From assembly GCF_003071365.1 (NCBI RefSeq), contig NZ_CP028960.1, positions 1,922,001 to 1,986,000 of the forward strand: 64,000 nt of DNA, given 5' to 3'. Position 1 is the stretch's first letter; each line of letters begins with the position of its first letter. Below the pieces are notes generated by a model, which had not been told where the DNA came from, ran no database searches, and worked only from the letters and a program-made list of their open reading frames with translations. Positions 1-64,000 of this stretch are shown here, piece after piece. A program made the translations under genes and the position numbers. This stretch comes from Methyloceanibacter sp. wino2 (lineage in GTDB: Bacteria > Pseudomonadota > Alphaproteobacteria > Rhizobiales > Methyloligellaceae).

Positions 1-618
1 GATCTCCGAGCCTTCGATGCGCTTCTGCAGCCAGGCCCGCTGATCGGGGTCGGAGATGTGCATGTACTCGAAGCCGATCGTGCCGCCATAGGTCTTTTCC
101 AGAACCGCGAGCACTTGGGCCAGATCGGCGAACTCGAACCCCAGCGCGCCGCCGATATAGATGGGCCGCGAATAGTCCGCCGGCGTGAAGCCATAGGTCT
201 CGGGGTTGAGTTCGGGATGAGCGCCACGTTCGATGAGACGCAGCGGGTCGAGCTTGGCGATCAGATGGCCACGCGTGCGGTAGGCGCGGATTAGCATGCG
301 TGCCCCCAGCGTATCGCGGGCAGCGTCGAGTGCTTCGGCCTGGGTCAGCGCGCCGTCGGGTGCGACGGCCATTGCGGTCGATTGCGCGCCATTCTTCCAA
401 GACGGCGCCCGGTTCCAGGCACCCCAAGAGGGACCTTCCGCGTCGGCGATGACGTTCTTGGCGTCGTCGCCGAGATTGGCAAAGAAGTGTTGCCAGTCTT
501 CTGAGACCGACGATGGGTCGGCCTCGTACAGGGCGTAGAGCTCGGCGAGGTAGGTGGCGTTGGCGCCATCCAGGAAAGAGGTCTGGGCGAAAACCTCGCT
601 GGCTTCGTATCGTGTCAT
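1..618 (-). CDS. sucA: 2-oxoglutarate dehydrogenase E1 component, N-terminal part (runs off the window)
   Basis: Thiamine-diphosphate-dependent E1 subunit of the 2-oxoglutarate dehydrogenase complex, which decarboxylates 2-oxoglutarate in the TCA cycle. The first 206 codons are present; the gene continues beyond base 1. The start ATG (616-618) gives an N-terminus beginning MTRYEASEVFAQTSFLDGAN, typical of alphaproteobacterial SucA, followed by the family motif RTRGHLIAKLDPL and, near the edge, GFEYMHISDPDQRAWLQ. A GAGG lies 8 bases before the ATG. It follows sucD by 78 bases in the rhizobial order mdh-sucC-sucD-sucA, so it is probably cotranscribed with them. Confident from sequence and synteny; the catalytic domains are outside the window. 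Confidence 0.93.
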   Translation of the reverse strand, partial: MTRYEASEVFAQTSFLDGANATYLAELYALYEADPSSVSEDWQHFFANLGDDAKNVIADAEGPSWGAWNRAPSWKNGAQSTAMAVAPDGALTQAEALDAARDTLGARMLIRAYRTRGHLIAKLDPLRLIERGAHPELNPETYGFTPADYSRPIYIGGALGFEFADLAQVLAVLEKTYGGTIGFEYMHISDPDQRAWLQKRIEGSEI

Positions 619-696
619 GGCACCAACCTCGCGGTCCTTATCGGGACCTCCGGCGTGCCGGGCAAAAAAGGCAAGCGTTTGGCGCCCAGCGCACCC

Positions 697-1569
697 TTAG
701 CTAAATATTCCTGCAAGCGTTGTTCCAAGCGCTGCAGGGGAATGGGACACCACAATACCGGCGTCCTGCATTGCCTCTATTTTGCTCTTTGCGTCGCCCT
801 TGCCGCCCGAAATAACGGCACCGGCATGTCCCATGCGGCGTCCGGGAGGCGCGGTCGCGCCGGCCACGAAGCCTACGATGGGCTTCTTGTTGCCGGCCTT
901 AACCAAGAATTCCGCGGCTTCTTCCTCAGCGCTGCCGCCGATCTCGCCGATCATGATGATGGCTTCGGTGGCGTCGTCCTCAAGGAAGAGCGAGAGCGCG
1001 TCGATGAAGTTCGTCCCGTTGACCGGGTCGCCGCCGATGCCGATGCACGTGGTCTGGCCGAAGCCGACGGCGGTGGTCTGTGCCACGGCCTCATAGGTGA
1101 GCGTGCCGGACCGGGAGACGATGCCGACGCGTCCAGGCTTGTGGATGTGCCCCGGCATGATGCCGATCTTGCACTCGCCCGGCGTGATGATGCCCGGGCA
1201 GTTGGGGCCGATCAGCCGCGTGCCCGACCCGATGAGTGCGCGCTTGACCTTGACCATATCCAGGACGGGAACGCCCTCGGTGATGCAGACGGCAAGCGCG
1301 ATGCCCGCATCGATCGCCTCGAGGATCGCATCGGCCGCAAAGGGCGGCGGAACGTAGATGGCTGATGCGGTCGCGCCTGTCGCCGCGACGGCATCGCGCA
1401 CCGTGTCGAAGACCGGCAGATCGAGATGCGTCGTGCCGCCTTTGCCGGGGGTGACGCCGCCCACCATCTTGGTGCCGTAGGCGATTGCTTGTTCGGTGTG
1501 GAATGTGCCTTGAGAGCCTGTGAAACCCTGGCAAATGACGCGCGTGTTCTTATTGACGAGGACTGACAT
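697..1569 (-). CDS. sucD: Succinyl-CoA synthetase (ADP-forming) alpha subunit
   Basis: Alpha subunit of the TCA enzyme that converts succinyl-CoA to succinate with substrate-level phosphorylation. The 290-aa length is standard. Visible are the N-terminal CoA-binding Rossmann region ([15 protein letters not shown]), the central [18 protein letters not shown] segment and the phosphohistidine motif [20 protein letters not shown], with the phosphorylated His near residue 248. It lies 59 bases downstream of sucC and 78 bases upstream of sucA on the same strand, so one operon is likely. No strong Shine-Dalgarno precedes the ATG, which is compatible with translation following sucC. Confidence 0.97.
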
Positions 1570-1628
1570 GATGCAAAGCTAAGCCGGTTTGAGGAAGGAT
1601 TTGTGACACGAAGTTCAACGTGCGGACG

Positions 1629-2795
1629 CTAGGCGACTCCAATGGCGTCCACCGCTTTTTTGGCGGCGTCGTCCAGATCGTCGGCGGGGATGATGTCTAG
1701 ACCCGATTGCGACAGGAGCTCCTTGCCGCGCTCTACGTTGGTCCCTTCGAGGCGGACGACCAGCGGCACGCCGATATTCGTCTCCTTGGCCGCGGCAATG
1801 ATGCCCTCGGCAATCGTATCGCAGCGCATGATGCCGCCGAAAATGTTCACCAGCACTCCCTTAACATTGGGGTCCGAGAGGATCAGCTTGAAAGCCGCAG
1901 TGACCTTCTCCGTGGTTGCACCACCTCCAACGTCTAGGAAGTTCGCAGGCTCGGCGCCATAGTACTTAATGATGTCCATGGTCGCCATGGCGAGCCCGGC
2001 GCCGTTGACCATGCAGCCGATATTGCCGTCGAGCTTGACGTAAGAGAGGTCGTGCTTGGAGGCTTCGACCTCGGCCGGGTCCTCCTCGTGGAAGTCGCGC
2101 AGCGCCTCGATATCCGGATGGCGGAACAGGGCGTTATCCTCAAACCCCATCTTCGCATCGAGGCATTCGAGCTGGCCGTCCTTGGTGACGACCAGCGGGT
2201 TGATCTCGATGAGGCTCGCGTCCTTCTCGACGAAGAGCGTGTAGAGCTGCTTGATGAGCTTGCCGCACTGCTTGGCGAGATCGCCTTTGAGCCCCAGCGC
2301 GTCGGCGATCACGCGCCCATGAAAAGCGCTGAGGCCCGATGCGGGGTCCACATCGACGGTGGTGATCTTCTCGGGCGTCTCCGCCGCCACTTCCTCGATG
2401 TTCACGCCGCCCTCGGTCGAGGCGACGAAGGCGATCCGTCCCGTTGCGCGGTCTACCAGAAGCGACAGGTAGAGCTCGCGGTCGATGGCGGTGCCTTCGG
2501 TGACGAAGACGCTGCGCACGATGCGTCCCTTGGGCCCGGTCTGCGGCGTGATCAAAGCCTTGCCGAGCATCCGGTCGGCTTCCGCATGCATCTCCTGGAT
2601 GGTCTTGACGATCTTGACGCCGCCGCCCTTGCCGCGCCCGCCGGCGTGGATCTGCGCTTTTACGACGAGTACATCGCCGTTGAGCGCCTTGGCCTTTTCG
2701 ACCGCTTCGTCGGCGGTGGTGGCGACCACGCCGTTGCCGACAGGAGCACCGAAGGCCTTGAGCAGATCCTTCGCCTGGTATTCGTGAATGTTCAT
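1629..2795 (-). CDS. sucC: Succinyl-CoA synthetase (ADP-forming) beta subunit
   Basis: Beta subunit of succinyl-CoA synthetase, carrying the ATP-grasp nucleotide-binding domain and the succinate site. The 388-aa product starts [19 protein letters not shown], the family N-terminus, contains the ATP-grasp stretch [18 protein letters not shown] around residues 45-62, the EINPL metal-binding motif and the GGGATTEKV and [11 protein letters not shown] segments of the C-terminal ligase domain. GGAGAG lies about 6 bases before the ATG. It sits 33 bases after mdh in the mdh-sucCD-sucA operon. Confidence 0.97.
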
Positions 2796-2828
2796 AAAAA
2801 ACTCTCCGGACGCGGAACGTGTGTGGAC

Positions 2829-3854
<1,026 letters not shown>

Positions 3855-3989
3855 CTACGACATCTTTTGATGGTTAGATGTAATCGTCCTTGCGCGCAAG
3901 TTTGCGATGACAATCGCCTGCATCTTTGGTTCGCAGTCGGGCACATTAGGGGTTAGTCTCGGTCGGGAGATGCACATCCCGGAGAAACG

Positions 3990-4490
3990 ATGACCGGCAA
4001 CCACCCTGCAAAGAGCGGTTCCGGGCCGGATTCCGGCTCGGGGCCCGGACCCGACGAAGAGCGTCGCGCCCCCACGGATGAGGAGCTTGATGCGACCCCG
4101 CCATTACCGCTGGTGGTGTGGGCTGCGCGCTGCGCCAGCTACTTCCTGGCTCTCGGCGGGATCATGCTCGTGTCCTATGCCGTGTACGGGTTCGACACCG
4201 ATCCCAACAGCTTTCCGCCCGGCTTCAGGCTGAATCCGCTTCAGGCGTTGGTCAATTTGGTGTGGGGGGCTGCCGGCACCCTGATCGGTTTCTTCCGCCC
4301 GCGCCATGCCACGGCCTTCGTCCTTGCCTTTGCTGCCTTCTACACCGTTGTCGCCGGCTTCGGCACGTTCGAGGGGTCGGCGCTCGGGATGCAGTTGGGG
4401 ACGTCCGCCAAGATCTTCTATTGGGTCGTCGTGGCGTTCGCCTGGGCGGCCGGGCTCAACGCGCTGTTAAGGCGGAGCGATACGGACTAG
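3990..4490 (+). CDS. Small membrane protein of unknown function
   Basis: Predicted 166-aa inner-membrane protein. The first about 40 residues form a soluble Gly/Pro/Ser- and acid-rich leader; after it come about four hydrophobic segments, roughly residues 43-68, 84-101, 108-127 and 140-160. A GGAG lies 5 bases before the ATG. It is divergent from mdh. The central part (NPLQALVNLVWGAAGTLIGF followed by FAAFYTVVAGFGTFEG) is reminiscent of DUF4383-type membrane proteins, but I recognise this only loosely and assign no function. Confidence 0.7.
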   Translation: MTGNHPAKSGSGPDSGSGPGPDEERRAPTDEELDATPPLPLVVWAARCASYFLALGGIMLVSYAVYGFDTDPNSFPPGFRLNPLQALVNLVWGAAGTLIGFFRPRHATAFVLAFAAFYTVVAGFGTFEGSALGMQLGTSAKIFYWVVVAFAWAAGLNALLRRSDTD

Positions 4491-4535
4491 CCGGGCTCTC
4501 ACGATGGGCCGCAGGCTGACGACCCGTCACCAACC

Positions 4536-5021
4536 CTATTCGTCTTCGGGATACTCGCTTGCCGCGGGCGCGCCGGCTGTCTCGGCCGGTGCCGGAACGA
4601 TCGTCGCGAGCGGCGCCGCTTTGGGCTTGATCCGAACCACATAGAGCGTCGCGGGCTCCGTCTTGCTCGGGTTCCACCCGCGATGAACCACGTTCGGCGC
4701 CAGCACGTTGGTCTTGCCCTTGGCGACCTCGTAAGGGGGCTTACCCTCCTCCTCGAGCATGATCGATCCGTGAAGCGCGTATTCGATCTCGACCGCGTCC
4801 TTATGGACATGCCAGGGCACCGCGCTTTGGGGCGGGAACGTATAGATCTGAATGTCGACTTCTTTGTCGGGGTCGGTGGCTAGAGGCTCCGTCGCAATGT
4901 GCTCGGCTTGGACTTTCGGCGGTGCGCCCGGCTCGCGTGCTTGAACGGCGGGTGCGCCGAACCCAAGCGCGAGGAGGACAAACGCGACGGCAACGGGGCG
5001 GGTGGTTTTCGTCAGGGTCAT
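4536..5021 (-). CDS. Exported cupin-domain protein
   Basis: 161-aa protein with a signal peptide (hydrophobic AVAFVLLALGFGAPAVQA, probable cleavage after QA, near residue 28) and a single cupin-2 barrel. The barrel shows a metal-binding-like PWHVHKDAVEIEY motif around residues 68-80 and a later VLAPNVVHRGWN motif with the second His. The tail is Ala/Pro-rich and acidic. A periplasmic location follows from the signal peptide; the ligand or reaction cannot be read from sequence. Convergent with the small membrane protein gene and divergent from the lipoprotein-like gene at 5143. Confidence 0.75.
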   Translation of the reverse strand: MTLTKTTRPVAVAFVLLALGFGAPAVQAREPGAPPKVQAEHIATEPLATDPDKEVDIQIYTFPPQSAVPWHVHKDAVEIEYALHGSIMLEEEGKPPYEVAKGKTNVLAPNVVHRGWNPSKTEPATLYVVRIKPKAAPLATIVPAPAETAGAPAASEYPEDE

Positions 5022-5142
5022 TGGGGCAGAATAGCCCGGGAGCCGTCAGGGCCTAAGGATTTCTGTGGGCTACGGGCGCTTTCCCCCGCCGCAAAGCGCC
5101 CGCAATCTAGCGTTACGGCGTGTTCGAGGCTTATGGGAAGAC

Positions 5143-5640
5143 ATGAACTTGGGCGCATTTCGCGAAACTCTAGGCGCAGCACGGGAAGCATTTTCGGCAC
5201 GACGTGGTTGGCGCGCCGCGCTGGTGGCGGGGCTGACGGTATTTGCCTCCGGGTGCGGCGGCGGCTTCTCGGGTCCTGAACAGGCCATCCAGGATCTCAC
5301 GCGGGTCGACTACGGCAAGCCCTATATCGGCATGAGCAAGCAGCAGGTCCTGCAATGCGCCGGTCAGCCGCGCTCGCAGATCCCGGCCAGCGGCGGCGCC
5401 GAAACGCTCATCTACCACTACAAGGGGGCGGGGCCGGTTCCGGGCGGCACCCCGAAGGACGCCACCTGTACCGCGAGCCTTACCTTCCAGGGCGGCAAGC
5501 TGATACGCGTGAGCTACTCGCATAAGGAAGGGCGCAGCCCCTACGCCTGGCAGGCGGAGAAGGATCCCGAGAAGCAAGCGCAGATGAAGCGGGAGGGGAC
5601 GCCAAGCTGTGTGTTCTCGCTGCCGCGTTGCCCGAAATAA
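5143..5640 (+). CDS. Putative exported lipoprotein with BamE/OmlA-like motif
   Basis: I choose the ATG at 5143 (MNLGAFRETL) rather than an in-frame ATG 26 codons upstream, because it gives a 165-aa protein with a basic N-region, a hydrophobic stretch (AALVAGLTVFAS) and a Cys in SGCGGG. The residue three before that Cys is Ala rather than Leu, so the lipobox is weak. The mature part contains GMSKQQVLQCAGQP, resembling the GMTxxQV...GxP motif of SmpA/OmlA/BamE-type outer-membrane lipoproteins. Function is otherwise unknown. A strong hairpin follows its stop at 5650-5689. Confidence 0.65.
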   Translation: MNLGAFRETLGAAREAFSARRGWRAALVAGLTVFASGCGGGFSGPEQAIQDLTRVDYGKPYIGMSKQQVLQCAGQPRSQIPASGGAETLIYHYKGAGPVPGGTPKDATCTASLTFQGGKLIRVSYSHKEGRSPYAWQAEKDPEKQAQMKREGTPSCVFSLPRCPK

Positions 5641-5649
5641 GCCCCACGA

Positions 5650-5689
5650 AAAAAGCCCGGCCCGACAAAAATCGGTGAGACCGGGCTTT
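5650..5689 (-). terminator. Hairpin terminator between the lipoprotein gene and sdhB
   Basis: AAAGCCCGG (5652-5660) pairs with CCGGGCTTT (5681-5689). Read on the minus strand the stem is followed by a run of six T, which makes it the likely intrinsic terminator of the sdh operon 45 bases after the sdhB stop. It may also end the plus-strand lipoprotein transcript, which stops 12 bases before it. Confidence 0.8.
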
Positions 5690-5734
5690 CCGCAACACAT
5701 TTTCGATTGGGATCGGTGCGCGCGCGTGAAGCGC

Positions 5735-6523
5735 CTACATGCGCTCGACCATCTTCCGTTTCAGATTGGCGATCGCCGCCGCCGGGTTCAGACCCTTGGG
5801 GCAGGCCTTGGTGCAGTTGAGGATGGTATGGCAGCGATAGAGCCGGAAGGGATCTTCCAGGTCGTCCAGCCGCTCGCCCGTGCGTTCGTCGCGGGAGTCC
5901 TCGACCCAGCGATTAGCCTGCAGCAGGATGGCCGGTCCGAGATACCGATCGCCGTTCCACCAATAGGACGGGCAGGCGGTCGAGCAGCAGGCACATAGGA
6001 TGCACTCGTAGAGCCCGTCCAGCTTCTCACGGTCGTCGTGGCTCTGGCGCCATTCTTTCTGCGGTGTCGGGCTGTCGGTCTTGAGCCAGGGCTCGATCTC
6101 GCGGTGCTGCGCATAGAACTGCGTCATGTCCGGCACGAGATCCTTCACCACGGGCATGTGCGGCAGCGGATAGATGGCGATGGCCGCGCCCCTGGCCTCT
6201 TCGGCGTGCATGGTGCAGGCCAGCGTGTTGGTGCCGTCGATGTTCATCGAGCACGACCCGCAGACACCCTCGCGGCACGATCGGCGGAAGGTGAGGGTCG
6301 GGTCGACCTTGTTCTTGATCCACAGAAGCGCGTCCAGAACCATCGGTCCGCACTCGTTCATGTCCACCCAATAGGTGTCGACGCGCGGGTTCTGGCCGGT
6401 GTCCGGGTCATAACGATAGACACGGTATTCGCGCCAGCGGCCGGGCTCGGCGTCCGCGGCGGGCGGGTTCCACTCTTTGCCCTTCTTGATCTTCGAATTC
6501 TTGGGAAGTGCGAATTCAACCAT
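5735..6523 (-). CDS. sdhB: Succinate dehydrogenase iron-sulfur subunit
   Basis: Electron-transfer subunit of respiratory complex II. I use the ATG at 6523 ([12 protein letters not shown]) because GGAAG precedes it and the resulting 262-aa length is usual; an in-frame ATG exists 11 codons upstream. All three cluster motifs are visible: [13 protein letters not shown] for [2Fe-2S], [17 protein letters not shown] for [4Fe-4S] and [18 protein letters not shown] for [3Fe-4S]. It is the last gene of sdhCDAB, 64 bases after sdhA, and is followed by the terminator at 5650-5689. Confidence 0.97.
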
Positions 6524-6587
6524 CTCAGCTTCTTCCTTTGCGCCGGCCGGACTCAACCCCGGCCTGACCCACGTTCGACGCGCGTCT

Positions 6588-8429
6588 CTAGTAGACCCGC
6601 TCTTTCGGCTCGATGTAAGCCACCTCGTTCGACAGCGTGTAGGTATGCACGGGGCGGAAATCGAGCTTCACCGTGTGCGTGCCGTAATCGGCGTAGGACA
6701 GGGTGTGCTTCATCCAATTGGTGTCGTCGCGCTTGGGGAAGTCCTCGCGCGCATGAGCGCCGCGGGACTCTTGACGGGCAAGCGCGCCCTGCACGGTAAC
6801 AGCGGCCTGGGAGATGAGGTTGTCGAATTCCAGCGTCTCGATCAGGTCCGTGTTCCAGATGAGCGACCGGTCCGTGACCTTGATGTCCGCCGCGTCGTCC
6901 CAGACCTTCTTGATGCCCTTCACGCCTTCTTCGAGCACTTCCTCGGTGCGGAACACCGAGCAGTCGCGCTGCATGGTCTTCTGCATGGCGAGACGCAGTT
7001 CGGCGGTTGGCGTGCCGCCATCGGCGTAGCGGAACCCGTCGAACCGCGTGATCGAGGCTTCGCCCGCGCCCTTCGGCAGCTCCGGAATGGCCGAGCCTTT
7101 CGGAATGAGTTCGGCGCAGCGCAGTCCGGCCGCCCGGCCGAAGACGACGAGGTCGATCAGCGAGTTCGAGCCCAGGCGGTTGGCGCCGTGGACCGACACG
7201 CAGGCCGCTTCGCCGAGGGCCATGAGCCCCGGCACGATGGCGTCGGGATCGCCGTTCTTAGGCGCAATCACCTCGCCGTGCATGTTGGTGGGGATCCCGC
7301 CCATATTGTAGTGGCAGGTCGGAATGATCTTGATCGGCTCCTTGCGGGCATCGACGCCGCCGAAGATGCGGGCGAGGTCGGAAATACCCGGCAGGCGCTC
7401 GTCGATCAGATCCGGGTCCAGGTGGTCGAGATGCAGGTGCATGTATTCGCCGTCGGGACCATGCCCGCGGCCTTCGCGGATCTCGATGGTGATGGCGCGG
7501 GAGACCACGTCGCGTGAGGCGAGGTCCTTGGCGGAGGGCGCATAGCGCTCCATGAATTTCTCGCCTTCGGAGTTCCGCAGGAAGCCGCCTTCGCCGCGCG
7601 CGCCTTCGGTGATCAGCACGCCGGCGCCATAGACGCCGGTGGGGTGGAACTGCACGAACTCCATGTCCTGCAAGGGCAGCCCCGCCCGCAGCACCATACC
7701 GTTGCCGTCACCGGTGCAGATGTGTGCGGAAGTACAGGAGAAATAGGCGCGGCCATAACCGCCCGTCGCAAGGATCGTCTGGTGGCCGCGGAAACGGTGG
7801 ATCGACCCGTCGGCCATGTTGATGGCGATTACGCCGCGGCAGGCGCCTTCGTCGTCCATGATGAGATCGATGGCGAAGTACTCGATGAAGAACTCCGCCG
7901 AATGGCGCAGCGCCTGACCGTACATGGTGTGGAGCAGCGCGTGGCCGGTGCGGTCGGCGGCGGCGCAGGTTCGCCGCGCCTGGCCCTTGCCGAACTCGGT
8001 GGTCATGCCGCCGAAGGCGCGCTGGAAAATCTTGCCGTCCTCGGTGCGGGAGAAGGGGACACCCCAGTGCTCCAGCTCGTAGACGGCCTCGGGCGCATGG
8101 CGGCAGAGATATTCGATGCAGTCCTGGTCGCCGAGCCAGTCCGACCCCTTCACGGTGTCGTACATGTGCCAGCGCCAGTCGTCCGGGCCCATATTGCCGA
8201 GCGCGGCGGCGATGCCGCCCTGAGCCGCGACCGTGTGCGAGCGCGTCGGAAAGACCTTGGAGATGCAGGCCGTGCGCAGGCCCGCCTCGCTGGCGCCGAC
8301 CACGGCGCGCAGGCCCGAACCGCCGGCGCCCACGACGATGACGTCATAGGCGTGGTCGGTGATCTCGTAAGCTCGGCCGTTCACACTGACGGCATTGTGC
8401 GGCGTGTTGGGCGTGGCGTCTTGAGGCAT
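6588..8429 (-). CDS. sdhA: Succinate dehydrogenase flavoprotein subunit
   Basis: 613-aa catalytic subunit of complex II that oxidises succinate to fumarate. The FAD-binding dinucleotide fold appears as [21 protein letters not shown] near residues 30-50, then the flavinylation segment with His in [11 protein letters not shown], the substrate-site motif [11 protein letters not shown], the [11 protein letters not shown] motif and, late, [11 protein letters not shown]. Length and motifs are complete. It lies 6 bases after sdhD and 64 bases before sdhB. Confidence 0.98.
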
Positions 8430-8435
8430 TTCGCA

Positions 8436-8810
8436 TCAGCCTCCGAAACTGATTTTCAAAATGGCGAGGGTCGAGGCGATGGCGACCACCGCTGAGAAAA
8501 AGGTGGCGAGCATGAGCGAGGCTGTCTTGCAGAGCTTGTGGTGGAGGTAGTCCTCGATGATTTCCCGCAAGCCGATCCGCATATGGATTGCGGCGGACCA
8601 GATCAGCGCCAGCATCAAGACAGCGACGACGGGGTTCGCGAGGCAGGCCTTCACGTCGGTGTAGCTCGCGCCGGCGTTGCGGACGATGAAGGCGATCAGG
8701 AAGATCACCAGCGGCACGTTGGCGACGGCCGTGAGCCTTTGGCGCCAGAACGTCTCCGTTCCGTGATGGGCGGCGCCAAGGCCGCGGACGCGTTTGAGCG
8801 GCGTTGCCAT
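8436..8810 (-). CDS. sdhD: Succinate dehydrogenase membrane anchor subunit
   Basis: 124-aa membrane anchor of complex II. Three hydrophobic segments are visible, around residues 32-44, 61-77 and 97-118. The second carries the heme-ligand-type His in WSAAIHMRIGLREIIEDYLHH, a signature of alphaproteobacterial SdhD. The start ATG (8808-8810) follows the sdhC stop by 2 bases and the stop precedes sdhA by 6, so translation is tightly linked. Confidence 0.93.
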   Translation of the reverse strand: MATPLKRVRGLGAAHHGTETFWRQRLTAVANVPLVIFLIAFIVRNAGASYTDVKACLANPVVAVLMLALIWSAAIHMRIGLREIIEDYLHHKLCKTASLMLATFFSAVVAIASTLAILKISFGG

Positions 8811-8812
8811 GG

Positions 8813-9217
8813 CTAGTGGGCTCCCAGGTAGCAATAGCCGAGGATCCAGACGAGGACCGTCAGCACGATCGAGCCGATGATGGTCGCCAGTGCGAGAATC
8901 TCGATCGTCCGTTTGTCGAGCCCGACGCCGGTATCCCAGATGAGATGGCGGATCCCGCCAAGCATGTGGTGGATCAGGGCCCAGGTGAACGCGAAGAGCA
9001 GGACGCGGCCAAGAAAACTGCCGAAGAAGTCCTGCACATAGGCGTAGGCACTCGGGCCCATGCTGACGGCCACGAGCCACCAGGTCAGCAGCCCGAATCC
9101 GACGGCCAGCCCCGCACCGGTGATGCGATGCGCGATGGACATCATCATCGTCAGCATCGGCCGGTAGATCTGCAGATGCGGAGAAAGAGGCCGCTCCGCC
9201 CCAAGCTTATCTGTCAT
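8813..9217 (-). CDS. sdhC: Succinate dehydrogenase cytochrome b556 subunit
   Basis: 134-aa heme-b anchor subunit of complex II and first gene of sdhCDAB. It has the N-terminal signature RPLSPHLQIYRP, the SIAHRITGAGLAVG quinone-site region and the heme-ligand motif HHMLGGIRHLIWDTG at about residues 82-97, with three membrane segments. The promoter of the operon should lie in the 155 bases between its start and the small gene ending at 9373; I could not pick a convincing -35/-10 pair there. Confidence 0.95.
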   Translation of the reverse strand: MTDKLGAERPLSPHLQIYRPMLTMMMSIAHRITGAGLAVGFGLLTWWLVAVSMGPSAYAYVQDFFGSFLGRVLLFAFTWALIHHMLGGIRHLIWDTGVGLDKRTIEILALATIIGSIVLTVLVWILGYCYLGAH

Positions 9218-9372
9218 TGGTTTTTGTATGTGTTGCCCAGTCTGATCTTGTCATAACGCACAGAGAAGACAGGGGCAATCGCGACAGCCTGGGCCCTTTG
9301 ACCCAGGGCCGAAGCTGCCGAAGCGCGCAGTGCACGCGCCGAAGGCTCTAAACTTTGAGCAGATTCAAGTCT

Positions 9373-9528
9373 CTAAGCGGGCTTAGCGATTTCGTAGCAC
9401 GCTTCTTCGTCGTCGACGAACTTCGACATGATCCAGGTCTGGCCACCGTCGAGCGACTCCCAAACGTGAGAGCCGACGATGTAGGCAACGCCCCCCATCA
9501 TGCCGTCGTACGGTCCTTCCCAAGCCAT
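9373..9528 (-). CDS. 51-aa conserved-looking small protein of unknown function
   Basis: Short open frame from ATG 9526-9528 to TAG 9373-9375, preceded by GGGGGAG about 7 bases before the ATG. The peptide (MAWEGPYDGMMGGVAYIVGS at its N-terminus, then a middle with HVWESLDGGQTWIMSKF and an acidic end) is soluble, rich in Trp/Gly and not membrane-like. The middle resembles a BNR/Asp-box (SxDGGxTW) as found in sialidase-type beta-propellers, though a single box cannot form a propeller. Coding is supported by the ribosome-binding site and codon usage like its neighbours. Function unknown. Confidence 0.6.
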   Translation of the reverse strand: MAWEGPYDGMMGGVAYIVGSHVWESLDGGQTWIMSKFVDDEEACYEIAKPA

Positions 9529-9626
9529 GGGCAACTCCCCCAAGTCGCGGAACTAAGAGGCTCAAGAATGGGACCAAAAACTTTTACATAAGGTTTACAC
9601 TAACGAATTGTGACGGGGACAACGGC

Positions 9627-10148
9627 CTATTCGGTGATCACGCCGCACGCGATCCGGGGACCGGCATCGCCCGCCGGGTCCGAGACATAGTCGTCGCCCT
9701 TCTCGTGGAGCACGATGGCCGTGCCTTCCCCTGTGAGAAGGCTCGGCAGGCTCACCATCTGGTTCAGCACCTCGATGTGCAGCTTGCCGTTCTCGGGAAC
9801 ATGAATGTTGGGCATGTCGCCCGCATGAGGCCCGGCCGGGTTCTTGAGGCCGTGCTGGTCTTCCTCCGGGTTGAAGTGCCCGCCGGCGGATTTGAAGTCC
9901 GGCGCCTCGCATTTGCCCGTCCCGTGGATGTGGAACGCGTGTGTGCCCTCCGGCAGCGCGGTCAGGTCGGCATCGAGCAGAACGCCCGAGGGCACCGCCG
10001 TCAGCGTCACCGTTCCGACTTCCTTGCCGTCCGGGTTCTGCAGGACTGCCTTGGCCGTCTCCGCCGCCGACGCCGTAGAAACCAAGGCCGGAGTAGCGAG
10101 GGTGACCGTGACGGCTCCAAGGGCGGCAAGACGGAACAGGTTCTTCAT
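9627..10148 (-). CDS. sodC: Periplasmic Cu/Zn superoxide dismutase
   Basis: Dismutates superoxide in the periplasm. The 173-aa precursor has a signal peptide ending in STASA at about residue 28. Metal-site motifs are intact: HAFHIHGTGKC (copper His pair and the disulfide Cys), GGHFNPEEDQHG and GPHAGDMPNI (zinc/copper His and Asp), IVLHEKGDDYVSDPAGDAG and the closing ACGVI with the second Cys. The region downstream to 9529 has no clear terminator. It stands alone between the mesaconyl-CoA hydratase gene and the 51-aa gene. Confidence 0.95.
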   Translation of the reverse strand: MKNLFRLAALGAVTVTLATPALVSTASAAETAKAVLQNPDGKEVGTVTLTAVPSGVLLDADLTALPEGTHAFHIHGTGKCEAPDFKSAGGHFNPEEDQHGLKNPAGPHAGDMPNIHVPENGKLHIEVLNQMVSLPSLLTGEGTAIVLHEKGDDYVSDPAGDAGPRIACGVITE

Positions 10149-10275
10149 CGCGAAAATCTCCTTCAGGGCGGCGCCTCACTTCACTGAGGCCGATTGAACT
10201 TAGGCATCACTCTAACGCGAGAGAGAGGCCTAAGGGAGGCGGCGCGACCGCGCGCCACCCTCGAGCACGGCTGCC

Positions 10276-11346
10276 TTAGCGCGGCAGGGCGACCCAGTAG
10301 TCCATATCGAGCACGACGCCGTCTTCCAGCTTGCCGTCCTCCTTCACGCCGGGGAAATCTGCGCAGTCGCGGTCCTTCACGGCGAAAGTGCGCAGGCGCA
10401 GCGCACCCGCATCTGAGCGGCCCGGGAGTTCGGCTTTGTCCAGCACCTCGCTCCAGGCATAGATCGTGTCGCCCGCGAAGGAGGGCGCCGCGTGACGCGC
10501 CCCGTTGAGCCCCAGGACATGGAAGGCGTTGGCGAGGCCGTTGAAGCTGAGCGAGCGCGCAATCGAGATGATGTGGCCGCCATAGACGAGGCGGCGCCCG
10601 AAGCGCTCCTGGGATTCACGGTGCTGGTTGAAGTGTACACGCGCGGTGTTCTGATAGAGCCGCGTCGCCATCTGGTGCTCGGCCTCTTCGATCGTCTGAC
10701 CGTCCACATGGTTGATCTTGTCGCCCACCGCATAGTCTCCCCAGCGGCGCGGCGATCCGGCCAGCGCGTAGTCGTAGACCGTGAGCTTCAGGGGCGGCAG
10801 CGCCTTGCCGAGCGTGTCGGGCGAAATCTCCTTGTCCAGCTCCGGGATCACCGTCTCGGGCGCGGGCAGGTCGAGATTCTTTTTCACCACCATGACCCAG
10901 CGTGCGAAGGACAGGACCGGTTCGCCGTTCTGGTTGCGGCCCGTGGTGCGCACATAGACCGTGCCGTTCTTGCCGCTCGAGTTCTGCTTGACGCCGATGA
11001 CCTCCGAGGTCGAGGCGATGGTGTCGCCCGGATAGACCGGCGCGAGGAAGCGGAACTCCGCATAACCGAGATTGGCGATGGCGTTGCGCGACACGTCGGG
11101 CACCGTTTTGCCGATCACGAAATGGAAGACGAGCGTGTCGTCGATGGGCGAGCGCGGATAGCCGATGCTCTGGGCGAAGGCGTCCGAGGATTGCACGGCG
11201 AAGCGGCCGCTATAGAGCGCCGTGTAGACGCTGACATCGCCGACGGTGACGGTGCGCGGCGTGGCGTGCACGATCTCCTCGCCGACTTTGAAGTCCTCGA
11301 AATAGTTTCCGGTAACGGTGCGGTCGATCTTTGGTGTCTGGGTCAT
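10276..11346 (-). CDS. mch: Mesaconyl-CoA hydratase (ethylmalonyl-CoA pathway)
   Basis: 356-aa double MaoC/hot-dog-fold hydratase that interconverts mesaconyl-C1-CoA and beta-methylmalyl-CoA, a step of the ethylmalonyl-CoA pathway used by serine-cycle methylotrophs and related bacteria to regenerate glyoxylate. The N-terminal part (GNYFEDFKVGEEIVHATPRT and DVSVYTALYSGRF) and the C-terminal MaoC half (FNQHRESQERFGRRLVYGGH) match the family as I know it, and the length fits. Its ATG overlaps the stop of the upstream SMR gene in an ATGA, so the two are translationally coupled. No other ethylmalonyl-CoA pathway gene is in the window. Confidence 0.88.
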   Translation of the reverse strand: MTQTPKIDRTVTGNYFEDFKVGEEIVHATPRTVTVGDVSVYTALYSGRFAVQSSDAFAQSIGYPRSPIDDTLVFHFVIGKTVPDVSRNAIANLGYAEFRFLAPVYPGDTIASTSEVIGVKQNSSGKNGTVYVRTTGRNQNGEPVLSFARWVMVVKKNLDLPAPETVIPELDKEISPDTLGKALPPLKLTVYDYALAGSPRRWGDYAVGDKINHVDGQTIEEAEHQMATRLYQNTARVHFNQHRESQERFGRRLVYGGHIISIARSLSFNGLANAFHVLGLNGARHAAPSFAGDTIYAWSEVLDKAELPGRSDAGALRLRTFAVKDRDCADFPGVKEDGKLEDGVVLDMDYWVALPR

Positions 11347-11666
11347 GTGGTCGTTGTTGCGAGTTTCAATCCGATGATGGAACCGATCAGCGTCGCGATG
11401 AAGAACAGGCGCAGCGCCGTGACGGGCTCCTTATAGACGAGGATCCCGATAATGGCAGTGCCTGCAGCGCCAATCCCCGTCCAAATCGCATAGGCGGTTC
11501 CGATCGGCAGATCCTTCACCGCCTTGTTGAGAAGGACGAACGAAAGAACGATGCAGACGGTGAAAATCAGAGTTGGCCAGAGTTTCGTGAAACCGTCGGT
11601 GAGTTTGAGCGTCGAGGCAAAACCGACCTCGAAGAGCCCGGCGGCGATAAGATACACCCAGGGCAT
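11343..11666 (-). CDS. SMR family transporter, SugE/Gdx-like
   Basis: 107-aa four-helix small multidrug resistance family exporter. I start at 11666 (MPWVYLIAAGLFEVGFASTL), where the membrane Glu14 of the family is in place. The WTGIGAAGTAIIGILVYKEP segment is of the SugE/Gdx subgroup, whose characterised members export guanidinium; that substrate is inference here. The gene ends in ATGA shared with the mesaconyl-CoA hydratase gene. I looked for guanidine riboswitch motifs upstream and saw none I would support. Confidence 0.85.
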   Translation of the reverse strand: MPWVYLIAAGLFEVGFASTLKLTDGFTKLWPTLIFTVCIVLSFVLLNKAVKDLPIGTAYAIWTGIGAAGTAIIGILVYKEPVTALRLFFIATLIGSIIGLKLATTTT

Positions 11667-11777
11667 GGCAGGGGTCCCTCTTGCTTCTTGCGACCAATCG
11701 CGCGCTACGCCAGCGCGCCTCTCGGCGGCCATAGGCGTTCAGCGCCGTGGGACCATAATTTCGGGGGGAGGGTCTGT

Positions 11778-11795
11778 CACCCTCCATGGAGGGTG
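11778..11795. repeat. Perfect 18-bp palindrome upstream of the SMR gene
   Basis: CACCCTCCATGGAGGGTG is a perfect inverted repeat without a loop, about 110 bases upstream of the SMR start and preceded by a G-rich run (11763-11772). It could be an operator for a dimeric regulator. It has no adjacent T-run, so a terminator is less likely. Confidence 0.5.
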
Positions 11796-11832
11796 TCGCG
11801 GTAGCGGCATCGCAAGAACAGCCGCCACAAAC

Positions 11833-11872
11833 AAAAATGGCGGCCCCGCATATCGCTGGGACCGCCATTTTT
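11833..11872 (-). terminator. Terminator after pqqA copy 1
   Basis: Inverted repeat AAAAATGGCGG(C)CC / GG(A)CCGCCATTTTT around a loop of about 11 bases. On the minus strand the stem ends in TTTTTGTTT. It lies 25 bases after the stop of the first pqqA copy, as an intrinsic terminator should. Confidence 0.85.
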
Positions 11873-11897
11873 GAAAACTTTACTGGATCAGCGCGAA

Positions 11898-11987
11898 TTA
11901 AGCGCGGTCGAGCTCAGCCGGGAGGTAGGAAGTCACTTCCATGCCAGCTTCGGACTCGGTGATCTCGGGCTTCAGCCACTCTTTCAT
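11898..11987 (-). CDS. pqqA: PqqA precursor peptide, copy 1
   Basis: 29-aa ribosomal precursor of the redox cofactor pyrroloquinoline quinone. The peptide carries the defining Glu-x3-Tyr pair in EVTSY (Glu17, Tyr21), whose side chains PqqE cross-links before proteolysis and ring formation. Its N-terminus is MKEWLKPEITESEAGMEVTS, followed by YLPAELDRA. AAAGGAG lies 6 bases before this ATG; another in-frame ATG two codons upstream abuts the Shine-Dalgarno and is unlikely. No pqqBCDE gene is in the window, so the processing enzymes must be encoded elsewhere. Confidence 0.93.
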   Translation of the reverse strand: MKEWLKPEITESEAGMEVTSYLPAELDRA

Positions 11988-12053
11988 GATCATCTCCTTT
12001 GGTTCAATGCAATCGGTTCAATCAATGAAGTCGTCCTACAATAATGGGGAGGA

Positions 12054-12073
12054 CGGATGAGAACCGCATGACT
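12054..12073 (-). promoter_or_regulatory. Conserved block upstream of pqqA copy 1
   Basis: CGGATGAGAACCGCATGACT is identical to the block at 12689-12708 and similar to the one at 12370-12389. It lies 67 bases upstream of the pqqA ATG, a position suited to a promoter or activator site. The neighbouring bases on its upstream side (GAAAACTATCTGAACAG on the plus strand) are shared with copy 2. The role is inference. Confidence 0.45.
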
Positions 12074-12175
12074 CGCTCATGAAAACTATCTGAACAGCGG
12101 CGCCGGTATCTTGAGCCCCAAGAGCTGCCGCCGGCGCGCGAAGGTCGCCGGCCATTGCGCATTCGAATGCGCATA

Positions 12176-12213
12176 CGAAAATGGCGGCTCCGCCATCGCG
12201 AGAGCCGCCATTC
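12176..12213 (-). terminator. Terminator after pqqA copy 2
   Basis: ATGGCGGCTC pairs with GAGCCGCCAT across an 11-base loop; on the minus strand the stem is followed by TTTTCG. It begins 24 bases after the copy 2 stop. The loop differs from that of copies 1 and 3. Confidence 0.8.
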
Positions 12214-12236
12214 GTGGTTTGCTAGATCAGCGCTGA

Positions 12237-12326
12237 TTAAGCGCGGTCGAGCTCGGCCGGAAGGTAGGAAGTCACTTCCATACCAGCTTCGGACTCGGTG
12301 ATCTCGGGCTTCAGCCACTCTTTCAT
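12237..12326 (-). CDS. pqqA: PqqA precursor peptide, copy 2
   Basis: Encodes the same 29-aa peptide as copies 1 and 3, with only synonymous differences (for example GGT for Gly15 and GCC for Ala24). Start ATG 12324-12326, preceded by AAAGGAG with a 6-base spacer; stop TAA 12237-12239. Together with its own hairpin and upstream block it looks like an independent transcription unit. Confidence 0.93.
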   Translation of the reverse strand: MKEWLKPEITESEAGMEVTSYLPAELDRA

Positions 12327-12369
12327 GGTCGTCTCCTTTCGTTAAACGATACCCTAGGGTGCGACAATC

Positions 12370-12389
12370 TGGATGAGCGGCGCATGACG
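12370..12389 (-). promoter_or_regulatory. Conserved block upstream of pqqA copy 2
   Basis: TGGATGAGCGGCGCATGACG, a diverged version of the block found upstream of the other two copies, 44 bases upstream of the copy 2 ATG. The shorter distance compared with 67 and 57 bases for the others argues that spacing to the start codon is not strictly fixed. Regulatory role is inference. Confidence 0.4.
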
Positions 12390-12478
12390 CGTCAATGAAA
12401 ACAATCTGAACAGATCAAGGGTGCTGCCGGCAGTCACGGTCGAGCGACGCAGTAAGACGACAACCAAGCGCGCATACA

Positions 12479-12516
12479 AAAATGGCGGCCCCGCATATCG
12501 CTAGGACCGCCATTTT
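12479..12516 (-). terminator. Terminator after pqqA copy 3
   Basis: AAAATGGCGGCCCC...GGACCGCCATTTT hairpin whose loop matches that of copy 1 at all but one base. On the minus strand it ends in TTTTTG, 27 bases after the copy 3 stop. Confidence 0.85.
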
Positions 12517-12542
12517 CGAAAACTAGGCTAGATCAGCGCTAA

Positions 12543-12632
12543 TTAAGCGCGGTCGAGCTCAGCCGGAAGGTAGGAAGTAACTTCCATGCCAGCTTCGGAC
12601 TCGGTGATCTCGGGCTTCAGCCACTCTTTCAT
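12543..12632 (-). CDS. pqqA: PqqA precursor peptide, copy 3
   Basis: Third copy of the identical 29-aa PQQ precursor, with Glu17 and Tyr21 in EVTSY. It differs from the other copies at synonymous sites only (GTT for Val18). The ATG is 12630-12632, with AAGGAG upstream. This is the first copy in the direction of transcription and lies 174 bases downstream of the small MFS partner gene. Confidence 0.93.
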   Translation of the reverse strand: MKEWLKPEITESEAGMEVTSYLPAELDRA

Positions 12633-12688
12633 GGTCGTCTCCTTGAGTTCGTTCGGTGAACGTTATCGTCCCTAGATAATGGCGATTG

Positions 12689-12708
12689 CGGATGAGAACC
12701 GCATGACT
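12689..12708 (-). promoter_or_regulatory. Conserved block upstream of pqqA copy 3
   Basis: CGGATGAGAACCGCATGACT, identical to the block at 12054-12073, 57 bases before the copy 3 ATG. Candidate promoter or activator site; role inferred from conservation only. Confidence 0.45.
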
Positions 12709-12806
12709 GGCGCATTAACAGATTCTTACAGGAATTATCGTTATAAAACAGCATGTTGCGCCATCCCGATCGAGGTCATCTGCGGCGTTCTGTCAGATTC
12801 TGACAG

Positions 12807-12944
12807 CTATTGAAACAGCAAAGCCGCCTTGGCCAGGGTGTTGAACACGCCCCATAGGAGCGGAATGCCGACCAGCGTCCAGGCCAGGACCAGCTTGACC
12901 TTGTTGGCGCCCGAGACGGTCTCGTGATGGGTCGTTTCGGTCAT
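12807..12944 (-). CDS. 45-aa MFS transporter small partner protein
   Basis: Small single-span membrane protein: a polar N-terminus with two adjacent His, then a hydrophobic helix (VKLVLAWTLVGIPLLWGVFN) and a short hydrophobic tail. Its ATG (12942-12944) follows the MFS stop by only 2 bases, so it is almost certainly cotranslated with the transporter. Tiny proteins of this shape are known beside oxalate/formate-type (OFA) MFS genes and are annotated as MFS small subunits; the direct role is unproven. Confidence 0.75.
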   Translation of the reverse strand: MTETTHHETVSGANKVKLVLAWTLVGIPLLWGVFNTLAKAALLFQ

Positions 12945-12946
12945 TC

Positions 12947-14349
12947 TCAAGTCTCCATCGACGCTTTGAGTTCTTCTTCTGTCATGTGGTGCTTGTGGTC
13001 CACGGGGGTCATCAGCCAGTTCAAGATGAAGCCGACGAAGAGAAGCCCCGCCATGATGTACATAGTGACGGAATAAGCGTCCGCCTTCGGCACCCCGTGA
13101 TTGATCTGGTATTCGCGGATGTAGTTCACCAGGACCGGCCCGAACACGCCGGCCGCGGACCAGGCGGTCAGCAGACGCCCGTGAATGGCGCCCACATAGC
13201 GGGTCCCGAAAACGTCCCTGAGATAGGCAGGGATGGTGGCGAACCCGCCGCCATACATGGACAGGATCACGGCATACAAGGCGACGAAGAGGACGATGGA
13301 ATCGATCTGTCCTGTCCAGGGCACGAGGGCGTAGAGCACCATGCCGAGGGCAAAGAAGATCATGTAGGTGTTGCGCCGTCCGATGAAGTCGGAGGACGAG
13401 GCCCAGAAGAACCGCCCCGCCATGTTGAAGAGGCTCAAGAGGCCGACAAAGCCGGCCGCGGCCGCAGCGGTGATCTGTCCTGGGAACATTTCCTGGCTCA
13501 TGGCGGAGGCCTGGCCAAGCACACCGATGCCGGCCGTGACGTTCAGGCAGAGCACGCCCCACAGCAGATAGAATTGCGGGGTCTTCAGCGCTTCGTCCAC
13601 ATGGACGTGGGCGGTGGTGACCATCTTCTTCGGCTGCGCGGGCGGCTCATATCCCTCCGGTAGCCAGCCGTTGGGGGTACGCGTACGAGGGCCGCGCCGA
13701 TCATCATGAAGACGAGGTAGATAATGCCGAGCGTGACGAAGGTGCCCATGACGCCCACATCGGTCGGGCTGGAATAGTATTTCATCAGCCATACCGACAG
13801 GGGCGAGGCGATCATCGCGCCGCCGCCGAAGCCCATGATGGCCATGCCCGTGGCCATGCCGGGCCGGTCGGGGAACCAGGTGATCAGCGTCTTCACCGGG
13901 GAGATATAGCCGAGCCCGAGGCCGCAACCGCCGAGCACGCCATAGCCGAGATAGATCAGCCAGAGCTGATGCAGATGGATGCCGAGCGCCGAGATCAGAA
14001 AACCGCCGCCAAAGCACAAGGCTGCGGTGAACATGGCCCGGCGCGGGCCCACGCGGTCGAGCCAGGTGCCGGTGAATGCTGCGGAGAGCCCGAGGAAGAC
14101 GATCGCGAGAGAGAAGATCCAGCCGAGTTGCGTCAGCTTCCAGTCGTCGGGCGCGGAGTGGGTGATGCCGATCAGCTTGGTCATCGGCAGGTTGAACACG
14201 CTGAACGCGTAGACCTGGCCGATACAAAGGTGGACGCAAAGTGCGGCCGGCGGGACCAGCCATCGGCTGAAGCCCGGTTTCGCCACGGTGTGTGACCGGT
14301 CGAGCCAGCCGAACACGCCTCCAGATTCCGCGCTCGCTGCGGTCGTCAT
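12947..14349 (-). pseudogene. OFA-family MFS transporter (oxalate/formate type), frameshifted
   Basis: Twelve-helix major facilitator of the oxalate:formate antiporter family, but in two frames. Frame one runs from ATG 14349 through about residue 225 (IGAALVRVP) and then goes out of frame. Frame two resumes with PNGWLPEGYEPPAQPKKMV and ends at 12947. One missing C in the run of five C (plus-strand GGGGG 13673-13677) explains it: with six, the reading RVPPNGWLPEGYEPP typical of OFA proteins is restored, giving about 467 aa. Either a sequencing error, phase variation or a recent inactivation. Next to formate dehydrogenase, a formate or oxalate substrate is plausible. The rest of both halves shows no decay. 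Confidence 0.85.
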
Positions 14350-14555
14350 GAGTGGACACTCCCCCCGTTTGAATGGCGCATTTGTGCGCTTATTGGCAGC
14401 TACTCTGAACGGGCTTGGTGCTTATCGCAAGTACCAGGGATAGGTTTCGACGCTGGCCGTCCCCTAAGCGAGCCATGCTGCGCGAATGTGACAATGGTCT
14501 TACGGCAAGCCCGGTCAGAGTTGGCCGGGTTTGCCGCAAGGACAACGCGACAAGT

Positions 14556-15008
14556 CTAGCCGCGTTTGAATTTAAGAAATTTGCCCGTCATCACGACGCG
14601 CACCCTGTCACCGTTCGGATCGGGCTGGCGAGAGATGTCGAGGTCGAAGTCGATGGCGCTCATAATGCCGTCGCCAAACTCCTCTTCGATCAGCGCTTTG
14701 AGGGTCGTACCATAGACCTGGACGATCTCGTAGAAGCGGTACATGAGCGGATCCGTCGGAACGGCCTGGCCGAGCGAGCCGCGCGAGGGAATCTCCGTCA
14801 GGTAGTCTTCGGCTTCCGGCACCCCGGTTGCCTTGGCGATCTTGGCGGCGGCCTCTTGGGGTAGGGACATTTGACCTTTGACGGCGGCGGTCACGATGAA
14901 CGGGCTTAGGCCCGTCTCCGAAGCGAGCGTCTCGAACCGCAGTTTCTTGGTCTTCATGGCTTGCACGATGGCCGCAGCTGTGGCCTCGCGGGTGGCAGGG
15001 ATACCCAT
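14556..15008 (-). CDS. cynS: Cyanate hydratase (cyanase)
   Basis: Converts cyanate and bicarbonate to ammonia and CO2 (via carbamate). I start at 15008 (MGIPATREATAAAIVQAM), preceded by AGGAG at 6 bases; the 150-aa length then matches the family. The N-terminal helical domain (residues 1-80) and the catalytic C-terminal domain are complete: Arg91 and Glu94 in MYRFYEIVQVYG and Ser117 in GIMSAIDF correspond to the Arg96/Glu99/Ser122 triad of the E. coli enzyme. Downstream of the formate dehydrogenase gene on the same strand, 168 bases away. Confidence 0.95.
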   Translation of the reverse strand: MGIPATREATAAAIVQAMKTKKLRFETLASETGLSPFIVTAAVKGQMSLPQEAAAKIAKATGVPEAEDYLTEIPSRGSLGQAVPTDPLMYRFYEIVQVYGTTLKALIEEEFGDGIMSAIDFDLDISRQPDPNGDRVRVVMTGKFLKFKRG

Positions 15009-15176
15009 GGGATCTCCTAATAATGGAACTTGGTGTGGGATGGTGGCGGTCACGCGGCACGGCTCTTCGTGTACGTGGACCGGAAAACGGCCCCGCGCTC
15101 GGGAAGGTGTCAGGGGGTTGACCTGCACCAAGGAGCTGAGCGCGGGGCCACGCCCCGATTGCGTCGGTCGGAGCGA

Positions 15177-16382
15177 TTAACCTGCCTTCTTGAACTTCTC
15201 CGCTTCCTCGGAGCCTCCGGTGGCGTCACCGGCGGTGTAGGAATGCGCACCGGTACCGGCCAGGGCGCCGCCCTGAACGATGAGATACTCATCGCGGATC
15301 GGTTTGCCGGCGAAGAAGCACTCCAGGATCTCGCGCGTGCCGGCGGCATAGCGGGTCTGGGCCGAGAGCGACGTGCCCGAGATATGGGGCGTCATGCCGT
15401 GGTTCGGCATGGTGCGCCACGGGTGATCCTTGGGCGCCGGCTGCGGGAACCAGACATCGCCCGCATAGCCTGCGAGTTGGCCGCTCTCGAGCGCGCGCAC
15501 CACGGCGTCACGATCGCAGATCTTGCCGCGCGCGGTGTTCACCAGGTAGCTGCCGCGCTTCATCTTGCCGATCATCGCATCGTCGAACAGATGCTCCGTC
15601 TCGGGATGGAGCGGGCAGTTGATGGTGACGACGTCGCAGGCCTTGGCGAGGGATTCGACATCGGGATGGAAGGTCAGTCCAAGTTCCTCCTCCACATCAA
15701 CAGGCAGGCGGTGCTTGTCGTAATAGTGCAGGTTCACGCCGAACGGCTTCAGGCGGCGCATAACCGCAAGGCCGATGCGGCCCGCCGCGACCGTGCCGAC
15801 TTCCATACCTTCCAGGTCGTAGGACCGCTCGACGCAGTCGGCGATATTCCAGCCGCCATTCACGGCCCACTGGTAGGAGGGGATGTAGTTGCGAACGAGC
15901 GACAGGATCTGCATGACCACGTGCTCGGCGACGCTGATCGAGTTGCAGAAAGTCACTTCGGCGACGGTGACGCCGTTGTCCATCGCGGCCTGCAGGTCGA
16001 CATGGTCGGACCCGATGCCGGCTGTCAGGGCCAGTTTGAGGTTCTTCGCTTTGGCGATCCGCTCAGCCGTCAGATAGGCCGGCCAGAAGGGCTGGGAGAT
16101 GACGACGTCGGCATCGACCAACTCTTTCTCGAACGTCGAATTTGCGCCGTCCTTGTCGGACGTCACGACGAGTTCGTGGCCATTGGCTTCGAGGAACTTG
16201 CGTAGTCCGAGCTCGCCGGAGACGCTGCCGAGCAGTTCGCCGGGATTGAAGTCGATCGCGTCGGGCGTCGGGGCGGTCTGCCCGTCCGCGTATCCCGCGA
16301 TGTGGGGAATGCTGTCGCGCGCGTATTTCGGCGGGAAGCCGTCAATTGGATCGTCGTAGAGTACACAGAGAACTTTTGCCAT
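15177..16382 (-). CDS. fdh: NAD-dependent formate dehydrogenase (single-subunit, metal-free)
   Basis: 401-aa D-2-hydroxyacid-dehydrogenase-fold enzyme oxidising formate to CO2 with NADH production, the terminal step of methylotrophic C1 oxidation. It has the mitochondrial/methylotroph-type N-terminus (MAKVLCVLYDDPIDGFPPKY), the NAD site in VAAGRIGLAVMRRLKPF with the acidic residue in HYYDKHRLP, the catalytic Arg in NTARGKICDRDAV and the catalytic His in MTPHISGTS. Length and motifs match the Pseudomonas sp. 101/Moraxella enzymes. Cyanase and the OFA transporter gene follow on the same strand; carbonic anhydrase is divergent. Confidence 0.95.
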   Translation of the reverse strand: MAKVLCVLYDDPIDGFPPKYARDSIPHIAGYADGQTAPTPDAIDFNPGELLGSVSGELGLRKFLEANGHELVVTSDKDGANSTFEKELVDADVVISQPFWPAYLTAERIAKAKNLKLALTAGIGSDHVDLQAAMDNGVTVAEVTFCNSISVAEHVVMQILSLVRNYIPSYQWAVNGGWNIADCVERSYDLEGMEVGTVAAGRIGLAVMRRLKPFGVNLHYYDKHRLPVDVEEELGLTFHPDVESLAKACDVVTINCPLHPETEHLFDDAMIGKMKRGSYLVNTARGKICDRDAVVRALESGQLAGYAGDVWFPQPAPKDHPWRTMPNHGMTPHISGTSLSAQTRYAAGTREILECFFAGKPIRDEYLIVQGGALAGTGAHSYTAGDATGGSEEAEKFKKAG

Positions 16383-16838
16383 GTCGGCGCTCCTTTAGAG
16401 GCAACATGACTGGGCGTGCGTGGACGTCCCGCAAGCGCCCACTAGCGGAGAAGTACGACGTTCCAGACATGTTGCGCGTTGAAGGTCCCAAGACCGATAT
16501 TGCTGATCGGCTTTTGTGGACCGCGTTTCCTTGCGTCGGTCGGCGCGGTTTTTGTGGTGCGCTTCTACGGTTCCGACACGCGCATTACGGGCGTTTGGCC
16601 GTGCCCAATCAAGACGGCATTCCGAAACGCTCGTTTGGCTTTTTCTATCGTGATTGCAATGGGTAGCGTCCGCCATGGGCTGTTTTTCGCGCTTTTTGCG
16701 CCGCCAGCGGGCCTATTGCGCTTCCTTCGCCGCGCGCCATTTGCCATAGGAAATATCAATTAAACGGAAGGGCCTCTCCGGTTAGACAATCCCGATCCAA
16801 ACTGAGAACTTCGTTCGAACGGAACAAGGATAAGAAAC
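16383..16838. other. 456-bp intergenic region between formate dehydrogenase and carbonic anhydrase
   Basis: Divergent-promoter region without a supportable gene; the open frames in it lack ribosome-binding sites and recognisable sequence. GGAGC lies just before the formate dehydrogenase ATG. The 40 bases before the carbonic anhydrase start contain AAGGATAAGAAACGTG. An AT-richer patch at 16748-16766 (GAAATATCAATTAAAC) is the most promoter-like stretch. I see no riboswitch or repeat. Confidence 0.5.
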
Positions 16839-17477
16839 GTGCTGACAAAAAAGCTTCTCGATGGGTATTGGCGGTTCCGGAACGACAGTCATCCGGCGGA
16901 CAAGGGACGCTATGAACAGCTTGCCAGTTTGGGGCAGGCCCCGACCGCGCTGGTGGTGGCTTGCTGCGACTCGCGCGTCGACGTTTCGGCGATCTTCGGG
17001 GCAGGGCCCGGCGATCTGTTCATTGTGCGCAACGTCGCCAATCTCGTTCCGCCGTTTCAGCCGGACGGAAAGTTCCATGGCACGAGCGCGGCTGTCGAAT
17101 ATGCGGCCATGGTGCTCAAAGTTCCCAACATCATCGTGCTCGGTCACTCCCATTGCGGCGGGATGGCCGCCTATCGCGACAAGCTGAAGGGCAAGCCCGA
17201 CGACACCGACTTCATTGGGACCTGGCTGACGCAGCTCGACGGGCTCGATGTCAAGAAAAGCGACATCGAAAGGCACGGCGAGGAGACGGCCTTCGAACTG
17301 GCCGGTGTGCGTCAGTCACTGTCGAACCTGCGCATGTTCGATGCGGTGCGAAACAAGGAAGCCGAGGGCATGCTCGCTCTGCATGGGCTCCATTTCGACA
17401 TCGGCAGCGGCGTGGTCCTGGCCCTCGACGAGGAGACGGACACGTTTGCGCCCTTGCCCGAGACCGTCGACGCCTGA
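16839..17477 (+). CDS. Beta-class carbonic anhydrase
   Basis: 212-aa zinc enzyme interconverting CO2 and bicarbonate. Zinc ligands are visible: Cys42 in ACCDSRV (with the Asp/Arg dyad), then His103 and Cys106 in GHSHCGG; FIVRNVANLVPP and HGTSAAVEYA are family segments. It starts with GTG at 16839, with AGGA upstream. It is divergent from formate dehydrogenase and cyanase; cyanase consumes bicarbonate, and in E. coli cynT (carbonic anhydrase) is paired with cynS, so a shared physiological task is a reasonable inference. Confidence 0.93.
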   Translation: MLTKKLLDGYWRFRNDSHPADKGRYEQLASLGQAPTALVVACCDSRVDVSAIFGAGPGDLFIVRNVANLVPPFQPDGKFHGTSAAVEYAAMVLKVPNIIVLGHSHCGGMAAYRDKLKGKPDDTDFIGTWLTQLDGLDVKKSDIERHGEETAFELAGVRQSLSNLRMFDAVRNKEAEGMLALHGLHFDIGSGVVLALDEETDTFAPLPETVDA

Positions 17478-17575
17478 GCACACCGTGCGGGCCGCGCCAG
17501 GTCTCAGACGAACCGGCGCTGGGTTCCGTTTCGTTGGGGAGAGGACAGCGCTTTCTGGCCGTCTCTTCGAGACCC

Positions 17576-18604
17576 CTAGGCCGCTTTCTTCGCGAGCAAC
17601 CCGCGCTCAATCATGGTCTCGGCGATCTGGATCGTGTTGAGCGCCGCACCTTTGCGGAGGTTGTCCGAGACGCACCACAGCGTCAGGCCGTTGTCGACGG
17701 TTTGGTCGTCGCGAATGCGGCTGACGAAGGTGGCGTAGTCGCCGACGCACTCGACCGGCGTCACGTAACCGCCGTCCTCGCGCTTGTCGACCACGAGGAC
17801 GCCCGGCGCGTCACGCAAGACGTCGCGGGCCTCGTCGGCGCTGAACGGGGTCTCGAACTCGATGTTCACGGCTTCGGCGTGGCCGACAAAGACGGGCACG
17901 CGCACGCATGTCGCGGTGAGCTTGATCTTCGGGTCCAGGATCTTCTTGGTCTCGGCGACCATCTTCCATTCCTCGTTGGTCGAGCCGTCGTCCAGGAAGA
18001 CGTCGATGTGAGGAATGACGTTGAAGGCTATCTGCTTGGTGAACTTCTCCGGCGACGGAGGATCGGTCACGAAGATGCCCTTGGTCTGGTTCCAAAGCTC
18101 GTCCATCGCTTCCTTGCCCGCGCCGGACACGGATTGATAGGTCGAGCAGACCACGCGCTTGATCTTGGCCGCGTCGTGCAGAGGCTTCAGCACCACGACG
18201 AGCTGGGCGGTCGAGCAGTTCGGGTTGGCGATGATGTTCTTCTTGGTGAAGCCGGCGATGGCGTCGGGGTTCACTTCGGGCACGATCAGCGGCACGTCCG
18301 GGTCGTAGCGCCAGCAGGAAGAGTTATCGATCACGACGCAGCCGGTCGCGCCGATCCGGGGCGACCATTCCTTGGAAATCGCCGAGCCCGCGGACATCAG
18401 CGCGAAGTCGACGCCGGAAAACTCGAAGTTCTCAAGGTCGCGGCACTTCAGGCGCGCGTCGCCATAGGAAACCTCGCGGCCGACTGAGCGGCGCGAGGCG
18501 ATCGGGATGACCTCGTCGGCGGGAAACTCCCGCTCCTCGAGGATATTCAGCATTTCGCGCCCGACATTGCCGGTCGCGCCGATGACGGCGACTTTGTAAC
18601 CCAT
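17576..18604 (-). CDS. asd: Aspartate-semialdehyde dehydrogenase
   Basis: Reduces aspartyl phosphate to aspartate semialdehyde for lysine, methionine, threonine and diaminopimelate synthesis. The 342-aa protein has the NADP motif GATGNVGREML at the N-terminus, catalytic Cys130 in NPNCSTAQ and the family segments YQSVSGAGKEAM and RVPVFVGHAE. Length is usual. It is the last of the leuD-leuB-asd run on this strand, separated from leuB by an exported-protein gene. Confidence 0.97.
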   Translation of the reverse strand: MGYKVAVIGATGNVGREMLNILEEREFPADEVIPIASRRSVGREVSYGDARLKCRDLENFEFSGVDFALMSAGSAISKEWSPRIGATGCVVIDNSSCWRYDPDVPLIVPEVNPDAIAGFTKKNIIANPNCSTAQLVVVLKPLHDAAKIKRVVCSTYQSVSGAGKEAMDELWNQTKGIFVTDPPSPEKFTKQIAFNVIPHIDVFLDDGSTNEEWKMVAETKKILDPKIKLTATCVRVPVFVGHAEAVNIEFETPFSADEARDVLRDAPGVLVVDKREDGGYVTPVECVGDYATFVSRIRDDQTVDNGLTLWCVSDNLRKGAALNTIQIAETMIERGLLAKKAA

Positions 18605-18720
18605 TCCGGTACTCCTGATGGCGCGGCAGCTGGTCCATGCGGCGTGCGCGCGGTATTGGCGCGGATGTATGGGAAGGCGCGGCGAAAGTCAAAGCCGCCG
18701 CGAAAGCCCCGCCAAGGACC

Positions 18721-19560
18721 CTAATTCACCCGGCGGCCCGGCAGTTCGTCTTTGACCTCGGCGCATTTCTTTTGGGTGAACTCGTTGACCATCTCGACCA
18801 CTTCCGAGCCGAGGAGGTTCGAGCGGTTGTCGAGCCCCGTGCCCGCATAGAGGATCGGATAGATCATCAGGGGTGCCGACACGTCGCCCCAATTGATGCT
18901 GGCGGAAACGGCCCTCCCGCCCTTGAAGGACACCTCGGGCGACAGTTCGGCCTCGACGACGTAGGGCTCGCCTTCGCCCGTGTGCAGCTCGCACGACACC
19001 GCGAATTTCTCCATCTTGATGGTGGCGTTGGATTCGAGCATGGCGCCGGCTAGATCGGCGCGCGACAGGTTGAGCTTGGATTGGCAAACGGCCTTGCCCC
19101 AGGGCCAGGAAAACTGATCGCCGAGCATCTTTGTCAGGCTCTCGGCCCGCCACGTCTTCTTGATGTCGCAGGCGATATCCTCGCCCATCGGCTCGCGGGT
19201 GGCGATGATGTCGCAAATCTCGATCTTGCAAGCCTTGCGGGCTTCCTTCTCCGCCTTCTCCTCGGGCGTCAACTCGATCTTGGAGCTGATTTGCGGCCCA
19301 AGCACGGGCGCGTCCGGGATCGCGGTCTCGTCTTCCTCAGGCGGGGCGTTTTCCTCGGGCGCAGCGTCCGTCGTCTCGGGCTCGGGGGCATCCGTGCTTG
19401 CGTCGGCGTCGCTGCTCTCCGTTTCAGCCGCCGCGCCGGTCTCCGCCGTATCCTCCGAGGCAGAGGGTGCGGTCTCGTCCGTCTCGTCGGCGGCCCAGGC
19501 GAACGGCGCCGCGAGCAGCACGATGATGGTGAGGGGCAGCCAAGCGGAAGCGTGTCTCAT
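18721..19560 (-). CDS. Exported protein with acidic low-complexity linker, unknown function
   Basis: 279 aa. A signal peptide (LPLTIIVLLAAPFAWA, cleavage near residue 23) is followed by about 65 residues very rich in Glu, Asp, Ala, Thr and Pro, then a globular domain with Cys pairs (ACKIEICDIIAT, DIACDIKK, AVCQSKL, VSCELH, KKCAEVKDEL). The even set of cysteines suggests disulfides in the periplasm. The gene lies between leuB, which it follows by 5 bases, and asd, so it is probably cotranscribed with them. I do not recognise the family. Confidence 0.7.
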   Translation of the reverse strand: MRHASAWLPLTIIVLLAAPFAWAADETDETAPSASEDTAETGAAAETESSDADASTDAPEPETTDAAPEENAPPEEDETAIPDAPVLGPQISSKIELTPEEKAEKEARKACKIEICDIIATREPMGEDIACDIKKTWRAESLTKMLGDQFSWPWGKAVCQSKLNLSRADLAGAMLESNATIKMEKFAVSCELHTGEGEPYVVEAELSPEVSFKGGRAVSASINWGDVSAPLMIYPILYAGTGLDNRSNLLGSEVVEMVNEFTQKKCAEVKDELPGRRVN

Positions 19561-19565
19561 GTCAC

Positions 19566-20672
19566 CTAACTGGCATTGTTTAGCGACGCGATGATGGCAT
19601 CGCCCATCTCACGGGTCCCGACGGTCTTGCAGCCGGCCTGCGCGATGTCGCCGGTCCGCAAGCCCTGGTCCAGCACGTCGGCGATGGCCGCTTCGATCTT
19701 GTCGGCCAGCGCGCCCTGGTCGAAAGAGTAGCGCAGGCACATGGCGAAGCTAGCGATGGTCGCGATCGGGTTGGCCTTGCCTTGGCCGGCGATGTCGGGC
19801 GCCGAGCCATGCACGGGCTCGTACATGGCCGGCCGCATGCCGTTCTCATCGGCGGCGCCGAGCGACGCGGACGGCAGCATGCCGAGCGAGCCCGTGGCCA
19901 TGGCCGCTTCGTCGGAAAGCACGTCGCCGAACAGATTGTCGGTCACGATCACGTCGAACTGCTTGGGCGCGCGGACGAGTTGCATGGCGCAGTTGTCGGC
20001 GAGGATGTGCTCGAGCTTCACGTCCGAATAGCTGTCCTTGTGGACCTGGGTGACTACCTCGTTCCATAGGACGCCAGTCTTCATCACGTTCCGCTTCTCG
20101 GCGGAGTGCACCAGGTTGCCGCGCTTGCGGGCGAGATCGAAGGCGACGGCGGCGATGCGCTCGATCTCGTAGGTCTCGTAGACCTGGGTGTCGACGGCAC
20201 GCTTCTGGCCGTTGCCGAGATCGGTGATCTCCTTGGGTTCGCCGAAATAGACGCCCCCGGTCAGTTCGCGCACGATCATGATGTCGAGCCCCTCGACCAG
20301 CTCGCGCTTCAACGACGAAGCCTCGGCCAGGGCCGGGTAGCAGATCGCAGGCCGCAGATTGGCGAAGAGCTCGAGGTCCTTGCGGAGGCGCAACAGGCCG
20401 GCTTCGGGGCGCTTGTCGTAGGGCACGCCGTCCCATTTCGGCCCGCCTACGGCGCCCAGCATGACCGCGTCGGCCGCGTGCGCCGTCTTCATCGCCTCCT
20501 CGGAAATGGCTTCGCCGTGTTCGTCGTAGGCGCAGCCGCCCACGAGATCCGTCTCGGTCTCGATTGAAATCGCCCCTGTGCCGTTCGCCCATTCGACGAG
20601 GCGCGTGACCTCGTCCATCACCTCGGTGCCGATGCCGTCGCCGGGAAGAAGTAAGAGTTTGAATGAGGCCAT
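19566..20672 (-). CDS. leuB: 3-isopropylmalate dehydrogenase
   Basis: NAD-dependent oxidative decarboxylase of leucine biosynthesis. The 368-aa product begins [20 protein letters not shown], contains the substrate-arginine region [17 protein letters not shown], the [10 protein letters not shown] motif, the metal-site segment [14 protein letters not shown] and the NAD-site [14 protein letters not shown]. Complete and normal length. It is divergent from the exported-protein gene at 20757 and 666 bases downstream of leuD. Confidence 0.97.
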
Positions 20673-20756
20673 GAATTTACGTCCGCCCTATGCTAAAGCA
20701 CCACCGAAGAAAGGCCGGAAATAGTCCGGCGGCGCTTTGGGTAGCGGGAGTGGGAC

Positions 20757-21212
20757 ATGCTGACAAGGGTGCTATTGACAGTTCTTGCGCTGGCGTTCGG
20801 GTCCAGCCTGGCCGTGGCGGCGGACGAGACCGAAGATTCGGCGGCCCTGGCCGAGGCCAAGACCACGGTCGTGAGCATCGGAATCACCGATCACAAGGTC
20901 GATGAGAAAGAGCTGATGAAGCGCATGCTGCTGCCCACACCGCGCTTCAACTCCCCCGGGGTTGCGTACGGCTGGGTCGCCCACGCCAAGAAGGGCGACC
21001 GCGTGGAGCTCCATCTCACGCTGGACGGCGAGTCCTTGATGCACAACGTCAACGAGGTCACCGAGGACGACACCGACGTGTTGATTCAGGCGGGCAAGAC
21101 GGGCGTTCCCGCGGGCGGCTGGCCCAAGGGTCAGTACACCGCGAAGGTGACCATCACCCGCGACGGCGAGACCGTCGTCGAGCAGGAAACCGATCCCGTT
21201 CCGTTCAAATAA
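20757..21212 (+). CDS. Small exported protein of unknown function
   Basis: 151 aa with a clear signal peptide (RVLLTVLALAFGSSLAVAA, cleavage near residue 22) and a mature part of about 130 residues that looks like a beta-rich domain (KKGDRVELHLTLDGESL, then GQYTAKVTITRDGETVVEQE). No Cys or metal motif. GGGAGTGGGAC lies directly before the ATG. It stands between leuB and leuD on the opposite strand. Family not recognised. Confidence 0.7.
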   Translation: MLTRVLLTVLALAFGSSLAVAADETEDSAALAEAKTTVVSIGITDHKVDEKELMKRMLLPTPRFNSPGVAYGWVAHAKKGDRVELHLTLDGESLMHNVNEVTEDDTDVLIQAGKTGVPAGGWPKGQYTAKVTITRDGETVVEQETDPVPFK

Positions 21213-21242
21213 AGTCTCAGGTCTCGATTCATACCAAGAGCC

Positions 21243-21327
21243 GTCATGGCCGGGCTTGACCCGGCCATCTACGTCTAGCGAGCTTGCGGGGAAATCGTGG
21301 ATGCCCGGATAAAATTCCGGGCATGAC
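21243..21327. repeat. Bipartite palindromic intergenic repeat
   Basis: Two perfect 9-bp stem hairpins, ATGGCCGGG/CCCGGCCAT (21246-21268) and ATGCCCGGA/TCCGGGCAT (21301-21324), enclosed by GTCATG at 21243 and CATGAC at 21322. This layout matches the palindromic elements scattered through intergenic regions of many rhizobial-group genomes. It lies between two convergent genes, where it may also act in termination. Confidence 0.75.
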
Positions 21328-21337
21328 GGGATGGCTT

Positions 21338-21943
21338 CTAGACCCAAGGTCTCCCGGCGGCGATCTTCTGCTCGTAAGCGTCGATGTTCGCGGCTTTCTC
21401 CAGCGTGAGGCCGATGTCGTCGAGCCCTTCGATCAGGCAGCGCTTGCGGTGCGGATCGACGTCGAAGTGGATCTTGCCGCCGTCGGGCCCGGAGATCTCC
21501 TGGGCTTCCAGGTCGATGGTCAGCCGCGCATTGTCGCCGCGCTCGGCGTCGTCGATCAGCTTTGCGATGTCTTCCTGCGGCAGAACGATGGGCAGAATGC
21601 CGTTCTTGAAGCAGTTGTTGTAGAAGATGTCCGCGAATGACGGCGCGATGATGCAGCGGAAGCCGAAATCGAGCAGGGCCCAGGGCGCGTGCTCGCGGGA
21701 GGAGCCGCAGCCGAAATTGTCGCCCGCGATCAGGATCTGCGCCTTCGTGTAGGGCTCCTTGTGGAGCACGAAATCGGGATCCTTGGTGCCCTTCTCGTCA
21801 TAGCGCAGCTCGGCGAAAAGGCCCTCGCCCAGGCCGGTGCGCTTGATCGTCTTCAGGTAGTTCTTGGGGATGATCATGTCCGTGTCGACGTTGATCATCG
21901 GCAGATGGGCGGCTATGCCCGTGAGTGTCGTGAATTTTTCCAT
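21338..21943 (-). CDS. leuD: 3-isopropylmalate dehydratase small subunit
   Basis: Swivel-domain subunit that pairs with LeuC to isomerise isopropylmalate. The 201-aa protein begins [20 protein letters not shown], and contains [12 protein letters not shown], the [16 protein letters not shown] loop and the [20 protein letters not shown] segment. Complete. Unlike the usual adjacent arrangement, leuC lies 3.2 kb upstream, with six small genes between; the split is common in rhizobia. Confidence 0.97.
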
Positions 21944-22066
21944 GATGAACCTCTATTCGCTGAGCCATATAGAGCTTTCCGGACCGAGTTTCTACTGTCA
22001 CAGTCCCGCGCTGTTGCCGGGGCATGGTGCGGCCGGATTTTGAGGGCCTAAGGGGAGATCGAGCGC

Positions 22067-22462
22067 ATGGCAGGCACGGTGATTTATGAGGCCCATCCGG
22101 CGATGTTCCGGGCGAGCCCCTTCTATTTCATCCTCTGCGTGCTGCTGATTGCCGTGTTCGGCCTCGGCATCATCCTGTTGCTATACTGGTATCTCAAATG
22201 CCAGGCGACATCGCTGACTGTCACCGACCACGAGTTGCTCTACGAGAAGGGCATCTTGAGCAAGGAGCGGCTTGCGGTCGCGCTGCGTCACGTGCGCTCC
22301 GTTCAGGTCAATCAGAGCTTCCTCAACCGGATTTTCGGCGTCGGCGAAGTGATCATCGCCACCGCCGGCGACGAGCCTGAATTCTCCGTCGGCGAACTGC
22401 CTGAGCCCCATGAAGTGCGCGAGGCGATCAGCCGGGCGCAGGCTTCGCAGTTGGACGACTAG
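22067..22462 (+). CDS. Bacterial PH-domain membrane protein (YdbS/bPH2 type)
   Basis: 131 aa: hydrophobic region from about residue 20 to 43 that can span the membrane once or as a hairpin, followed by a bPH2 domain (TSLTVTDHELLYEKGILSK, then VRSVQVNQSFLNRIFGVGEV and VIIATAGDEPEF). The bPH2 pattern with the V-x-Q-x3-x-RIFGVG segment is characteristic of YdbS/YdbT proteins, whose function is poorly defined. Followed 38 bases later by another small membrane protein gene, with which it probably forms an operon. Confidence 0.8.
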   Translation: MAGTVIYEAHPAMFRASPFYFILCVLLIAVFGLGIILLLYWYLKCQATSLTVTDHELLYEKGILSKERLAVALRHVRSVQVNQSFLNRIFGVGEVIIATAGDEPEFSVGELPEPHEVREAISRAQASQLDD

Positions 22463-22500
22463 AACGCGGCGCGTTCATCGGGGATCACATCGGAGGACAT

Positions 22501-22821
22501 ATGGGCGAGGGCGACCGGCAGGACCGAAAAGAGGCGACAAAGCTGTTCGTCGCCGTGGCTGTCGCGCTGATCCTGCTCGTACTGCTCGGGTTTGGCGGGC
22601 TCTACTATTTGGGTGCGGCCATGGGGCCGGGCGATCCGTTCTCCGCGGGCCTCGGCTTGAAGAATGCCGCGCTGATCTCGTTCGCCGTGTCCTTGACCGT
22701 CATTTTGGTGATGGCGGTGGCGTCTGGCGGGGACGCCATTTTCGGCGAATTGCCCTTCACGATTGCCGGTTTTCTGATCTTCTTCGTGATTTTTTGGCTG
22801 ATGATCGCCTGGATCTTCTAG
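22501..22821 (+). CDS. Three-span small membrane protein, unknown function
   Basis: 106 aa with a short charged N-terminus (MGEGDRQDRKEATK) and three strongly hydrophobic segments near residues 16-38, 55-74 and 84-105. GGAGGA lies just before the ATG. It probably shares an operon with the PH-domain gene upstream. No family recognised. Confidence 0.65.
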   Translation: MGEGDRQDRKEATKLFVAVAVALILLVLLGFGGLYYLGAAMGPGDPFSAGLGLKNAALISFAVSLTVILVMAVASGGDAIFGELPFTIAGFLIFFVIFWLMIAWIF

Positions 22822-22849
22822 GCGCCTAACATCACGGCCTGGAGGTCGT

Positions 22850-23458
22850 CTAGTTGGACGGCCCGAGCGTATTGGGCTGCATTCCAGAACTCGCCTGCTG
22901 GGTGCCGTTGACCAGTTCGCGGTAGTAATTCCGCATGGTCGTGCAGCGTTTCGGGCCCGCTGGATGCACCGCGTCGCCCTTCAGCTTTGAGATAAAGGTA
23001 CAGATCTCTTCCATGCCTTGAGCATCGAGCCAGCCCCATCTCACGCCGCGGCGGATGGCGAACAGGTCCGCCTTCGTTTCGCTGGCGCCGATGAACTGGT
23101 GCCCGCACTCATGGGAGTAGATGTAAAGCTTCACCTGGGTGGAAAGCCCCTGGATCTTGGCGGTGTTCATGATGAGAAAGCCGGGAAAAGCGCCGCCCCA
23201 GCTGTCGAATTTCGGGTTCAGCACGGTCGGTCGCGTGCCGCAATTGACCGGCACGTCGTCGATCTTCAGCGCGCCGTGCGGCACCTCTTTGGTCTGCGGG
23301 CCAGCCTGCTTCATATATTGGCCGACGCTGGGCGCCTGGGCCCGATTGCCGCGGAAGACGAATTCCTGCGCGGTTGCCGTCTGGCCCCAGCCGATAGCGG
23401 CCGCTAAAGCAGCGGCAGCCAAAAGCACGCACCCCAATATTGTCGTTTTGAACCCCAT
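22850..23458 (-). CDS. Exported putative zinc metalloprotease (HECGH motif)
   Basis: 202 aa with a signal peptide ending near residue 30 (TATAQ). The mature part contains His116-Glu-Cys-Gly-His120, a perfect HExxH zincin motif, in IYSHECGHQFIGASETKAD; the Glu127 and Asp131 that follow could supply a third ligand as in gluzincin-like proteins. Three further cysteines (VNCGTRP, EEICTF, KRCTTM) could form disulfides. I know no name for it; peptidase activity is an inference from the motif. It is convergent with the small membrane protein gene at 22501. Confidence 0.72.
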   Translation of the reverse strand: MGFKTTILGCVLLAAAALAAAIGWGQTATAQEFVFRGNRAQAPSVGQYMKQAGPQTKEVPHGALKIDDVPVNCGTRPTVLNPKFDSWGGAFPGFLIMNTAKIQGLSTQVKLYIYSHECGHQFIGASETKADLFAIRRGVRWGWLDAQGMEEICTFISKLKGDAVHPAGPKRCTTMRNYYRELVNGTQQASSGMQPNTLGPSN

Positions 23459-23557
23459 CCTGCTCCCAGTTTAGATGCGTAATGGTGTCTAGACAATGAC
23501 CACGGATTGTCGCGGCGCTTTGCGTTCGCTCAAGTTCCGTGCCGATCCGCCCATGCG

Positions 23558-23965
23558 TTAGCCCGCGGCTTCCGACTCGATGCGCTCCATGTCGTCATCG
23601 GAGAGGCCGAAATGGTGGCCGATCTCGTGGATCAAGACATGGGCGATGATGTCCTCAAGCGCTTCGTCATGGCTCTGCCAGTAGGCCAGAATCGGACGCC
23701 TGTAGAGGAAGATCATCTCCGGGAGCGGCGAGACATCGAGCACGCTCTGCCGGGTGAGATCGATGCCGTGATAGAGGCCCAAAAGCCCATAAGGAGAGTC
23801 GATGTGGAGGCTCTCGAGGACCTCCGATGCCGGGAAATCCTCGACGCGGATGACCACTTCCTGGGTCATGTCACGGAACGTGGCCGGGAGCTGCGCGAAG
23901 GTCTGGTTCGCGACCGCTTCGAAATCGGCGAGGTCCGGCACGCGATGGTGGTGTGACTGCGTCAT
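23558..23965 (-). CDS. Metallopeptidase family protein (zincin-like, PF06262 type)
   Basis: 135 aa with the start at 23965 (MTQSHHHRVPDLADFEAVAN), which matches family length. The core includes DSPYGLLGLYHGIDL, FLYRRPIL and the zinc motif HVLIHEIGHHFGLSDDDM (His113, Glu114, His117) near the C-terminus, the hallmark of the small actinobacterial/alphaproteobacterial minimal zincins (DUF1025). No signal peptide, so cytoplasmic. Peptidase activity for the family is inferred structurally. Confidence 0.88.
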   Translation of the reverse strand: MTQSHHHRVPDLADFEAVANQTFAQLPATFRDMTQEVVIRVEDFPASEVLESLHIDSPYGLLGLYHGIDLTRQSVLDVSPLPEMIFLYRRPILAYWQSHDEALEDIIAHVLIHEIGHHFGLSDDDMERIESEAAG

Positions 23966-24059
23966 GGTTCTTGGTGCATTTAGGGCGCCACGGGCCCATG
24001 GCAAGGGGAGGCCGCGGGCCGGGCCGGGGAATCCGGCGAGGTGTGGTAGATTGGCCACC

Positions 24060-24356
24060 ATGACGGCCCGCAACATATCGGTCTTACTTGGATTGGCGCT
24101 GCTTGCGTTTGCCGCCATTGGGACGGCTCACGCCAAGAAGAAATGCCCGGCCGGCGCGGAATGCTCGTCCGATTGCGGCGCCTGGAACAATTGGTGCCGC
24201 CCGCCCTGTGGCGATTGGAATGGGTATTGCGCGGGCCGCCAGGCCCTGCCGGACGTGCTTCTGGGACTACAGCCCCGCAGCTTCTTCGCCGACCCGAAAT
24301 GGACGGGTACGGCTAGGCCGGCTTCCCCGCAAGGACGATCGCCTCGCGCAAGGTGA
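24060..24356 (+). CDS. Putative exported Cys-rich small protein
   Basis: An ATG at 24060 opens a frame with a convincing signal peptide (ISVLLGLALLAFAAIGTAHA) followed by KKKCPAGAECSSDCGAWNNW and five further residues-apart cysteines (seven Cys up to YCAG). After that the sequence loses pattern and the frame runs 44 bases into the 3' end of the oppositely oriented methyltransferase gene, so the true C-terminus may be shorter or frameshifted. Signal peptide and Cys spacing support an exported disulfide-rich peptide; function unknown. Confidence 0.45.
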   Translation: MTARNISVLLGLALLAFAAIGTAHAKKKCPAGAECSSDCGAWNNWCRPPCGDWNGYCAGRQALPDVLLGLQPRSFFADPKWTGTARPASPQGRSPRAR

Positions 24357-25071
24357 AGGTGAGCCCTTCCGCGGCCTCGCGTGGGCGCAACAGGCCCCGC
24401 AACGGCTCCTCGTCGAGCATCTCGCGCAAGCGGGTCACCGTTTGCGGGCTGCAACGCATGCGCTCCACCCACGCCTCGAAACCGATGTCCTGATCCATCA
24501 CCTCGGCGGACTGGAGTTCCAGACCTGCTTCGTCAATCAGCGCGCACCACTCTTGGAGGGACAGCGCCCGGCCATGGCTGGGGTCGCGCAGCTTCTCAAA
24601 GCCGTTGTAGATCGTGGACGTGTCCGCATCGTCCGGGGAGACGTTGTCCACCAGGGCGAAGATGCCGCCGGGGATCAGCACGCGCGCGGCCTCGGCCACG
24701 AACTTCTCGGGCTTCGGAAAATGATGCGCCGCCAGCCGGCACGTCACGAGGTGGAAGCTCGTGTCGGGGAAGGGCAGGTCCTGGGCGTTGGCTTTGCGCG
24801 TGACGACGTTCATCAGGCCGCGCTCTTTCGCCAGCCGCTTCACCTGGGCGAGCATTTCCGGCGTGATGTCGGATGCGGTCGACTTGGCGATGCCAGGCGC
24901 GAAGGCGAGCGCCGTGTGGCCGGCGCCCGTCGCGATGTCGAGCTGCCGCCAGGTGGGCTTCGTCTCGATCAGCTCCGTGAGCCGGGCGAGCGAGGGGCCT
25001 TCCGCATGCACGGCGCAGGCCGCGTAATCGCTTGCGGCTTCACCGAACTTCTTCTGGACCAGCGATGTCAT
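24313..25071 (-). CDS. Class I SAM-dependent methyltransferase
   Basis: 252 aa with the Rossmann SAM site LDIATGAGHTALAFA (motif I) near residue 44, motif II/III regions in DITPEMLAQVKRLAKERG and ANAQDLPFPDTSFHLVTCRL, and LIPGGIFALVDN as the post-motif. The PFPDTSF...AAHHF pattern is of the UbiE/type-11 group acting on small molecules; the substrate is not readable. It lies 42 bases downstream of leuC on the same strand. Confidence 0.88.
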   Translation of the reverse strand: MTSLVQKKFGEAASDYAACAVHAEGPSLARLTELIETKPTWRQLDIATGAGHTALAFAPGIAKSTASDITPEMLAQVKRLAKERGLMNVVTRKANAQDLPFPDTSFHLVTCRLAAHHFPKPEKFVAEAARVLIPGGIFALVDNVSPDDADTSTIYNGFEKLRDPSHGRALSLQEWCALIDEAGLELQSAEVMDQDIGFEAWVERMRCSPQTVTRLREMLDEEPLRGLLRPREAAEGLTFTLREAIVLAGKPA

Positions 25072-25113
25072 GCCGCCCCTCCCAAAAAGCTGCGGTGAAG
25101 CCGAGCGGCTGCG

Positions 25114-26520
25114 TTAGTGCAGTTCGCGGATGTCGACGAAGCGCCCGGCAATAGCCGCGGCGGCAGCCATTTGCGGCGAGACCAGATGGGTACGGCCCAA
25201 GCGGCCCTGACGGCCTTCGAAGTTGCGGTTCGAGGTCGATGCGCAACGCTCGCCTGGCGCCAGCTTGTCCGGGTTCATGGCAAGGCACATGGAACAGCCC
25301 GGCTCGCGCCATTCGAAGCCGGCTTCGGTGAAGATCTTGTCCAGACCCTCTTCCTCGGCCTGCAGCTTCACGAGGCCGGAGCCAGGCACGATCATCGCGT
25401 TCAGGTTCTCGTTGACGTGCTGGCCGGCGACCACCTTCGCCACGGCGCGCAAATCCTCGATGCGGCCGTTGGTGCAGGAGCCGATGAAGATGCGGTCCAG
25501 CGCGATGTCGGTGACCTTCTCGCCGCCCTTGAGACCCATATAGTCGAGCGCGCGCATCGCGGCCTGACGCTTCGTCTCGTCGGCGATGTCAGCCGGGTTC
25601 GGCACGCGGCCGTCAATGGCCACCACCTGCTCGGGGCTCGTGCCCCAGGTGACGATGGGCGGCAGGTTGGCCGCGTCCAGCACGATCTCGGCGTCGAAAT
25701 GGGCGCCTTCGTCGGTGAACAGCGTCTCCCAATGGGCCTTCGCCATTTCGAACGCGGCGCCTTTCGGCGCGCGCGGGCGGCCCATGATGTAGTCGAACGT
25801 CTTCTGATCGGGCGCGATAAGACCAGCGCGGGCGCCACCCTCGATCGACATGTTGCAGACGGTCATGCGGCCTTCCATGGAAAGGTCGCGAATAGCCTCG
25901 CCCGCGTATTCGATGACGTGGCCGGTGCCGCCGGCGGTGCCGATCTTGCCGATGATGGCGAGGATGATGTCCTTGGCGGTGACGTTCTCGGGCAGCTTGC
26001 CGTCCACGCGCACCAGCATGTTCTTGGCCTTCTGCTGGATCAGCGTCTGAGTAGCGAGCACATGCTCCACCTCGGACGTGCCGATGCCGTGGGCCAGCGC
26101 GCCGAAGGCGCCATGGGTCGAGGTGTGGCTGTCGCCGCAGACGATGGTGGTGCCGGGCAGGGTGAAGCCTTGCTCGGGGCCAACCACGTGCACGATGCCC
26201 TGGCGCTCGTCCAGCTCGTGATAATAGTCGATGCCGAAGTCCTTGGCATTCTTGGCGAGTGCCGCGACCTGGGTGGCCGAATCCGGATCGTCGATGCCCT
26301 TGGAGCGATCCGTCGTCGGAACGTTGTGGTCCACCACGGCGAGCGTCTTCTCGGGTGCGCGCACGTCGCGGCCTGCCATGCGCAGACCCTCGAAGGCCTG
26401 CGGGCTCGTAACCTCGTGGACGAGGTGACGGTCGATGTAGAGAAGAGAGGTCCCGTCGGGGGCCTCGTGGACCAGATGTTCGTCCCAGATTTTGTCGTAG
26501 AGCGTGCGGGGCTTTGCCAT
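25114..26520 (-). CDS. leuC: 3-isopropylmalate dehydratase large subunit
   Basis: 468-aa [4Fe-4S] aconitase-family subunit of leucine biosynthesis. Visible are the N-terminal [19 protein letters not shown], the substrate-site [20 protein letters not shown], the cluster cysteine in [15 protein letters not shown] and the pair in [15 protein letters not shown], and the closing [18 protein letters not shown]. Complete and of usual length. Upstream 183 bases separate it from rplS on the same strand. Confidence 0.98.
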
Positions 26521-26665
26521 TGATCTGAACTCAACCTTTCGGATCTTCCACGCCTCAGATGGCGATTAAATCCGGAAATTCCAGTTGCGCGGCAAACCTG
26601 TGACGGCACCCGTCAGGGGCGCCTAGGAGAGCCGCCCGAAGAAGCATCGGCTTTTGCAGAGGGGC

Positions 26666-26685
26666 GGCCGGGTCGATGCCCGGCC
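26666..26685 (-). terminator. Hairpin after rplS
   Basis: GGCCGGG/CCCGGCC with a 6-base loop, 19 bases past the rplS stop on the minus strand. It lacks a clear T-run, so it may be a weak or Rho-assisted terminator. Confidence 0.5.
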
Positions 26686-26703
26686 GATCCTTCTTGAAAG
26701 ACG

Positions 26704-27396
26704 CTACGCGTCCTTTTTTTCAGCCGTGTCGGACTCTGCCGGTTCGTCCTCAATCGCCGGAACTTCCTCGGCCGTGGTTTCGGCGAGAAGTGCGACGGCC
26801 TTGGAGCTCCAGTCGTTGTCTTCGATCTGGCTGCCGAGCGAGAGCTTGTCGGCGATGTAGGCAATACCGTCGTCGCTGAGATTGGCGATCTGGTCGAACT
26901 TGGTGACGCCGAGCTTGTTCAGCTTCTTCTCGAGGTCCTCGGTAATGCCGGCGATGAGCTTCAGATCGTCCGGCTCGCCCTTGGGCTTGGTGAAGCCCTT
27001 GAAGCCGTGCGCCTTCTTGCCCTTGGCGTCGGTGCGCGTATCGCGGCGCTCCGGAATACGGGCCGCCTTGCCGCGGCGTCCGCGCAGGTAATAGAGCTTG
27101 GCCCGGCGCACGCGGCCGTGGCGAACCACTTCGATGGATTCGATCAGCGGCGAGTGGATGGGGAACACACGCTCCACGCCTTCGCCGTAGGAAATCTTGC
27201 GGACGGTGAAGTTCTCGTGGATGCCGCCACCGGCGCGGCCGATGCACACGCCCTCATAGGCCTGAACGCGGCTGCGCTCGCCTTCCACCACCTTCACGTT
27301 GACGCGGACGGTGTCACCGGGGCCGAATTCCGGCACGCTGCGCTTGTTGCGGCGCTCGGTGATCTGCTCTGCTTCGAGCTCGGCAATAATGTTCAT
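26704..27396 (-). CDS. rplS: Ribosomal protein L19 with C-terminal helix-hairpin-helix extension
   Basis: 50S subunit protein at the 30S-50S interface. The L19 domain occupies about residues 1-125 ([20 protein letters not shown], then [30 protein letters not shown] and the [15 protein letters not shown] end). Normal L19 is about 115-130 aa, but this product is 230 aa. The extra part has [20 protein letters not shown] and [20 protein letters not shown], a helix-hairpin-helix pattern, then an acidic Glu/Ala tail. The start at 27396 has AAAGG about 8 bases upstream; an in-frame open stretch farther upstream is not L19. Confidence 0.93.
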
Positions 27397-27592
27397 CTCG
27401 ATACCTTTCACGGGCGCCTGCCGGGCCGTTTGCGACCCATGGACGAACGCCATTCTTTTTGATTGGTCTTTCGTCCGGAACTGAAATTTCCAGACGTTCC
27501 AGGCCGCCCAAGGCATATATCCGGCGGCCAGCGGAGGTTTCCTACCCCAGGATGTGGGGTTTGTCGATTGTTTTTGGGCGGAATCCGCGCCC

Positions 27593-27916
27593 TCAAGGCC
27601 GGCGGTCGAGGCTCCGGATATAGGCGATGACGTTGCGCATCTCGTCCTGCTCCAAAACGATATCGGGCATGGTCGGATGGGAGGTCTGAAGCCAGACTGA
27701 CAGGGCATATTCGGTCATGCCGGGCGTCTCGGCCACCTCCTGAAAGGGCGTGGCCCCGAACTCGGACGACAAATCTTCGCCCGCCAGCACCGCGTGACAT
27801 TTGGAACAGACGGCTTCCGCGTAAGCCTTACCGGCCGCGATATCGGCATCTTGAGCCTGAATCTCGCCCGGCAGGCCCAGCGCCACCACGGCAGCAAGCA
27901 ATGTCATCGATTTCAT
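27593..27916 (-). CDS. Small exported c-type cytochrome
   Basis: 107 aa with the start at 27916 ([20 protein letters not shown]), preceded by GGAG at 6 bases. A signal peptide of about 22 residues is followed by a single-heme cytochrome c domain: CSKCH at residues 37-41 and the distal-ligand region [24 protein letters not shown]. It is a soluble periplasmic electron carrier of class I type; partner unknown. It sits between trmD and rplS, within the translation operon. Confidence 0.85.
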
Positions 27917-27977
27917 GCCCAACTCCATATTTTTGAGGGAAGCTTGGGCCGTGAGGCCCGCAACGCCCTGACTTCGA

Positions 27978-28682
27978 TCAAGATTTTGCTTTGCGGTGCC
28001 TGTCCCATAGGTCGGGACGGCGTTTCTTCGTGAGCGCTTCGGCCTGTTCGCGGCGCCAAGCCGCGATCTTTTCGTGGTCGCCGGAGAGAAGCACCTCGGG
28101 AATGGCATGGCCTTCCCAGTCCCGCGGCCTAGTGTAGTGGGGGTATTCTAGCAGGCCGGAGGCGAAGCTCTCCTCGTCGTGGGTGCCGGCATTGCCCACA
28201 ACGCCGGGGAGCAGGCGCACGCAGGCGTCCATGACCACGTGGGCGGCGAGGTCGCCGCCCGAGAGCACGTAGTCGCCGATGGAGACCTCCTCGATCTCGC
28301 GCGCGTCGAGCACGCGCTGGTCGAGGCCTTCGAACCGGCCGCACAGGAGGATTACGCCGGGGCCGTGGGCGAGTACTTCGACGCCGGCCTGTGTGAGTGG
28401 CGTCCCCCGTGGCGACAGGTAGATCGCGGGCGTGCCCGCCGGGGCCGCGGCTTTCGTGGCGTCGATGGCGGCCGCGGCAATATCGGCGCGCATCACCATG
28501 CCGGCGCCCCCGCCGGCGGGCGTGTCGTCCACGGAGCGATGCTTGTCATGGGCGAAGTCGCGGATATCGATCGCGTCGAGGTGCCAAACGCCTTCGGCAA
28601 GCGCCTTCCCCGCCAGGCTCAAGCCGAGCGGCCCCGGAAACATCTCCGGGAACAGGGTGAGCACAGTCGCCTTCCAGGTCAT
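27978..28682 (-). CDS. trmD: tRNA (guanine37-N1)-methyltransferase
   Basis: SPOUT-class enzyme making m1G37, needed to avoid frameshifting on proline codons. The 234-aa product begins [20 protein letters not shown] and shows [31 protein letters not shown], the trefoil-knot SAM site [15 protein letters not shown] and [16 protein letters not shown]. Complete. It lies 30 bases after the cyclase gene and is followed by the cytochrome and rplS. Confidence 0.97.
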
Positions 28683-28712
28683 GGCGCCTTCCAGGTCATA
28701 CGGTCTTCCAAG

Positions 28713-30011
28713 TCATGCCTTGGCGTCGGGGGCCGGTCCGGCCTCTTCGATCAGGAACCACGTTTCGCGCGTCCCCACGCCTTTGATGGACACCGGACCG
28801 CGTTCGGTCAGCAGGAATTTATCGCCAAGGGCGGCACAGACTGCCGCCGAGACCTGAATCTCGCCGGGGAGCGAGTGCGATTCCAGCCGCGCCGCGTAGT
28901 TCACGGTCTCGCCCCAGACATCGTAGGAGAATTTGTCGGCGCCGATCACCCCGGCCATGACCGGGCCCCGGGCAATGCCGATGCGGATGCGCAGTTCAAC
29001 ATCGTGGGCCTCCGACAGGGACGCCACCACTTTCGGCAGGGCGAGCGCCAGCCGTGCGAGGCGTTGGCAGTGATCTTCCTGAGCGCGGCTGACACCTGCC
29101 ACGGCCATGTACCCATCGCCGATGGTCTTGATCTTCTCCACCCCATGCTCGGCCGCGAGACGGTCGAACTCGGTGACGAGCCCATCGAGAATCTCGACGG
29201 TGCGGGCCGCGCCGAGCTCCTTCGACAGCGCCGTGAAGCCGACTACGTCGCTGAACAGGACCGATGCGTCCGGCACCGCGTCGGCGATGCGCTCGGCCGG
29301 GTCCGACTTCAGTCGGTCGATGACGGGTTCGGGAAGGATATTGGCAAGCAGCCGGTCGGCCTCGGCCCGGGCACGGTCGGCCTTGTTGAGGGCATAGCCC
29401 ACCACCAGCGCCACGATGCCGAACGTGGTGACGGCGGAGGAGATGTAGAGGTTGTGCAGCAGCGCGGGATCCGCCGCGATGCGCGCGCTGCCAGGCGGGT
29501 ACAGGAACCATGCCGCAAGATGGAGCGCGAGGCCGGACAGTACGGCCGCGACGACCAGCCGGATATGCCCAATGCCGCAGATCGCAAAGGCGACCGCCGC
29601 GCCGATGATGTAGTTCAGCTGGATGCCTGAGTTGTGACCGAGTTCGCGCACGAAGAAGAACAGTGCGGCATATTCGGCGACCCAGATCAGAATCATGGCC
29701 GCGACGTCGTTGATGCGGTGGGCGAGCGGCGCCAGCAGCGCGATGGCGACAAGCACGAGATTGGCCGCGATCAGTGGCCAGTATTTCATGGCCCCGAAGC
29801 TCGCATAGGTCGCCACGTAGGTCAGTGACGTAAAGGCGATCAGCAGGGCCATCACATTGATGATGGCGAGCCGGATGCGGGTCTCGCGCGGGTAGCCCGC
29901 AATGCCGATCTCGGCGAAGCGCCGCAGCGGGCCGAGCCGATTGAGGATCGGCAGATCGGATGGGCTTCTCGGCGCCGGGCTGTTTGTTTGCGGCGAGGGG
30001 CGGGGTGTCAT
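28713..30011 (-). CDS. Membrane-anchored class III adenylate/guanylate cyclase
   Basis: 432 aa. About six hydrophobic segments (roughly residues 45-200) precede a short linker and a class III cyclase catalytic domain: SVLFSDVVGFTALSKELGAA with a metal Asp, EHGVEKIKTIGDGYMAVAGV with the second Asp, RIGIARGPVMAGVIGADKF and VWGETVNYAARLESHSLPGE with the transition-state Asn/Arg. Residue choices around KTIGD and the WGE motif favour ATP as substrate, but that is inference. The start is ATG 30011; a GTG lies three codons upstream. It is placed between rimM and trmD on the same strand. Confidence 0.9.
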   Translation of the reverse strand: MTPRPSPQTNSPAPRSPSDLPILNRLGPLRRFAEIGIAGYPRETRIRLAIINVMALLIAFTSLTYVATYASFGAMKYWPLIAANLVLVAIALLAPLAHRINDVAAMILIWVAEYAALFFFVRELGHNSGIQLNYIIGAAVAFAICGIGHIRLVVAAVLSGLALHLAAWFLYPPGSARIAADPALLHNLYISSAVTTFGIVALVVGYALNKADRARAEADRLLANILPEPVIDRLKSDPAERIADAVPDASVLFSDVVGFTALSKELGAARTVEILDGLVTEFDRLAAEHGVEKIKTIGDGYMAVAGVSRAQEDHCQRLARLALALPKVVASLSEAHDVELRIRIGIARGPVMAGVIGADKFSYDVWGETVNYAARLESHSLPGEIQVSAAVCAALGDKFLLTERGPVSIKGVGTRETWFLIEEAGPAPDAKA

Positions 30012-30052
30012 GGCAAGCACTCTACCGTGTAACGTGCCCGTACCGCACGACG

Positions 30053-30586
30053 CTAAGCGTCGCCGTCGTCTGACGCCTCGATCTCTTCCGGCGGGACCAG
30101 CACCAGGCGTCCCGCGGCGATGTCGATCTCAGGAACCGTGTCGTCCGTGAAGGCAACGAGCAGAGAAGGGCCGCCTTCGGTGCGTTCGACTTCCATAATA
30201 TCGCCCGCGCCGAAATTGTGGATTGCCGCGACCGTGCCGAGTGGCCCGCCTTCGGCCGAGACCGCTTTCAGGCCGACCAGGTCGCCAACGTACCATTCGT
30301 CGTCGGCCGCTTCTGGCAGGGCATCGCGCGCGACATAGAGCTTGGTGCGGTTCAGCGCCTCGGCGGCTTCGCGGGTGGTCACACCCTTGATGCGTGCGAT
30401 CACCGCCTTGGGCGTGACGCGGACACGGCTGATCTCAATCGTCTTCGTGCCCGCCTCATTGCGCAAGGGCCCGTAGGCGGCGATGTCCGCCGGCTCTTCC
30501 GTATAGGACCGCACGCGCACCTCGCCCTTCAGGCCCTGTGCCGCGCCGATCTCGCCAAGGAGAACCAGGTTTGCCTCGCCGCCCAA
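30053..30586 (-). CDS. rimM: 16S rRNA processing protein RimM
   Basis: Assembly factor for the 30S head that binds S19 and assists 16S rRNA maturation. 177 aa with the N-terminal beta-barrel signature LVLLGEIGAAQGLKGEVRVR and the PRC-barrel-type C-terminal half (WYVGDLVGLKAVSAEGGPLG, then IHNFGAGDIMEVERTEGGPS and VPEIDIAAGRLVLVPPE). It begins 15 bases after rpsP, and the cyclase gene follows 41 bases on. Confidence 0.95.
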   Translation of the reverse strand: MGGEANLVLLGEIGAAQGLKGEVRVRSYTEEPADIAAYGPLRNEAGTKTIEISRVRVTPKAVIARIKGVTTREAAEALNRTKLYVARDALPEAADDEWYVGDLVGLKAVSAEGGPLGTVAAIHNFGAGDIMEVERTEGGPSLLVAFTDDTVPEIDIAAGRLVLVPPEEIEASDDGDA

Positions 30587-30601
30587 CGTGCGTATGCGCC
30601 C

Positions 30602-31069
30602 TTACTCGGAAGCCTCTTTGGCTTCCTCAGCGGCGACCTCGTCGGTGGCCTCCTCGTCGGCCTCTTCTTCCGCGGCAGCAGCCGCGTCGGCAGCTTCCTT
30701 CTCTGCGGCTTCCTTGGCTTCGGCGGCTTTTGCCTCTTCGGCGGCGCGCTTGGCTTCCTCGCGCTCGAGGCGCTTCTTGCCGGGCTTGGCCTTCTCCGGA
30801 TTGTTGCGCGGCTCGCGCTTCATCAGGCCTTCGGCGTCCAGGAAGCGGAGCACCCGGTCCGTCGGCAGGGCGCCGTTGGACAGCCAATGCTTCACACGGT
30901 CGGTGTCGAGCTTGATGCGGTCGTCGGAATCGCGCGGCAGCAGCGGGTTGAACGTGCCGATCTTCTCGATATAGCGGCCGTCGCGCGGGCTGCGCGAGTC
31001 GGCAACGACGATGCGGTAAAACGGGCGCTTCTTGGCACCGCCCCGCGACAGTCTGATCTTCAGTGACAT
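30602..31069 (-). CDS. rpsP: Ribosomal protein S16 with charged C-terminal extension
   Basis: Small-subunit protein needed for 16S folding. The first about 85 residues are S16 ([20 protein letters not shown], then [20 protein letters not shown] and [17 protein letters not shown]). After it a tail of some 60 residues is almost wholly Ala, Glu, Lys and Asp, predicted as a helix or disordered. Alanine/glutamate-rich S16 tails are common in alphaproteobacteria. Second gene of ffh-rpsP-rimM. Confidence 0.97.
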
Positions 31070-31121
31070 GATTTCTTACTCCTAGGTGTTCGTCGATATG
31101 ATGTTGGCATTTGCGATCGGG

Positions 31122-32633
31122 TCAGCGCTTCTTCTTGCGCTGCCCGGGAAGTCCTGGAAGCCCTGGCGGCAGGCCTGCGCCCGGTAGCCCCGGCAGGCCA
31201 CCGGGAAGGCCGCCCCCGGGAAGGCCCGGAAAGTTGGCCGGCAATTCCGCGCCCTGGGGCAGGCTTGCGCCCTCGGGCATATCGGCCGGCATTTGCGGCA
31301 TGCCGCCGCCGAACAGGGCCGACAGACCGCCGCGTTTCTTGCCCATGGCCTTCATCATGTCGGCCATCTGGCGATGCATTTTCACGAGCTTGTTGATGTC
31401 CTGCACGCTCGTGCCCGAACCCGCCGCGACGCGCTTCTTGCGCGAGGCGTTCAGGAGCTTCGGGGTCCGGCGCTCGGCCTTCGTCATCGAGCTGATGATC
31501 GCCTGCTGGCGCTTGAGGACGCTGTCGTCGAGATTGGCGGCGTCGATCTGCTTCTTCACCTTGCCGATGCCGGGCAGCATGGAGAGCACGCCGCCCATGC
31601 CGCCGAGCTTCTGCATTTGTCCGAGCTGTTCGGAGAGATCGTTGAGGTCGAACGCACCCTTCTTCATGCGCTCGGCCATCTTCTGGGCCTTGTCGACCTC
31701 GACGGTCTCCATGGCCTTCTCGACCAGGCCGACCACGTCGCCCATGCCGAGAATGCGGCCGGCGATGCGGTCCGGATGGAAATCTTCGAGCGCGTCGAGC
31801 TTTTCGCCGACACCCATCAGTTTGATGGGCTTGCCGGAAACCGCGCGCATGGAGAGCGCTGCGCCGCCACGGCCGTCACCGTCCACGCGGGTCAACACGA
31901 TGCCGGTGAGGTCGACGCGCTCGCCGAAGTTCTTGGCGAGGTTCACCGCGTCCTGACCGGTGAGCGCATCGGCGACCAGCAGTGTCTCGTGCGGCTGGGC
32001 GATTTTTTCGATCGCGGCCGTCTCGGCCATCAGCTCTTCGTCGATATGGGTGCGGCCGGCCGTATCGAGCAGCAGCACGTCGAAGCCGCCGAGCCGGGCC
32101 GCCTTGACGGCGCGCTCGGTGATCTCGGTCGGGCTCTGGCCCTCGACGATCGGCAAGGTGGCGACATTGGCCTGCTCACCGAGCACGCGAAGCTGCTCCT
32201 GCGCCGCCGGGCGGCGCGTGTCGAGCGAGGCCATCATGACCTTCTGTTTGTCGCGGGTCGTGAGGCGATGGGCGAGTTTCGCCGTGGTGGTGGTCTTACC
32301 GGAGCCCTGCAGGCCGACCATCATCATGACGACGGGCGGGGTGGCCGCGAGATCGATGCCTTGGGCCTCGGACCCCAGCATGCGGACGAGTTCGTCGTTG
32401 ACGATCTTGACGACCATCTGGCCGGGCGTGACGGACTTCACCACGTCCTGGCCGACAGCCTTGGCCCTCACCCGGTCCGTGAACGATTTGACCACGTCGA
32501 GTGCGACGTCGGCCTCGATCAGAGCGCGGCGCACCTCGCGCATGGCTTCGGAGACATCGGCCTCGCTCAGCGCGCCGCGGCGCGTGAGCTTGTCGAAAAT
32601 TCCGGAAAGGCGATCTGAGAGGGTCTCGAACAT
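31122..32633 (-). CDS. ffh: Signal recognition particle protein
   Basis: GTPase and signal-sequence-binding subunit of the SRP, acting with FtsY (encoded at 38480) in cotranslational membrane targeting. With the start at 32633 (MFETLSDRLSGIFDKL) it has 503 aa: N domain, G domain (GLQGSGKTTTTAKLA, DTRRPAAQEQL, DTAGR, LTRVDGDGRGG) and Met-rich M domain with GSGTSVQDINKLVKMHRQM. A final about 45 residues are Gly/Pro/Leu repeats (FPGLPGGGLPGGLPGLPG) ending in a basic KKKR. The ATG overlaps the stop of the upstream gene by one base (TGATG). Confidence 0.97.
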   Translation of the reverse strand: MFETLSDRLSGIFDKLTRRGALSEADVSEAMREVRRALIEADVALDVVKSFTDRVRAKAVGQDVVKSVTPGQMVVKIVNDELVRMLGSEAQGIDLAATPPVVMMMVGLQGSGKTTTTAKLAHRLTTRDKQKVMMASLDTRRPAAQEQLRVLGEQANVATLPIVEGQSPTEITERAVKAARLGGFDVLLLDTAGRTHIDEELMAETAAIEKIAQPHETLLVADALTGQDAVNLAKNFGERVDLTGIVLTRVDGDGRGGAALSMRAVSGKPIKLMGVGEKLDALEDFHPDRIAGRILGMGDVVGLVEKAMETVEVDKAQKMAERMKKGAFDLNDLSEQLGQMQKLGGMGGVLSMLPGIGKVKKQIDAANLDDSVLKRQQAIISSMTKAERRTPKLLNASRKKRVAAGSGTSVQDINKLVKMHRQMADMMKAMGKKRGGLSALFGGGMPQMPADMPEGASLPQGAELPANFPGLPGGGLPGGLPGLPGAGLPPGLPGLPGQRKKKR

Positions 32634-33049
32634 CAGCCGGCGTAGTCCGCTACGAATTTGCGATAGACCCAGCCGGAGCGGCACGGGCCGGAATAGGCCT
32701 GACGGCGCGGCCAGGGCGTCCCGACGCCGCAATCCGTGGTTTCGTGCGAATAGACGACGCCGAGCCAGCTCCCGCGCTGATCGCAGAGATTGACGATCAT
32801 GCCGTTGTAGATCTTGTCCAGCATGCCGTGCTTGGAGCCGGGACCGCCGCGCACGGCGAGAAACCCGTCGCCGTTGGGATCGAGGCCCCGCACCACGCCC
32901 TGCGAGCCGCAGGCGTCGAAGTCCTCCTCGCCGCCAGCCAGCACCGGGACCTGGGGCTGCTGCGCCAAGGCCGAGACCGACAGGCCCGTCAGCACGAGGG
33001 CCGCGGCCAGGCCAAGCGTCCGGCTATTGAGCATCGACACCATTCGCAT
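32633..33049 (-). CDS. Exported SH3-like protein
   Basis: 138 aa with a signal peptide (TLGLAAALVLTGLSVSALAQ) and a compact domain with four cysteines: DFDACGSQGVVRGLDPNGDG, FLAVRGGPGSKHG, VNLCDQRGSWLGVVY, TTDCGVGTPWP, SGPCRSGWVYRKFVADYAG. The pattern resembles bacterial SH3 domains (LxVRxGPG...GWVxxxYL), which often bind cell-wall components. It precedes ffh with a one-base overlap of stop and start, so the two are likely coexpressed. Confidence 0.78.
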   Translation of the reverse strand: MRMVSMLNSRTLGLAAALVLTGLSVSALAQQPQVPVLAGGEEDFDACGSQGVVRGLDPNGDGFLAVRGGPGSKHGMLDKIYNGMIVNLCDQRGSWLGVVYSHETTDCGVGTPWPRRQAYSGPCRSGWVYRKFVADYAG

Positions 33050-33157
33050 CCGCCTCCAACTCGCGGATCAAGAACGCAACCAAATACGCGCTCAAGTAGG
33101 CCAGAGCCCTCAAGTAGCGCGAAGCGCGGTAGGGCGACTTACGAGCCCGGTAGCGCA

Positions 33158-33199
33158 ACGAAAAAAGCACCCGTGGGCGCATCGCGCTGACGGGTGTTG
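33158..33199 (-). terminator. Terminator downstream of the second SMR gene
   Basis: AGCACCCGT (33166-33174) pairs with ACGGGTGTT near 33190-33198. On the minus strand the stem is followed by TTTTTT, a classic intrinsic terminator, about 130 bases after the SMR stop and upstream of the SH3-like gene. Confidence 0.75.
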
Positions 33200-33326
33200 A
33201 CCCCCCTTTCCTAATCTTGGAAAGCCCAAGACCCCGGAAAGGGCGGCGGCTCGGGATCGAGCTGCCATGAATTTCGCGCGGAATGTCGGTCAGCGCGCCT
33301 CGGAAGTCAAGCTCCCGGAACCCGCT

Positions 33327-33668
33327 CTAATGCGGCAGCGACTTCGAGAAGGCGTTGATGACGACGACACCGGCGACGATCAGGCTGAGCCCGACAAGAG
33401 CGGGCGTATCCAGTGTTTGGTTGAAACGGAACCAGCCGATCGCCGCGATGAGGACAATGCCCACGCCTGACCAAATGGCATAGGCCAGCCCGACAGGGAT
33501 GGTCTTGAGCGTGAAGGCCAAAAGGGTGAACGAGGCCGCATAGGCGGCCGCCGTGACGAGACTGGGTATGAGGCGCGTGAAGCCTTCGGATTCCTTCAGG
33601 GAAGAGGTTCCGATCACCTCGAAGACGATTGCGGCGGCAAGATAGAGGTAGGGTTTGAGCGCGGACAT
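33327..33668 (-). CDS. SMR family multidrug exporter, EmrE-like
   Basis: 113-aa four-helix exporter with start at 33668 (MSALKPYLYLAAAIVFEVIG). The essential membrane Glu lies in the first helix (IVFEVIGTSSLK, Glu17), and the middle shows VGLAYAIWSGVGIVLIAAIGWFRF, as in EmrE/QacE-type exporters of cationic drugs coupled to proton influx. It differs from the SugE-like SMR at 11343, so the window has one of each subgroup. Same strand as and 40 bases downstream of the amidase gene. Confidence 0.88.
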   Translation of the reverse strand: MSALKPYLYLAAAIVFEVIGTSSLKESEGFTRLIPSLVTAAAYAASFTLLAFTLKTIPVGLAYAIWSGVGIVLIAAIGWFRFNQTLDTPALVGLSLIVAGVVVINAFSKSLPH

Positions 33669-33708
33669 TGGGGCGGCGGTTCCTGCGGGCTTCCTGTTGG
33701 GGCGTTCG

Positions 33709-34905
33709 TCAGAGCAAGTCGGACAGCCCGACTGCAAAGTCCAGCAAAGCTTCATCGCCGCCTTCCCAGCCGATGAAGGACAGCCCGGCCGGGCAGCCGG
33801 CCGCTTCGCCCACGGGGACCGAGATCTGCGGCAACCCGGCAAGGCCGGCCATGCAGGTATTCTGCAGGGTGCGTGTGCGGTACTCCGCAAACGAGGCGCC
33901 GTCGGGAATGTTGCGCTCTGGCGGCTGGGTCGGCGTGGTCGGCAGGACGATCGCCGTTCCGGGCTGGAGGATAGTCTTGAGATGGGCGGCCACGGTCTGG
34001 CGAACCTGCCGCGCGTCCTCGGCATCCTCCGGGCTGATGCCGGCGGCGATCTCGAAGCGCTCCTTGATCCCGGGCCCGAGCTCCACGTTGTTGTCCCTCA
34101 CGAAGGGCAGGAGGGTCGACTGGATCTCGAAGCCTTGGATTGTCGCGAAGGCCGCTCGCCAGGAAACGATGGTCTCCCCGGCAATTTCGGCGTGCTGGAC
34201 GTCCGGCAGCGCGGGCGCCAGCGTATCGAGGGTGCGCCAGACAAGCTGGTCCACGCTCGCCTCGCATTCGGAGACAATGTCTGTCGCGAGGATGAGCCGC
34301 TCGATCGGGGTCTCGCGGCCGTCACCCTGCAGCAGGAGGCGGGAGACGGTCCGGAACAGCTCCGCATCCGCCGCCAAGACACCCACGGTGTCGAAGCTCG
34401 GGGCCATGGGCGTCACGCCGTTCATGTCGATACGGCCGTGGGTCGGACGGAGCCCGAAGAGCCCGCAGAACGACGCCGGGACGCGGATCGAGCCACCCGT
34501 GTCGGAGCCGAGCGCGAAATCGCACATCTGAGCGGCCACGGCGGCGGCCGAGCCGCAGGAGGAACCGCCCGTCACATAGCGGCCCGCGCGCGGATTCACG
34601 GGCTGGCCGTAATGGGCGTTGGTCCCGAGCACGCTGTAGAAGAACTCGTCGCAAATGGTGATGCCGGTCAGCATGGCGCCGGAATCCAGGAGCGTCGCTA
34701 CGGCCGGCGCCGTCGCAGGGGCAGGCGACGCGGCGGCGTAGAATTCAGGGTTGCCGTTCCCGGTCTTGCGGCCTGCGATGGCAAAGAGGTCCTTCACCAT
34801 GAAGCTGCGTCCGGCAAGGGGGCCGGCCTCGGCCCCCGTTATCGGCTCTTCGAGCGTATGGGGAACGAGCGCATGAACGGGATCGTGTTTCGGAATGCCC
34901 AGCAT
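33709..34905 (-). CDS. Amidase (amidase-signature family)
   Basis: 398 aa with the Ser-cisSer-Lys triad in place: Lys in RSFMVKDLFA (about residue 38), the signature TGGSSCGSAAAVAAQM and SDTGGSIRVPASFCG. The protein is shorter than GatA (about 490 aa) and lacks its C-terminal features, so it is a small-molecule amidase such as an indoleacetamide- or aryl-amide-type enzyme; the substrate is unknown. The final part has the usual VLPTTPTQPP and the AGLAGLPQISVPVG motif. Confidence 0.87.
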   Translation of the reverse strand: MLGIPKHDPVHALVPHTLEEPITGAEAGPLAGRSFMVKDLFAIAGRKTGNGNPEFYAAASPAPATAPAVATLLDSGAMLTGITICDEFFYSVLGTNAHYGQPVNPRAGRYVTGGSSCGSAAAVAAQMCDFALGSDTGGSIRVPASFCGLFGLRPTHGRIDMNGVTPMAPSFDTVGVLAADAELFRTVSRLLLQGDGRETPIERLILATDIVSECEASVDQLVWRTLDTLAPALPDVQHAEIAGETIVSWRAAFATIQGFEIQSTLLPFVRDNNVELGPGIKERFEIAAGISPEDAEDARQVRQTVAAHLKTILQPGTAIVLPTTPTQPPERNIPDGASFAEYRTRTLQNTCMAGLAGLPQISVPVGEAAGCPAGLSFIGWEGGDEALLDFAVGLSDLL

Positions 34906-35016
34906 TTCTTATTTGCCTCCGTCTTTTGAAAAGAAGGTGCAGTGACTGACACAACGCCATAGAAGTGCCCCCACCGCAACGCTTGAAACCCCCGATCCGA
35001 CGAAGGCCAAGGTCCG

Positions 35017-36216
35017 GTGCGCGCAACGACGACAACCCGCAAGGCGCTTCCGCCGACGGTCTGGGCGCTGGGCTTTACATCCCTCTTCATGGATGTGTCC
35101 TCGGAGCTGATCCACGGGTTGCTGCCCCTGTTCCTGGTCGTGAATCTCGGGGCGAGTGCCGCCGTCCTCGGCCTCGTGGAGGGGATTGCCGAGGCAGCCG
35201 CCCAGATCGTGAAGGTCTTCTCGGGTTGGCTCTCCGACACGCTTCGGCGCCGCAAAGCCCTGGCGGTGGCGGGCTACGGCCTCGCCGCGGTGACCAAGCC
35301 GCTGTTTCCCTTGGCGAGCACAGTCGCGCTGGTGGCGTTCGCGCGCCTCGTGGACCGGATCGGCAAGGGCATTCGCGGAGCCCCGCGCGATGCGCTGGTC
35401 GCCGACGTGACGCCGCCCGCGCAGCGGGGCGCGGCCTTCGGCCTGCGGCAATCGCTCGACACGGTCGGCGCGACGCTCGGGCCGCTGCTGGCGATCGGGC
35501 TCATGGCGCTGTTCAACGACGATATCCGCACCGTGCTGTGGTTCGCCGTCATCCCCGCCGTGATCTCCGTCGCGATCCTCCTGATCTTCGTCCGGGACCC
35601 TGGCCCGCAGCACGTGTCGGCGGACAGCGCCAAACGCGTCCCCATCAAGCTGCGCGACTTAAGCGGGCTCGGGCGGTTCTACTGGTTCGTGGTTGGCGCG
35701 GGCGCCGTGTTCACCCTGGCCCGGTTCAGCGAGGCCTTCCTGGTGATCCGGGCCTATGGCGAGGGCTTGCCTTTGGCGCTGGCGCCGGCTGTCATCGCGG
35801 TGATGAGCATCGTCTTCGCGCTCGCCGCCTATCCGGCGGGGCGCCTTCAGGACCAGGTCGGGGCGCGGCCGCCGCTGCTGGCGGGGCTGGCTGCGCTGAT
35901 CGCCGCGGACCTGCTGCTGGCTTTCGGCTCGGGCCTCGTGGCCGTGTTCCTTGCGATCGGCCTCTGGGGTCTCCATTTGGGACTGACACAGGGCGTGCTC
36001 TCGGCGCTGGTGGCCCATGCGGCGCCCGCCAAGCTGCGCGGCACCGCTTTCGGGGTCTTCGGCCTCACGGTCGGGGTCGCCACGCTGGTGGCGAGCCTGG
36101 TCGCGGGGATCCTCTGGGATGCCGTCTCGCCGGAAGCCACGTTCCTGACAGGCGCCGGATTTGCCGCGGCCGCTCTGGTCGCCTTTCTGGCGCTCCGGCC
36201 CGTTGAACGGGCCTAG
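35017..36216 (+). CDS. MFS transporter
   Basis: 399-aa, about 12-helix transporter starting with GTG at 35017 (MRATTTTRKALPPTVWALGF). The loop 2-3 region GWLSDTLRRRKALAVAGYG and the RLVDRIGKGIRGAPRDALVA segment are typical of a subgroup of MFS proteins of unknown substrate, often near stress or metal genes. No linked regulator. Divergent from the amidase. The extremely GC-rich third-position usage fits the rest of the window. Confidence 0.88.
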   Translation: MRATTTTRKALPPTVWALGFTSLFMDVSSELIHGLLPLFLVVNLGASAAVLGLVEGIAEAAAQIVKVFSGWLSDTLRRRKALAVAGYGLAAVTKPLFPLASTVALVAFARLVDRIGKGIRGAPRDALVADVTPPAQRGAAFGLRQSLDTVGATLGPLLAIGLMALFNDDIRTVLWFAVIPAVISVAILLIFVRDPGPQHVSADSAKRVPIKLRDLSGLGRFYWFVVGAGAVFTLARFSEAFLVIRAYGEGLPLALAPAVIAVMSIVFALAAYPAGRLQDQVGARPPLLAGLAALIAADLLLAFGSGLVAVFLAIGLWGLHLGLTQGVLSALVAHAAPAKLRGTAFGVFGLTVGVATLVASLVAGILWDAVSPEATFLTGAGFAAAALVAFLALRPVERA

Positions 36217-36285
36217 TCGCGAGCAGGGCTGGCGGCGCTGCCGGGGACGGCGTTATAGAGAGCCGAAGCCTTTGGATTAGAAACG

Positions 36286-37158
36286 ATGAGCGCCACGACG
36301 CATAGCTTTCGCAAGATGAACGGTCTCGGGAACGACTTTGTCGTGATCGATCGCCGAACGGACGAACTTGCCTTGCCGGCCGATGCAGTGCGCGCGATCG
36401 CGGACCGTGCGGCGGGCATCGGCTGCGATCAGTTGATCACGCTCGACCCGTCTTCAGAGGCCGACGTGTTCATGCGCATCTGGAACGCCGATGGGGGCGA
36501 GGTGGCCGCCTGCGGCAACGCCGCACGCTGCGTGGCGGGCGTCGTAGCCGGTGAGCTGGGACGCCCTTCGGTGACCATCGAAACCGAGGATCAGGTGCTC
36601 GGCGCCTATGCGGGCGCGGACGGTCTCGTCACCATCGACATGGGCGAGCCGCGCCTTGCCTGGGACGAGATCCCGCTGGCCGAGGAGTTCCACGACACGA
36701 GTTGTATCGAACTTCAGGCCGGGCCGATCGATGCGCCGGTGCTGCATTCGCCGGGCGTCGTCAGCATGGGCAATCCGCATGCGATCTTCTTCGTCGACGA
36801 CGTCGAGACGATCGATCTCGGCCGGATCGGGCCGATGCTGGAGCACCATCCGCGGTTTCCCGAGCGCGCCAATATTTCGGTCGCGCAAATTGTTGACGAG
36901 GGCCATATCCGCCTTCGCACCTGGGAACGGGGCGCGGGCCTTACCCGCGCCTGCGGTACCGCGGCCTGTGCGTCCGCCGTGGCGGCGGTCCGGCGCGGCC
37001 TGACCGACCGCAAGGTCACCGTGTCGCTGCCGGGCGGCGATCTCGTGATCGAGTGGCGCGAGGGCGACGGTCATGTGTTGATGACGGGCCCCTACGCCCT
37101 GGATTTCGAGGGTACCTTGCCGCCAGCGCTGCTTGGCTCAGAAGCGCAAGGCGTCTGA
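36286..37158 (+). CDS. dapF: Diaminopimelate epimerase
   Basis: Interconverts LL- and meso-diaminopimelate for lysine and peptidoglycan synthesis. The 290-aa product begins MSATTHSFRKMNGLGNDFVV and has both catalytic cysteines in conserved settings: GEVAACGNAARCVAG and GLTRACGTAACASAVAA, with GNPHAIFFVDD between. Complete. It leads a plus-strand run dapF-mtaB-ftsY-septation protein A, an order usual in rhizobia. Confidence 0.97.
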   Translation: MSATTHSFRKMNGLGNDFVVIDRRTDELALPADAVRAIADRAAGIGCDQLITLDPSSEADVFMRIWNADGGEVAACGNAARCVAGVVAGELGRPSVTIETEDQVLGAYAGADGLVTIDMGEPRLAWDEIPLAEEFHDTSCIELQAGPIDAPVLHSPGVVSMGNPHAIFFVDDVETIDLGRIGPMLEHHPRFPERANISVAQIVDEGHIRLRTWERGAGLTRACGTAACASAVAAVRRGLTDRKVTVSLPGGDLVIEWREGDGHVLMTGPYALDFEGTLPPALLGSEAQGV

Positions 37159-37208
37159 GACACTTAAGGTGTCTGACACATTGGATGAATTCTGTTAGAA
37201 GCCGCCAC

Positions 37209-38483
37209 ATGTCGGATCTGGACATCATCACCTTTGGCTGCAGGCTCAATTCTTACGAGTCCGAAGTCATGCGCGAGCACGCGAACGCCGCCGGCATTGC
37301 CGACGCGGTGATCGTCAACACGTGCGCGGTGACCGGCGAGGCCGTCCGCCAAGCGCGCCAGGCGATCCGCAAGGCGCGTCGAGAGCGCCCGGATGCCAAG
37401 ATCGTGGTCACCGGCTGCGCCGCCCAGATCGATCCGGATCAGTTCGCGCAGATGGACGAGGTGGATCGCGTCATCGGCAATCAGGAAAAGCTCGAGGCGC
37501 GGACGTACCGGTCCCTCGGCCTCGTCGGTCTCGGCACGGACGATACGGAAAAGGTCTCGGTGAACGACATCATGTCGGTCACGGAGACGGCCGGACATCT
37601 GATCGAGGGCTTTGGCGGCCGTGCGCGCGCCTATGTGCAGATCCAGAACGGCTGCGATCATCGCTGCACGTTCTGCATCATCCCTTATGGACGCGGGCCG
37701 TCGCGGTCGGTGCCCGCGGGCGAAGTGGTGGCGCAAGTTCGCCGCCTCGTCGAGAACGGCTATCAGGAAATCGTGCTGACCGGTGTAGACATGACGGCCT
37801 ACGGCAAAGAACTGCCGGGCGCGATGACGCTGGGCAAGCTTGTGCGGACCGTGCTCAAGCTTGTGCCGGAGCTGCCGCGTCTTCGGCTCTCGTCGATCGA
37901 TTCCGTCGAAGCGGATCCGGATCTCATTGCGGCCATCGCCGAGGAAGAGCGGCTCATGCCCCATCTGCACTTGTCCTTGCAGGCGGGCGACGACCTCACC
38001 CTGAAGCGGATGAAGCGGCGCCACGCGCGGGCCGACTCCGTTGCGTTTTGCGAAGCTATGCGACGCGTGCGTCCCGATATCGTGTTCGGCGCCGACATCA
38101 TCGCCGGGTTCCCCACCGAAACCGCCGACATGTTCCAGAACTCGCTCGCGCTGGTGGACGATTGTGGCCTGACCTTTCTGCATGTCTTCCCGTTCTCGCC
38201 GCGCGAGGGCACACCCGCCGCGCGCATGCCCCAGGTCCACGGCAAGGTTATCGCCGAGCGGGCGCGGGCCTTGCGGGAGAAGGGTGCCGCCGCCCTGCAA
38301 TCCCATCTCGAAGGCGCGAAGGGGCGCCGCATCCAAGTGCTCATGGAGACGGAGCATCAGGGTCGCTCTCCCGACTTCACGCCTGTCCGCGTCGATCCTT
38401 GCACGGCGAGCGCCGGCGCGCTGGTCGACTGCGTGGTCGCGGGCGATGACGGCGCCGCATGGCTTGCGGAGGCGCTGCGGTGA
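37209..38483 (+). CDS. mtaB: tRNA t6A37 methylthiotransferase MtaB
   Basis: Radical-SAM enzyme adding the methylthio group to t6A37 of tRNA. The 424-aa product starts MSDLDIITFGCRLNSYESEV. The N-terminal cluster cysteines are in FGCRLN, VNTCAVTGE and TGCAAQID; the radical-SAM triad is in GCDHRCTFCIIPYGRGPSRS; a TRAM-like C-terminus follows. The CRLNSYE motif separates it from MiaB. Its stop overlaps the GTG start of ftsY (GTGA). Confidence 0.92.
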   Translation: MSDLDIITFGCRLNSYESEVMREHANAAGIADAVIVNTCAVTGEAVRQARQAIRKARRERPDAKIVVTGCAAQIDPDQFAQMDEVDRVIGNQEKLEARTYRSLGLVGLGTDDTEKVSVNDIMSVTETAGHLIEGFGGRARAYVQIQNGCDHRCTFCIIPYGRGPSRSVPAGEVVAQVRRLVENGYQEIVLTGVDMTAYGKELPGAMTLGKLVRTVLKLVPELPRLRLSSIDSVEADPDLIAAIAEEERLMPHLHLSLQAGDDLTLKRMKRRHARADSVAFCEAMRRVRPDIVFGADIIAGFPTETADMFQNSLALVDDCGLTFLHVFPFSPREGTPAARMPQVHGKVIAERARALREKGAAALQSHLEGAKGRRIQVLMETEHQGRSPDFTPVRVDPCTASAGALVDCVVAGDDGAAWLAEALR

Positions 38484-39445
38484 GCGGCGAGGAGAAGCCC
38501 GAAGAGAAGAAGGGATGGTTTGCGCGGCTCAAGGCGGGCGTATCGCGCACGTCCAGCGCGCTGGGCGAAAACCTCACCGGCGTCCTCACCAAGCGAAAGC
38601 TCGATGAAGAAACGCTCGACGAGCTCGAGGAAGTTCTGCTCAAGGCCGATCTCGGTTTCGCCATGGCCGATCGCATACGCGATCGCCTGTCGACCGGGCG
38701 CCACGACAAGAATATCACCGCGGACGACGTGCGTGCCGTTCTGGCGGAGGAAGTCGCGCAAGTTCTGGAGCCGGTCGCGAAGCCGCTCGAACTCGATGCC
38801 GATGCCAAGCCGCACGTGATCCTCGTGGTCGGCGTCAACGGAACCGGCAAGACGACCACGATCGGCAAGCTCGCCCATCAGTTCGTGCAAAGCGGCAAGA
38901 CCGTTCTGCTCGCAGCAGGGGATACGTTCCGTGCGGCCGCCATCGATCAGCTGAAGATCTGGGGCGGTCGTGTTGGTGCCGAAGTGGTTGCACGGGATGT
39001 GGGCGCCGACCCGGCCGGTGTCGCGTTCGAAGCACTCGAGCGAGCCAAGGAAAATAGTACGGACGTCCTGCTCATCGACACGGCGGGGCGCTTGCACAAC
39101 AAGGGCGACCTCATGGCCGAACTTGCGAAGGTCGTTCGCGTGTTGAAGAAGTTCGATGCGGACGCGCCGCACACGGTCCTGCTCGTGCTGGACGCCACCA
39201 CCGGACAGAATGCATTGAGCCAGGTGCAGACGTTTCGTGAGATCGCAGGCGTCACCAATCTCGTCGTGACCAAACTCGACGGTTCGGCGCGCGGCGGCAT
39301 AGTCGTGGCGATCGCGGAGAAGTTCGGTCTCCCCATAAATGCCATCGGTGTCGGCGAGGGTATTGAAGATTTCGAGCCGTTCGATGCGCATGACTATGCG
39401 CGCGCAATTGCAGGAGCAGACCAAGAGAATGACGCAGCCGCCTGA
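38480..39445 (+). CDS. ftsY: Signal recognition particle receptor FtsY
   Basis: SRP receptor GTPase that docks Ffh-ribosome complexes at the membrane. I choose the GTG at 38480 (reading M/VSGEEKPEEKKGWFARLKAG), coupled to mtaB by a GTGA overlap; 321 aa. The acidic A region is very short here, as in other alphaproteobacteria. NG domain motifs: VVGVNGTGKTTTIGKLAHQF, AAGDTFRAAAIDQL, LIDTAGRLHNK, TKLDGSARGG and GVGEGIEDFEPFDA. Confidence 0.96.
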   Translation: MSGEEKPEEKKGWFARLKAGVSRTSSALGENLTGVLTKRKLDEETLDELEEVLLKADLGFAMADRIRDRLSTGRHDKNITADDVRAVLAEEVAQVLEPVAKPLELDADAKPHVILVVGVNGTGKTTTIGKLAHQFVQSGKTVLLAAGDTFRAAAIDQLKIWGGRVGAEVVARDVGADPAGVAFEALERAKENSTDVLLIDTAGRLHNKGDLMAELAKVVRVLKKFDADAPHTVLLVLDATTGQNALSQVQTFREIAGVTNLVVTKLDGSARGGIVVAIAEKFGLPINAIGVGEGIEDFEPFDAHDYARAIAGADQENDAAA

Positions 39446-40055
39446 GGCCACGACGGAGCCGGGACCGAAGACCGAGATCAAGAAGGGCAAGGAGTCGGAG
39501 CAATCCGTCGCCGGAAAGCTCCTGATCGAGCTTGGACCGCTGCTTGTCTTTTTCGGTGTGAACGCGGCTTACGGCATTTTTGCCGGCACCGCGGCGTTCA
39601 TGGTCGCGACGATCATCTCTCTCGGCCTTGCCTGGTGGCTGTACCGGAAGATTCCGGTGATGCCGGTCGTCAGTGCGGGTCTGGTTCTCGCCTTCGGCGG
39701 TTTGACGCTTTACATGCACGACGACACGTTCATCAAACTCAAGCCGACCATCGTCTATACGATGTTCGCCATACTGCTGATCGGCGGCTTGTTCGCACGG
39801 AAGCCCGTGCTCGCCCTATTATTTGGTCCCGTATTCAATCTGACGCAGGAAGGTTGGCGTAAACTGACAATACGGTGGGCGATATTCTTCGTAGCCATGG
39901 CTGTGCTCAATGAATTTGTGTGGCGCAGTTTCTCGACCGACACATGGGTAAGTTTCAAAGCCTTCGGATTTCTCCCGATCACATTCCTGTTTGCCATGTC
40001 ACAAGTGCCGCTGATGCAGCGCTATGGCGTGGAAGAGAACTCGCAACAGCATTGA
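39429..40055 (+). CDS. Septation protein A family (IspZ/YciB) membrane protein
   Basis: 208 aa with the start ATG 39429 inside the end of ftsY (17-base overlap). A polar leader of about 28 residues precedes the family core: KLLIELGPLLVFFGVNAAYG, then about five membrane spans, the NLTQEGWRKLTIRWAIFF motif and FVWRSFSTDTWVSFKAF. The family is implicated in intracellular septation and envelope integrity. The ftsY neighbourhood is usual for rhizobia. Confidence 0.92.
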   Translation: MTQPPEATTEPGPKTEIKKGKESEQSVAGKLLIELGPLLVFFGVNAAYGIFAGTAAFMVATIISLGLAWWLYRKIPVMPVVSAGLVLAFGGLTLYMHDDTFIKLKPTIVYTMFAILLIGGLFARKPVLALLFGPVFNLTQEGWRKLTIRWAIFFVAMAVLNEFVWRSFSTDTWVSFKAFGFLPITFLFAMSQVPLMQRYGVEENSQQH

Positions 40056-40306
40056 GACGGCGCATTTCGCGCGGATCCAACCGAGTTGGCTCTTGCAGGA
40101 TGCGCACGCGGTGCCGATATGAGGCGCTCAGTGTGCGGCTTGTCTCTTGTAAGAAACGTACTCTGAGGTTTGTTACGGGGTGACAGCATGTCCCGTTGCC
40201 GCATGGTGCAACCGGGTGTGTGCTTGCGTGTTATAACATTAGGTGCCGGAAGCTCCGAGGTCAGTGGACTTCGGATAGGGCGCCGTCTGATACGGGGAAC
40301 GTCCAT

Positions 40307-40750
40307 ATGACGACGAAATCTAAGAATCCGCTCGAGAGCTCCGCGACGCATCTGTTGCACCGCGCGGGTCAGCGGGCGGCGGACATCTTTGCCGAAGAGG
40401 CGAAGAAGAGCGGCCTCACGCCTCGGCAGTACGCGGTCCTCACCGCGGTCTCGCAGGAAGAGGGTTTGCCGCAGGCGGAACTCGTCGCGCGCACCGGCAT
40501 CGATCGCTCTACCCTGGCCGACATCGTCGCCCGGCTGCTTGGGCGCGGCCTCATTCAGCGCAAGCGCGCCAAGGAGGATGGCCGGGCCTACGCGATCAAG
40601 CTGAGCGCAAAAGGCACGAAAGCGCTGACCAAGGCGAAGCCTGCTGCAAGCACGGCCGACTCGCGGCTTCTGGCCGGACTCAGCGCGACGAAACGGAACG
40701 AGTTTCTGCAGACGCTGGCCATGATCGTGGCCGCGGGAGACGACGCCTAG
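40307..40750 (+). CDS. MarR-family transcriptional regulator
   Basis: 147 aa winged-helix regulator: GLTPRQYAVLTAVSQEEGLP, then the recognition helix TGIDRSTLADIVARLLGRGL and the wing RKRAKEDGRAYAIKLSAKG. Its start has no strong Shine-Dalgarno. The 250 bases upstream form a relatively AT-rich leader; a candidate promoter could lie at 40222-40240 (TGCTTGCGTGTTATAACAT). Convergent with ccmG, with stops 4 bases overlapping. Target unknown. Confidence 0.88.
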   Translation: MTTKSKNPLESSATHLLHRAGQRAADIFAEEAKKSGLTPRQYAVLTAVSQEEGLPQAELVARTGIDRSTLADIVARLLGRGLIQRKRAKEDGRAYAIKLSAKGTKALTKAKPAASTADSRLLAGLSATKRNEFLQTLAMIVAAGDDA

Positions 40751-41418
40751 CCTGACGGCTCGTCTTCACTCGGCCGTTGACCTGCCTGCGCGGACGCCGC
40801 GCCATTTCGGATGAGCGGCAGGATTTTTGCCTCGACGACGTCTCGGGTCAGCGGTCCTGCATGGCGGAGCGCAACCGTTCCGTCGCCAGAAATCACGTAG
40901 ATCTCCGGAACGCCGTAGACGCCGAAGTCGATGGCCGTCCGTCCGGAGCGGTCGACCCCGATGCGCGTGTACGGATCGCCGTAGCCGCCGAGGAACCGGC
41001 GGGCGGCGGTCGCGTCGTCCTTGTAGTTGATGCCGTAGAACTGAATGTCCGGATCTTGCGCGCGCAACGCTTCGGCAAGCGCCATTACATCCGGATGTTC
41101 CTCCCGGCACGGCCCGCACCAGGATGCAAAGAAATGGATGACGGCAGGCTTACCCTTGCCAAGCGCCGCAGATGTCACGTCATTGGCCGAACCGGGCGCT
41201 GCATCGGCTGCCTCCAGCGGTGGCAGGTCGAACTGCGGCACGGGCTTGCCGATCAGCGCCGACGGCAGGTTCGATGGATCGCCTGAATTCAGCGCGACGA
41301 GGAACAGGCCGGCAATGGCGGCGAAGATGACGAATGGCAGGAGAACGCCGAACCGGCGCTTTGGCGTCGCTTGCGTCGCCGCTGCTTCTTTTCCGTCGGA
41401 GCTTTGAGGGTCGGTCAC
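40747..41418 (-). CDS. ccmG: Cytochrome c maturation thioredoxin CcmG/DsbE
   Basis: Membrane-tethered periplasmic thiol-disulfide reductase that keeps apocytochrome c cysteines reduced. 223 aa: cytoplasmic leader, one membrane span (VLLPFVIFAAIAGLFLVAL), then a thioredoxin fold with the active site Cys101-Gly-Pro-Cys104 in FFASWCGPCREEHP, the GINYKDD insertion and YGVPEIYVIS. Its ATG overlaps the ccmD stop by 4 bases. Confidence 0.95.
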   Translation of the reverse strand: MTDPQSSDGKEAAATQATPKRRFGVLLPFVIFAAIAGLFLVALNSGDPSNLPSALIGKPVPQFDLPPLEAADAAPGSANDVTSAALGKGKPAVIHFFASWCGPCREEHPDVMALAEALRAQDPDIQFYGINYKDDATAARRFLGGYGDPYTRIGVDRSGRTAIDFGVYGVPEIYVISGDGTVALRHAGPLTRDVVEAKILPLIRNGAASAQAGQRPSEDEPSG

Positions 41419-41645
41419 GTGGCCCCCTTCGCATCCGACGGGGCCGTGCGTGTCACGGTCGGCGTTGCGGCAGGCCTTGGCCTTGCGGCCGATCGGCGGG
41501 TAATGCCTTGACGCTCGAGGTCGGCCAAGAGGCGGCGCTGTTTGCGGTCGTCGGCGATGATCGCGATCGTGAGCGCGCCCAACGCGACCAACGCCACCGC
41601 GTAGGCGCCGATGATGAAGCTGGCATGAGGTCCGAGACCGAGCAT
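41415..41645 (-). CDS. ccmD: Heme exporter protein CcmD
   Basis: 76-aa single-span protein of the CcmABCD complex that releases holo-CcmE. The N-terminus MLGLGPHASFIIGAYAVALV and the post-membrane RKQRRLLADLERQGITRRSA are typical; the C-terminus is Ala/Pro/Thr-rich and somewhat long. Coupled to ccmG by ATGA and 14 bases after ccmC. Confidence 0.93.
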   Translation of the reverse strand: MLGLGPHASFIIGAYAVALVALGALTIAIIADDRKQRRLLADLERQGITRRSAARPRPAATPTVTRTAPSDAKGAT

Positions 41646-41659
41646 GGATGGGTCCTCGT

Positions 41660-42403
41660 CTACGACAAGGCCGCTTGCGCGACTTGGGTCTGTTGCAGGA
41701 CGCGCACCCGGCGCCGCAGAATTTCAGCGCGCATGGCGATGAGGTGCAGCAGCACGAAGAGCGCGAGGAACGCGCCTCCCATCACGAAGAGCGGCGTGAG
41801 GAGCGCGGGATCGATGGTCGGGCCGCCGGCGCGGAACACGCTCGCGGGCTGATGCAGCGTGTTCCACCAGTCGACCGAGAATTTGATAATGGGCAGGTTG
41901 ACGGCTCCGACCAGCGCCAGGATGGCGGCCGCGCGTCCGGCCCGTCCCGGGTCCTCGATCGACTGCCACAGAGCGATCAGGCCGAGATACAGCAGAAACA
42001 GCACGAGCAGCGATGTCAGCCGCGCGTCCCAGACCCAATAGGTGCCCCACATGGGTTTGCCCCAGAGCGAGCCGGTCACCAGGATCACGAAGGTGAAGGT
42101 GGCGCCGATAGGCGCTGCGGCCTTCGCCGCCACGTCGGCCAGTGGGTGACGCCAGATCAGGGTTCCGAGCGCCGCGATGGCGATCACCGCGTAGCAGCCC
42201 ATGCCGACCCAGGCGGCGGGCACGTGGATGTACATGATCCGGACGGTCTCGCCTTGCTGGTAGTCGGTCGGCGCCACGAAGAACGCTTGGTACAGGCCGA
42301 TCCCGAGCAAAATCACCGTCAGCGCGGCGAGCCAGGGAATCACGGCGCCTGCAAAGGTCAAGAAGCGCGACGGATTGGCGAGATTGGTCAGTGAGAATGT
42401 CAT
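41660..42403 (-). CDS. ccmC: Heme exporter/handling protein CcmC
   Basis: 247-aa six-span protein that loads heme onto CcmE. I start at 42403 (MTFSLTNLANPSRFL). It carries the tryptophan-rich heme-handling motif in MWGTYWVWDARLTSLLVLFL and the flanking periplasmic His (YIHVPAAWVG and DWWNTLHQPASV). Between ccmB and this gene lie 93 bases without a feature I can support. Confidence 0.96.
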   Translation of the reverse strand: MTFSLTNLANPSRFLTFAGAVIPWLAALTVILLGIGLYQAFFVAPTDYQQGETVRIMYIHVPAAWVGMGCYAVIAIAALGTLIWRHPLADVAAKAAAPIGATFTFVILVTGSLWGKPMWGTYWVWDARLTSLLVLFLLYLGLIALWQSIEDPGRAGRAAAILALVGAVNLPIIKFSVDWWNTLHQPASVFRAGGPTIDPALLTPLFVMGGAFLALFVLLHLIAMRAEILRRRVRVLQQTQVAQAALS

Positions 42404-42496
42404 CGTTGCTGATCTAGTGGCTTTGGCCGGAAAGCGCAAAGCAGAAGCGCGATGAAAAAACGGAAAGGTGTGCCGAAAACATGGCCGATTGCTGCC

Positions 42497-43165
42497 CTAG
42501 CGGAAGCTGTTGCGCAGGGCCGCGGCCGCCGCGAGCGGTGCGAGAACCATGCTGGCGAGGCTGATCGCGCAGAGCATCAGGAAGGGCGGCCAGGGCGATC
42601 CGGGGCCCGTGACCGCGGCGGAGATGGTGGACACGCCGAAAATGAGCACGGGCACATAGAGCGGCAGCACGAGGAGGGCGAGCAGGAGCCCGCTGCGCCG
42701 TAGGCCCAGCGTGAGGCTGGCGCCGATCCCGGCAATGAAGCTGACCGCAGGCGTGCCGACGAGCATGGCGAGCACCAGGATCGGGATCGCGTCGATCGGG
42801 AAGTTGAGGAGCAGCCCCAGGACCGGCGCGAGCAGGGCGAGGGGGACGCATGTCGTCACCCAGTGGGCGAGCGACTTCGATGCGGCCACCGCGGCGAGCG
42901 GGAGCGGCCCCATGGCCAGCACGTCAAGGGACCCGTCCTCGTAGTCATTATGGAAGATACGGTCTGCGGAGAGGAGCGCCGCTAGCAGAAGAGCGATCCA
43001 CAACAGCCCGGGCGCCACGCGCGCGAGGAGGTTCATGTCCGGCCCGAGGCCGAATGGGGCAATGGCCACGACCACCAGATAGAAGCCGAGCGCCACGCCG
43101 ATGGCACCCCCTTCGCGGAAGGCGAGCGCGATGTCGCGCCGAAGGAGAGCGAGCGCGGCCTTCAC
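42497..43165 (-). CDS. ccmB: Heme exporter permease CcmB
   Basis: 222-aa permease subunit of the CcmAB ABC complex. The N-terminus (ALLRRDIALAFREGGAIGVA), FHNDYEDGSLDVLAMGPLPL and the six hydrophobic segments are characteristic. Its start overlaps the ccmA stop by 4 bases. Confidence 0.95.
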   Translation of the reverse strand: MKAALALLRRDIALAFREGGAIGVALGFYLVVVAIAPFGLGPDMNLLARVAPGLLWIALLLAALLSADRIFHNDYEDGSLDVLAMGPLPLAAVAASKSLAHWVTTCVPLALLAPVLGLLLNFPIDAIPILVLAMLVGTPAVSFIAGIGASLTLGLRRSGLLLALLVLPLYVPVLIFGVSTISAAVTGPGSPWPPFLMLCAISLASMVLAPLAAAAALRNSFR

Positions 43166-43839
43166 GTTGCAAGTTCCTTGGCAGGGGCCTCGTCAGGATC
43201 CGGGCATTGCAGATCGAGCGTATGGGTGAAGGCGCCGCCCAGCGGGACATGGGTCGAGACGATGGCGATGCCGCCCGCTTGCCCATGCGCCTCGATGGCC
43301 TTGCCGAGGCGTGCGACGGACGCGGTGTCGAGGGAAACCGACGGTTCGTCGAGCAGCCAGATCGGGCGCGGACAGGCGAACAGCCGCGAGAGCGCGAGCT
43401 TTCTCTTCTGGCCGGCGGAGAGAAATCCGGCAGCGATATCGGCGATTGGCGTCAGCCCGAAGACATCGAGCGCGGCATCCACATCGCCCTGTTCGAATTC
43501 GCCCCGTGCGGCGTCACTTTCGAGAAAGCTCGTCCAGAAGGCCAGATTTTCCCGCACGCTCAGGCTGGCTTTGACCCCGTTCAGGTGTCCCACATAGTGG
43601 CAAAGCTCGGCCGCCGGCACATCGGCCTCGGCGCTCGCCGCCGTGATCTCTCCGTCCGCGAGCGGCAGCAGGCCCGCGATCTGGCGCATGAGGCTGGTCT
43701 TGCCCGTGCCGTTGGGACCCTGCACCAGGAGAGCGTCACCGGGCGCCAGGTCGAAGGACAGCCCTTCGAACAGGCGCCGCCCGCCTCGGTCGCAGGCGAC
43801 GTCATGCGCCTTGAGGGTTACGGAGAAGGGGATGCTCAT
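43162..43839 (-). CDS. ccmA: Heme exporter ATP-binding protein CcmA
   Basis: 225-aa ABC ATPase that powers release of holo-CcmE. I start at 43839 (MSIPFSVTLKAHDVACDRGG). Walker A GPNGTGKTS at residues 41-49, signature LSAGQKRKLALSRL and Walker B IWLLDEPSVSLD are present. First gene of ccmABCDG; the 305 bases to the divergent aconitase gene should hold both promoters. Confidence 0.95.
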   Translation of the reverse strand: MSIPFSVTLKAHDVACDRGGRRLFEGLSFDLAPGDALLVQGPNGTGKTSLMRQIAGLLPLADGEITAASAEADVPAAELCHYVGHLNGVKASLSVRENLAFWTSFLESDAARGEFEQGDVDAALDVFGLTPIADIAAGFLSAGQKRKLALSRLFACPRPIWLLDEPSVSLDTASVARLGKAIEAHGQAGGIAIVSTHVPLGGAFTHTLDLQCPDPDEAPAKELAT

Positions 43840-44144
43840 GAAACGGTCTGCAGCCTGGTTGCGCAAAATTTCGGCAGGTTAGATCGCCGCGGCGATGGAA
43901 AGCGCGTCTCTTCGCGTCATTGTCTGGTCGTTGCAAGGGTCTTTATAGTTGCGGAAAAGCGTGTAACCAAAGGCCAAGACGCGCCACCGGCTGGGAAATC
44001 GCCCCAATCGTGGGCGCAAGGGCTGGTTTGAGCCCTCTTGGCGCTGCGGCTAGACGCAATTGGCTGCGTCTTTGCATTCAGTTGGCCGAGGCGCACATAT
44101 TTGCTGGGACTTGCCCATCATCTGGGCTCGTAAAGGAGATTTCA
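43840..44144. promoter_or_regulatory. Divergent promoter region of ccmA and aconitase
   Basis: 305 bases without a credible gene. The acnA side ends with AAAGGAG, 7 bases before the TTG start. TTGCAAGGGTCTTTATAG (43931-43948) is the best promoter-like stretch I can see, but no pair is convincing enough to name. Confidence 0.4.
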
Positions 44145-46847
<2,703 letters not shown>

Positions 46848-46988
46848 GGCACTTGTGCCCCAGCCTGGAAGACGCGTATACGCGAACACAATTCGGTGCC
46901 TTAATTCCCGGTAATTCCGCGGAATGAGGTCACCGAGTTGTGACTGCGCGCGATCTGATTTTGCCAGAAAATCAAACTGGATTCCGGC

Positions 46989-47807
46989 ATGCTGTCAGCC
47001 ATGAGAATTGCCATTTCCAGAACATCCCTGTTGCGGTTTAGCGGCGCGTTGGCGTTCGCGATCTTGGGCTTAGGAGCAGCCGCCTCCGTCGGACACACGG
47101 AAGATACGGGCGCGGCCAGTGCGACCGACGCCGCGGACGACACGCCAATTCTGCTGGAACTCTTCACCAGTCAGGGCTGCTCGTCCTGCCCGCCCGCCGA
47201 CGCCTTGTTCGATGAGTTGCGGAAGAAGCCCGGCGTGATCACGCTCTCGTTCGCCGTGGACTACTGGAATTACCTCGGCTGGCACGACACGCTCTCGAGC
47301 CCCGAGAACAGTGACCGTCAGCGCGACTATGCGATGGCCCGCGGCGACGGCAAGGTGTACACGCCGCAAATGGTAGTCGACGGCATCGACCATGTGAACG
47401 GCGCCAACGAAGCGGCCATTGAGATGGCCATTCGAACCGCCGAGCGGCGGCTGAAGGATGTGAAGGTGCCGATGTCGATGCGCGCGGAGGGCGACAGCCT
47501 GTTGGTCGACATTGGCAGCGCGCCCGAGAATTCTGATATGCGTCAGGCGACCGTCTGGCTGGCCGTCGCGAAGGACAAGGAGACGGTGAAGATCACGCGC
47601 GGCGAAAACCGCGGTGAGACGATCACGTACTCGCATCCCGTTCGCGAATTGATGCCGGTTGGGATGTGGAAGGGCGAGCCGACGACACTGCGCTTGCCGC
47701 TGAAGGATCTGCACGGCATCGGCGGCGATTGCCTCGTCTCGCTGCTGCAGGTGGAAGGCGCGGGCCCCATCCTCGGCGCCGCGATGTTCGAGCCGAAACC
47801 CGAATAA
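46989..47807 (+). CDS. DUF1223 exported thioredoxin-like protein
   Basis: 272 aa (or 268 from an ATG at 47001) with a signal peptide (GALAFAILGLGAAASVGH). The DUF1223 core is a thioredoxin-like domain with ELFTSQGCSSCPPADAL, where CSSC occupies the redox-active position, then FAVDYWNYLGWHDTLSSPEN and YTPQMVVDGIDHVNGAN. A periplasmic redox or chaperone role is inference. The position next to acnA and ccm genes is conserved in rhizobia. A terminator follows at 47836. Confidence 0.9.
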   Translation: MLSAMRIAISRTSLLRFSGALAFAILGLGAAASVGHTEDTGAASATDAADDTPILLELFTSQGCSSCPPADALFDELRKKPGVITLSFAVDYWNYLGWHDTLSSPENSDRQRDYAMARGDGKVYTPQMVVDGIDHVNGANEAAIEMAIRTAERRLKDVKVPMSMRAEGDSLLVDIGSAPENSDMRQATVWLAVAKDKETVKITRGENRGETITYSHPVRELMPVGMWKGEPTTLRLPLKDLHGIGGDCLVSLLQVEGAGPILGAAMFEPKPE

Positions 47808-47835
47808 GTTCTCAGGTTTGCTTGGCCCCAAAAAC

Positions 47836-47861
47836 AAAGGACCGGCGTTTGCCGGCCCTTT
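47836..47861 (+). terminator. Hairpin terminator after the DUF1223 gene
   Basis: AAAGGACCGGC/GCCGGCCCTTT with a short loop, 29 bases past the stop. The plus-strand T-tract is short (CTTTGT); the minus-strand side has TTTGTTTTT. Confidence 0.7.
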
Positions 47862-48131
47862 GTAGTGCCACTGAAAACAACGGCCCGGCCCCCGCGAAAG
47901 ACCCCGGGGGGCTGGGGGGCTGATATTCCGAGATCCCTCGACTAGGACCGGGCCATAAGGCAACTCTCGCTATCCTAAGAATCTCTAGGGCGTGCCGTTG
48001 ACTGAAACGGGGCGGAACTGTGATTTCTGTTACGTTTTGTTACAGGTAGGGCGTGCTCCGGACGTGTGGGAGTCGCTTGATATTCACCTGCCGCACGGTC
48101 ATCATGACGGTTCCGTCACAGGAGGCGCGTG
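47862..48131. other. Intergenic region with G/C-run hairpin
   Basis: No gene seen. GGCCCGG (47881-47887) can pair with CCGGGCC (47947-47953) to enclose about 60 bases rich in C and G runs (CCCCGGGGGGCTGGGGGGCT). The segment 48019-48050 (TGATTTCTGTTACGTTTTGT) is AT-richer and could carry the promoter for the DUF2794 gene. Confidence 0.4.
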
Positions 48132-48515
48132 TTGAGCGAAACGGAGCCGATAGTCTTGCCGCTGGCACGTGTGGCCGGCGGCGAATCATACGGAGCAGAG
48201 GTGGCGGCGCGGCGCGAGGGTATTGCCTTCGATCGTGCGGAACTCAGCCAAATTCTCAGTGTCTATGGAAGAATGGTGGCGAGCGGCGAGTGGCGCGACT
48301 ACGCCATCGACATGCTCAAGGAGAAAGCCGTTTTCTCAATCTTCCGGCGCTCCTCGGAAATGCCGCTCTACCGCATCGAAAAGACCCCGAAGCTCGCACG
48401 CCGCCAGGGCGCTTATAGCGTGGTCGCCGCCACCGGGCTGATCCTCAAGCGTGGCCACGATCTGAGCCGCGTTTTGCGGGCTCTGGACAAGGGTTTGCGG
48501 GTGGTGAAGACCTGA
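48132..48515 (+). CDS. DUF2794 family protein
   Basis: 127 aa soluble protein. AGGAGG (48119-48124) sits at a good distance from TTG 48132 and very near GTG 48129; I choose the TTG. Family segments: FDRAELSQILSVYGRMVASG, WRDYAIDMLKEKAVFSIFRR, PLYRIEKTPKLARRQGAYSV and GHDLSRVLRALDKGLRVV. The family is restricted to alphaproteobacteria and uncharacterised as far as I know. Confidence 0.85.
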   Translation: MSETEPIVLPLARVAGGESYGAEVAARREGIAFDRAELSQILSVYGRMVASGEWRDYAIDMLKEKAVFSIFRRSSEMPLYRIEKTPKLARRQGAYSVVAATGLILKRGHDLSRVLRALDKGLRVVKT

Positions 48516-48552
48516 AGCGGTCCCGCCGCCTAATCTCTATCAGCGGACAATA

Positions 48553-48588
48553 GAGAAGCCCCGGAGACGGGGGGACTCGGGGCTTCTC
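48553..48588 (+). terminator. Hairpin after the DUF2794 gene
   Basis: GAGAAGCCCCG (48553-48563) pairs with CGGGGCTTCTC (48578-48588) around a 14-base G-rich loop, 37 bases after the stop. No T-run follows on either strand, so termination may be Rho-assisted. Confidence 0.55.
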
Positions 48589-48721
48589 CGGTTCCGTACG
48601 GGGGGAACCTCGCGCCGGGGAGGGATGCCCGCCGCGAATTCAGAATCTGGCGACGATTGGCGGATTTTCAAGGCTTCGGCCATCTGTGGCCGCGCAATCC
48701 TGCAACCCCTGATTTTGCGAC

Positions 48722-48752
48722 GAAAAAGGCCCCGGCGGGGTCGCCGGGGCCT
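48722..48752 (-). terminator. Terminator of the Bax-inhibitor-1 family gene
   Basis: AGGCCCCGGCG and CGCCGGGGCCT form an 11-bp stem with a GGGT loop (48727-48752); on the minus strand TTTTT follows. It lies 47 bases after the stop of the gene at 48799. Confidence 0.85.
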
Positions 48753-48798
48753 CGTGTCTCTGCGTGATGCAGCGCGTTTTTGATCGCTTCGGTGCAAC

Positions 48799-49557
48799 CT
48801 AGTTGCGGCTCGACCCGAAGAGCTGCAGCAGCATCATGAACAGGTTGATGAAGTCGAGATAGAGCCGAAGGGCGCCCATCACAGCCTTCTTGCCGGCGAC
48901 GGTCCCGTCATCCTGAACGCTGTACATCTCCTTGATCTGCTGGGTGTCGTAGGCGGTGAGGCCGGCGAACACCAGCACACCGATCACGGACACCGCGAAC
49001 TGCAGGGCCGTCGAGCCGACGAACAGGTTCACGAGCGATGCGATGATGATGCCGATCAGGCCCATGAACAGGAAGGAGCCCCAGCCGGAGATGTCCTTCT
49101 TGGTGGTGTAGCCCCACAGGGACAGCGCGCCGAAGGCGGCGGCCGTGATGAAGAACACCCGCGCGATGCTCTCGCCCGCGAAGACGAGGAAGATCGACGA
49201 GATCGAAGCGCCCATGAGCGCCGCGAAGAGCCAGAACAGCATCTGCGCCGTGCCGACGCTCAAGGTTTGGATCTTGAAGGACAGGAAGAACACCATCGCC
49301 AGCGGCGCGAAGATCACAACCCACTTGAAGGCGCTGGCAAACATGAGATTGCCGAACGAGGTGAGCCCCGTGATGGAGCCGTCCGCGCCCGTCACCACCG
49401 ACATCGCGTAGACCGCATAAGCGACCACGCCGGTGATGGCCACGCCGGAGGCCATGTAGTTGTAGACGCGGAGCATGTAGGCGCGCAGCCCCTGATCCAT
49501 CACGCCGGTATCGGCGCGTCCGATCGTCTGCTCATAACGTCTGTCGAGTTCCGCCAT
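48799..49557 (-). CDS. Bax inhibitor-1/YccA family membrane protein
   Basis: 252 aa with seven hydrophobic segments. An N-terminal polar part (MAELDRRYEQTIGRADTGVM) leads to YMLRVYNYMASGVAITGVVA and, in the family motif, GLTAYDTQQIKEMYSVQDDG and ALRLYLDFINLFMMLLQLFG, with the conserved Asp residues that form the pH-sensing pair in BsYetJ. Proposed role is a membrane calcium leak or membrane-protein quality control; not verifiable here. Single gene with its own terminator. Confidence 0.93.
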   Translation of the reverse strand: MAELDRRYEQTIGRADTGVMDQGLRAYMLRVYNYMASGVAITGVVAYAVYAMSVVTGADGSITGLTSFGNLMFASAFKWVVIFAPLAMVFFLSFKIQTLSVGTAQMLFWLFAALMGASISSIFLVFAGESIARVFFITAAAFGALSLWGYTTKKDISGWGSFLFMGLIGIIIASLVNLFVGSTALQFAVSVIGVLVFAGLTAYDTQQIKEMYSVQDDGTVAGKKAVMGALRLYLDFINLFMMLLQLFGSSRN

Positions 49558-49727
49558 GAAATTGGGTCCTTTGTTCCGTGGTTTCGTTGGTCGTAGTTCG
49601 TCGCGGCCAACGCCGCATTTGCCTGAAATATGGGGGTTTCAGGCTATTTCCGCAAGATGATGGGATCGTGACCGGGTAATCGGAAACTTCTATCAGTTTA
49701 CCGCCGTTTTCCGATCATGTCGCCGTT

Positions 49728-52304
49728 CTACTCGGCCCGCAGATAGGGAGCCGCCTTCACAGAGAGCACGCGCCAGGTCGTGATCGCCCCTACCGACAAG
49801 ACCAAGGCGAGGGCGAGCCCGATGGTTCCAATGGCTGCCCACGGATCGAAGACGAAGGTGATGTCGAATGCGAAGGTGCACAGGGCCCAGGCCGTCACCG
49901 TCGCGATGATGACGGCGAGAACGGCGGTGGCCACTCCGAGCAGGCCGAATTCGATGAGTTCGGCTCCGAGGATCTGCCGCCGCGTGGCGCCGAGCGTTTT
50001 GTAGAGCACGGCGAGATAGGTCCGGCGCTGCTGGCCGGCGGAGACGGCGCCCGCGAGCACTGCGGCGCCGATCAGCAAGGTGAATCCCGCCGTGGCGCTG
50101 ATCGCGGCCATGAGCTTCGCCAGCATCGACTTTGCCGCGTCGACGATGTCGCCGATCTTGATGGCCGTCACCAGCGGGAAGCGTTCGGCCAGGCCCTGGA
50201 TGATCTTCGCTTCCGTCTCCGGAGCAGAGCCCTTCGGCAGCTCGAGCGTGGTGACCAACCGGTGCGGTGCGCCTTGCAGCGTGTTCGGCGAGAACACCAT
50301 GACGAAATTGATGGCGAGCGATTCCCAGTCGATCTTGCGCATGGAGGCGATCTTGGCTTCCACGTTGCGGCCGAGAATGTTGACGGTCACCATGTCTCCG
50401 AGCTCGAGGCCGAGGCCGCGCGCGAGTTCGCCGTCGAAGGACACGAGCGGCGGTCCGTCATAGCCCTTGGGCCACCACTCGCCTTCCTCGACCTCGGATG
50501 CACCTGGCACGCTGTCCGTATAGGTCAGGCCGCGGTCGCCGGAGATCACCCAGCGTGTATCGGGCGAGACCTCGGCCTCGTGGACGGGCACGCCTTTGAG
50601 TTCGACGATGCGCCCGCGCAGCATGGGGGCGTTGTCCATCTTGGCGTCGGGCTGGATGGTCTTGGCCGTTCTTTCGAACGCCGCGAGATCGTCCGGCTCC
50701 ACGTCGAGGAAGTAATAGGCGGGGGCGTCGACCTCGACATGGCTTTCGATCTCGGCGAGCAGCGACCCATGGATCAACGCGACGGCGATCAGGAGGCCGA
50801 GCCCGAGGCCAAGCGAGACTGCGATGGCGCGGGCGAGCGACCCCGGCGCACCGATGCTGGCCCAGGCCAGGGCAACCGACGGAGGCTTCGTGCGCCGGTG
50901 CTTGGCCGCATAGCGTTGCACCAGGATTCCGAAACCGAGCAGCAGTCCAAATGCCACGAGGATGCCGAGGGAGATCGCCGCCGTGACAAGGCGTTCTTCG
51001 CTCGATGCGATCGCCAGCACGAACAGCGCAAGGCCCGACGCGGCAGAGCCGATCGCGAACGGCGTTGCTGAACGCGTCCGCTCGTCCGTGAGCCCGGACC
51101 GCATGAGCCTTGCCGGCGAAATGAGGCTGGCACGGCCCAAGGGCCACAGCACGAACAGGACCATGGTCAGGAGGCCCGCAAGCGCGGCGACGATGAGCGG
51201 GATCGGATGGGGCTCGACAGCCAGCGGTAGCGGCAACGCATCTTCATAGAGCGTCGCGATCGCAACCGGCGCGAAGGCGCCCAGCGCCAGGCCGATGGCG
51301 ATGCCGAGCCCCGCCAGCATCACCGCTTGAATCAGATAAACCTTGAGCACGAGGCCGCTCGTGGCGCCGAGGCATTTGAATGTGGCGATAACGTCGCGCT
51401 TCTTCGCCATGTAGCTCTGGATGGCATTGCCGACGCCGATGCCGCCGAGGAGCAGGGCGGTCAGCCCGACGAAATTGATGAACTGGGTGAAGCGCTTCGC
51501 ATCGCGGCGGAGCGAGGGCGCCGGGTCCGTCCAGTCGCGGATGGCAAAGCCACTTTGCGGAAACGCCGCTTCCATGGCCTTGCGCACCGTATCCAGGTTC
51601 TTGCGATCCGTGCCCGCGTCGTTGGGCAGCTTCACGCGATAGGTCCAGCGAATGAGACTGCCGGGTTGCACGAGCCTGGTCTCGTCCAGCGTGTCGCGCG
51701 ACATCAGAACCTTCGGACCATAGGACAGGCGGTCGGCGAGCCGGTCGGGCTGCTGACCGAGCGTGCCGGCGATTTTCGTCGTGGCCTCGCCGATCTTCAG
51801 CGTGTCCCCGATCTGCACTCCGAGACGTTCCAGCAGGATCGGCTCCACCAGCACGGTGCCCGGTTCCCGCCAGGCGGGGCCGAGAGATTCCGGCTCGATC
51901 ACGCTCACTTCTCCGTAGAGGGGGTAAGCGTTGTCGACGGCCTTTACCTCGATCAGCGCGCTCTTGGCGTCCAGGCCGCGGGCCATGGCGCGAAAGCTCG
52001 CCGATTGGGAAATCTGTCCGAGCTCGTGGAGCGCGGCGGACTCGTCCGCCGTCGCCTGGCGATGCACGACCTCGAAGGAGAGATCGCCGCCGATCAACAG
52101 ACGTCCCTGATTGGCGAGCGCCTTGTCGAAGGAGGCGGCCAGCGATCCGATCGCCGCGACGGCGGCGACGCCGAGCGCGATGCAGAGAACGAACACCGCG
52201 AGACCGCCCGCGCCTGCGCGCAATTCACGCAAAGCGATTGTCAACGCCAGAGACCGGTTGCCGGAGGACGACGGCATGTCGGCGAGTGTTGCTTGCGCCG
52301 TCAC
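49728..52304 (-). CDS. ABC transporter permease (FtsX-like, YbbP type)
   Basis: 858 aa with about ten membrane spans: one N-terminal, two FtsX-type four-helix groups (SYMAKKRDVIATFKCLGATS and YLAVLYKTLGATRRQILGAE) and large periplasmic domains between. The double FtsX organisation with the conserved KxLGAT loops is of the MacB/YbbP superfamily, which handles lipids, lipoproteins or hydrophobic substrates rather than solute import. Its ATG overlaps the stop of the ATPase gene (52301-52304). Confidence 0.9.
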   Translation of the reverse strand: MTAQATLADMPSSSGNRSLALTIALRELRAGAGGLAVFVLCIALGVAAVAAIGSLAASFDKALANQGRLLIGGDLSFEVVHRQATADESAALHELGQISQSASFRAMARGLDAKSALIEVKAVDNAYPLYGEVSVIEPESLGPAWREPGTVLVEPILLERLGVQIGDTLKIGEATTKIAGTLGQQPDRLADRLSYGPKVLMSRDTLDETRLVQPGSLIRWTYRVKLPNDAGTDRKNLDTVRKAMEAAFPQSGFAIRDWTDPAPSLRRDAKRFTQFINFVGLTALLLGGIGVGNAIQSYMAKKRDVIATFKCLGATSGLVLKVYLIQAVMLAGLGIAIGLALGAFAPVAIATLYEDALPLPLAVEPHPIPLIVAALAGLLTMVLFVLWPLGRASLISPARLMRSGLTDERTRSATPFAIGSAASGLALFVLAIASSEERLVTAAISLGILVAFGLLLGFGILVQRYAAKHRRTKPPSVALAWASIGAPGSLARAIAVSLGLGLGLLIAVALIHGSLLAEIESHVEVDAPAYYFLDVEPDDLAAFERTAKTIQPDAKMDNAPMLRGRIVELKGVPVHEAEVSPDTRWVISGDRGLTYTDSVPGASEVEEGEWWPKGYDGPPLVSFDGELARGLGLELGDMVTVNILGRNVEAKIASMRKIDWESLAINFVMVFSPNTLQGAPHRLVTTLELPKGSAPETEAKIIQGLAERFPLVTAIKIGDIVDAAKSMLAKLMAAISATAGFTLLIGAAVLAGAVSAGQQRRTYLAVLYKTLGATRRQILGAELIEFGLLGVATAVLAVIIATVTAWALCTFAFDITFVFDPWAAIGTIGLALALVLSVGAITTWRVLSVKAAPYLRAE

Positions 52305-53017
52305 GATACGCTTGCGCTCACGGACGCGCCGTCGTCCACGATCCGTCCATCCGCCACGCTCACGATGCGGTCGCAGCGCGTGGCGAGTTCACGGTCATGG
52401 GTGATGAGCAGCAGCGTGGCGCCCGTCCTCTCTTTGAGCGTGAAGAGCAGATCCATCACGAGGGCGCCGGTCGACAGATCCAGATTGCCTGTGGGTTCGT
52501 CGGCGAGGATGAGGGTCGGCCGCGTCGACAGGGCTCGCGCGATGGCGACCCGCTGTTGCTCGCCGCCGGATAGTTGCCCCGGGAAGTGCGTTGTCCGATG
52601 GGAGAGCCCGACCTCTTCGAGCGCCTCGCGGGCGGCATCCATGGCGTCGTCCCTGCCGAGGAACTCCATGGGGAGCGCGACATTCTCGATCGCGGTCATG
52701 GTGGGGACGAGATGGAAGGACTGGAACACGATCCCGATCTTGTTGGCGCGCAGGCGGGCTAGTCCGTCTTCGTCGAGCGTGCCGAGATCGGTGCCGGCCA
52801 CGGTTACGCGTCCGGAAGTGGCCCGTTCGAGGCCGGCCGTGACCATCAGGAGCGTGGACTTGCCCGAACCGCTCGGGCCGATCACCGCCACAGCCTCGCC
52901 CAACGAGACATCTAGATCGATGCCGCGCAGGATCGCCACGGCGCCCGCCCGCGAAGGAAGCGTGACATGAACGTCTTCAAGCTCTATCGCGTGGGGCTGT
53001 CTCAGGGTCTGGTCCAT
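52301..53017 (-). CDS. ABC transporter ATP-binding protein (LolD/YbbA type)
   Basis: 238 aa starting at 53017 (MDQTLRQPHAIELEDVHVTL). Walker A GPSGSGKSTLL, Q-loop FQSFHLVPTMTAIENVALPM, signature LSGGEQQRVAIARAL, Walker B LILADEPTGNLD and the H-loop THD are all intact, and the short Q-loop region is that of MacB-type ATPases. In E. coli ybbA-ybbP lie divergent from tesA; the same arrangement appears here with the esterase at 53117. Confidence 0.93.
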   Translation of the reverse strand: MDQTLRQPHAIELEDVHVTLPSRAGAVAILRGIDLDVSLGEAVAVIGPSGSGKSTLLMVTAGLERATSGRVTVAGTDLGTLDEDGLARLRANKIGIVFQSFHLVPTMTAIENVALPMEFLGRDDAMDAAREALEEVGLSHRTTHFPGQLSGGEQQRVAIARALSTRPTLILADEPTGNLDLSTGALVMDLLFTLKERTGATLLLITHDRELATRCDRIVSVADGRIVDDGASVSASVS

Positions 53018-53116
53018 GGTCGGAAAGGGTCTCGGGGTATCATTGCGTCTGGGGAGGCGGGCCCGTTCGAGCGGTCCCGCACCGTAGCGGCATAGAGTAG
53101 GGCCAAACAGGTCGAA

Positions 53117-53791
53117 ATGATGGAACGCGGAAAAACTCGTCTTCTCCATCTCGGTATGGTGCTCGCGGCGGCATGGATCGGCACGGTTTGCCTTGCCGCC
53201 AAGGGGCATGCAGACCAAGACGAGGCCGTTATCCTCGCTTTCGGAGACAGTCTGACGTCGGGGTACGGCCTGCCGAACGACCAGGCGTTTCCGTCGCAAC
53301 TCGAATCGGCTTTGCGTGAGCGCGGCCACAAGGTCCGTGTGGTGAATGCCGGCGTGTCCGGCGACACGACACAGGCGGCCCTGCGGCGGCTCGACTGGGC
53401 TCTGGACGGCGATACGGACGCGGTGATCGTCGAGCTCGGCGGTAACGATGCCCTGCAAGGTCTGCCGCCCGATGCCACCGAGGCTGCGCTGGCGGAGATC
53501 CTCGAGAAGCTTCAGGAAAAGAACTTGCCTGTCTTGTTGGCAGGCATGGAAGCGCCGCGGAATCTGGGGAAAGAGTACGTAACCGCCTTTGGTGCGATTT
53601 ATCCGACCCTGGCCGAGCGGTATAATGTATCTCTGTATCCCTTCTTTCTCGAAGGGGCCGCCCTCAATGCGGACTTGATGCAGAAGGACGGAATCCACCC
53701 GAACGGCAAGGGTGTCACCGTCATCGTTGAGAAGATCTTGCCCCAAGTCGAGGCGTTGTTGGTTGCGTCCCAAGTAGACGAGGACGGATGA
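53117..53791 (+). CDS. Exported TesA-like arylesterase/lysophospholipase (SGNH)
   Basis: 224 aa with a signal peptide (LGMVLAAAWIGTVCLAAKGH) and the four SGNH blocks: AFGDSLTSGYGLPND (catalytic Ser), VVNAGVSGDTT (Gly), VELGGNDALQGL (Asn) and KDGIHPNGKG (Asp/His). This is the TesA family: periplasmic thioesterase, esterase and lysophospholipase activities. Divergent from the YbbA/YbbP-like genes; the Nudix gene overlaps its stop by ATGA. Confidence 0.93.
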   Translation: MMERGKTRLLHLGMVLAAAWIGTVCLAAKGHADQDEAVILAFGDSLTSGYGLPNDQAFPSQLESALRERGHKVRVVNAGVSGDTTQAALRRLDWALDGDTDAVIVELGGNDALQGLPPDATEAALAEILEKLQEKNLPVLLAGMEAPRNLGKEYVTAFGAIYPTLAERYNVSLYPFFLEGAALNADLMQKDGIHPNGKGVTVIVEKILPQVEALLVASQVDEDG

Positions 53792-54210
53792 GCGAGCCAT
53801 TGAAACAAATCGCGGCGTTGCCTGTTGCCGAGACCCCGGATGGTCCGCGGGTGCTCCTCATCACCACGCGTGGCCGCGGCCGTTGGACCATTCCGCGAGG
53901 ATGGCCGAAGCAGGGCGTGCCCGATAGCGAGCTGGCCGCCACCGAGGCCGCCGAGGAGGCGGGTGTCACCGGCAAGATCGATAAGACGCCGATCGGTTCC
54001 TACACCTACACCAAGCGGCTGCATTTCTATTCCTGGGCGAAATGCGTCGTCGACGTGTACCGGCTCAACGTCAAAACGCATGAGGCGGACTGGCAGGAAA
54101 AGAATTCCCGCAAGGTGCGTTGGGCCTCGCCAGATGAAGCGGCATCACTTGTCGCGGACGCCGAACTGGCGTCATTGTTGCGCAGCGTCTTCCATCTCAA
54201 GGCCGCGTAG
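53788..54210 (+). CDS. Nudix hydrolase
   Basis: 140 aa of the DIPP-like subgroup (LLITTRGRGRWTIPRGWPKQ, then VDVYRLNVKTHEADWQEKNS). The Nudix box reads G...ELAATEAAEEAGV: the REUXEE core is TEAAEE, with Thr in place of the usual Arg while the metal-binding Glu residues are retained. Substrates of related proteins are diadenosine or diphosphoinositol polyphosphates, but the substrate is not assignable. Coupled to the esterase by ATGA. Confidence 0.88.
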   Translation: MSEPLKQIAALPVAETPDGPRVLLITTRGRGRWTIPRGWPKQGVPDSELAATEAAEEAGVTGKIDKTPIGSYTYTKRLHFYSWAKCVVDVYRLNVKTHEADWQEKNSRKVRWASPDEAASLVADAELASLLRSVFHLKAA

Positions 54211-54318
54211 GTAACCGAAACGGCAGGGGATTTCGCCTTGCGCCGCGCCGCGAGGCCATTGAGTCCGTGTGCTCGAATGCCCAGATGGATGGATTGGCCA
54301 AGCCGGGGGTAGGGGTGC

Positions 54319-55890
54319 ATGGCGGAAAAGGGAAACGGCGCGAAGAAAAAACGTGCGGACCGGGTCGTCCGGTCGCGCGTTGGCGCCGCTTCGTTCCGCC
54401 GCCGCGCGCTTGAGCCCGGTACCCCGCTGGACAAGGACCTCCGCAAGATCGAGCGGCTCGAGGAGGCGACGCGCGCGGCCTCCCGCAACTACATCGCTCT
54501 CGCTGCAACCTTCGCCTTTCTGCTGGCGGCCGGTCTCCTCGCAGACAGCCATGCCGTAACCGGTCAAACGGGACTGGTGCTGGTTCTTGCCGCCGTGATT
54601 GGCGGCTATCTGGCGCTGACGATCGGCGCCAACGATGTTGCCAACAATGTCGGTCCTGCCGTTGGCGCCCGCGCCCTCACCATGACGGGGGCGCTCGCGC
54701 TTGCGGCCATCTTCGAATGCGCCGGCGCGCTGATCGCCGGCGGCGACGTGGTCGAGACGATATCGGAAGGTCTGATCGATCCGGCGCTTCTGCCGAACAC
54801 GGACGTCTTCGTTTGGGTCATGATGTCGGCCATGCTGGCCGCGGCCTTGTGGGTGCATCTCGCCACCTATGTGGGCGCCCCTATCTCGACGACGCACGCG
54901 ATCGTCGGCGGCGTTCTCGGCGCGGGCCTTATCGGTCTCGGTTCCTCCGCAATCGACTGGCGTGTGGTGGCGGAGGTTTTTGTGGCTTGGATGCTGTCGC
55001 CGCTTGCGGGCGCCGTCATCGCGGCCTGTCTCGTCGCCTTCATCGAGATCAACATGATCTACAAGCCCGACAAGATCGTCGCAGTCCGCCGATGGGTGCC
55101 CGTGCTCGTCGCGCTCATGGCGGCCGTCTTCTTCGCCTTCATCTCGCTAAACGTCTTTGGCGACATCTGGGGCTTTGGGCATCACGTCGTCCTGTTCGTG
55201 AGCGTGCCGGTGTTCGGGATTGTCTATCTGCTCGCGGGGCCTTGGGTGTACGCGCAGTCCGAGGGCATGGAGAACCGCAATCAGAACGTACGGCAGATGT
55301 TCCGTCCACCGCTCATCTTCGCGGCCTGTCTTCTCTCCTTCGCTCATGGTTCGAACGACGTGGCGAATGCCGTCGCGCCGCTCGCCGCCGTGCTGGAAAA
55401 CGCCGGCCGGCCGGAGTTGCTGGGCCTCGCAGGAGTTCCCCTTTGGGTCATGCTTATCGGCGCGGTCGGCATCAGTCTCGGCCTGTTCCTCTTTGGTCCG
55501 AGAATCGTTCGGGTAGTTGGCGAGCAAATCACGCGCATGAATCCGATGCGGGCGTTTTGCGTGGCGCTTGCAGCCGCTCTCACGGTTCTTGTCGCGTCCG
55601 AACTCGGGATGCCCGTTTCGACGACGCAGACCGTGGTCGGTGCCGTGTTCGGCATCGGATTCTTCCGGGAATATGCGGCGCGTTATAGCCGCCGCCGGCG
55701 CTATTACATCCTCACGAAAAAGGGACGCCGTGCGGCGTCCGCTCTGCCTGCGACGCCGGACGAGATGCGCCGCCGGAAACTTGTGCGCCGCTCGCACGTC
55801 ATCGGGATCGTGGCGACATGGGCGGTTACGGTGCCATGCGCCGCGGGCATCGCCGCGCTGATCTATACTGTCATCGACTGGATTCGCTGA
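54319..55890 (+). CDS. Inorganic phosphate transporter, PiT family
   Basis: 523 aa. A basic soluble leader of about 50 residues precedes the transporter with duplicated signature motifs: GANDVANNVGPAVGARALTM in the first half and GSNDVANAVAPLAAVLENAG in the second, plus VGAPISTTHAIVGG and LGMPVSTTQTVVGA. About 10-11 spans. PiT proteins cotransport metal phosphate with protons. The C-terminus holds a basic loop (YSRRRRYYILTKKGRRAAS) and a last span. The phospholipid cassette follows 24 bases on, so phosphate supply and lipid synthesis may be linked. Confidence 0.93.
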   Translation: MAEKGNGAKKKRADRVVRSRVGAASFRRRALEPGTPLDKDLRKIERLEEATRAASRNYIALAATFAFLLAAGLLADSHAVTGQTGLVLVLAAVIGGYLALTIGANDVANNVGPAVGARALTMTGALALAAIFECAGALIAGGDVVETISEGLIDPALLPNTDVFVWVMMSAMLAAALWVHLATYVGAPISTTHAIVGGVLGAGLIGLGSSAIDWRVVAEVFVAWMLSPLAGAVIAACLVAFIEINMIYKPDKIVAVRRWVPVLVALMAAVFFAFISLNVFGDIWGFGHHVVLFVSVPVFGIVYLLAGPWVYAQSEGMENRNQNVRQMFRPPLIFAACLLSFAHGSNDVANAVAPLAAVLENAGRPELLGLAGVPLWVMLIGAVGISLGLFLFGPRIVRVVGEQITRMNPMRAFCVALAAALTVLVASELGMPVSTTQTVVGAVFGIGFFREYAARYSRRRRYYILTKKGRRAASALPATPDEMRRRKLVRRSHVIGIVATWAVTVPCAAGIAALIYTVIDWIR

Positions 55891-55914
55891 TAGCGCGGGA
55901 GGCGTTCGACGAAA

Positions 55915-56523
55915 TTGGCTACGATCTATGATCTCAAGCCGAGATTTCAGGCATTGCTCCGGCCGATCGCCGCCCGTCTCGTAAACGGCGGCGCGACCGC
56001 CAACGGCGTAACGCTTGCCGCGCTTATCCTCAGCGTTGCCCAAGGCGCGGCGATCGCGCTGTGGCCCGAGGCGCGCTGGCCGCTGCTTCTGCTGCCGATC
56101 ACCTTGCTCGTCCGCATGGCGCTCAACGCGATCGACGGGATCATGGCGAAGGAGCACGGCCAGAAGACACCCGTGGGCGCGCTATTCAACGAACTCTCGG
56201 ACGTGGTATCGGACGCGGCCCTGTATCTTCCCTTCGCCTTGATCGCGGGGGTGAATGCGCCCCTCGTGGTGCTTGTGGTCGTCGCGAGCGTCATCGCGGA
56301 GATGGCCGGCGTTTTGGGGACCTTCATCGGGGCTTCGCGGCGCTATGACGGGCCGTTCGGCAAGAGTGACCGGGCGTTCGGTTTCGGTGCGCTGGCGGTG
56401 CTGCTGGGGATCGGCCTGGCGCCCGGACTGTGGACCACGTTCGTTCTCGCCGCGATGCTGGCGCTCGCCATTCTCACCATCTGGAATCGCGCGCGCCGGG
56501 CCCTCGCGGAGGCAGCGCAATGA
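55915..56523 (+). CDS. CDP-alcohol phosphatidyltransferase family protein (YnbA-like)
   Basis: 202-aa membrane enzyme of phospholipid headgroup attachment, starting at TTG 55915 with GGGAGG 12 bases upstream. The motif region reads NAIDGIMAKEHGQKTPVGAL followed by FNELSDVVSD. Against the canonical D-x2-DG-x2-AR-x8-G-x3-D-x3-D, the first and third Asp are Asn and the Arg is Lys. The same substitutions, as I recall, occur in the E. coli YnbA subgroup, which is next to a CdsA-like gene as here. The alcohol acceptor is unknown. Confidence 0.85.
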   Translation: MATIYDLKPRFQALLRPIAARLVNGGATANGVTLAALILSVAQGAAIALWPEARWPLLLLPITLLVRMALNAIDGIMAKEHGQKTPVGALFNELSDVVSDAALYLPFALIAGVNAPLVVLVVVASVIAEMAGVLGTFIGASRRYDGPFGKSDRAFGFGALAVLLGIGLAPGLWTTFVLAAMLALAILTIWNRARRALAEAAQ

Positions 56524-57476
56524 TTCAGTGGCTCGGCACTACCTTCGATCTACCGCAGCATGTGGTTGTGGCGACTCTTGCGGTTTGGGCGGTGTTGGTG
56601 GTCGCGACGGGAATTGTGCTCGTGCTTTCTGCGCGCGGTTCGGGCGACTACCGGGAGCTGATCGACCGCACGGCCTCGTGGTGGTGGATGATCGGGGCCT
56701 TCACCTTCGCGATCGCCGCAAACCAAACGATAGCGATCGTGTTTCTCGCGATCATCTCCTATCTCGCCCTGAAGGAATATCTGTCGCTGATCCCGACGCG
56801 GCGGATCGATCGCGGACTACTGCTGTTCGCCTATCTCGCCGTGCCGATCCAATATCTTTGGGCCGGCATCGATTGGTACAACATGTTCCTCGTGTTCGTG
56901 CCGGTGTGGATGTTTCTGCTGTTTCCGGCGCTCATGGCGTTGCGGGGCGAGACGCAGAATTTCCTGCGGGCGGTGGGGACCCTGTCCTGGGGGCTCATGC
57001 TCACGGTCTTCTGCCTCAGTCACCTCGCCATGCTGTTGGTCTCGGGCGAGGTGCACAATCCGGTCGCGGGCGGCGTCGGGCTCTTGTTCTTCGTCGTGGT
57101 CTTGGCGCAGTTCAACGACGTGGCCCAATATGTCTGGGGCAAGCTCTTCGGGCGGCACAAGGTGACGCCCCATGTCAGTCCGAAGAAGACCTGGGAAGGG
57201 CTGATCGGCGGTGTGCTGACCACCGTCGTCCTAGCGACATTCGTGGGGCCGTATCTGACGCCCATGGATCATGTTTGGTCGGCGCTCGCCGGCGGCGTCA
57301 TCGCCGTCGCTGGATTTCTCGGCGATATCAATATCTCGGCGGTCAAACGCGATCTGGGCGTCAAGGACGCCGGCGGGCTGATCCCCGGCCATGGCGGCAT
57401 TCTCGACCGGGTCGATAGCCTGACCTATGCCGCGCCCGCCTTCTTCCACTTTTTCCGCTATTTCTTCACGCCGTGA
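56520..57476 (+). CDS. CdsA-like phosphatidate cytidylyltransferase (YnbB-like)
   Basis: 318-aa multi-span protein with the CdsA signature near the C-terminus: SAVKRDLGVKDAGGLIPGHG and GILDRVDS, complete in its key Lys/Arg/Asp residues. It makes CDP-diacylglycerol from phosphatidate and CTP. It overlaps the preceding gene by ATGA and the PlsC-like gene by GTGA, so the three form one translationally coupled cassette. Whether this is the housekeeping or an auxiliary CdsA cannot be decided here; the neighbourhood points to auxiliary. Confidence 0.9.
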   Translation: MIQWLGTTFDLPQHVVVATLAVWAVLVVATGIVLVLSARGSGDYRELIDRTASWWWMIGAFTFAIAANQTIAIVFLAIISYLALKEYLSLIPTRRIDRGLLLFAYLAVPIQYLWAGIDWYNMFLVFVPVWMFLLFPALMALRGETQNFLRAVGTLSWGLMLTVFCLSHLAMLLVSGEVHNPVAGGVGLLFFVVVLAQFNDVAQYVWGKLFGRHKVTPHVSPKKTWEGLIGGVLTTVVLATFVGPYLTPMDHVWSALAGGVIAVAGFLGDINISAVKRDLGVKDAGGLIPGHGGILDRVDSLTYAAPAFFHFFRYFFTP

Positions 57477-58138
57477 CAATCATGACGAAGGCCCTGCGGT
57501 TTCTTTTCTTCGGCGTCGTGGTGCGCGGCGCGATCCTGCTGGGGCTCGGCCTCACCGTCCGCCATCGCGAGCGGCTCCCGAAGAAAGGGCCGGCAATCAT
57601 CGCGGCCAATCACAACTCCCATCTGGATACGCTGGCCTTGATGTCGCTGATGCCGTTGTCGCTTCTGCCGAAGCTGCGTCCCGTCGCGGCGGCGGACTAT
57701 TTTCTGTCCGGAAAGGTGCGCAGCTGGTTCGCGCGAGACGTCGTCGGGATCATTCCGCTCGAGCGTGCGAAGGTCCGCAAGGGCGCAGACCCGCTTGCCG
57801 CGCTCGAAGAGTCTCTCGATCGGGGCGAGATCCTGATCCTGTTCCCGGAGGGCTCGCGCGGCGAACCGGAGGCCCTGGGCCGGTTCAAGACAGGTGTCGG
57901 CCAATTGGCCGTGTCGCGTCCCGATGTTCCCGTCGTCCCGGTCTACATGCATGGCTTCGGCAAGGCGCTGCCGCGCGGGTCGTCCCTGCTGGTGCCGTTC
58001 AACTGCACCGTCAGCGTGGGCGAGGCGCTGTTCGGAGGGGAATTTGACGGTGCTCAATCCCGGCGTGAATTCATGACAGCGTATGAAGAGAGCATGTCCA
58101 CGCTAGCGGCGGCCGAAACCGTGCCGGACTGGGACTAG
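57473..58138 (+). CDS. 1-acylglycerol-3-phosphate acyltransferase family protein (PlsC-like)
   Basis: 221 aa with an N-terminal membrane helix and acyltransferase blocks: IIAANHNSHLDTLALMSL (H-x4-D), RSWFARDVVGIIPLERAKV, ILILFPEGSRGEPEALGRFK (FPEG), VPVVPVYMHG. It could produce phosphatidate for the CdsA-like enzyme encoded just upstream. The start is taken at GTG 57473 for the overlap; an ATG at 57482 is the alternative. Confidence 0.88.
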   Translation: MTIMTKALRFLFFGVVVRGAILLGLGLTVRHRERLPKKGPAIIAANHNSHLDTLALMSLMPLSLLPKLRPVAAADYFLSGKVRSWFARDVVGIIPLERAKVRKGADPLAALEESLDRGEILILFPEGSRGEPEALGRFKTGVGQLAVSRPDVPVVPVYMHGFGKALPRGSSLLVPFNCTVSVGEALFGGEFDGAQSRREFMTAYEESMSTLAAAETVPDWD

Positions 58139-58156
58139 AGCGGCGCGGCCGTTGGG

Positions 58157-58651
58157 TTAGAACGGCAGTCCCATGCCGGCAAGCGCCAGGATGAAACAGG
58201 CGCACGCCAGGAGCGTCGTGACGGCGCGCAGATGGTTCCAGCGTACCCAGGACAGACGATAGCGGCGCCACCGCTCGATCACGTCTTTGTCGTCCGGCGA
58301 CCAGGCGAGCAGCGCATTGTTCAGCGGCACGCTCCGCAGCATGGTGACGCCGAACCCGCCGACAAGAAACAGGGCCGCGCCCGCGAAGGCGTAATGCGCG
58401 TAGACCTCGCGCCAGGCGAACATGGTCACGACGCCGAGGACAAGGCACAGCAGTGCCGTTCCGAAAAACAGGACCAGGAAGACCGGCTTCTTGATGGCGA
58501 CAACGGTCGCCTGCATGGCGACGATCCCACGCTCCGCCGCAAGGCCGCCGAGTGCGCGCATGAAGAACATGGAGAAGGCGAAGAAAGTTCCCGCGAGCAG
58601 CGCCGTGCACAAGGCGGCGCCCAATGTCAGTACAAAGAGCAGTTCAGTCAT
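58157..58651 (-). CDS. DUF1772 / anthrone-oxygenase-like membrane protein
   Basis: 164 aa with four hydrophobic segments, near residues 5-31, 55-79, 85-106 and 141-160. The middle part PLNNALLAWSPDDKDVIERW with VRWNHLRAVTTLLACACF matches the DUF1772 pattern (LN..L..W...W..WN..R). The name anthrone oxygenase comes from a fungal homologue; no such activity should be assumed in this bacterium. Convergent with the phospholipid cassette. Confidence 0.85.
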   Translation of the reverse strand: MTELLFVLTLGAALCTALLAGTFFAFSMFFMRALGGLAAERGIVAMQATVVAIKKPVFLVLFFGTALLCLVLGVVTMFAWREVYAHYAFAGAALFLVGGFGVTMLRSVPLNNALLAWSPDDKDVIERWRRYRLSWVRWNHLRAVTTLLACACFILALAGMGLPF

Positions 58652-58716
58652 GAAACAGTTCGGTCATGCGTCGGATTTTCTGGCGGCCATCGGCGGGGGC
58701 GGAAACGGAATGTCTG

Positions 58717-59298
58717 CTACCAATTGGGGTTGGTGCATTTCACGCCCCTGGCATTCACGGACGAGATCTTGCCGGTCTCCACATCGATCTCCCAAGCCTT
58801 GCGAAGATTGGTCCACCATTCCGCTTCATCCTTGCCGCTGGCCTCGCCCATATAGCGTAGCGTGAAGTCCTCGCCCTTCATGCAGGCCGTAGAGAACGTA
58901 TAGCCCTTATTCGGCTTGTCGGTGGTCAGCGCATCGGTGATCTCGAAATCCGAGGATGAGCCGTCCTCCTCCGCCGATTTGGCCGTCAGCACCAGAACCG
59001 TGCCGTCCTCGCGGCTGTAGTGCTGTACGTAAAAGGGCGGCAGCACGAGGCCGCCGCCAACATTGGTCCAGCCGTCGAGCTCGAAACTGCCTGTGTAGGT
59101 CTGGCCGATCAGGCTCTTGGCGAAGTCCTCGTCGGAAACGGGGGTGTCTTCGGCGGCTGCTTCCGCAGCACTCTCCTCACTCACGCCTGCCTCCGCCGGG
59201 GCCTCCTCCGGCGTTTCGGTCTGGGCACTTGCACTGCCGGCAATCGTCAGGAGGAGAGCGCAGATGGCCGCGAGCGACCCGATCGATTTGTAGTTCAT
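58717..59298 (-). CDS. Exported protein of unknown function
   Basis: 193 aa from ATG 59298 (MNYKSIGSLAAICALLLTIA; signal peptide ending ASA near residue 25). A Glu/Ala-rich linker of about 28 residues precedes a domain with several Trp (ELDGWTNVGGGLVLPPFYVQ, EAEWWTNLRKAWEID) and two late Cys (FSTACMKGED, GVKCTNPNW). No family recognised. Start uncertain; another in-frame ATG lies five codons upstream. Confidence 0.68.
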   Translation of the reverse strand: MNYKSIGSLAAICALLLTIAGSASAQTETPEEAPAEAGVSEESAAEAAAEDTPVSDEDFAKSLIGQTYTGSFELDGWTNVGGGLVLPPFYVQHYSREDGTVLVLTAKSAEEDGSSSDFEITDALTTDKPNKGYTFSTACMKGEDFTLRYMGEASGKDEAEWWTNLRKAWEIDVETGKISSVNARGVKCTNPNW

Positions 59299-59421
59299 TC
59301 TACTCGTCCACATGGTTGTATTCTTGCCGGTACGGTGAAGCGGCAAAGCCGCACTCTGGCTCGCGCGGCACCCTATTCAAATTCCTTGCAACATTCGCCC
59401 TTAAATTCGGCTCCGATGCCA

Positions 59422-60636
59422 ATGCGATCCTGCCTTATCCCTAACATGGCCCCTGCGCTCCTCGCGGTGGCGATTCTGACGGTCTGCATTCTTGCCCCCC
59501 GCGTTGCCGCGGCGGACCGACACTATGCGACGGGCGAAACCGGCTCTCCGCACGCGGTCGCCGTGGACGATTGCACATCGGAACGGCTCAACAAGATGAT
59601 CGGTCAAACCATCATGATGGGCTTTCCCGGCCGGCAAACGGGGGACCTCGGCGTTGAGGCCGTATCGGCGCAGTTGCGCGATGGAACGATTGGCGGCGTG
59701 GTTCTGTTCCCGAAGAACATCGCCGACAAGGCTCAACTCAAGGCGCTGATCGATGGGTTGCGCGGCACGCGGTCCGATCTGCCGCCCTTCGTGGCCGTGG
59801 ATCAGGAGGGGGGCGCGGTCCAGCGCCTTCGGGCCAGGAAGGGCTTCGAGTGGTTCCCGTCGGCCAAGCTGGTCGGCGGTAATCTCGGTCTCGATGCCCA
59901 GGACGTGGCGGAGGAGATCTACCGGCAAATGGCGGTCGAGCTCGCCGGGCTCGGCTTCAACATGAATCTCGGCCCCGTGGTCGACGTGAACACCAACCCG
60001 GACAATCCCGTGATCGGCGCGCGGGGGCGCAGCTTTGGCGACAGTGCCGACATCGTCTCGCCCATGGCCGCCGCCTTCGTGAACGCGCACCATGCGGCGA
60101 ATGTCGCAACCGTCGCGAAGCATTTCCCGGGGCACGGCTCGAGTTCCGTCGATAGCCACCGCACGCTCCCGGACGTGTCGCAAACCTGGCGCGACGAGGA
60201 ACTCGATCCCTATCGCCGCCTCGAACTCCAAGGCCTGCTCGATGCGGTGATGATGGGCCATCTCTATCACCCGCGTTTCAGCGACCTGGAAGGGTTGCCC
60301 GCGTCGCTGTCGGCCAAGGCCGTGGCGGCGCTGCGGAGCGCCGATGGGCTCGGGTTCGAGGGCGTGATTGTCAGCGACGACATGGAGATGGGCGCGATCC
60401 GCGAACGCTTCACGCCGGAAGAAGCCGCGGTACGGGCGCTCAAGGCCGGCACCGATATCGTGGTGTTCTCCAATATCAAGCGCGACGACCGCCAATTCGG
60501 CAGGCGCATTCACCGGGCGATCTCCGACGCCGTCTGCGATGGGCGCCTGAGCGAGAAACGCATCGAGGACGCCTATCTCCGGATCGTGCGGCTCAAGGAC
60601 CAGCTCAAGACGGATACGCTGCCGCGGGCTTGGTGA
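59422..60636 (+). CDS. Exported glycoside hydrolase family 3 protein (NagZ-like)
   Basis: 404 aa from ATG 59422, or 396 from ATG 59446; a signal peptide (LLAVAILTVCILAPRVAAA) is present in both cases. The GH3 domain shows VAVDQEGGAVQRLRARKGFE, NMNLGPVVDVNTNPDNPVIG, the His/Asp dyad region AKHFPGHGSSSVDSHRTLPD and the nucleophile Asp in VIVSDDMEMGAI. NagZ cleaves N-acetylglucosamine from muropeptides in recycling. NagZ is normally cytoplasmic, so a signal peptide suggests a periplasmic beta-N-acetylhexosaminidase. Confidence 0.88.
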   Translation: MRSCLIPNMAPALLAVAILTVCILAPRVAAADRHYATGETGSPHAVAVDDCTSERLNKMIGQTIMMGFPGRQTGDLGVEAVSAQLRDGTIGGVVLFPKNIADKAQLKALIDGLRGTRSDLPPFVAVDQEGGAVQRLRARKGFEWFPSAKLVGGNLGLDAQDVAEEIYRQMAVELAGLGFNMNLGPVVDVNTNPDNPVIGARGRSFGDSADIVSPMAAAFVNAHHAANVATVAKHFPGHGSSSVDSHRTLPDVSQTWRDEELDPYRRLELQGLLDAVMMGHLYHPRFSDLEGLPASLSAKAVAALRSADGLGFEGVIVSDDMEMGAIRERFTPEEAAVRALKAGTDIVVFSNIKRDDRQFGRRIHRAISDAVCDGRLSEKRIEDAYLRIVRLKDQLKTDTLPRAW

Positions 60637-60639
60637 GTA

Positions 60640-62085
60640 CTACTTCGTGCTCTCGAGGGCGCGGAGCGCGCGCGCCCGTGCGGCCGCGTGGTCGACGATC
60701 GGTTCGGGATAGTCCTTCCCCAGCACGACGCCCGCCGCCGCTAGAACGGTTGGCGGAACGTCCCAGGGCGTGTGGATATCGTCCGCCGGTAGCCCGGCGA
60801 GTTCGGGAACCCATGTCCGCACATACTCGCCTTCCGGATCGAACTTCTGGCCCTGGAGGATCGGATTGAAGATGCGGAAATAGGGCGCCGCGTCCGCGCC
60901 GCAGCCGGACACCCACTGCCAGCTCGCCGAATTGTTGGCGAGGTCGGCGTCCACCAGCGTGTCCCAGAACCACGCCGCGCCCGCGTGCCAAGGCAGGAGC
61001 AGGTGCTTCACGAGAAAGGATGCCACGACCATGCGCGCCCGGTTCGGCATCCAGCCCGTTTCCCAGAGCTGGCGCATGGCCGCATCCACGACCGGATAGC
61101 CCGTCTTTCCGCGTTGCCAGGCGGTCAGCGCCTTCTTGTCGTCGCGCCAGGGGAAGTTTTTGAATTCCGGCCGCAGAGGCTTATCGGGCAGGTCCGGGAA
61201 ACTGTGCAGCAGGTGGTACGAGAACTCACGCCAGCCGATCTCGCGCAGGAAGGCGTTCGCCCCCTTCTCGATGGCGGCGCCTTCCGCGTCGATCGCGTGG
61301 GAGACCGCGTGCCAGACCTGGGCCGGGCTGATCTCACCGAAATGCAGGTATGGCGAAAGAAGCGACGTGGGCGTGCCGGGCAGGGCATCGCGCTGTGTGG
61401 CGTAGGCGCCGATCCGCTCGTCGATGAACTCGGTCAGCGCTTCCTGCGCGGCCCGCTCGCCGGGGGTCCAGGCCGTCCGCAAGCCGCCGGCCCAATCGGG
61501 CCGCGACGGCTGGAGTTTCAACTGGGGGAGCGGCAGGCTTCGCGCTTCCGCGAAGCTGTTCAGTTTCGGTGTCGCACCGGGGGTAGGAGGCGCGGGTTGG
61601 GCAAGGCAGGATTTCCAGAACGGCGTGAACACGCGATAGGGGCGGCCGTCCTTGGTGACGATGTCTTTGGGCGCAAAGAGAAGCCGCCCGCGATGCAGGT
61701 GAAACGCGACGCCATGTTTGCGGCACAGGGCATCAACGTCGGCCTCGCATTTCGTGCCGAACGGCTCATAGCTATGCGTGGCATGGATCGCGGTGGCGTT
61801 CGTCTCGCGAAGGATCTCGGCCAAAACGCCGTGGGTGCGTCCGGCCCGTACGACGAGTGCACCCCCAAGCTCTGCCAGCGATGCATCCAGCGCTGTCAGA
61901 CTCTCGTGCAGCCACCAGCGCGATGCCCCGCCGGGGCGCACAGCACCAGGCGTTTCGACGTCGTGTATGTAGAGCGGCAGGACGGGTAAGCCTGCCTGCA
62001 CGGCAGCGGTCAGCGCGGGGTGATCGGCAAGACGCAGTTCCTTTCGGAACCAAACGATTGCCGGGCGTGTGGCGTCTGCGTTCAT
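60640..62085 (-). CDS. phrB: Deoxyribodipyrimidine photolyase
   Basis: 481 aa with start 62085 (MNADATRPAIVWFRKELRLA). Light-driven repair of cyclobutane pyrimidine dimers with FAD. The N-terminal alpha/beta antenna domain covers residues 1-130; the FAD domain shows LSPYLHFGEISPAQVWHAV, GYPVVDAAMRQLWETGWMPN with RARMVVASFLVKHLLLPW, DADLANNSASWQWVSGCGAD and PYFRIFNP. The antenna pocket type is not clear. Its ATG overlaps the macrodomain gene stop. Confidence 0.95.
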   Translation of the reverse strand: MNADATRPAIVWFRKELRLADHPALTAAVQAGLPVLPLYIHDVETPGAVRPGGASRWWLHESLTALDASLAELGGALVVRAGRTHGVLAEILRETNATAIHATHSYEPFGTKCEADVDALCRKHGVAFHLHRGRLLFAPKDIVTKDGRPYRVFTPFWKSCLAQPAPPTPGATPKLNSFAEARSLPLPQLKLQPSRPDWAGGLRTAWTPGERAAQEALTEFIDERIGAYATQRDALPGTPTSLLSPYLHFGEISPAQVWHAVSHAIDAEGAAIEKGANAFLREIGWREFSYHLLHSFPDLPDKPLRPEFKNFPWRDDKKALTAWQRGKTGYPVVDAAMRQLWETGWMPNRARMVVASFLVKHLLLPWHAGAAWFWDTLVDADLANNSASWQWVSGCGADAAPYFRIFNPILQGQKFDPEGEYVRTWVPELAGLPADDIHTPWDVPPTVLAAAGVVLGKDYPEPIVDHAAARARALRALESTK

Positions 62086-62603
62086 GTGTCTCCAGTGGCT
62101 GCCAGCGCGGCCTCGTGCAGCGCGCGGGATTCGCTTCCAAAGCAGCAGAACACCACGCGCGCGACGCCGGGCACCTCCGGCAAGGTCTCGCGAACGGTCC
62201 GCAGGGCGATCAGCGCCGCCCGGTCGGACGGGAATCCGTAGATCCCCGTCGAGATGGCCGGAAAGGCGATAGAGCCCAGGCCGTTTTCTGCGGCAAGCAG
62301 AAGCGCGGTTCGGTAGCAGCTTGCGAGCTTTGCGCCTTCGCCGCGCTCGCCGCCGCCCCATATCGGGCCCACGCTGTGAATCACGTATTGGGCGGGCAGG
62401 CCGAACCCCGGCGTTAGTCTCGATTCGCCCGTGGGGCAGCCGCCGATTTCGGCGCAGGCCGCCGCGAGCTCGGGTCCAGCCTTACGATGGATCGCGCCGC
62501 AGACCCCGCCGCCCGGCGCCAGTGCCTCGTTGGCGGCGTTGACGATGGCGTCCACGTCGAGCGTGGTGATGTCCGCGTCGATGATCGCGATCCGGCTCTC
62601 CAT
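62082..62603 (-). CDS. Macrodomain protein (O-acetyl-ADP-ribose deacetylase type)
   Basis: 173 aa macrodomain of the YmdB/MacroD type that removes ADP-ribose adducts. Motifs: IVNAANEALAPGGGVCGAIH (ADP-ribose pocket, with the GGGV loop), CPTGESRLTPGFGLPAQYVI, HSVGPIWGGGERGEGAKLAS and FPAISTGIYGFPSDRAALIA. It is followed immediately by phrB with a 4-base overlap of stop and start (62082-62085). Confidence 0.93.
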   Translation of the reverse strand: MESRIAIIDADITTLDVDAIVNAANEALAPGGGVCGAIHRKAGPELAAACAEIGGCPTGESRLTPGFGLPAQYVIHSVGPIWGGGERGEGAKLASCYRTALLLAAENGLGSIAFPAISTGIYGFPSDRAALIALRTVRETLPEVPGVARVVFCCFGSESRALHEAALAATGDT

Positions 62604-62653
62604 GCGCTCATTGCAGGCCGAGAGCGCCCCCGGATCAAGTCACGATCGGGATA

Positions 62654-63637
62654 TTAAACCTTGAGTTGATAGGAATGTGGAAGCCAGCGGTAGCCGCCAT
62701 CCGTCCGCCGTTCGACATAGCCCAGCGAGGGAAAGGGCATATGGAAACCACTGACCGCGACGCGATCGGTCGCGACCATGTCGAACATCCGGGCACGGGT
62801 CTTGGCGGCTTGCTCCTTGTCGATGTCGAACACGCAATGCCAGTCCGGCCGCGCAAGTGACGCGACCTGGTGGTGTGCGCAGTCACCCCAGAACACCAGC
62901 CGCTTGCTATCGCTCTCGATGTCGAAACCGAGATGCCCGGGCGTGTGGCCGAAGGCCTCGATCGCGCGGATGCCCGGCACGACCTCGTCACCCGGTTTGA
63001 GGAACGTGGTCTTCTCGGCCAGAGGGACGACATAGTCACGATAGAGGGCGGCCTGTTGCGCCAGGTCTCCGGCGGGGCGGTCGCCGCTCCAATAGTCGTA
63101 GTCGACGGCACCCGTGACATAACGGGCGTTGGGAAAAAGCAGCTTGCCGTTCTCGACGAGACCGCCGATGTGATCGGGGTGGCCGTGCGAAAGAACAACC
63201 ACGTCGATCTGTTCCGGCTTGAAGCCTGCAGGTCCGAGCTGCTGCGCCAGCCAACCGCCATTGGGGCGCGGGACGAAACCGCGTGCGCCGTTGCCGGTGT
63301 CGAAGATCACCACTTCCTTGCCGGTATTGAGCACCATCGGCGTGAAGCCGGGCTGGTACTTGTTCGCAGGCAGCAGATTCGCATCCATGACCTGCGCGAC
63401 CTCGGACTGCTCGACATTGCCGCCGATAAGCGGCCATGGACCGTCAACGAAGGCGTCCGAGTCGGCGATCATCGTCGCTTCGAAACCGCCGAGCTTGAAC
63501 CTGAAAACCTTGGGCTCGGTCGGGCCCAGCATCGGCGCGGCGGCCATCGCGGGACCCGGCACGCCGACAAGCGCCGCTGCAGCTGCTGTGCCTGCGCCCG
63601 TCAAGAAGTGGCGGCGGGTAAGGTCCAGGGTCGACAT
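62654..63637 (-). CDS. Tat-exported MBL-fold metallo-hydrolase
   Basis: 327 aa starting at 63637 with GGAGG 10 bases upstream. A twin-arginine signal (LTRRHFLTGAGTAAAAALVG) is followed by a metallo-beta-lactamase domain: VVLSHGHPDHIGGLVENG (HxHxDH), then FGHTPGHLGFDIES and FWGDCAHHQVAS (the bridging Asp and further His). The family includes lactonases and Tat-exported hydrolases such as methyl-parathion hydrolase-like proteins; substrate unknown. The divergent regulator-like frame starts 60 bases away. Confidence 0.9.
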   Translation of the reverse strand: MSTLDLTRRHFLTGAGTAAAAALVGVPGPAMAAAPMLGPTEPKVFRFKLGGFEATMIADSDAFVDGPWPLIGGNVEQSEVAQVMDANLLPANKYQPGFTPMVLNTGKEVVIFDTGNGARGFVPRPNGGWLAQQLGPAGFKPEQIDVVVLSHGHPDHIGGLVENGKLLFPNARYVTGAVDYDYWSGDRPAGDLAQQAALYRDYVVPLAEKTTFLKPGDEVVPGIRAIEAFGHTPGHLGFDIESDSKRLVFWGDCAHHQVASLARPDWHCVFDIDKEQAAKTRARMFDMVATDRVAVSGFHMPFPSLGYVERRTDGGYRWLPHSYQLKV

Positions 63638-63696
63638 GCGCGTTTTCCTCCGTATCAATGAGCCGCGGATGGTATTGGAGGGAAGGCGCCAAGGAC

Positions 63697-64000
63697 TTGA
63701 ACGAACGTGCTACGACAAGCGCCGCTGATGCGCAGCCGGTTTGGCATGTGAGCGAGGGCCTATCGCTGTTCGCCGGCGCCCTTGGGCGCAATGCGCGCCA
63801 CAGCCATAGCGTCCCCGTCTTCCTCGCCGGACTGTATGAGCGTTTCTCGCTGCGCATTGGCAACGGCACGTGGCAGCGCTGCCGCAGCGCCGTCGTGCCT
63901 GCGGGGCTTCCCTACGAATTCGATATGGGCGGCTCCCCGCTCGCGGTGGTCTATGCAGAGCCGGGGCGGCTCACGGTGGGAGAAATGCACCGGCTTGTGG
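63697..64000 (+). CDS. AraC-type regulator N-terminal part (cut by window end)
   Basis: A frame open to the end, about 101 codons from a TTG at 63697, reads WHVSEGLSLFAGALGRNARH, SHSVPVFLAGLYERFSLRIG and VVPAGLPYEFDMGGSPLAVV. This is the shape of the cupin-like sensor domain of AraC-family regulators; the DNA-binding part would be past base 64000. The TTG start is weakly supported (GGAAGG upstream). Divergent from the MBL gene, which it may regulate. Confidence 0.6.
   Translation, partial: MNERATTSAADAQPVWHVSEGLSLFAGALGRNARHSHSVPVFLAGLYERFSLRIGNGTWQRCRSAVVPAGLPYEFDMGGSPLAVVYAEPGRLTVGEMHRLV

Follow-up and report, generated by a model that had tools for sequence, protein, structure and literature searches.

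Tandem pqqA genes with phased upstream repeats shared with pqqC in Methyloceanibacter sp. wino2

Introduction

PQQ is derived from the Glu-x3-Tyr pair of the small precursor peptide PqqA. Multiple and orphan pqqA genes are already in print for methylotrophs. Members of the Methylophilaceae are reported to carry 3–12 pqqA genes, typically beside a single set of the other pqq genes (PMC4109929). Methylorubrum extorquens AM1, a methylotrophic alphaproteobacterium, is described as having orphan pqqA genes whose expression differs between Nd sources (PMC11317620, PMC6520949). The FJNU strains of Hyphomicrobium denitrificans have five pqqA genes according to their description, three apart from operons and two within them (PMC9851590), and three copies are mentioned for strain RH AL1 (PMC10848612). 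Lanthanide responses of pqqA copies have been reported for two species (PMC11317620, PMC10848612), and PqqA availability has been called rate-determining in Methylovorus MP688, citing other work (PMC11317620). Closer to the organism considered here, the genome paper of Methyloceanibacter caenitepidi Gela4 lists pqqBCDE as GL4_3155 and 2349-2351; its parts covering the pqq genes make no mention of pqqA (PMC6417678).

A first-pass annotation of a 64,000-nucleotide stretch of the Methyloceanibacter sp. wino2 chromosome (the window) pointed to three pqqA genes in tandem and took a single pqqA next to pqqBCDE as the norm. That picture is too simple for methylotrophs, several of which have multiple or orphan copies in print, and in this genome pqqBCDE are themselves split. 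In the work presented here we describe the genes of this array, their history in related genomes and a phased upstream element which they share with the distant pqqC gene, and we weigh which regulator might read it.

Results

Three pqqA genes in tandem

The genes, one ribosome-binding site and the hairpins which follow them are:

12638..12644, minus strand, ribosome-binding site AAGGAGA of copy A (sequence)
12543..12632, minus strand, pqqA copy A, 29 aa, first in the direction of transcription (translation and profile match)
12477..12518, minus strand, terminator-like hairpin after copy A (folding and paired changes)
12237..12326, minus strand, pqqA copy B, 29 aa (translation)
12178..12216, minus strand, terminator-like hairpin after copy B (folding and paired changes)
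11898..11987, minus strand, pqqA copy C, 29 aa, with an alternative in-frame ATG at 11993 (translation)
11832..11873, minus strand, terminator-like hairpin after copy C (folding and paired changes)

All three encode the identical 29-residue PqqA, MKEWLKPEITESEAGMEVTSYLPAELDRA, and any two copies are separated by 2 or 3 synonymous changes in 90 nt, just as the first-pass annotation had read them. Both E17 and Y21 are present in each. One scanned copy scored 25.4 bits against TIGR02107 (NCBIfam; curated cutoff 20), and a profile search of the entire genome, a single contig of 3,209,973 bases (3.21 Mb), returned exactly three PF08042 matches (23.1 bits each, cutoff 21.1), all of them in the tandem array. 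The triple gene is unlikely to be an assembly artefact since it lies on one contig, its copies are non-identical and the same three occur in the same order in two related genomes, G004 and G005. The sequence AAGGAGA stands 5 nt 5′ of the ATG of every copy, so that each has its own ribosome-binding site as had been claimed. For copy C, the start at 11987 appears likelier than the ATG at 11993, which abuts the ribosome-binding site.

The parallel claim of a terminator for each copy stands only in part. A strong hairpin does follow each gene: stretches of 71–76 nt fold at −33.6 (A), −33.4 (B) and −34.3 (C) kcal/mol, with z-scores of −4.6, −3.6 and −3.9, and as low an energy was reached by 1/200, 0/200 and 0/200 shuffles respectively. 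An alignment of 17 copies reveals two-sided changes that preserve pairing at 3 of the 13 base pairs of the hairpin. A consensus scanner run over 11760-12820 found no sigma-70 promoter and no terminator, so both promoter and terminator functions must be regarded as putative. The presence of an RNA element was considered and rejected, as Rfam gave no match between 9000 and 15000 at E ≤ 1.

A scattered PQQ pathway

The remaining pathway genes lie at two other places, hundreds of kb away: pqqB at 2.257 Mb, and pqqC, pqqD and pqqE clustered at 2.951-2.953 Mb (pqqE 556 bits, pqqC 378, pqqD 72 against a cutoff of 46). No cluster of all four exists, and the 17 kb around pqqCDE contain no pqqA motif. 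The array is flanked by genes for MFS and SMR transporters, and its description as an orphan without adjoining pqqB-E is therefore accurate. Separation of pqqB from pqqC/D/E is also seen in M. caenitepidi Gela4 (PMC6417678). Five PQQ-alcohol-dehydrogenase genes score over the cutoff in this genome, making it likely that the organism is a methylotroph, as first proposed.

The locus in related genomes

A PqqA match was found in 27 of the 61 genomes examined, including every one of the 17 from the genus, which have 1-3 matches each; these counts are lower bounds because many of the genomes are incomplete. The flanking genes are conserved to different degrees:

12947..14359, minus strand, MFS transporter, upstream of the array (at 15/15 related loci with any flank match)
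11343..11732, minus strand, SMR (SugE-like) transporter, downstream of the array (at 9/15 such loci)

A MaoC-type hydratase gene is also present at 13 of these 15 loci. Further upstream of the array, the window contains cyanase and NAD-dependent formate dehydrogenase genes (14556-16382).

The locus has between one and three copies, depending on the genome. Three pqqA genes stand together in G000, G004, G005 and Methyloligella G023, and two in G003, G008, G010, G013, G014 and G018; in G007 and G006, one contig has a pair and a second contig has further copies, and a single gene is present in G001, G009, G011, G016 and some others. The first pqqA of the G008 draft shifts frame after YLPA (L043:2102-2200), through either decay of the copy or an error in the draft. 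In G030, from another family of the order, three identical tandem pqqA genes of another type (L053:4323-5073) occur with two more elsewhere; this is probably an independent expansion.

Of the 16 genomes with pqqC, six (G008, G009, G012, G013, G015, G016) have a second kind of gene, the MREW-type pqqA, directly before pqqC. The other ten, which include the present genome and some incomplete ones, yielded no such gene.

History of the copies

In a tree of 27 Methyloceanibacter units (covering neither G030 nor the MREW-type and Methyloligella copies), units group by position across species: the first copies of seven genomes are united with a support of 99/98, the second copies of the same seven with 99/97 and the third copies of three with 98/98. 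This clustering by position indicates that the duplication is older than several species.

The first-pass annotation had offered purifying selection or gene conversion as reasons for identical proteins with drifting codons. The first is upheld by a pN/pS of 0.047 across 26 Methyloceanibacter copies, a set without Methyloligella and without the frameshifted G008 gene. The second fares unevenly. In this species, G004 and G005, orthologues are 0-1 nt apart in 90 and paralogues 2-4, and this match by position between species argues against recent conversion. The second copies of G003 and G007 are 4 and 1 nt, respectively, from the first copy of the same genome and 5-10 and 3-10 nt from their six orthologues, while the whole units still group by position, which suggests that the coding part alone was homogenised. 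A further argument for conversion, from an L5M change common to the three G007 copies, was dropped: one G006 copy also has L5M and parallel change is therefore possible.

These data bear on whether the tandem copies might be neutral, maintained by drift or conversion and of no benefit for dosage. The variable copy number, the frameshift in G008 and the coding homogenisation suggested in G003 and G007 would all fit such a history; we nevertheless consider it unlikely, in view of duplications which predate several species, the low pN/pS and the upstream arrays described below, kept in 32 of the 32 units examined.

A phased array upstream of each pqqA

The related upstream block noted in the first-pass annotation proves to be a phased array of half-sites of the form T(C/A)A(T/G) with an 11-bp period; roughly a turn of the helix separates its end from a -10-like stretch. 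Its sharing with pqqC had been missed. The arrays in the window, all located by pattern scan, are:

12692..12728, minus strand, array of copy A, four units TAAG TAAT TCAT TCAT, 11-bp period
12373..12409, minus strand, array of copy B, TCAG TCAT TCAT TCAT
12057..12093, minus strand, array of copy C, TCAG TCAT TCAT TCAT

That of copy A reaches 12728, past 12708, where the first-pass annotation had set the end of the three-gene locus. The -10-like stretch of copy B is unlike those of A and C, yet alike in the second copies of relatives.

Four phased units are present at each of the three copies, a number matched by 0/200 shuffles per copy, and six other spacings gave at most two units there. With seven spacings tried over the 64-kb window, runs of at least four units occur only at 11 bp and only before the three pqqA genes. 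Genome-wide, the exact four-unit pattern has three matches, all at the pqqA copies (reversed control: 0). When as many as two mismatches were tolerated, three further matches appeared, including one some 100 nt before pqqC. For three units and no more than one mismatch the count was eight, five of them at the pqqA array (control: 2).

The array is a general feature of this locus in Methyloceanibacter and Methyloligella: 32/32 pqqA units examined have at least three repeats, and 30/32 have 4-6 strict units. This set comprises neither G030 nor MREW-type copies, nor those of G006 and G015 or the third copy of G007; a separate array scan of 30 family genomes located arrays at the G006 and G015 copies and the third G007 copy as well. 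The array is absent from 3/3 operon-linked MREW-type copies tested and from 12/12 pqqA copies tested from other genera, and the G030 copies lack 11-bp arrays.

Operators of the OmpR/PhoB family of response regulators consist of direct-repeat half-sites with an 11-bp period next to a promoter. The pqqA arrays resemble them in their direct repeats, with half-sites at this period beyond chance, and in standing by a -10-like stretch they may likewise adjoin a promoter. They differ in having TCAT/TCAG/TAAT half-sites, GC-rich spacers and 3-6 units. They look like an operator for a regulator of this family, one which would be common to precursor and enzyme genes.

The array upstream of pqqC

A matrix was trained only on the 32 pqqA arrays and then scored at pqqC. 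The two sets of loci are distinct and come largely from the same genomes, so their lineages are not independent. It detects an array upstream of pqqC in 16/16 genomes, in each case above 200/200 shuffles, beginning 145-232 nt before the gene. For G016 and G023_2 the register was moved manually one unit further (CCAT). In the best-preserved examples the unit order is TCAG-TAAT-xCAG-TCAT-TCAT-TCAT, the same order of types as at pqqA.

Scores separate a clade of seven genomes (G000, G003, G004, G005, G007, G010 and G014), with values from -7.1 to 32.2, from the other nine, with 34.4 to 61.7; the array of the present genome scores 24.8. The clade has lost the promoter-proximal (last) unit, and the scores of G010 (-2.8) and G007 (-7.1) come near -9.1, the highest score of an unrelated site in the window. 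These weaker, decayed arrays suggest that co-control of pqqCDE may be weakening in the clade. Decay is not strictly tied to loss of the MREW copy, as the pqqC arrays of G002, G006 and G011 are still good though no MREW-type pqqA was found in these genomes.

In this genome no array was found at pqqB or in the fetched flanks of the five PQQ-dehydrogenase genes, and the idea of a general methanol regulon was therefore rejected. At pqqB, 0 of the 12 loci scored (of 15) beat that highest unrelated score in the window (-9.1); the top value, -9.5 in G001, belongs to an array with evident phasing some 1.1 kb before the gene, at the two-component system discussed below. We also rejected the possibility that a pqqA relic precedes pqqC. 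The 15-residue W-K-P frame which suggested it, directly before pqqC in this genome, lies downstream of the array and has no ATG in G014, and the true pqqA of relatives stands upstream of the array.

An exact four-unit 11-bp array also occurs upstream of a superoxide dismutase gene in G016 (L165:3457-3493) and G015 (L166:3500-3536). In G015 the best family of the product is Fe-SOD, below cutoff; the G016 gene was called by position, beside the same isochorismatase-type gene as in G015.

Which regulator might read the array?

The best candidate reader is a two-component system at 2.242 Mb, whose OmpR-type regulator combines a receiver domain with a Trans_reg_C domain. In this genome it adjoins TonB-ExbBD genes and two TonB receptor genes, with pqqB about 12 kb on; TonB, ExbD and ExbB are read here from their likeness to identified Methyloligella genes. 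Its closest family model is the heavy-metal CopR/CzcR type (TIGR01387), with scores of 237.2 here and 228 in G001 that fall below the cutoff of 279.2.

This system was singled out by its intergenic arrays, by its TonB and pqqB neighbourhood and by its neighbours in G019, where it adjoins genes for cytochrome PedF and a PQQ-alcohol-dehydrogenase system. The scan of 30 family genomes (at most one mismatch, places outside pqqA and pqqC counted by hand) gave 16 array-like places away from these two genes, five of which fall in the intergenic region of the system itself; the other 11 lie elsewhere, including two that precede a superoxide dismutase gene. Arrays are present at 5/18 kinase loci (G001, G012, G018, G019, G023), four with the strict pattern and G001 with a looser one that also yields three-unit runs at other spacings at three loci. 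The remaining 13, this genome included, are without one (in G006 only 179 nt upstream were available). The kinase occurs in 18/30 family genomes, 17 of them within the 19 of Methyloceanibacter and Methyloligella, a co-occurrence confounded by descent. That this system should be the regulator, and the array a switch for the supply of PQQ together with a metal, perhaps a lanthanide, is a tentative proposal to which we give distinctly less than an even chance. In M. extorquens the lanthanide switch is reported to depend on MxbDM, and mxbM is a neighbour of pqqA (PMC7391723, PMC9320726).

Divergent from the candidate system and beside the TonB cluster lie two adjacent genes for probably secreted proteins without Pfam match (L193:3964-5627). 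A gene similar to these precedes pqqB in G001 and G012.

In the Pho box, TCA half-sites are likewise 11 bp apart, which raises the question of whether PhoB itself could be the regulator, with PQQ synthesis answering phosphate starvation. Two GTCAT sites 22 bp apart, seen by eye, do stand directly upstream of pstS in this genome. Against this, the 9-kb phoR-pst region (L173) has not even a two-unit T(C/A)A(T/G) run at 11 bp, so that no like array was found at the pst genes; the best Pho-consensus match is 13/18 at both pqqA and pst, no better at pqqA, and the spacers of the PQQ array are GC-rich. Control by PhoB seems to us quite improbable.

Discussion

The array shares with the Methylophilaceae the presence of several pqqA genes beside a single set of other pqq genes (PMC4109929). 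It occurs in another class, and its copies form a tandem with common phased arrays and no pqqC-linked copy. With AM1 it shares orphan pqqA genes in a methylotrophic alphaproteobacterium (PMC11317620, PMC6520949); AM1 is described as also having an operon pqqA. The FJNU strains likewise have copies apart from operons (PMC9851590); according to that description two of theirs are in operons, and none is here. What appears new is the phased upstream element common to the pqqA units and pqqC, together with the lack of a pqqC-linked copy; the open-access literature searched yielded no account of phased arrays at either gene. The common array may represent a new control switch.

Taken together, we consider it likely that this is a sole-source pqqA array, produced by an old duplication of whole units and placed with pqqCDE under a common response-regulator operator which serves substrate supply. 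No source of the PqqA precursor peptide other than this array was detected in the genome. Tandem duplication of an entire transcription unit (promoter region, gene and hairpin) would have taken place long ago at a conserved locus. The same upstream operator would switch each pqqA unit and, less strongly, pqqCDE at its remote locus, most likely through an OmpR/PhoB-family response regulator binding the half-sites side by side, and presumably by activation rather than repression. Three outputs of a stoichiometric substrate for each output of enzyme would then keep the precursor from limiting PQQ for the alcohol dehydrogenases; a gain in peptide supply through copy number had been put forward in the first-pass annotation and may hold.

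A wider scenario, which we rate at a little under an even chance, is that Methyloceanibacter and Methyloligella possess a dedicated PQQ regulon. Its mark would be a phased 11-bp operator with up to six units, placed before every pqqA unit of this locus and before pqqCDE, and its reader would probably be the TonB-linked two-component system. In the clade of the present species the pqqC-linked pqqA would have been lost, the operator-driven units multiplied and the pqqCDE operator decayed, moving control from the enzymes to substrate supply.

These observations bear on how methylotrophs set their PQQ supply and why several pqqA copies are kept. A compact array common to precursor and enzyme genes provides a testable handle on the reader protein and its signal, and related species offer a natural comparison of one, two and three precursor units at a single locus.
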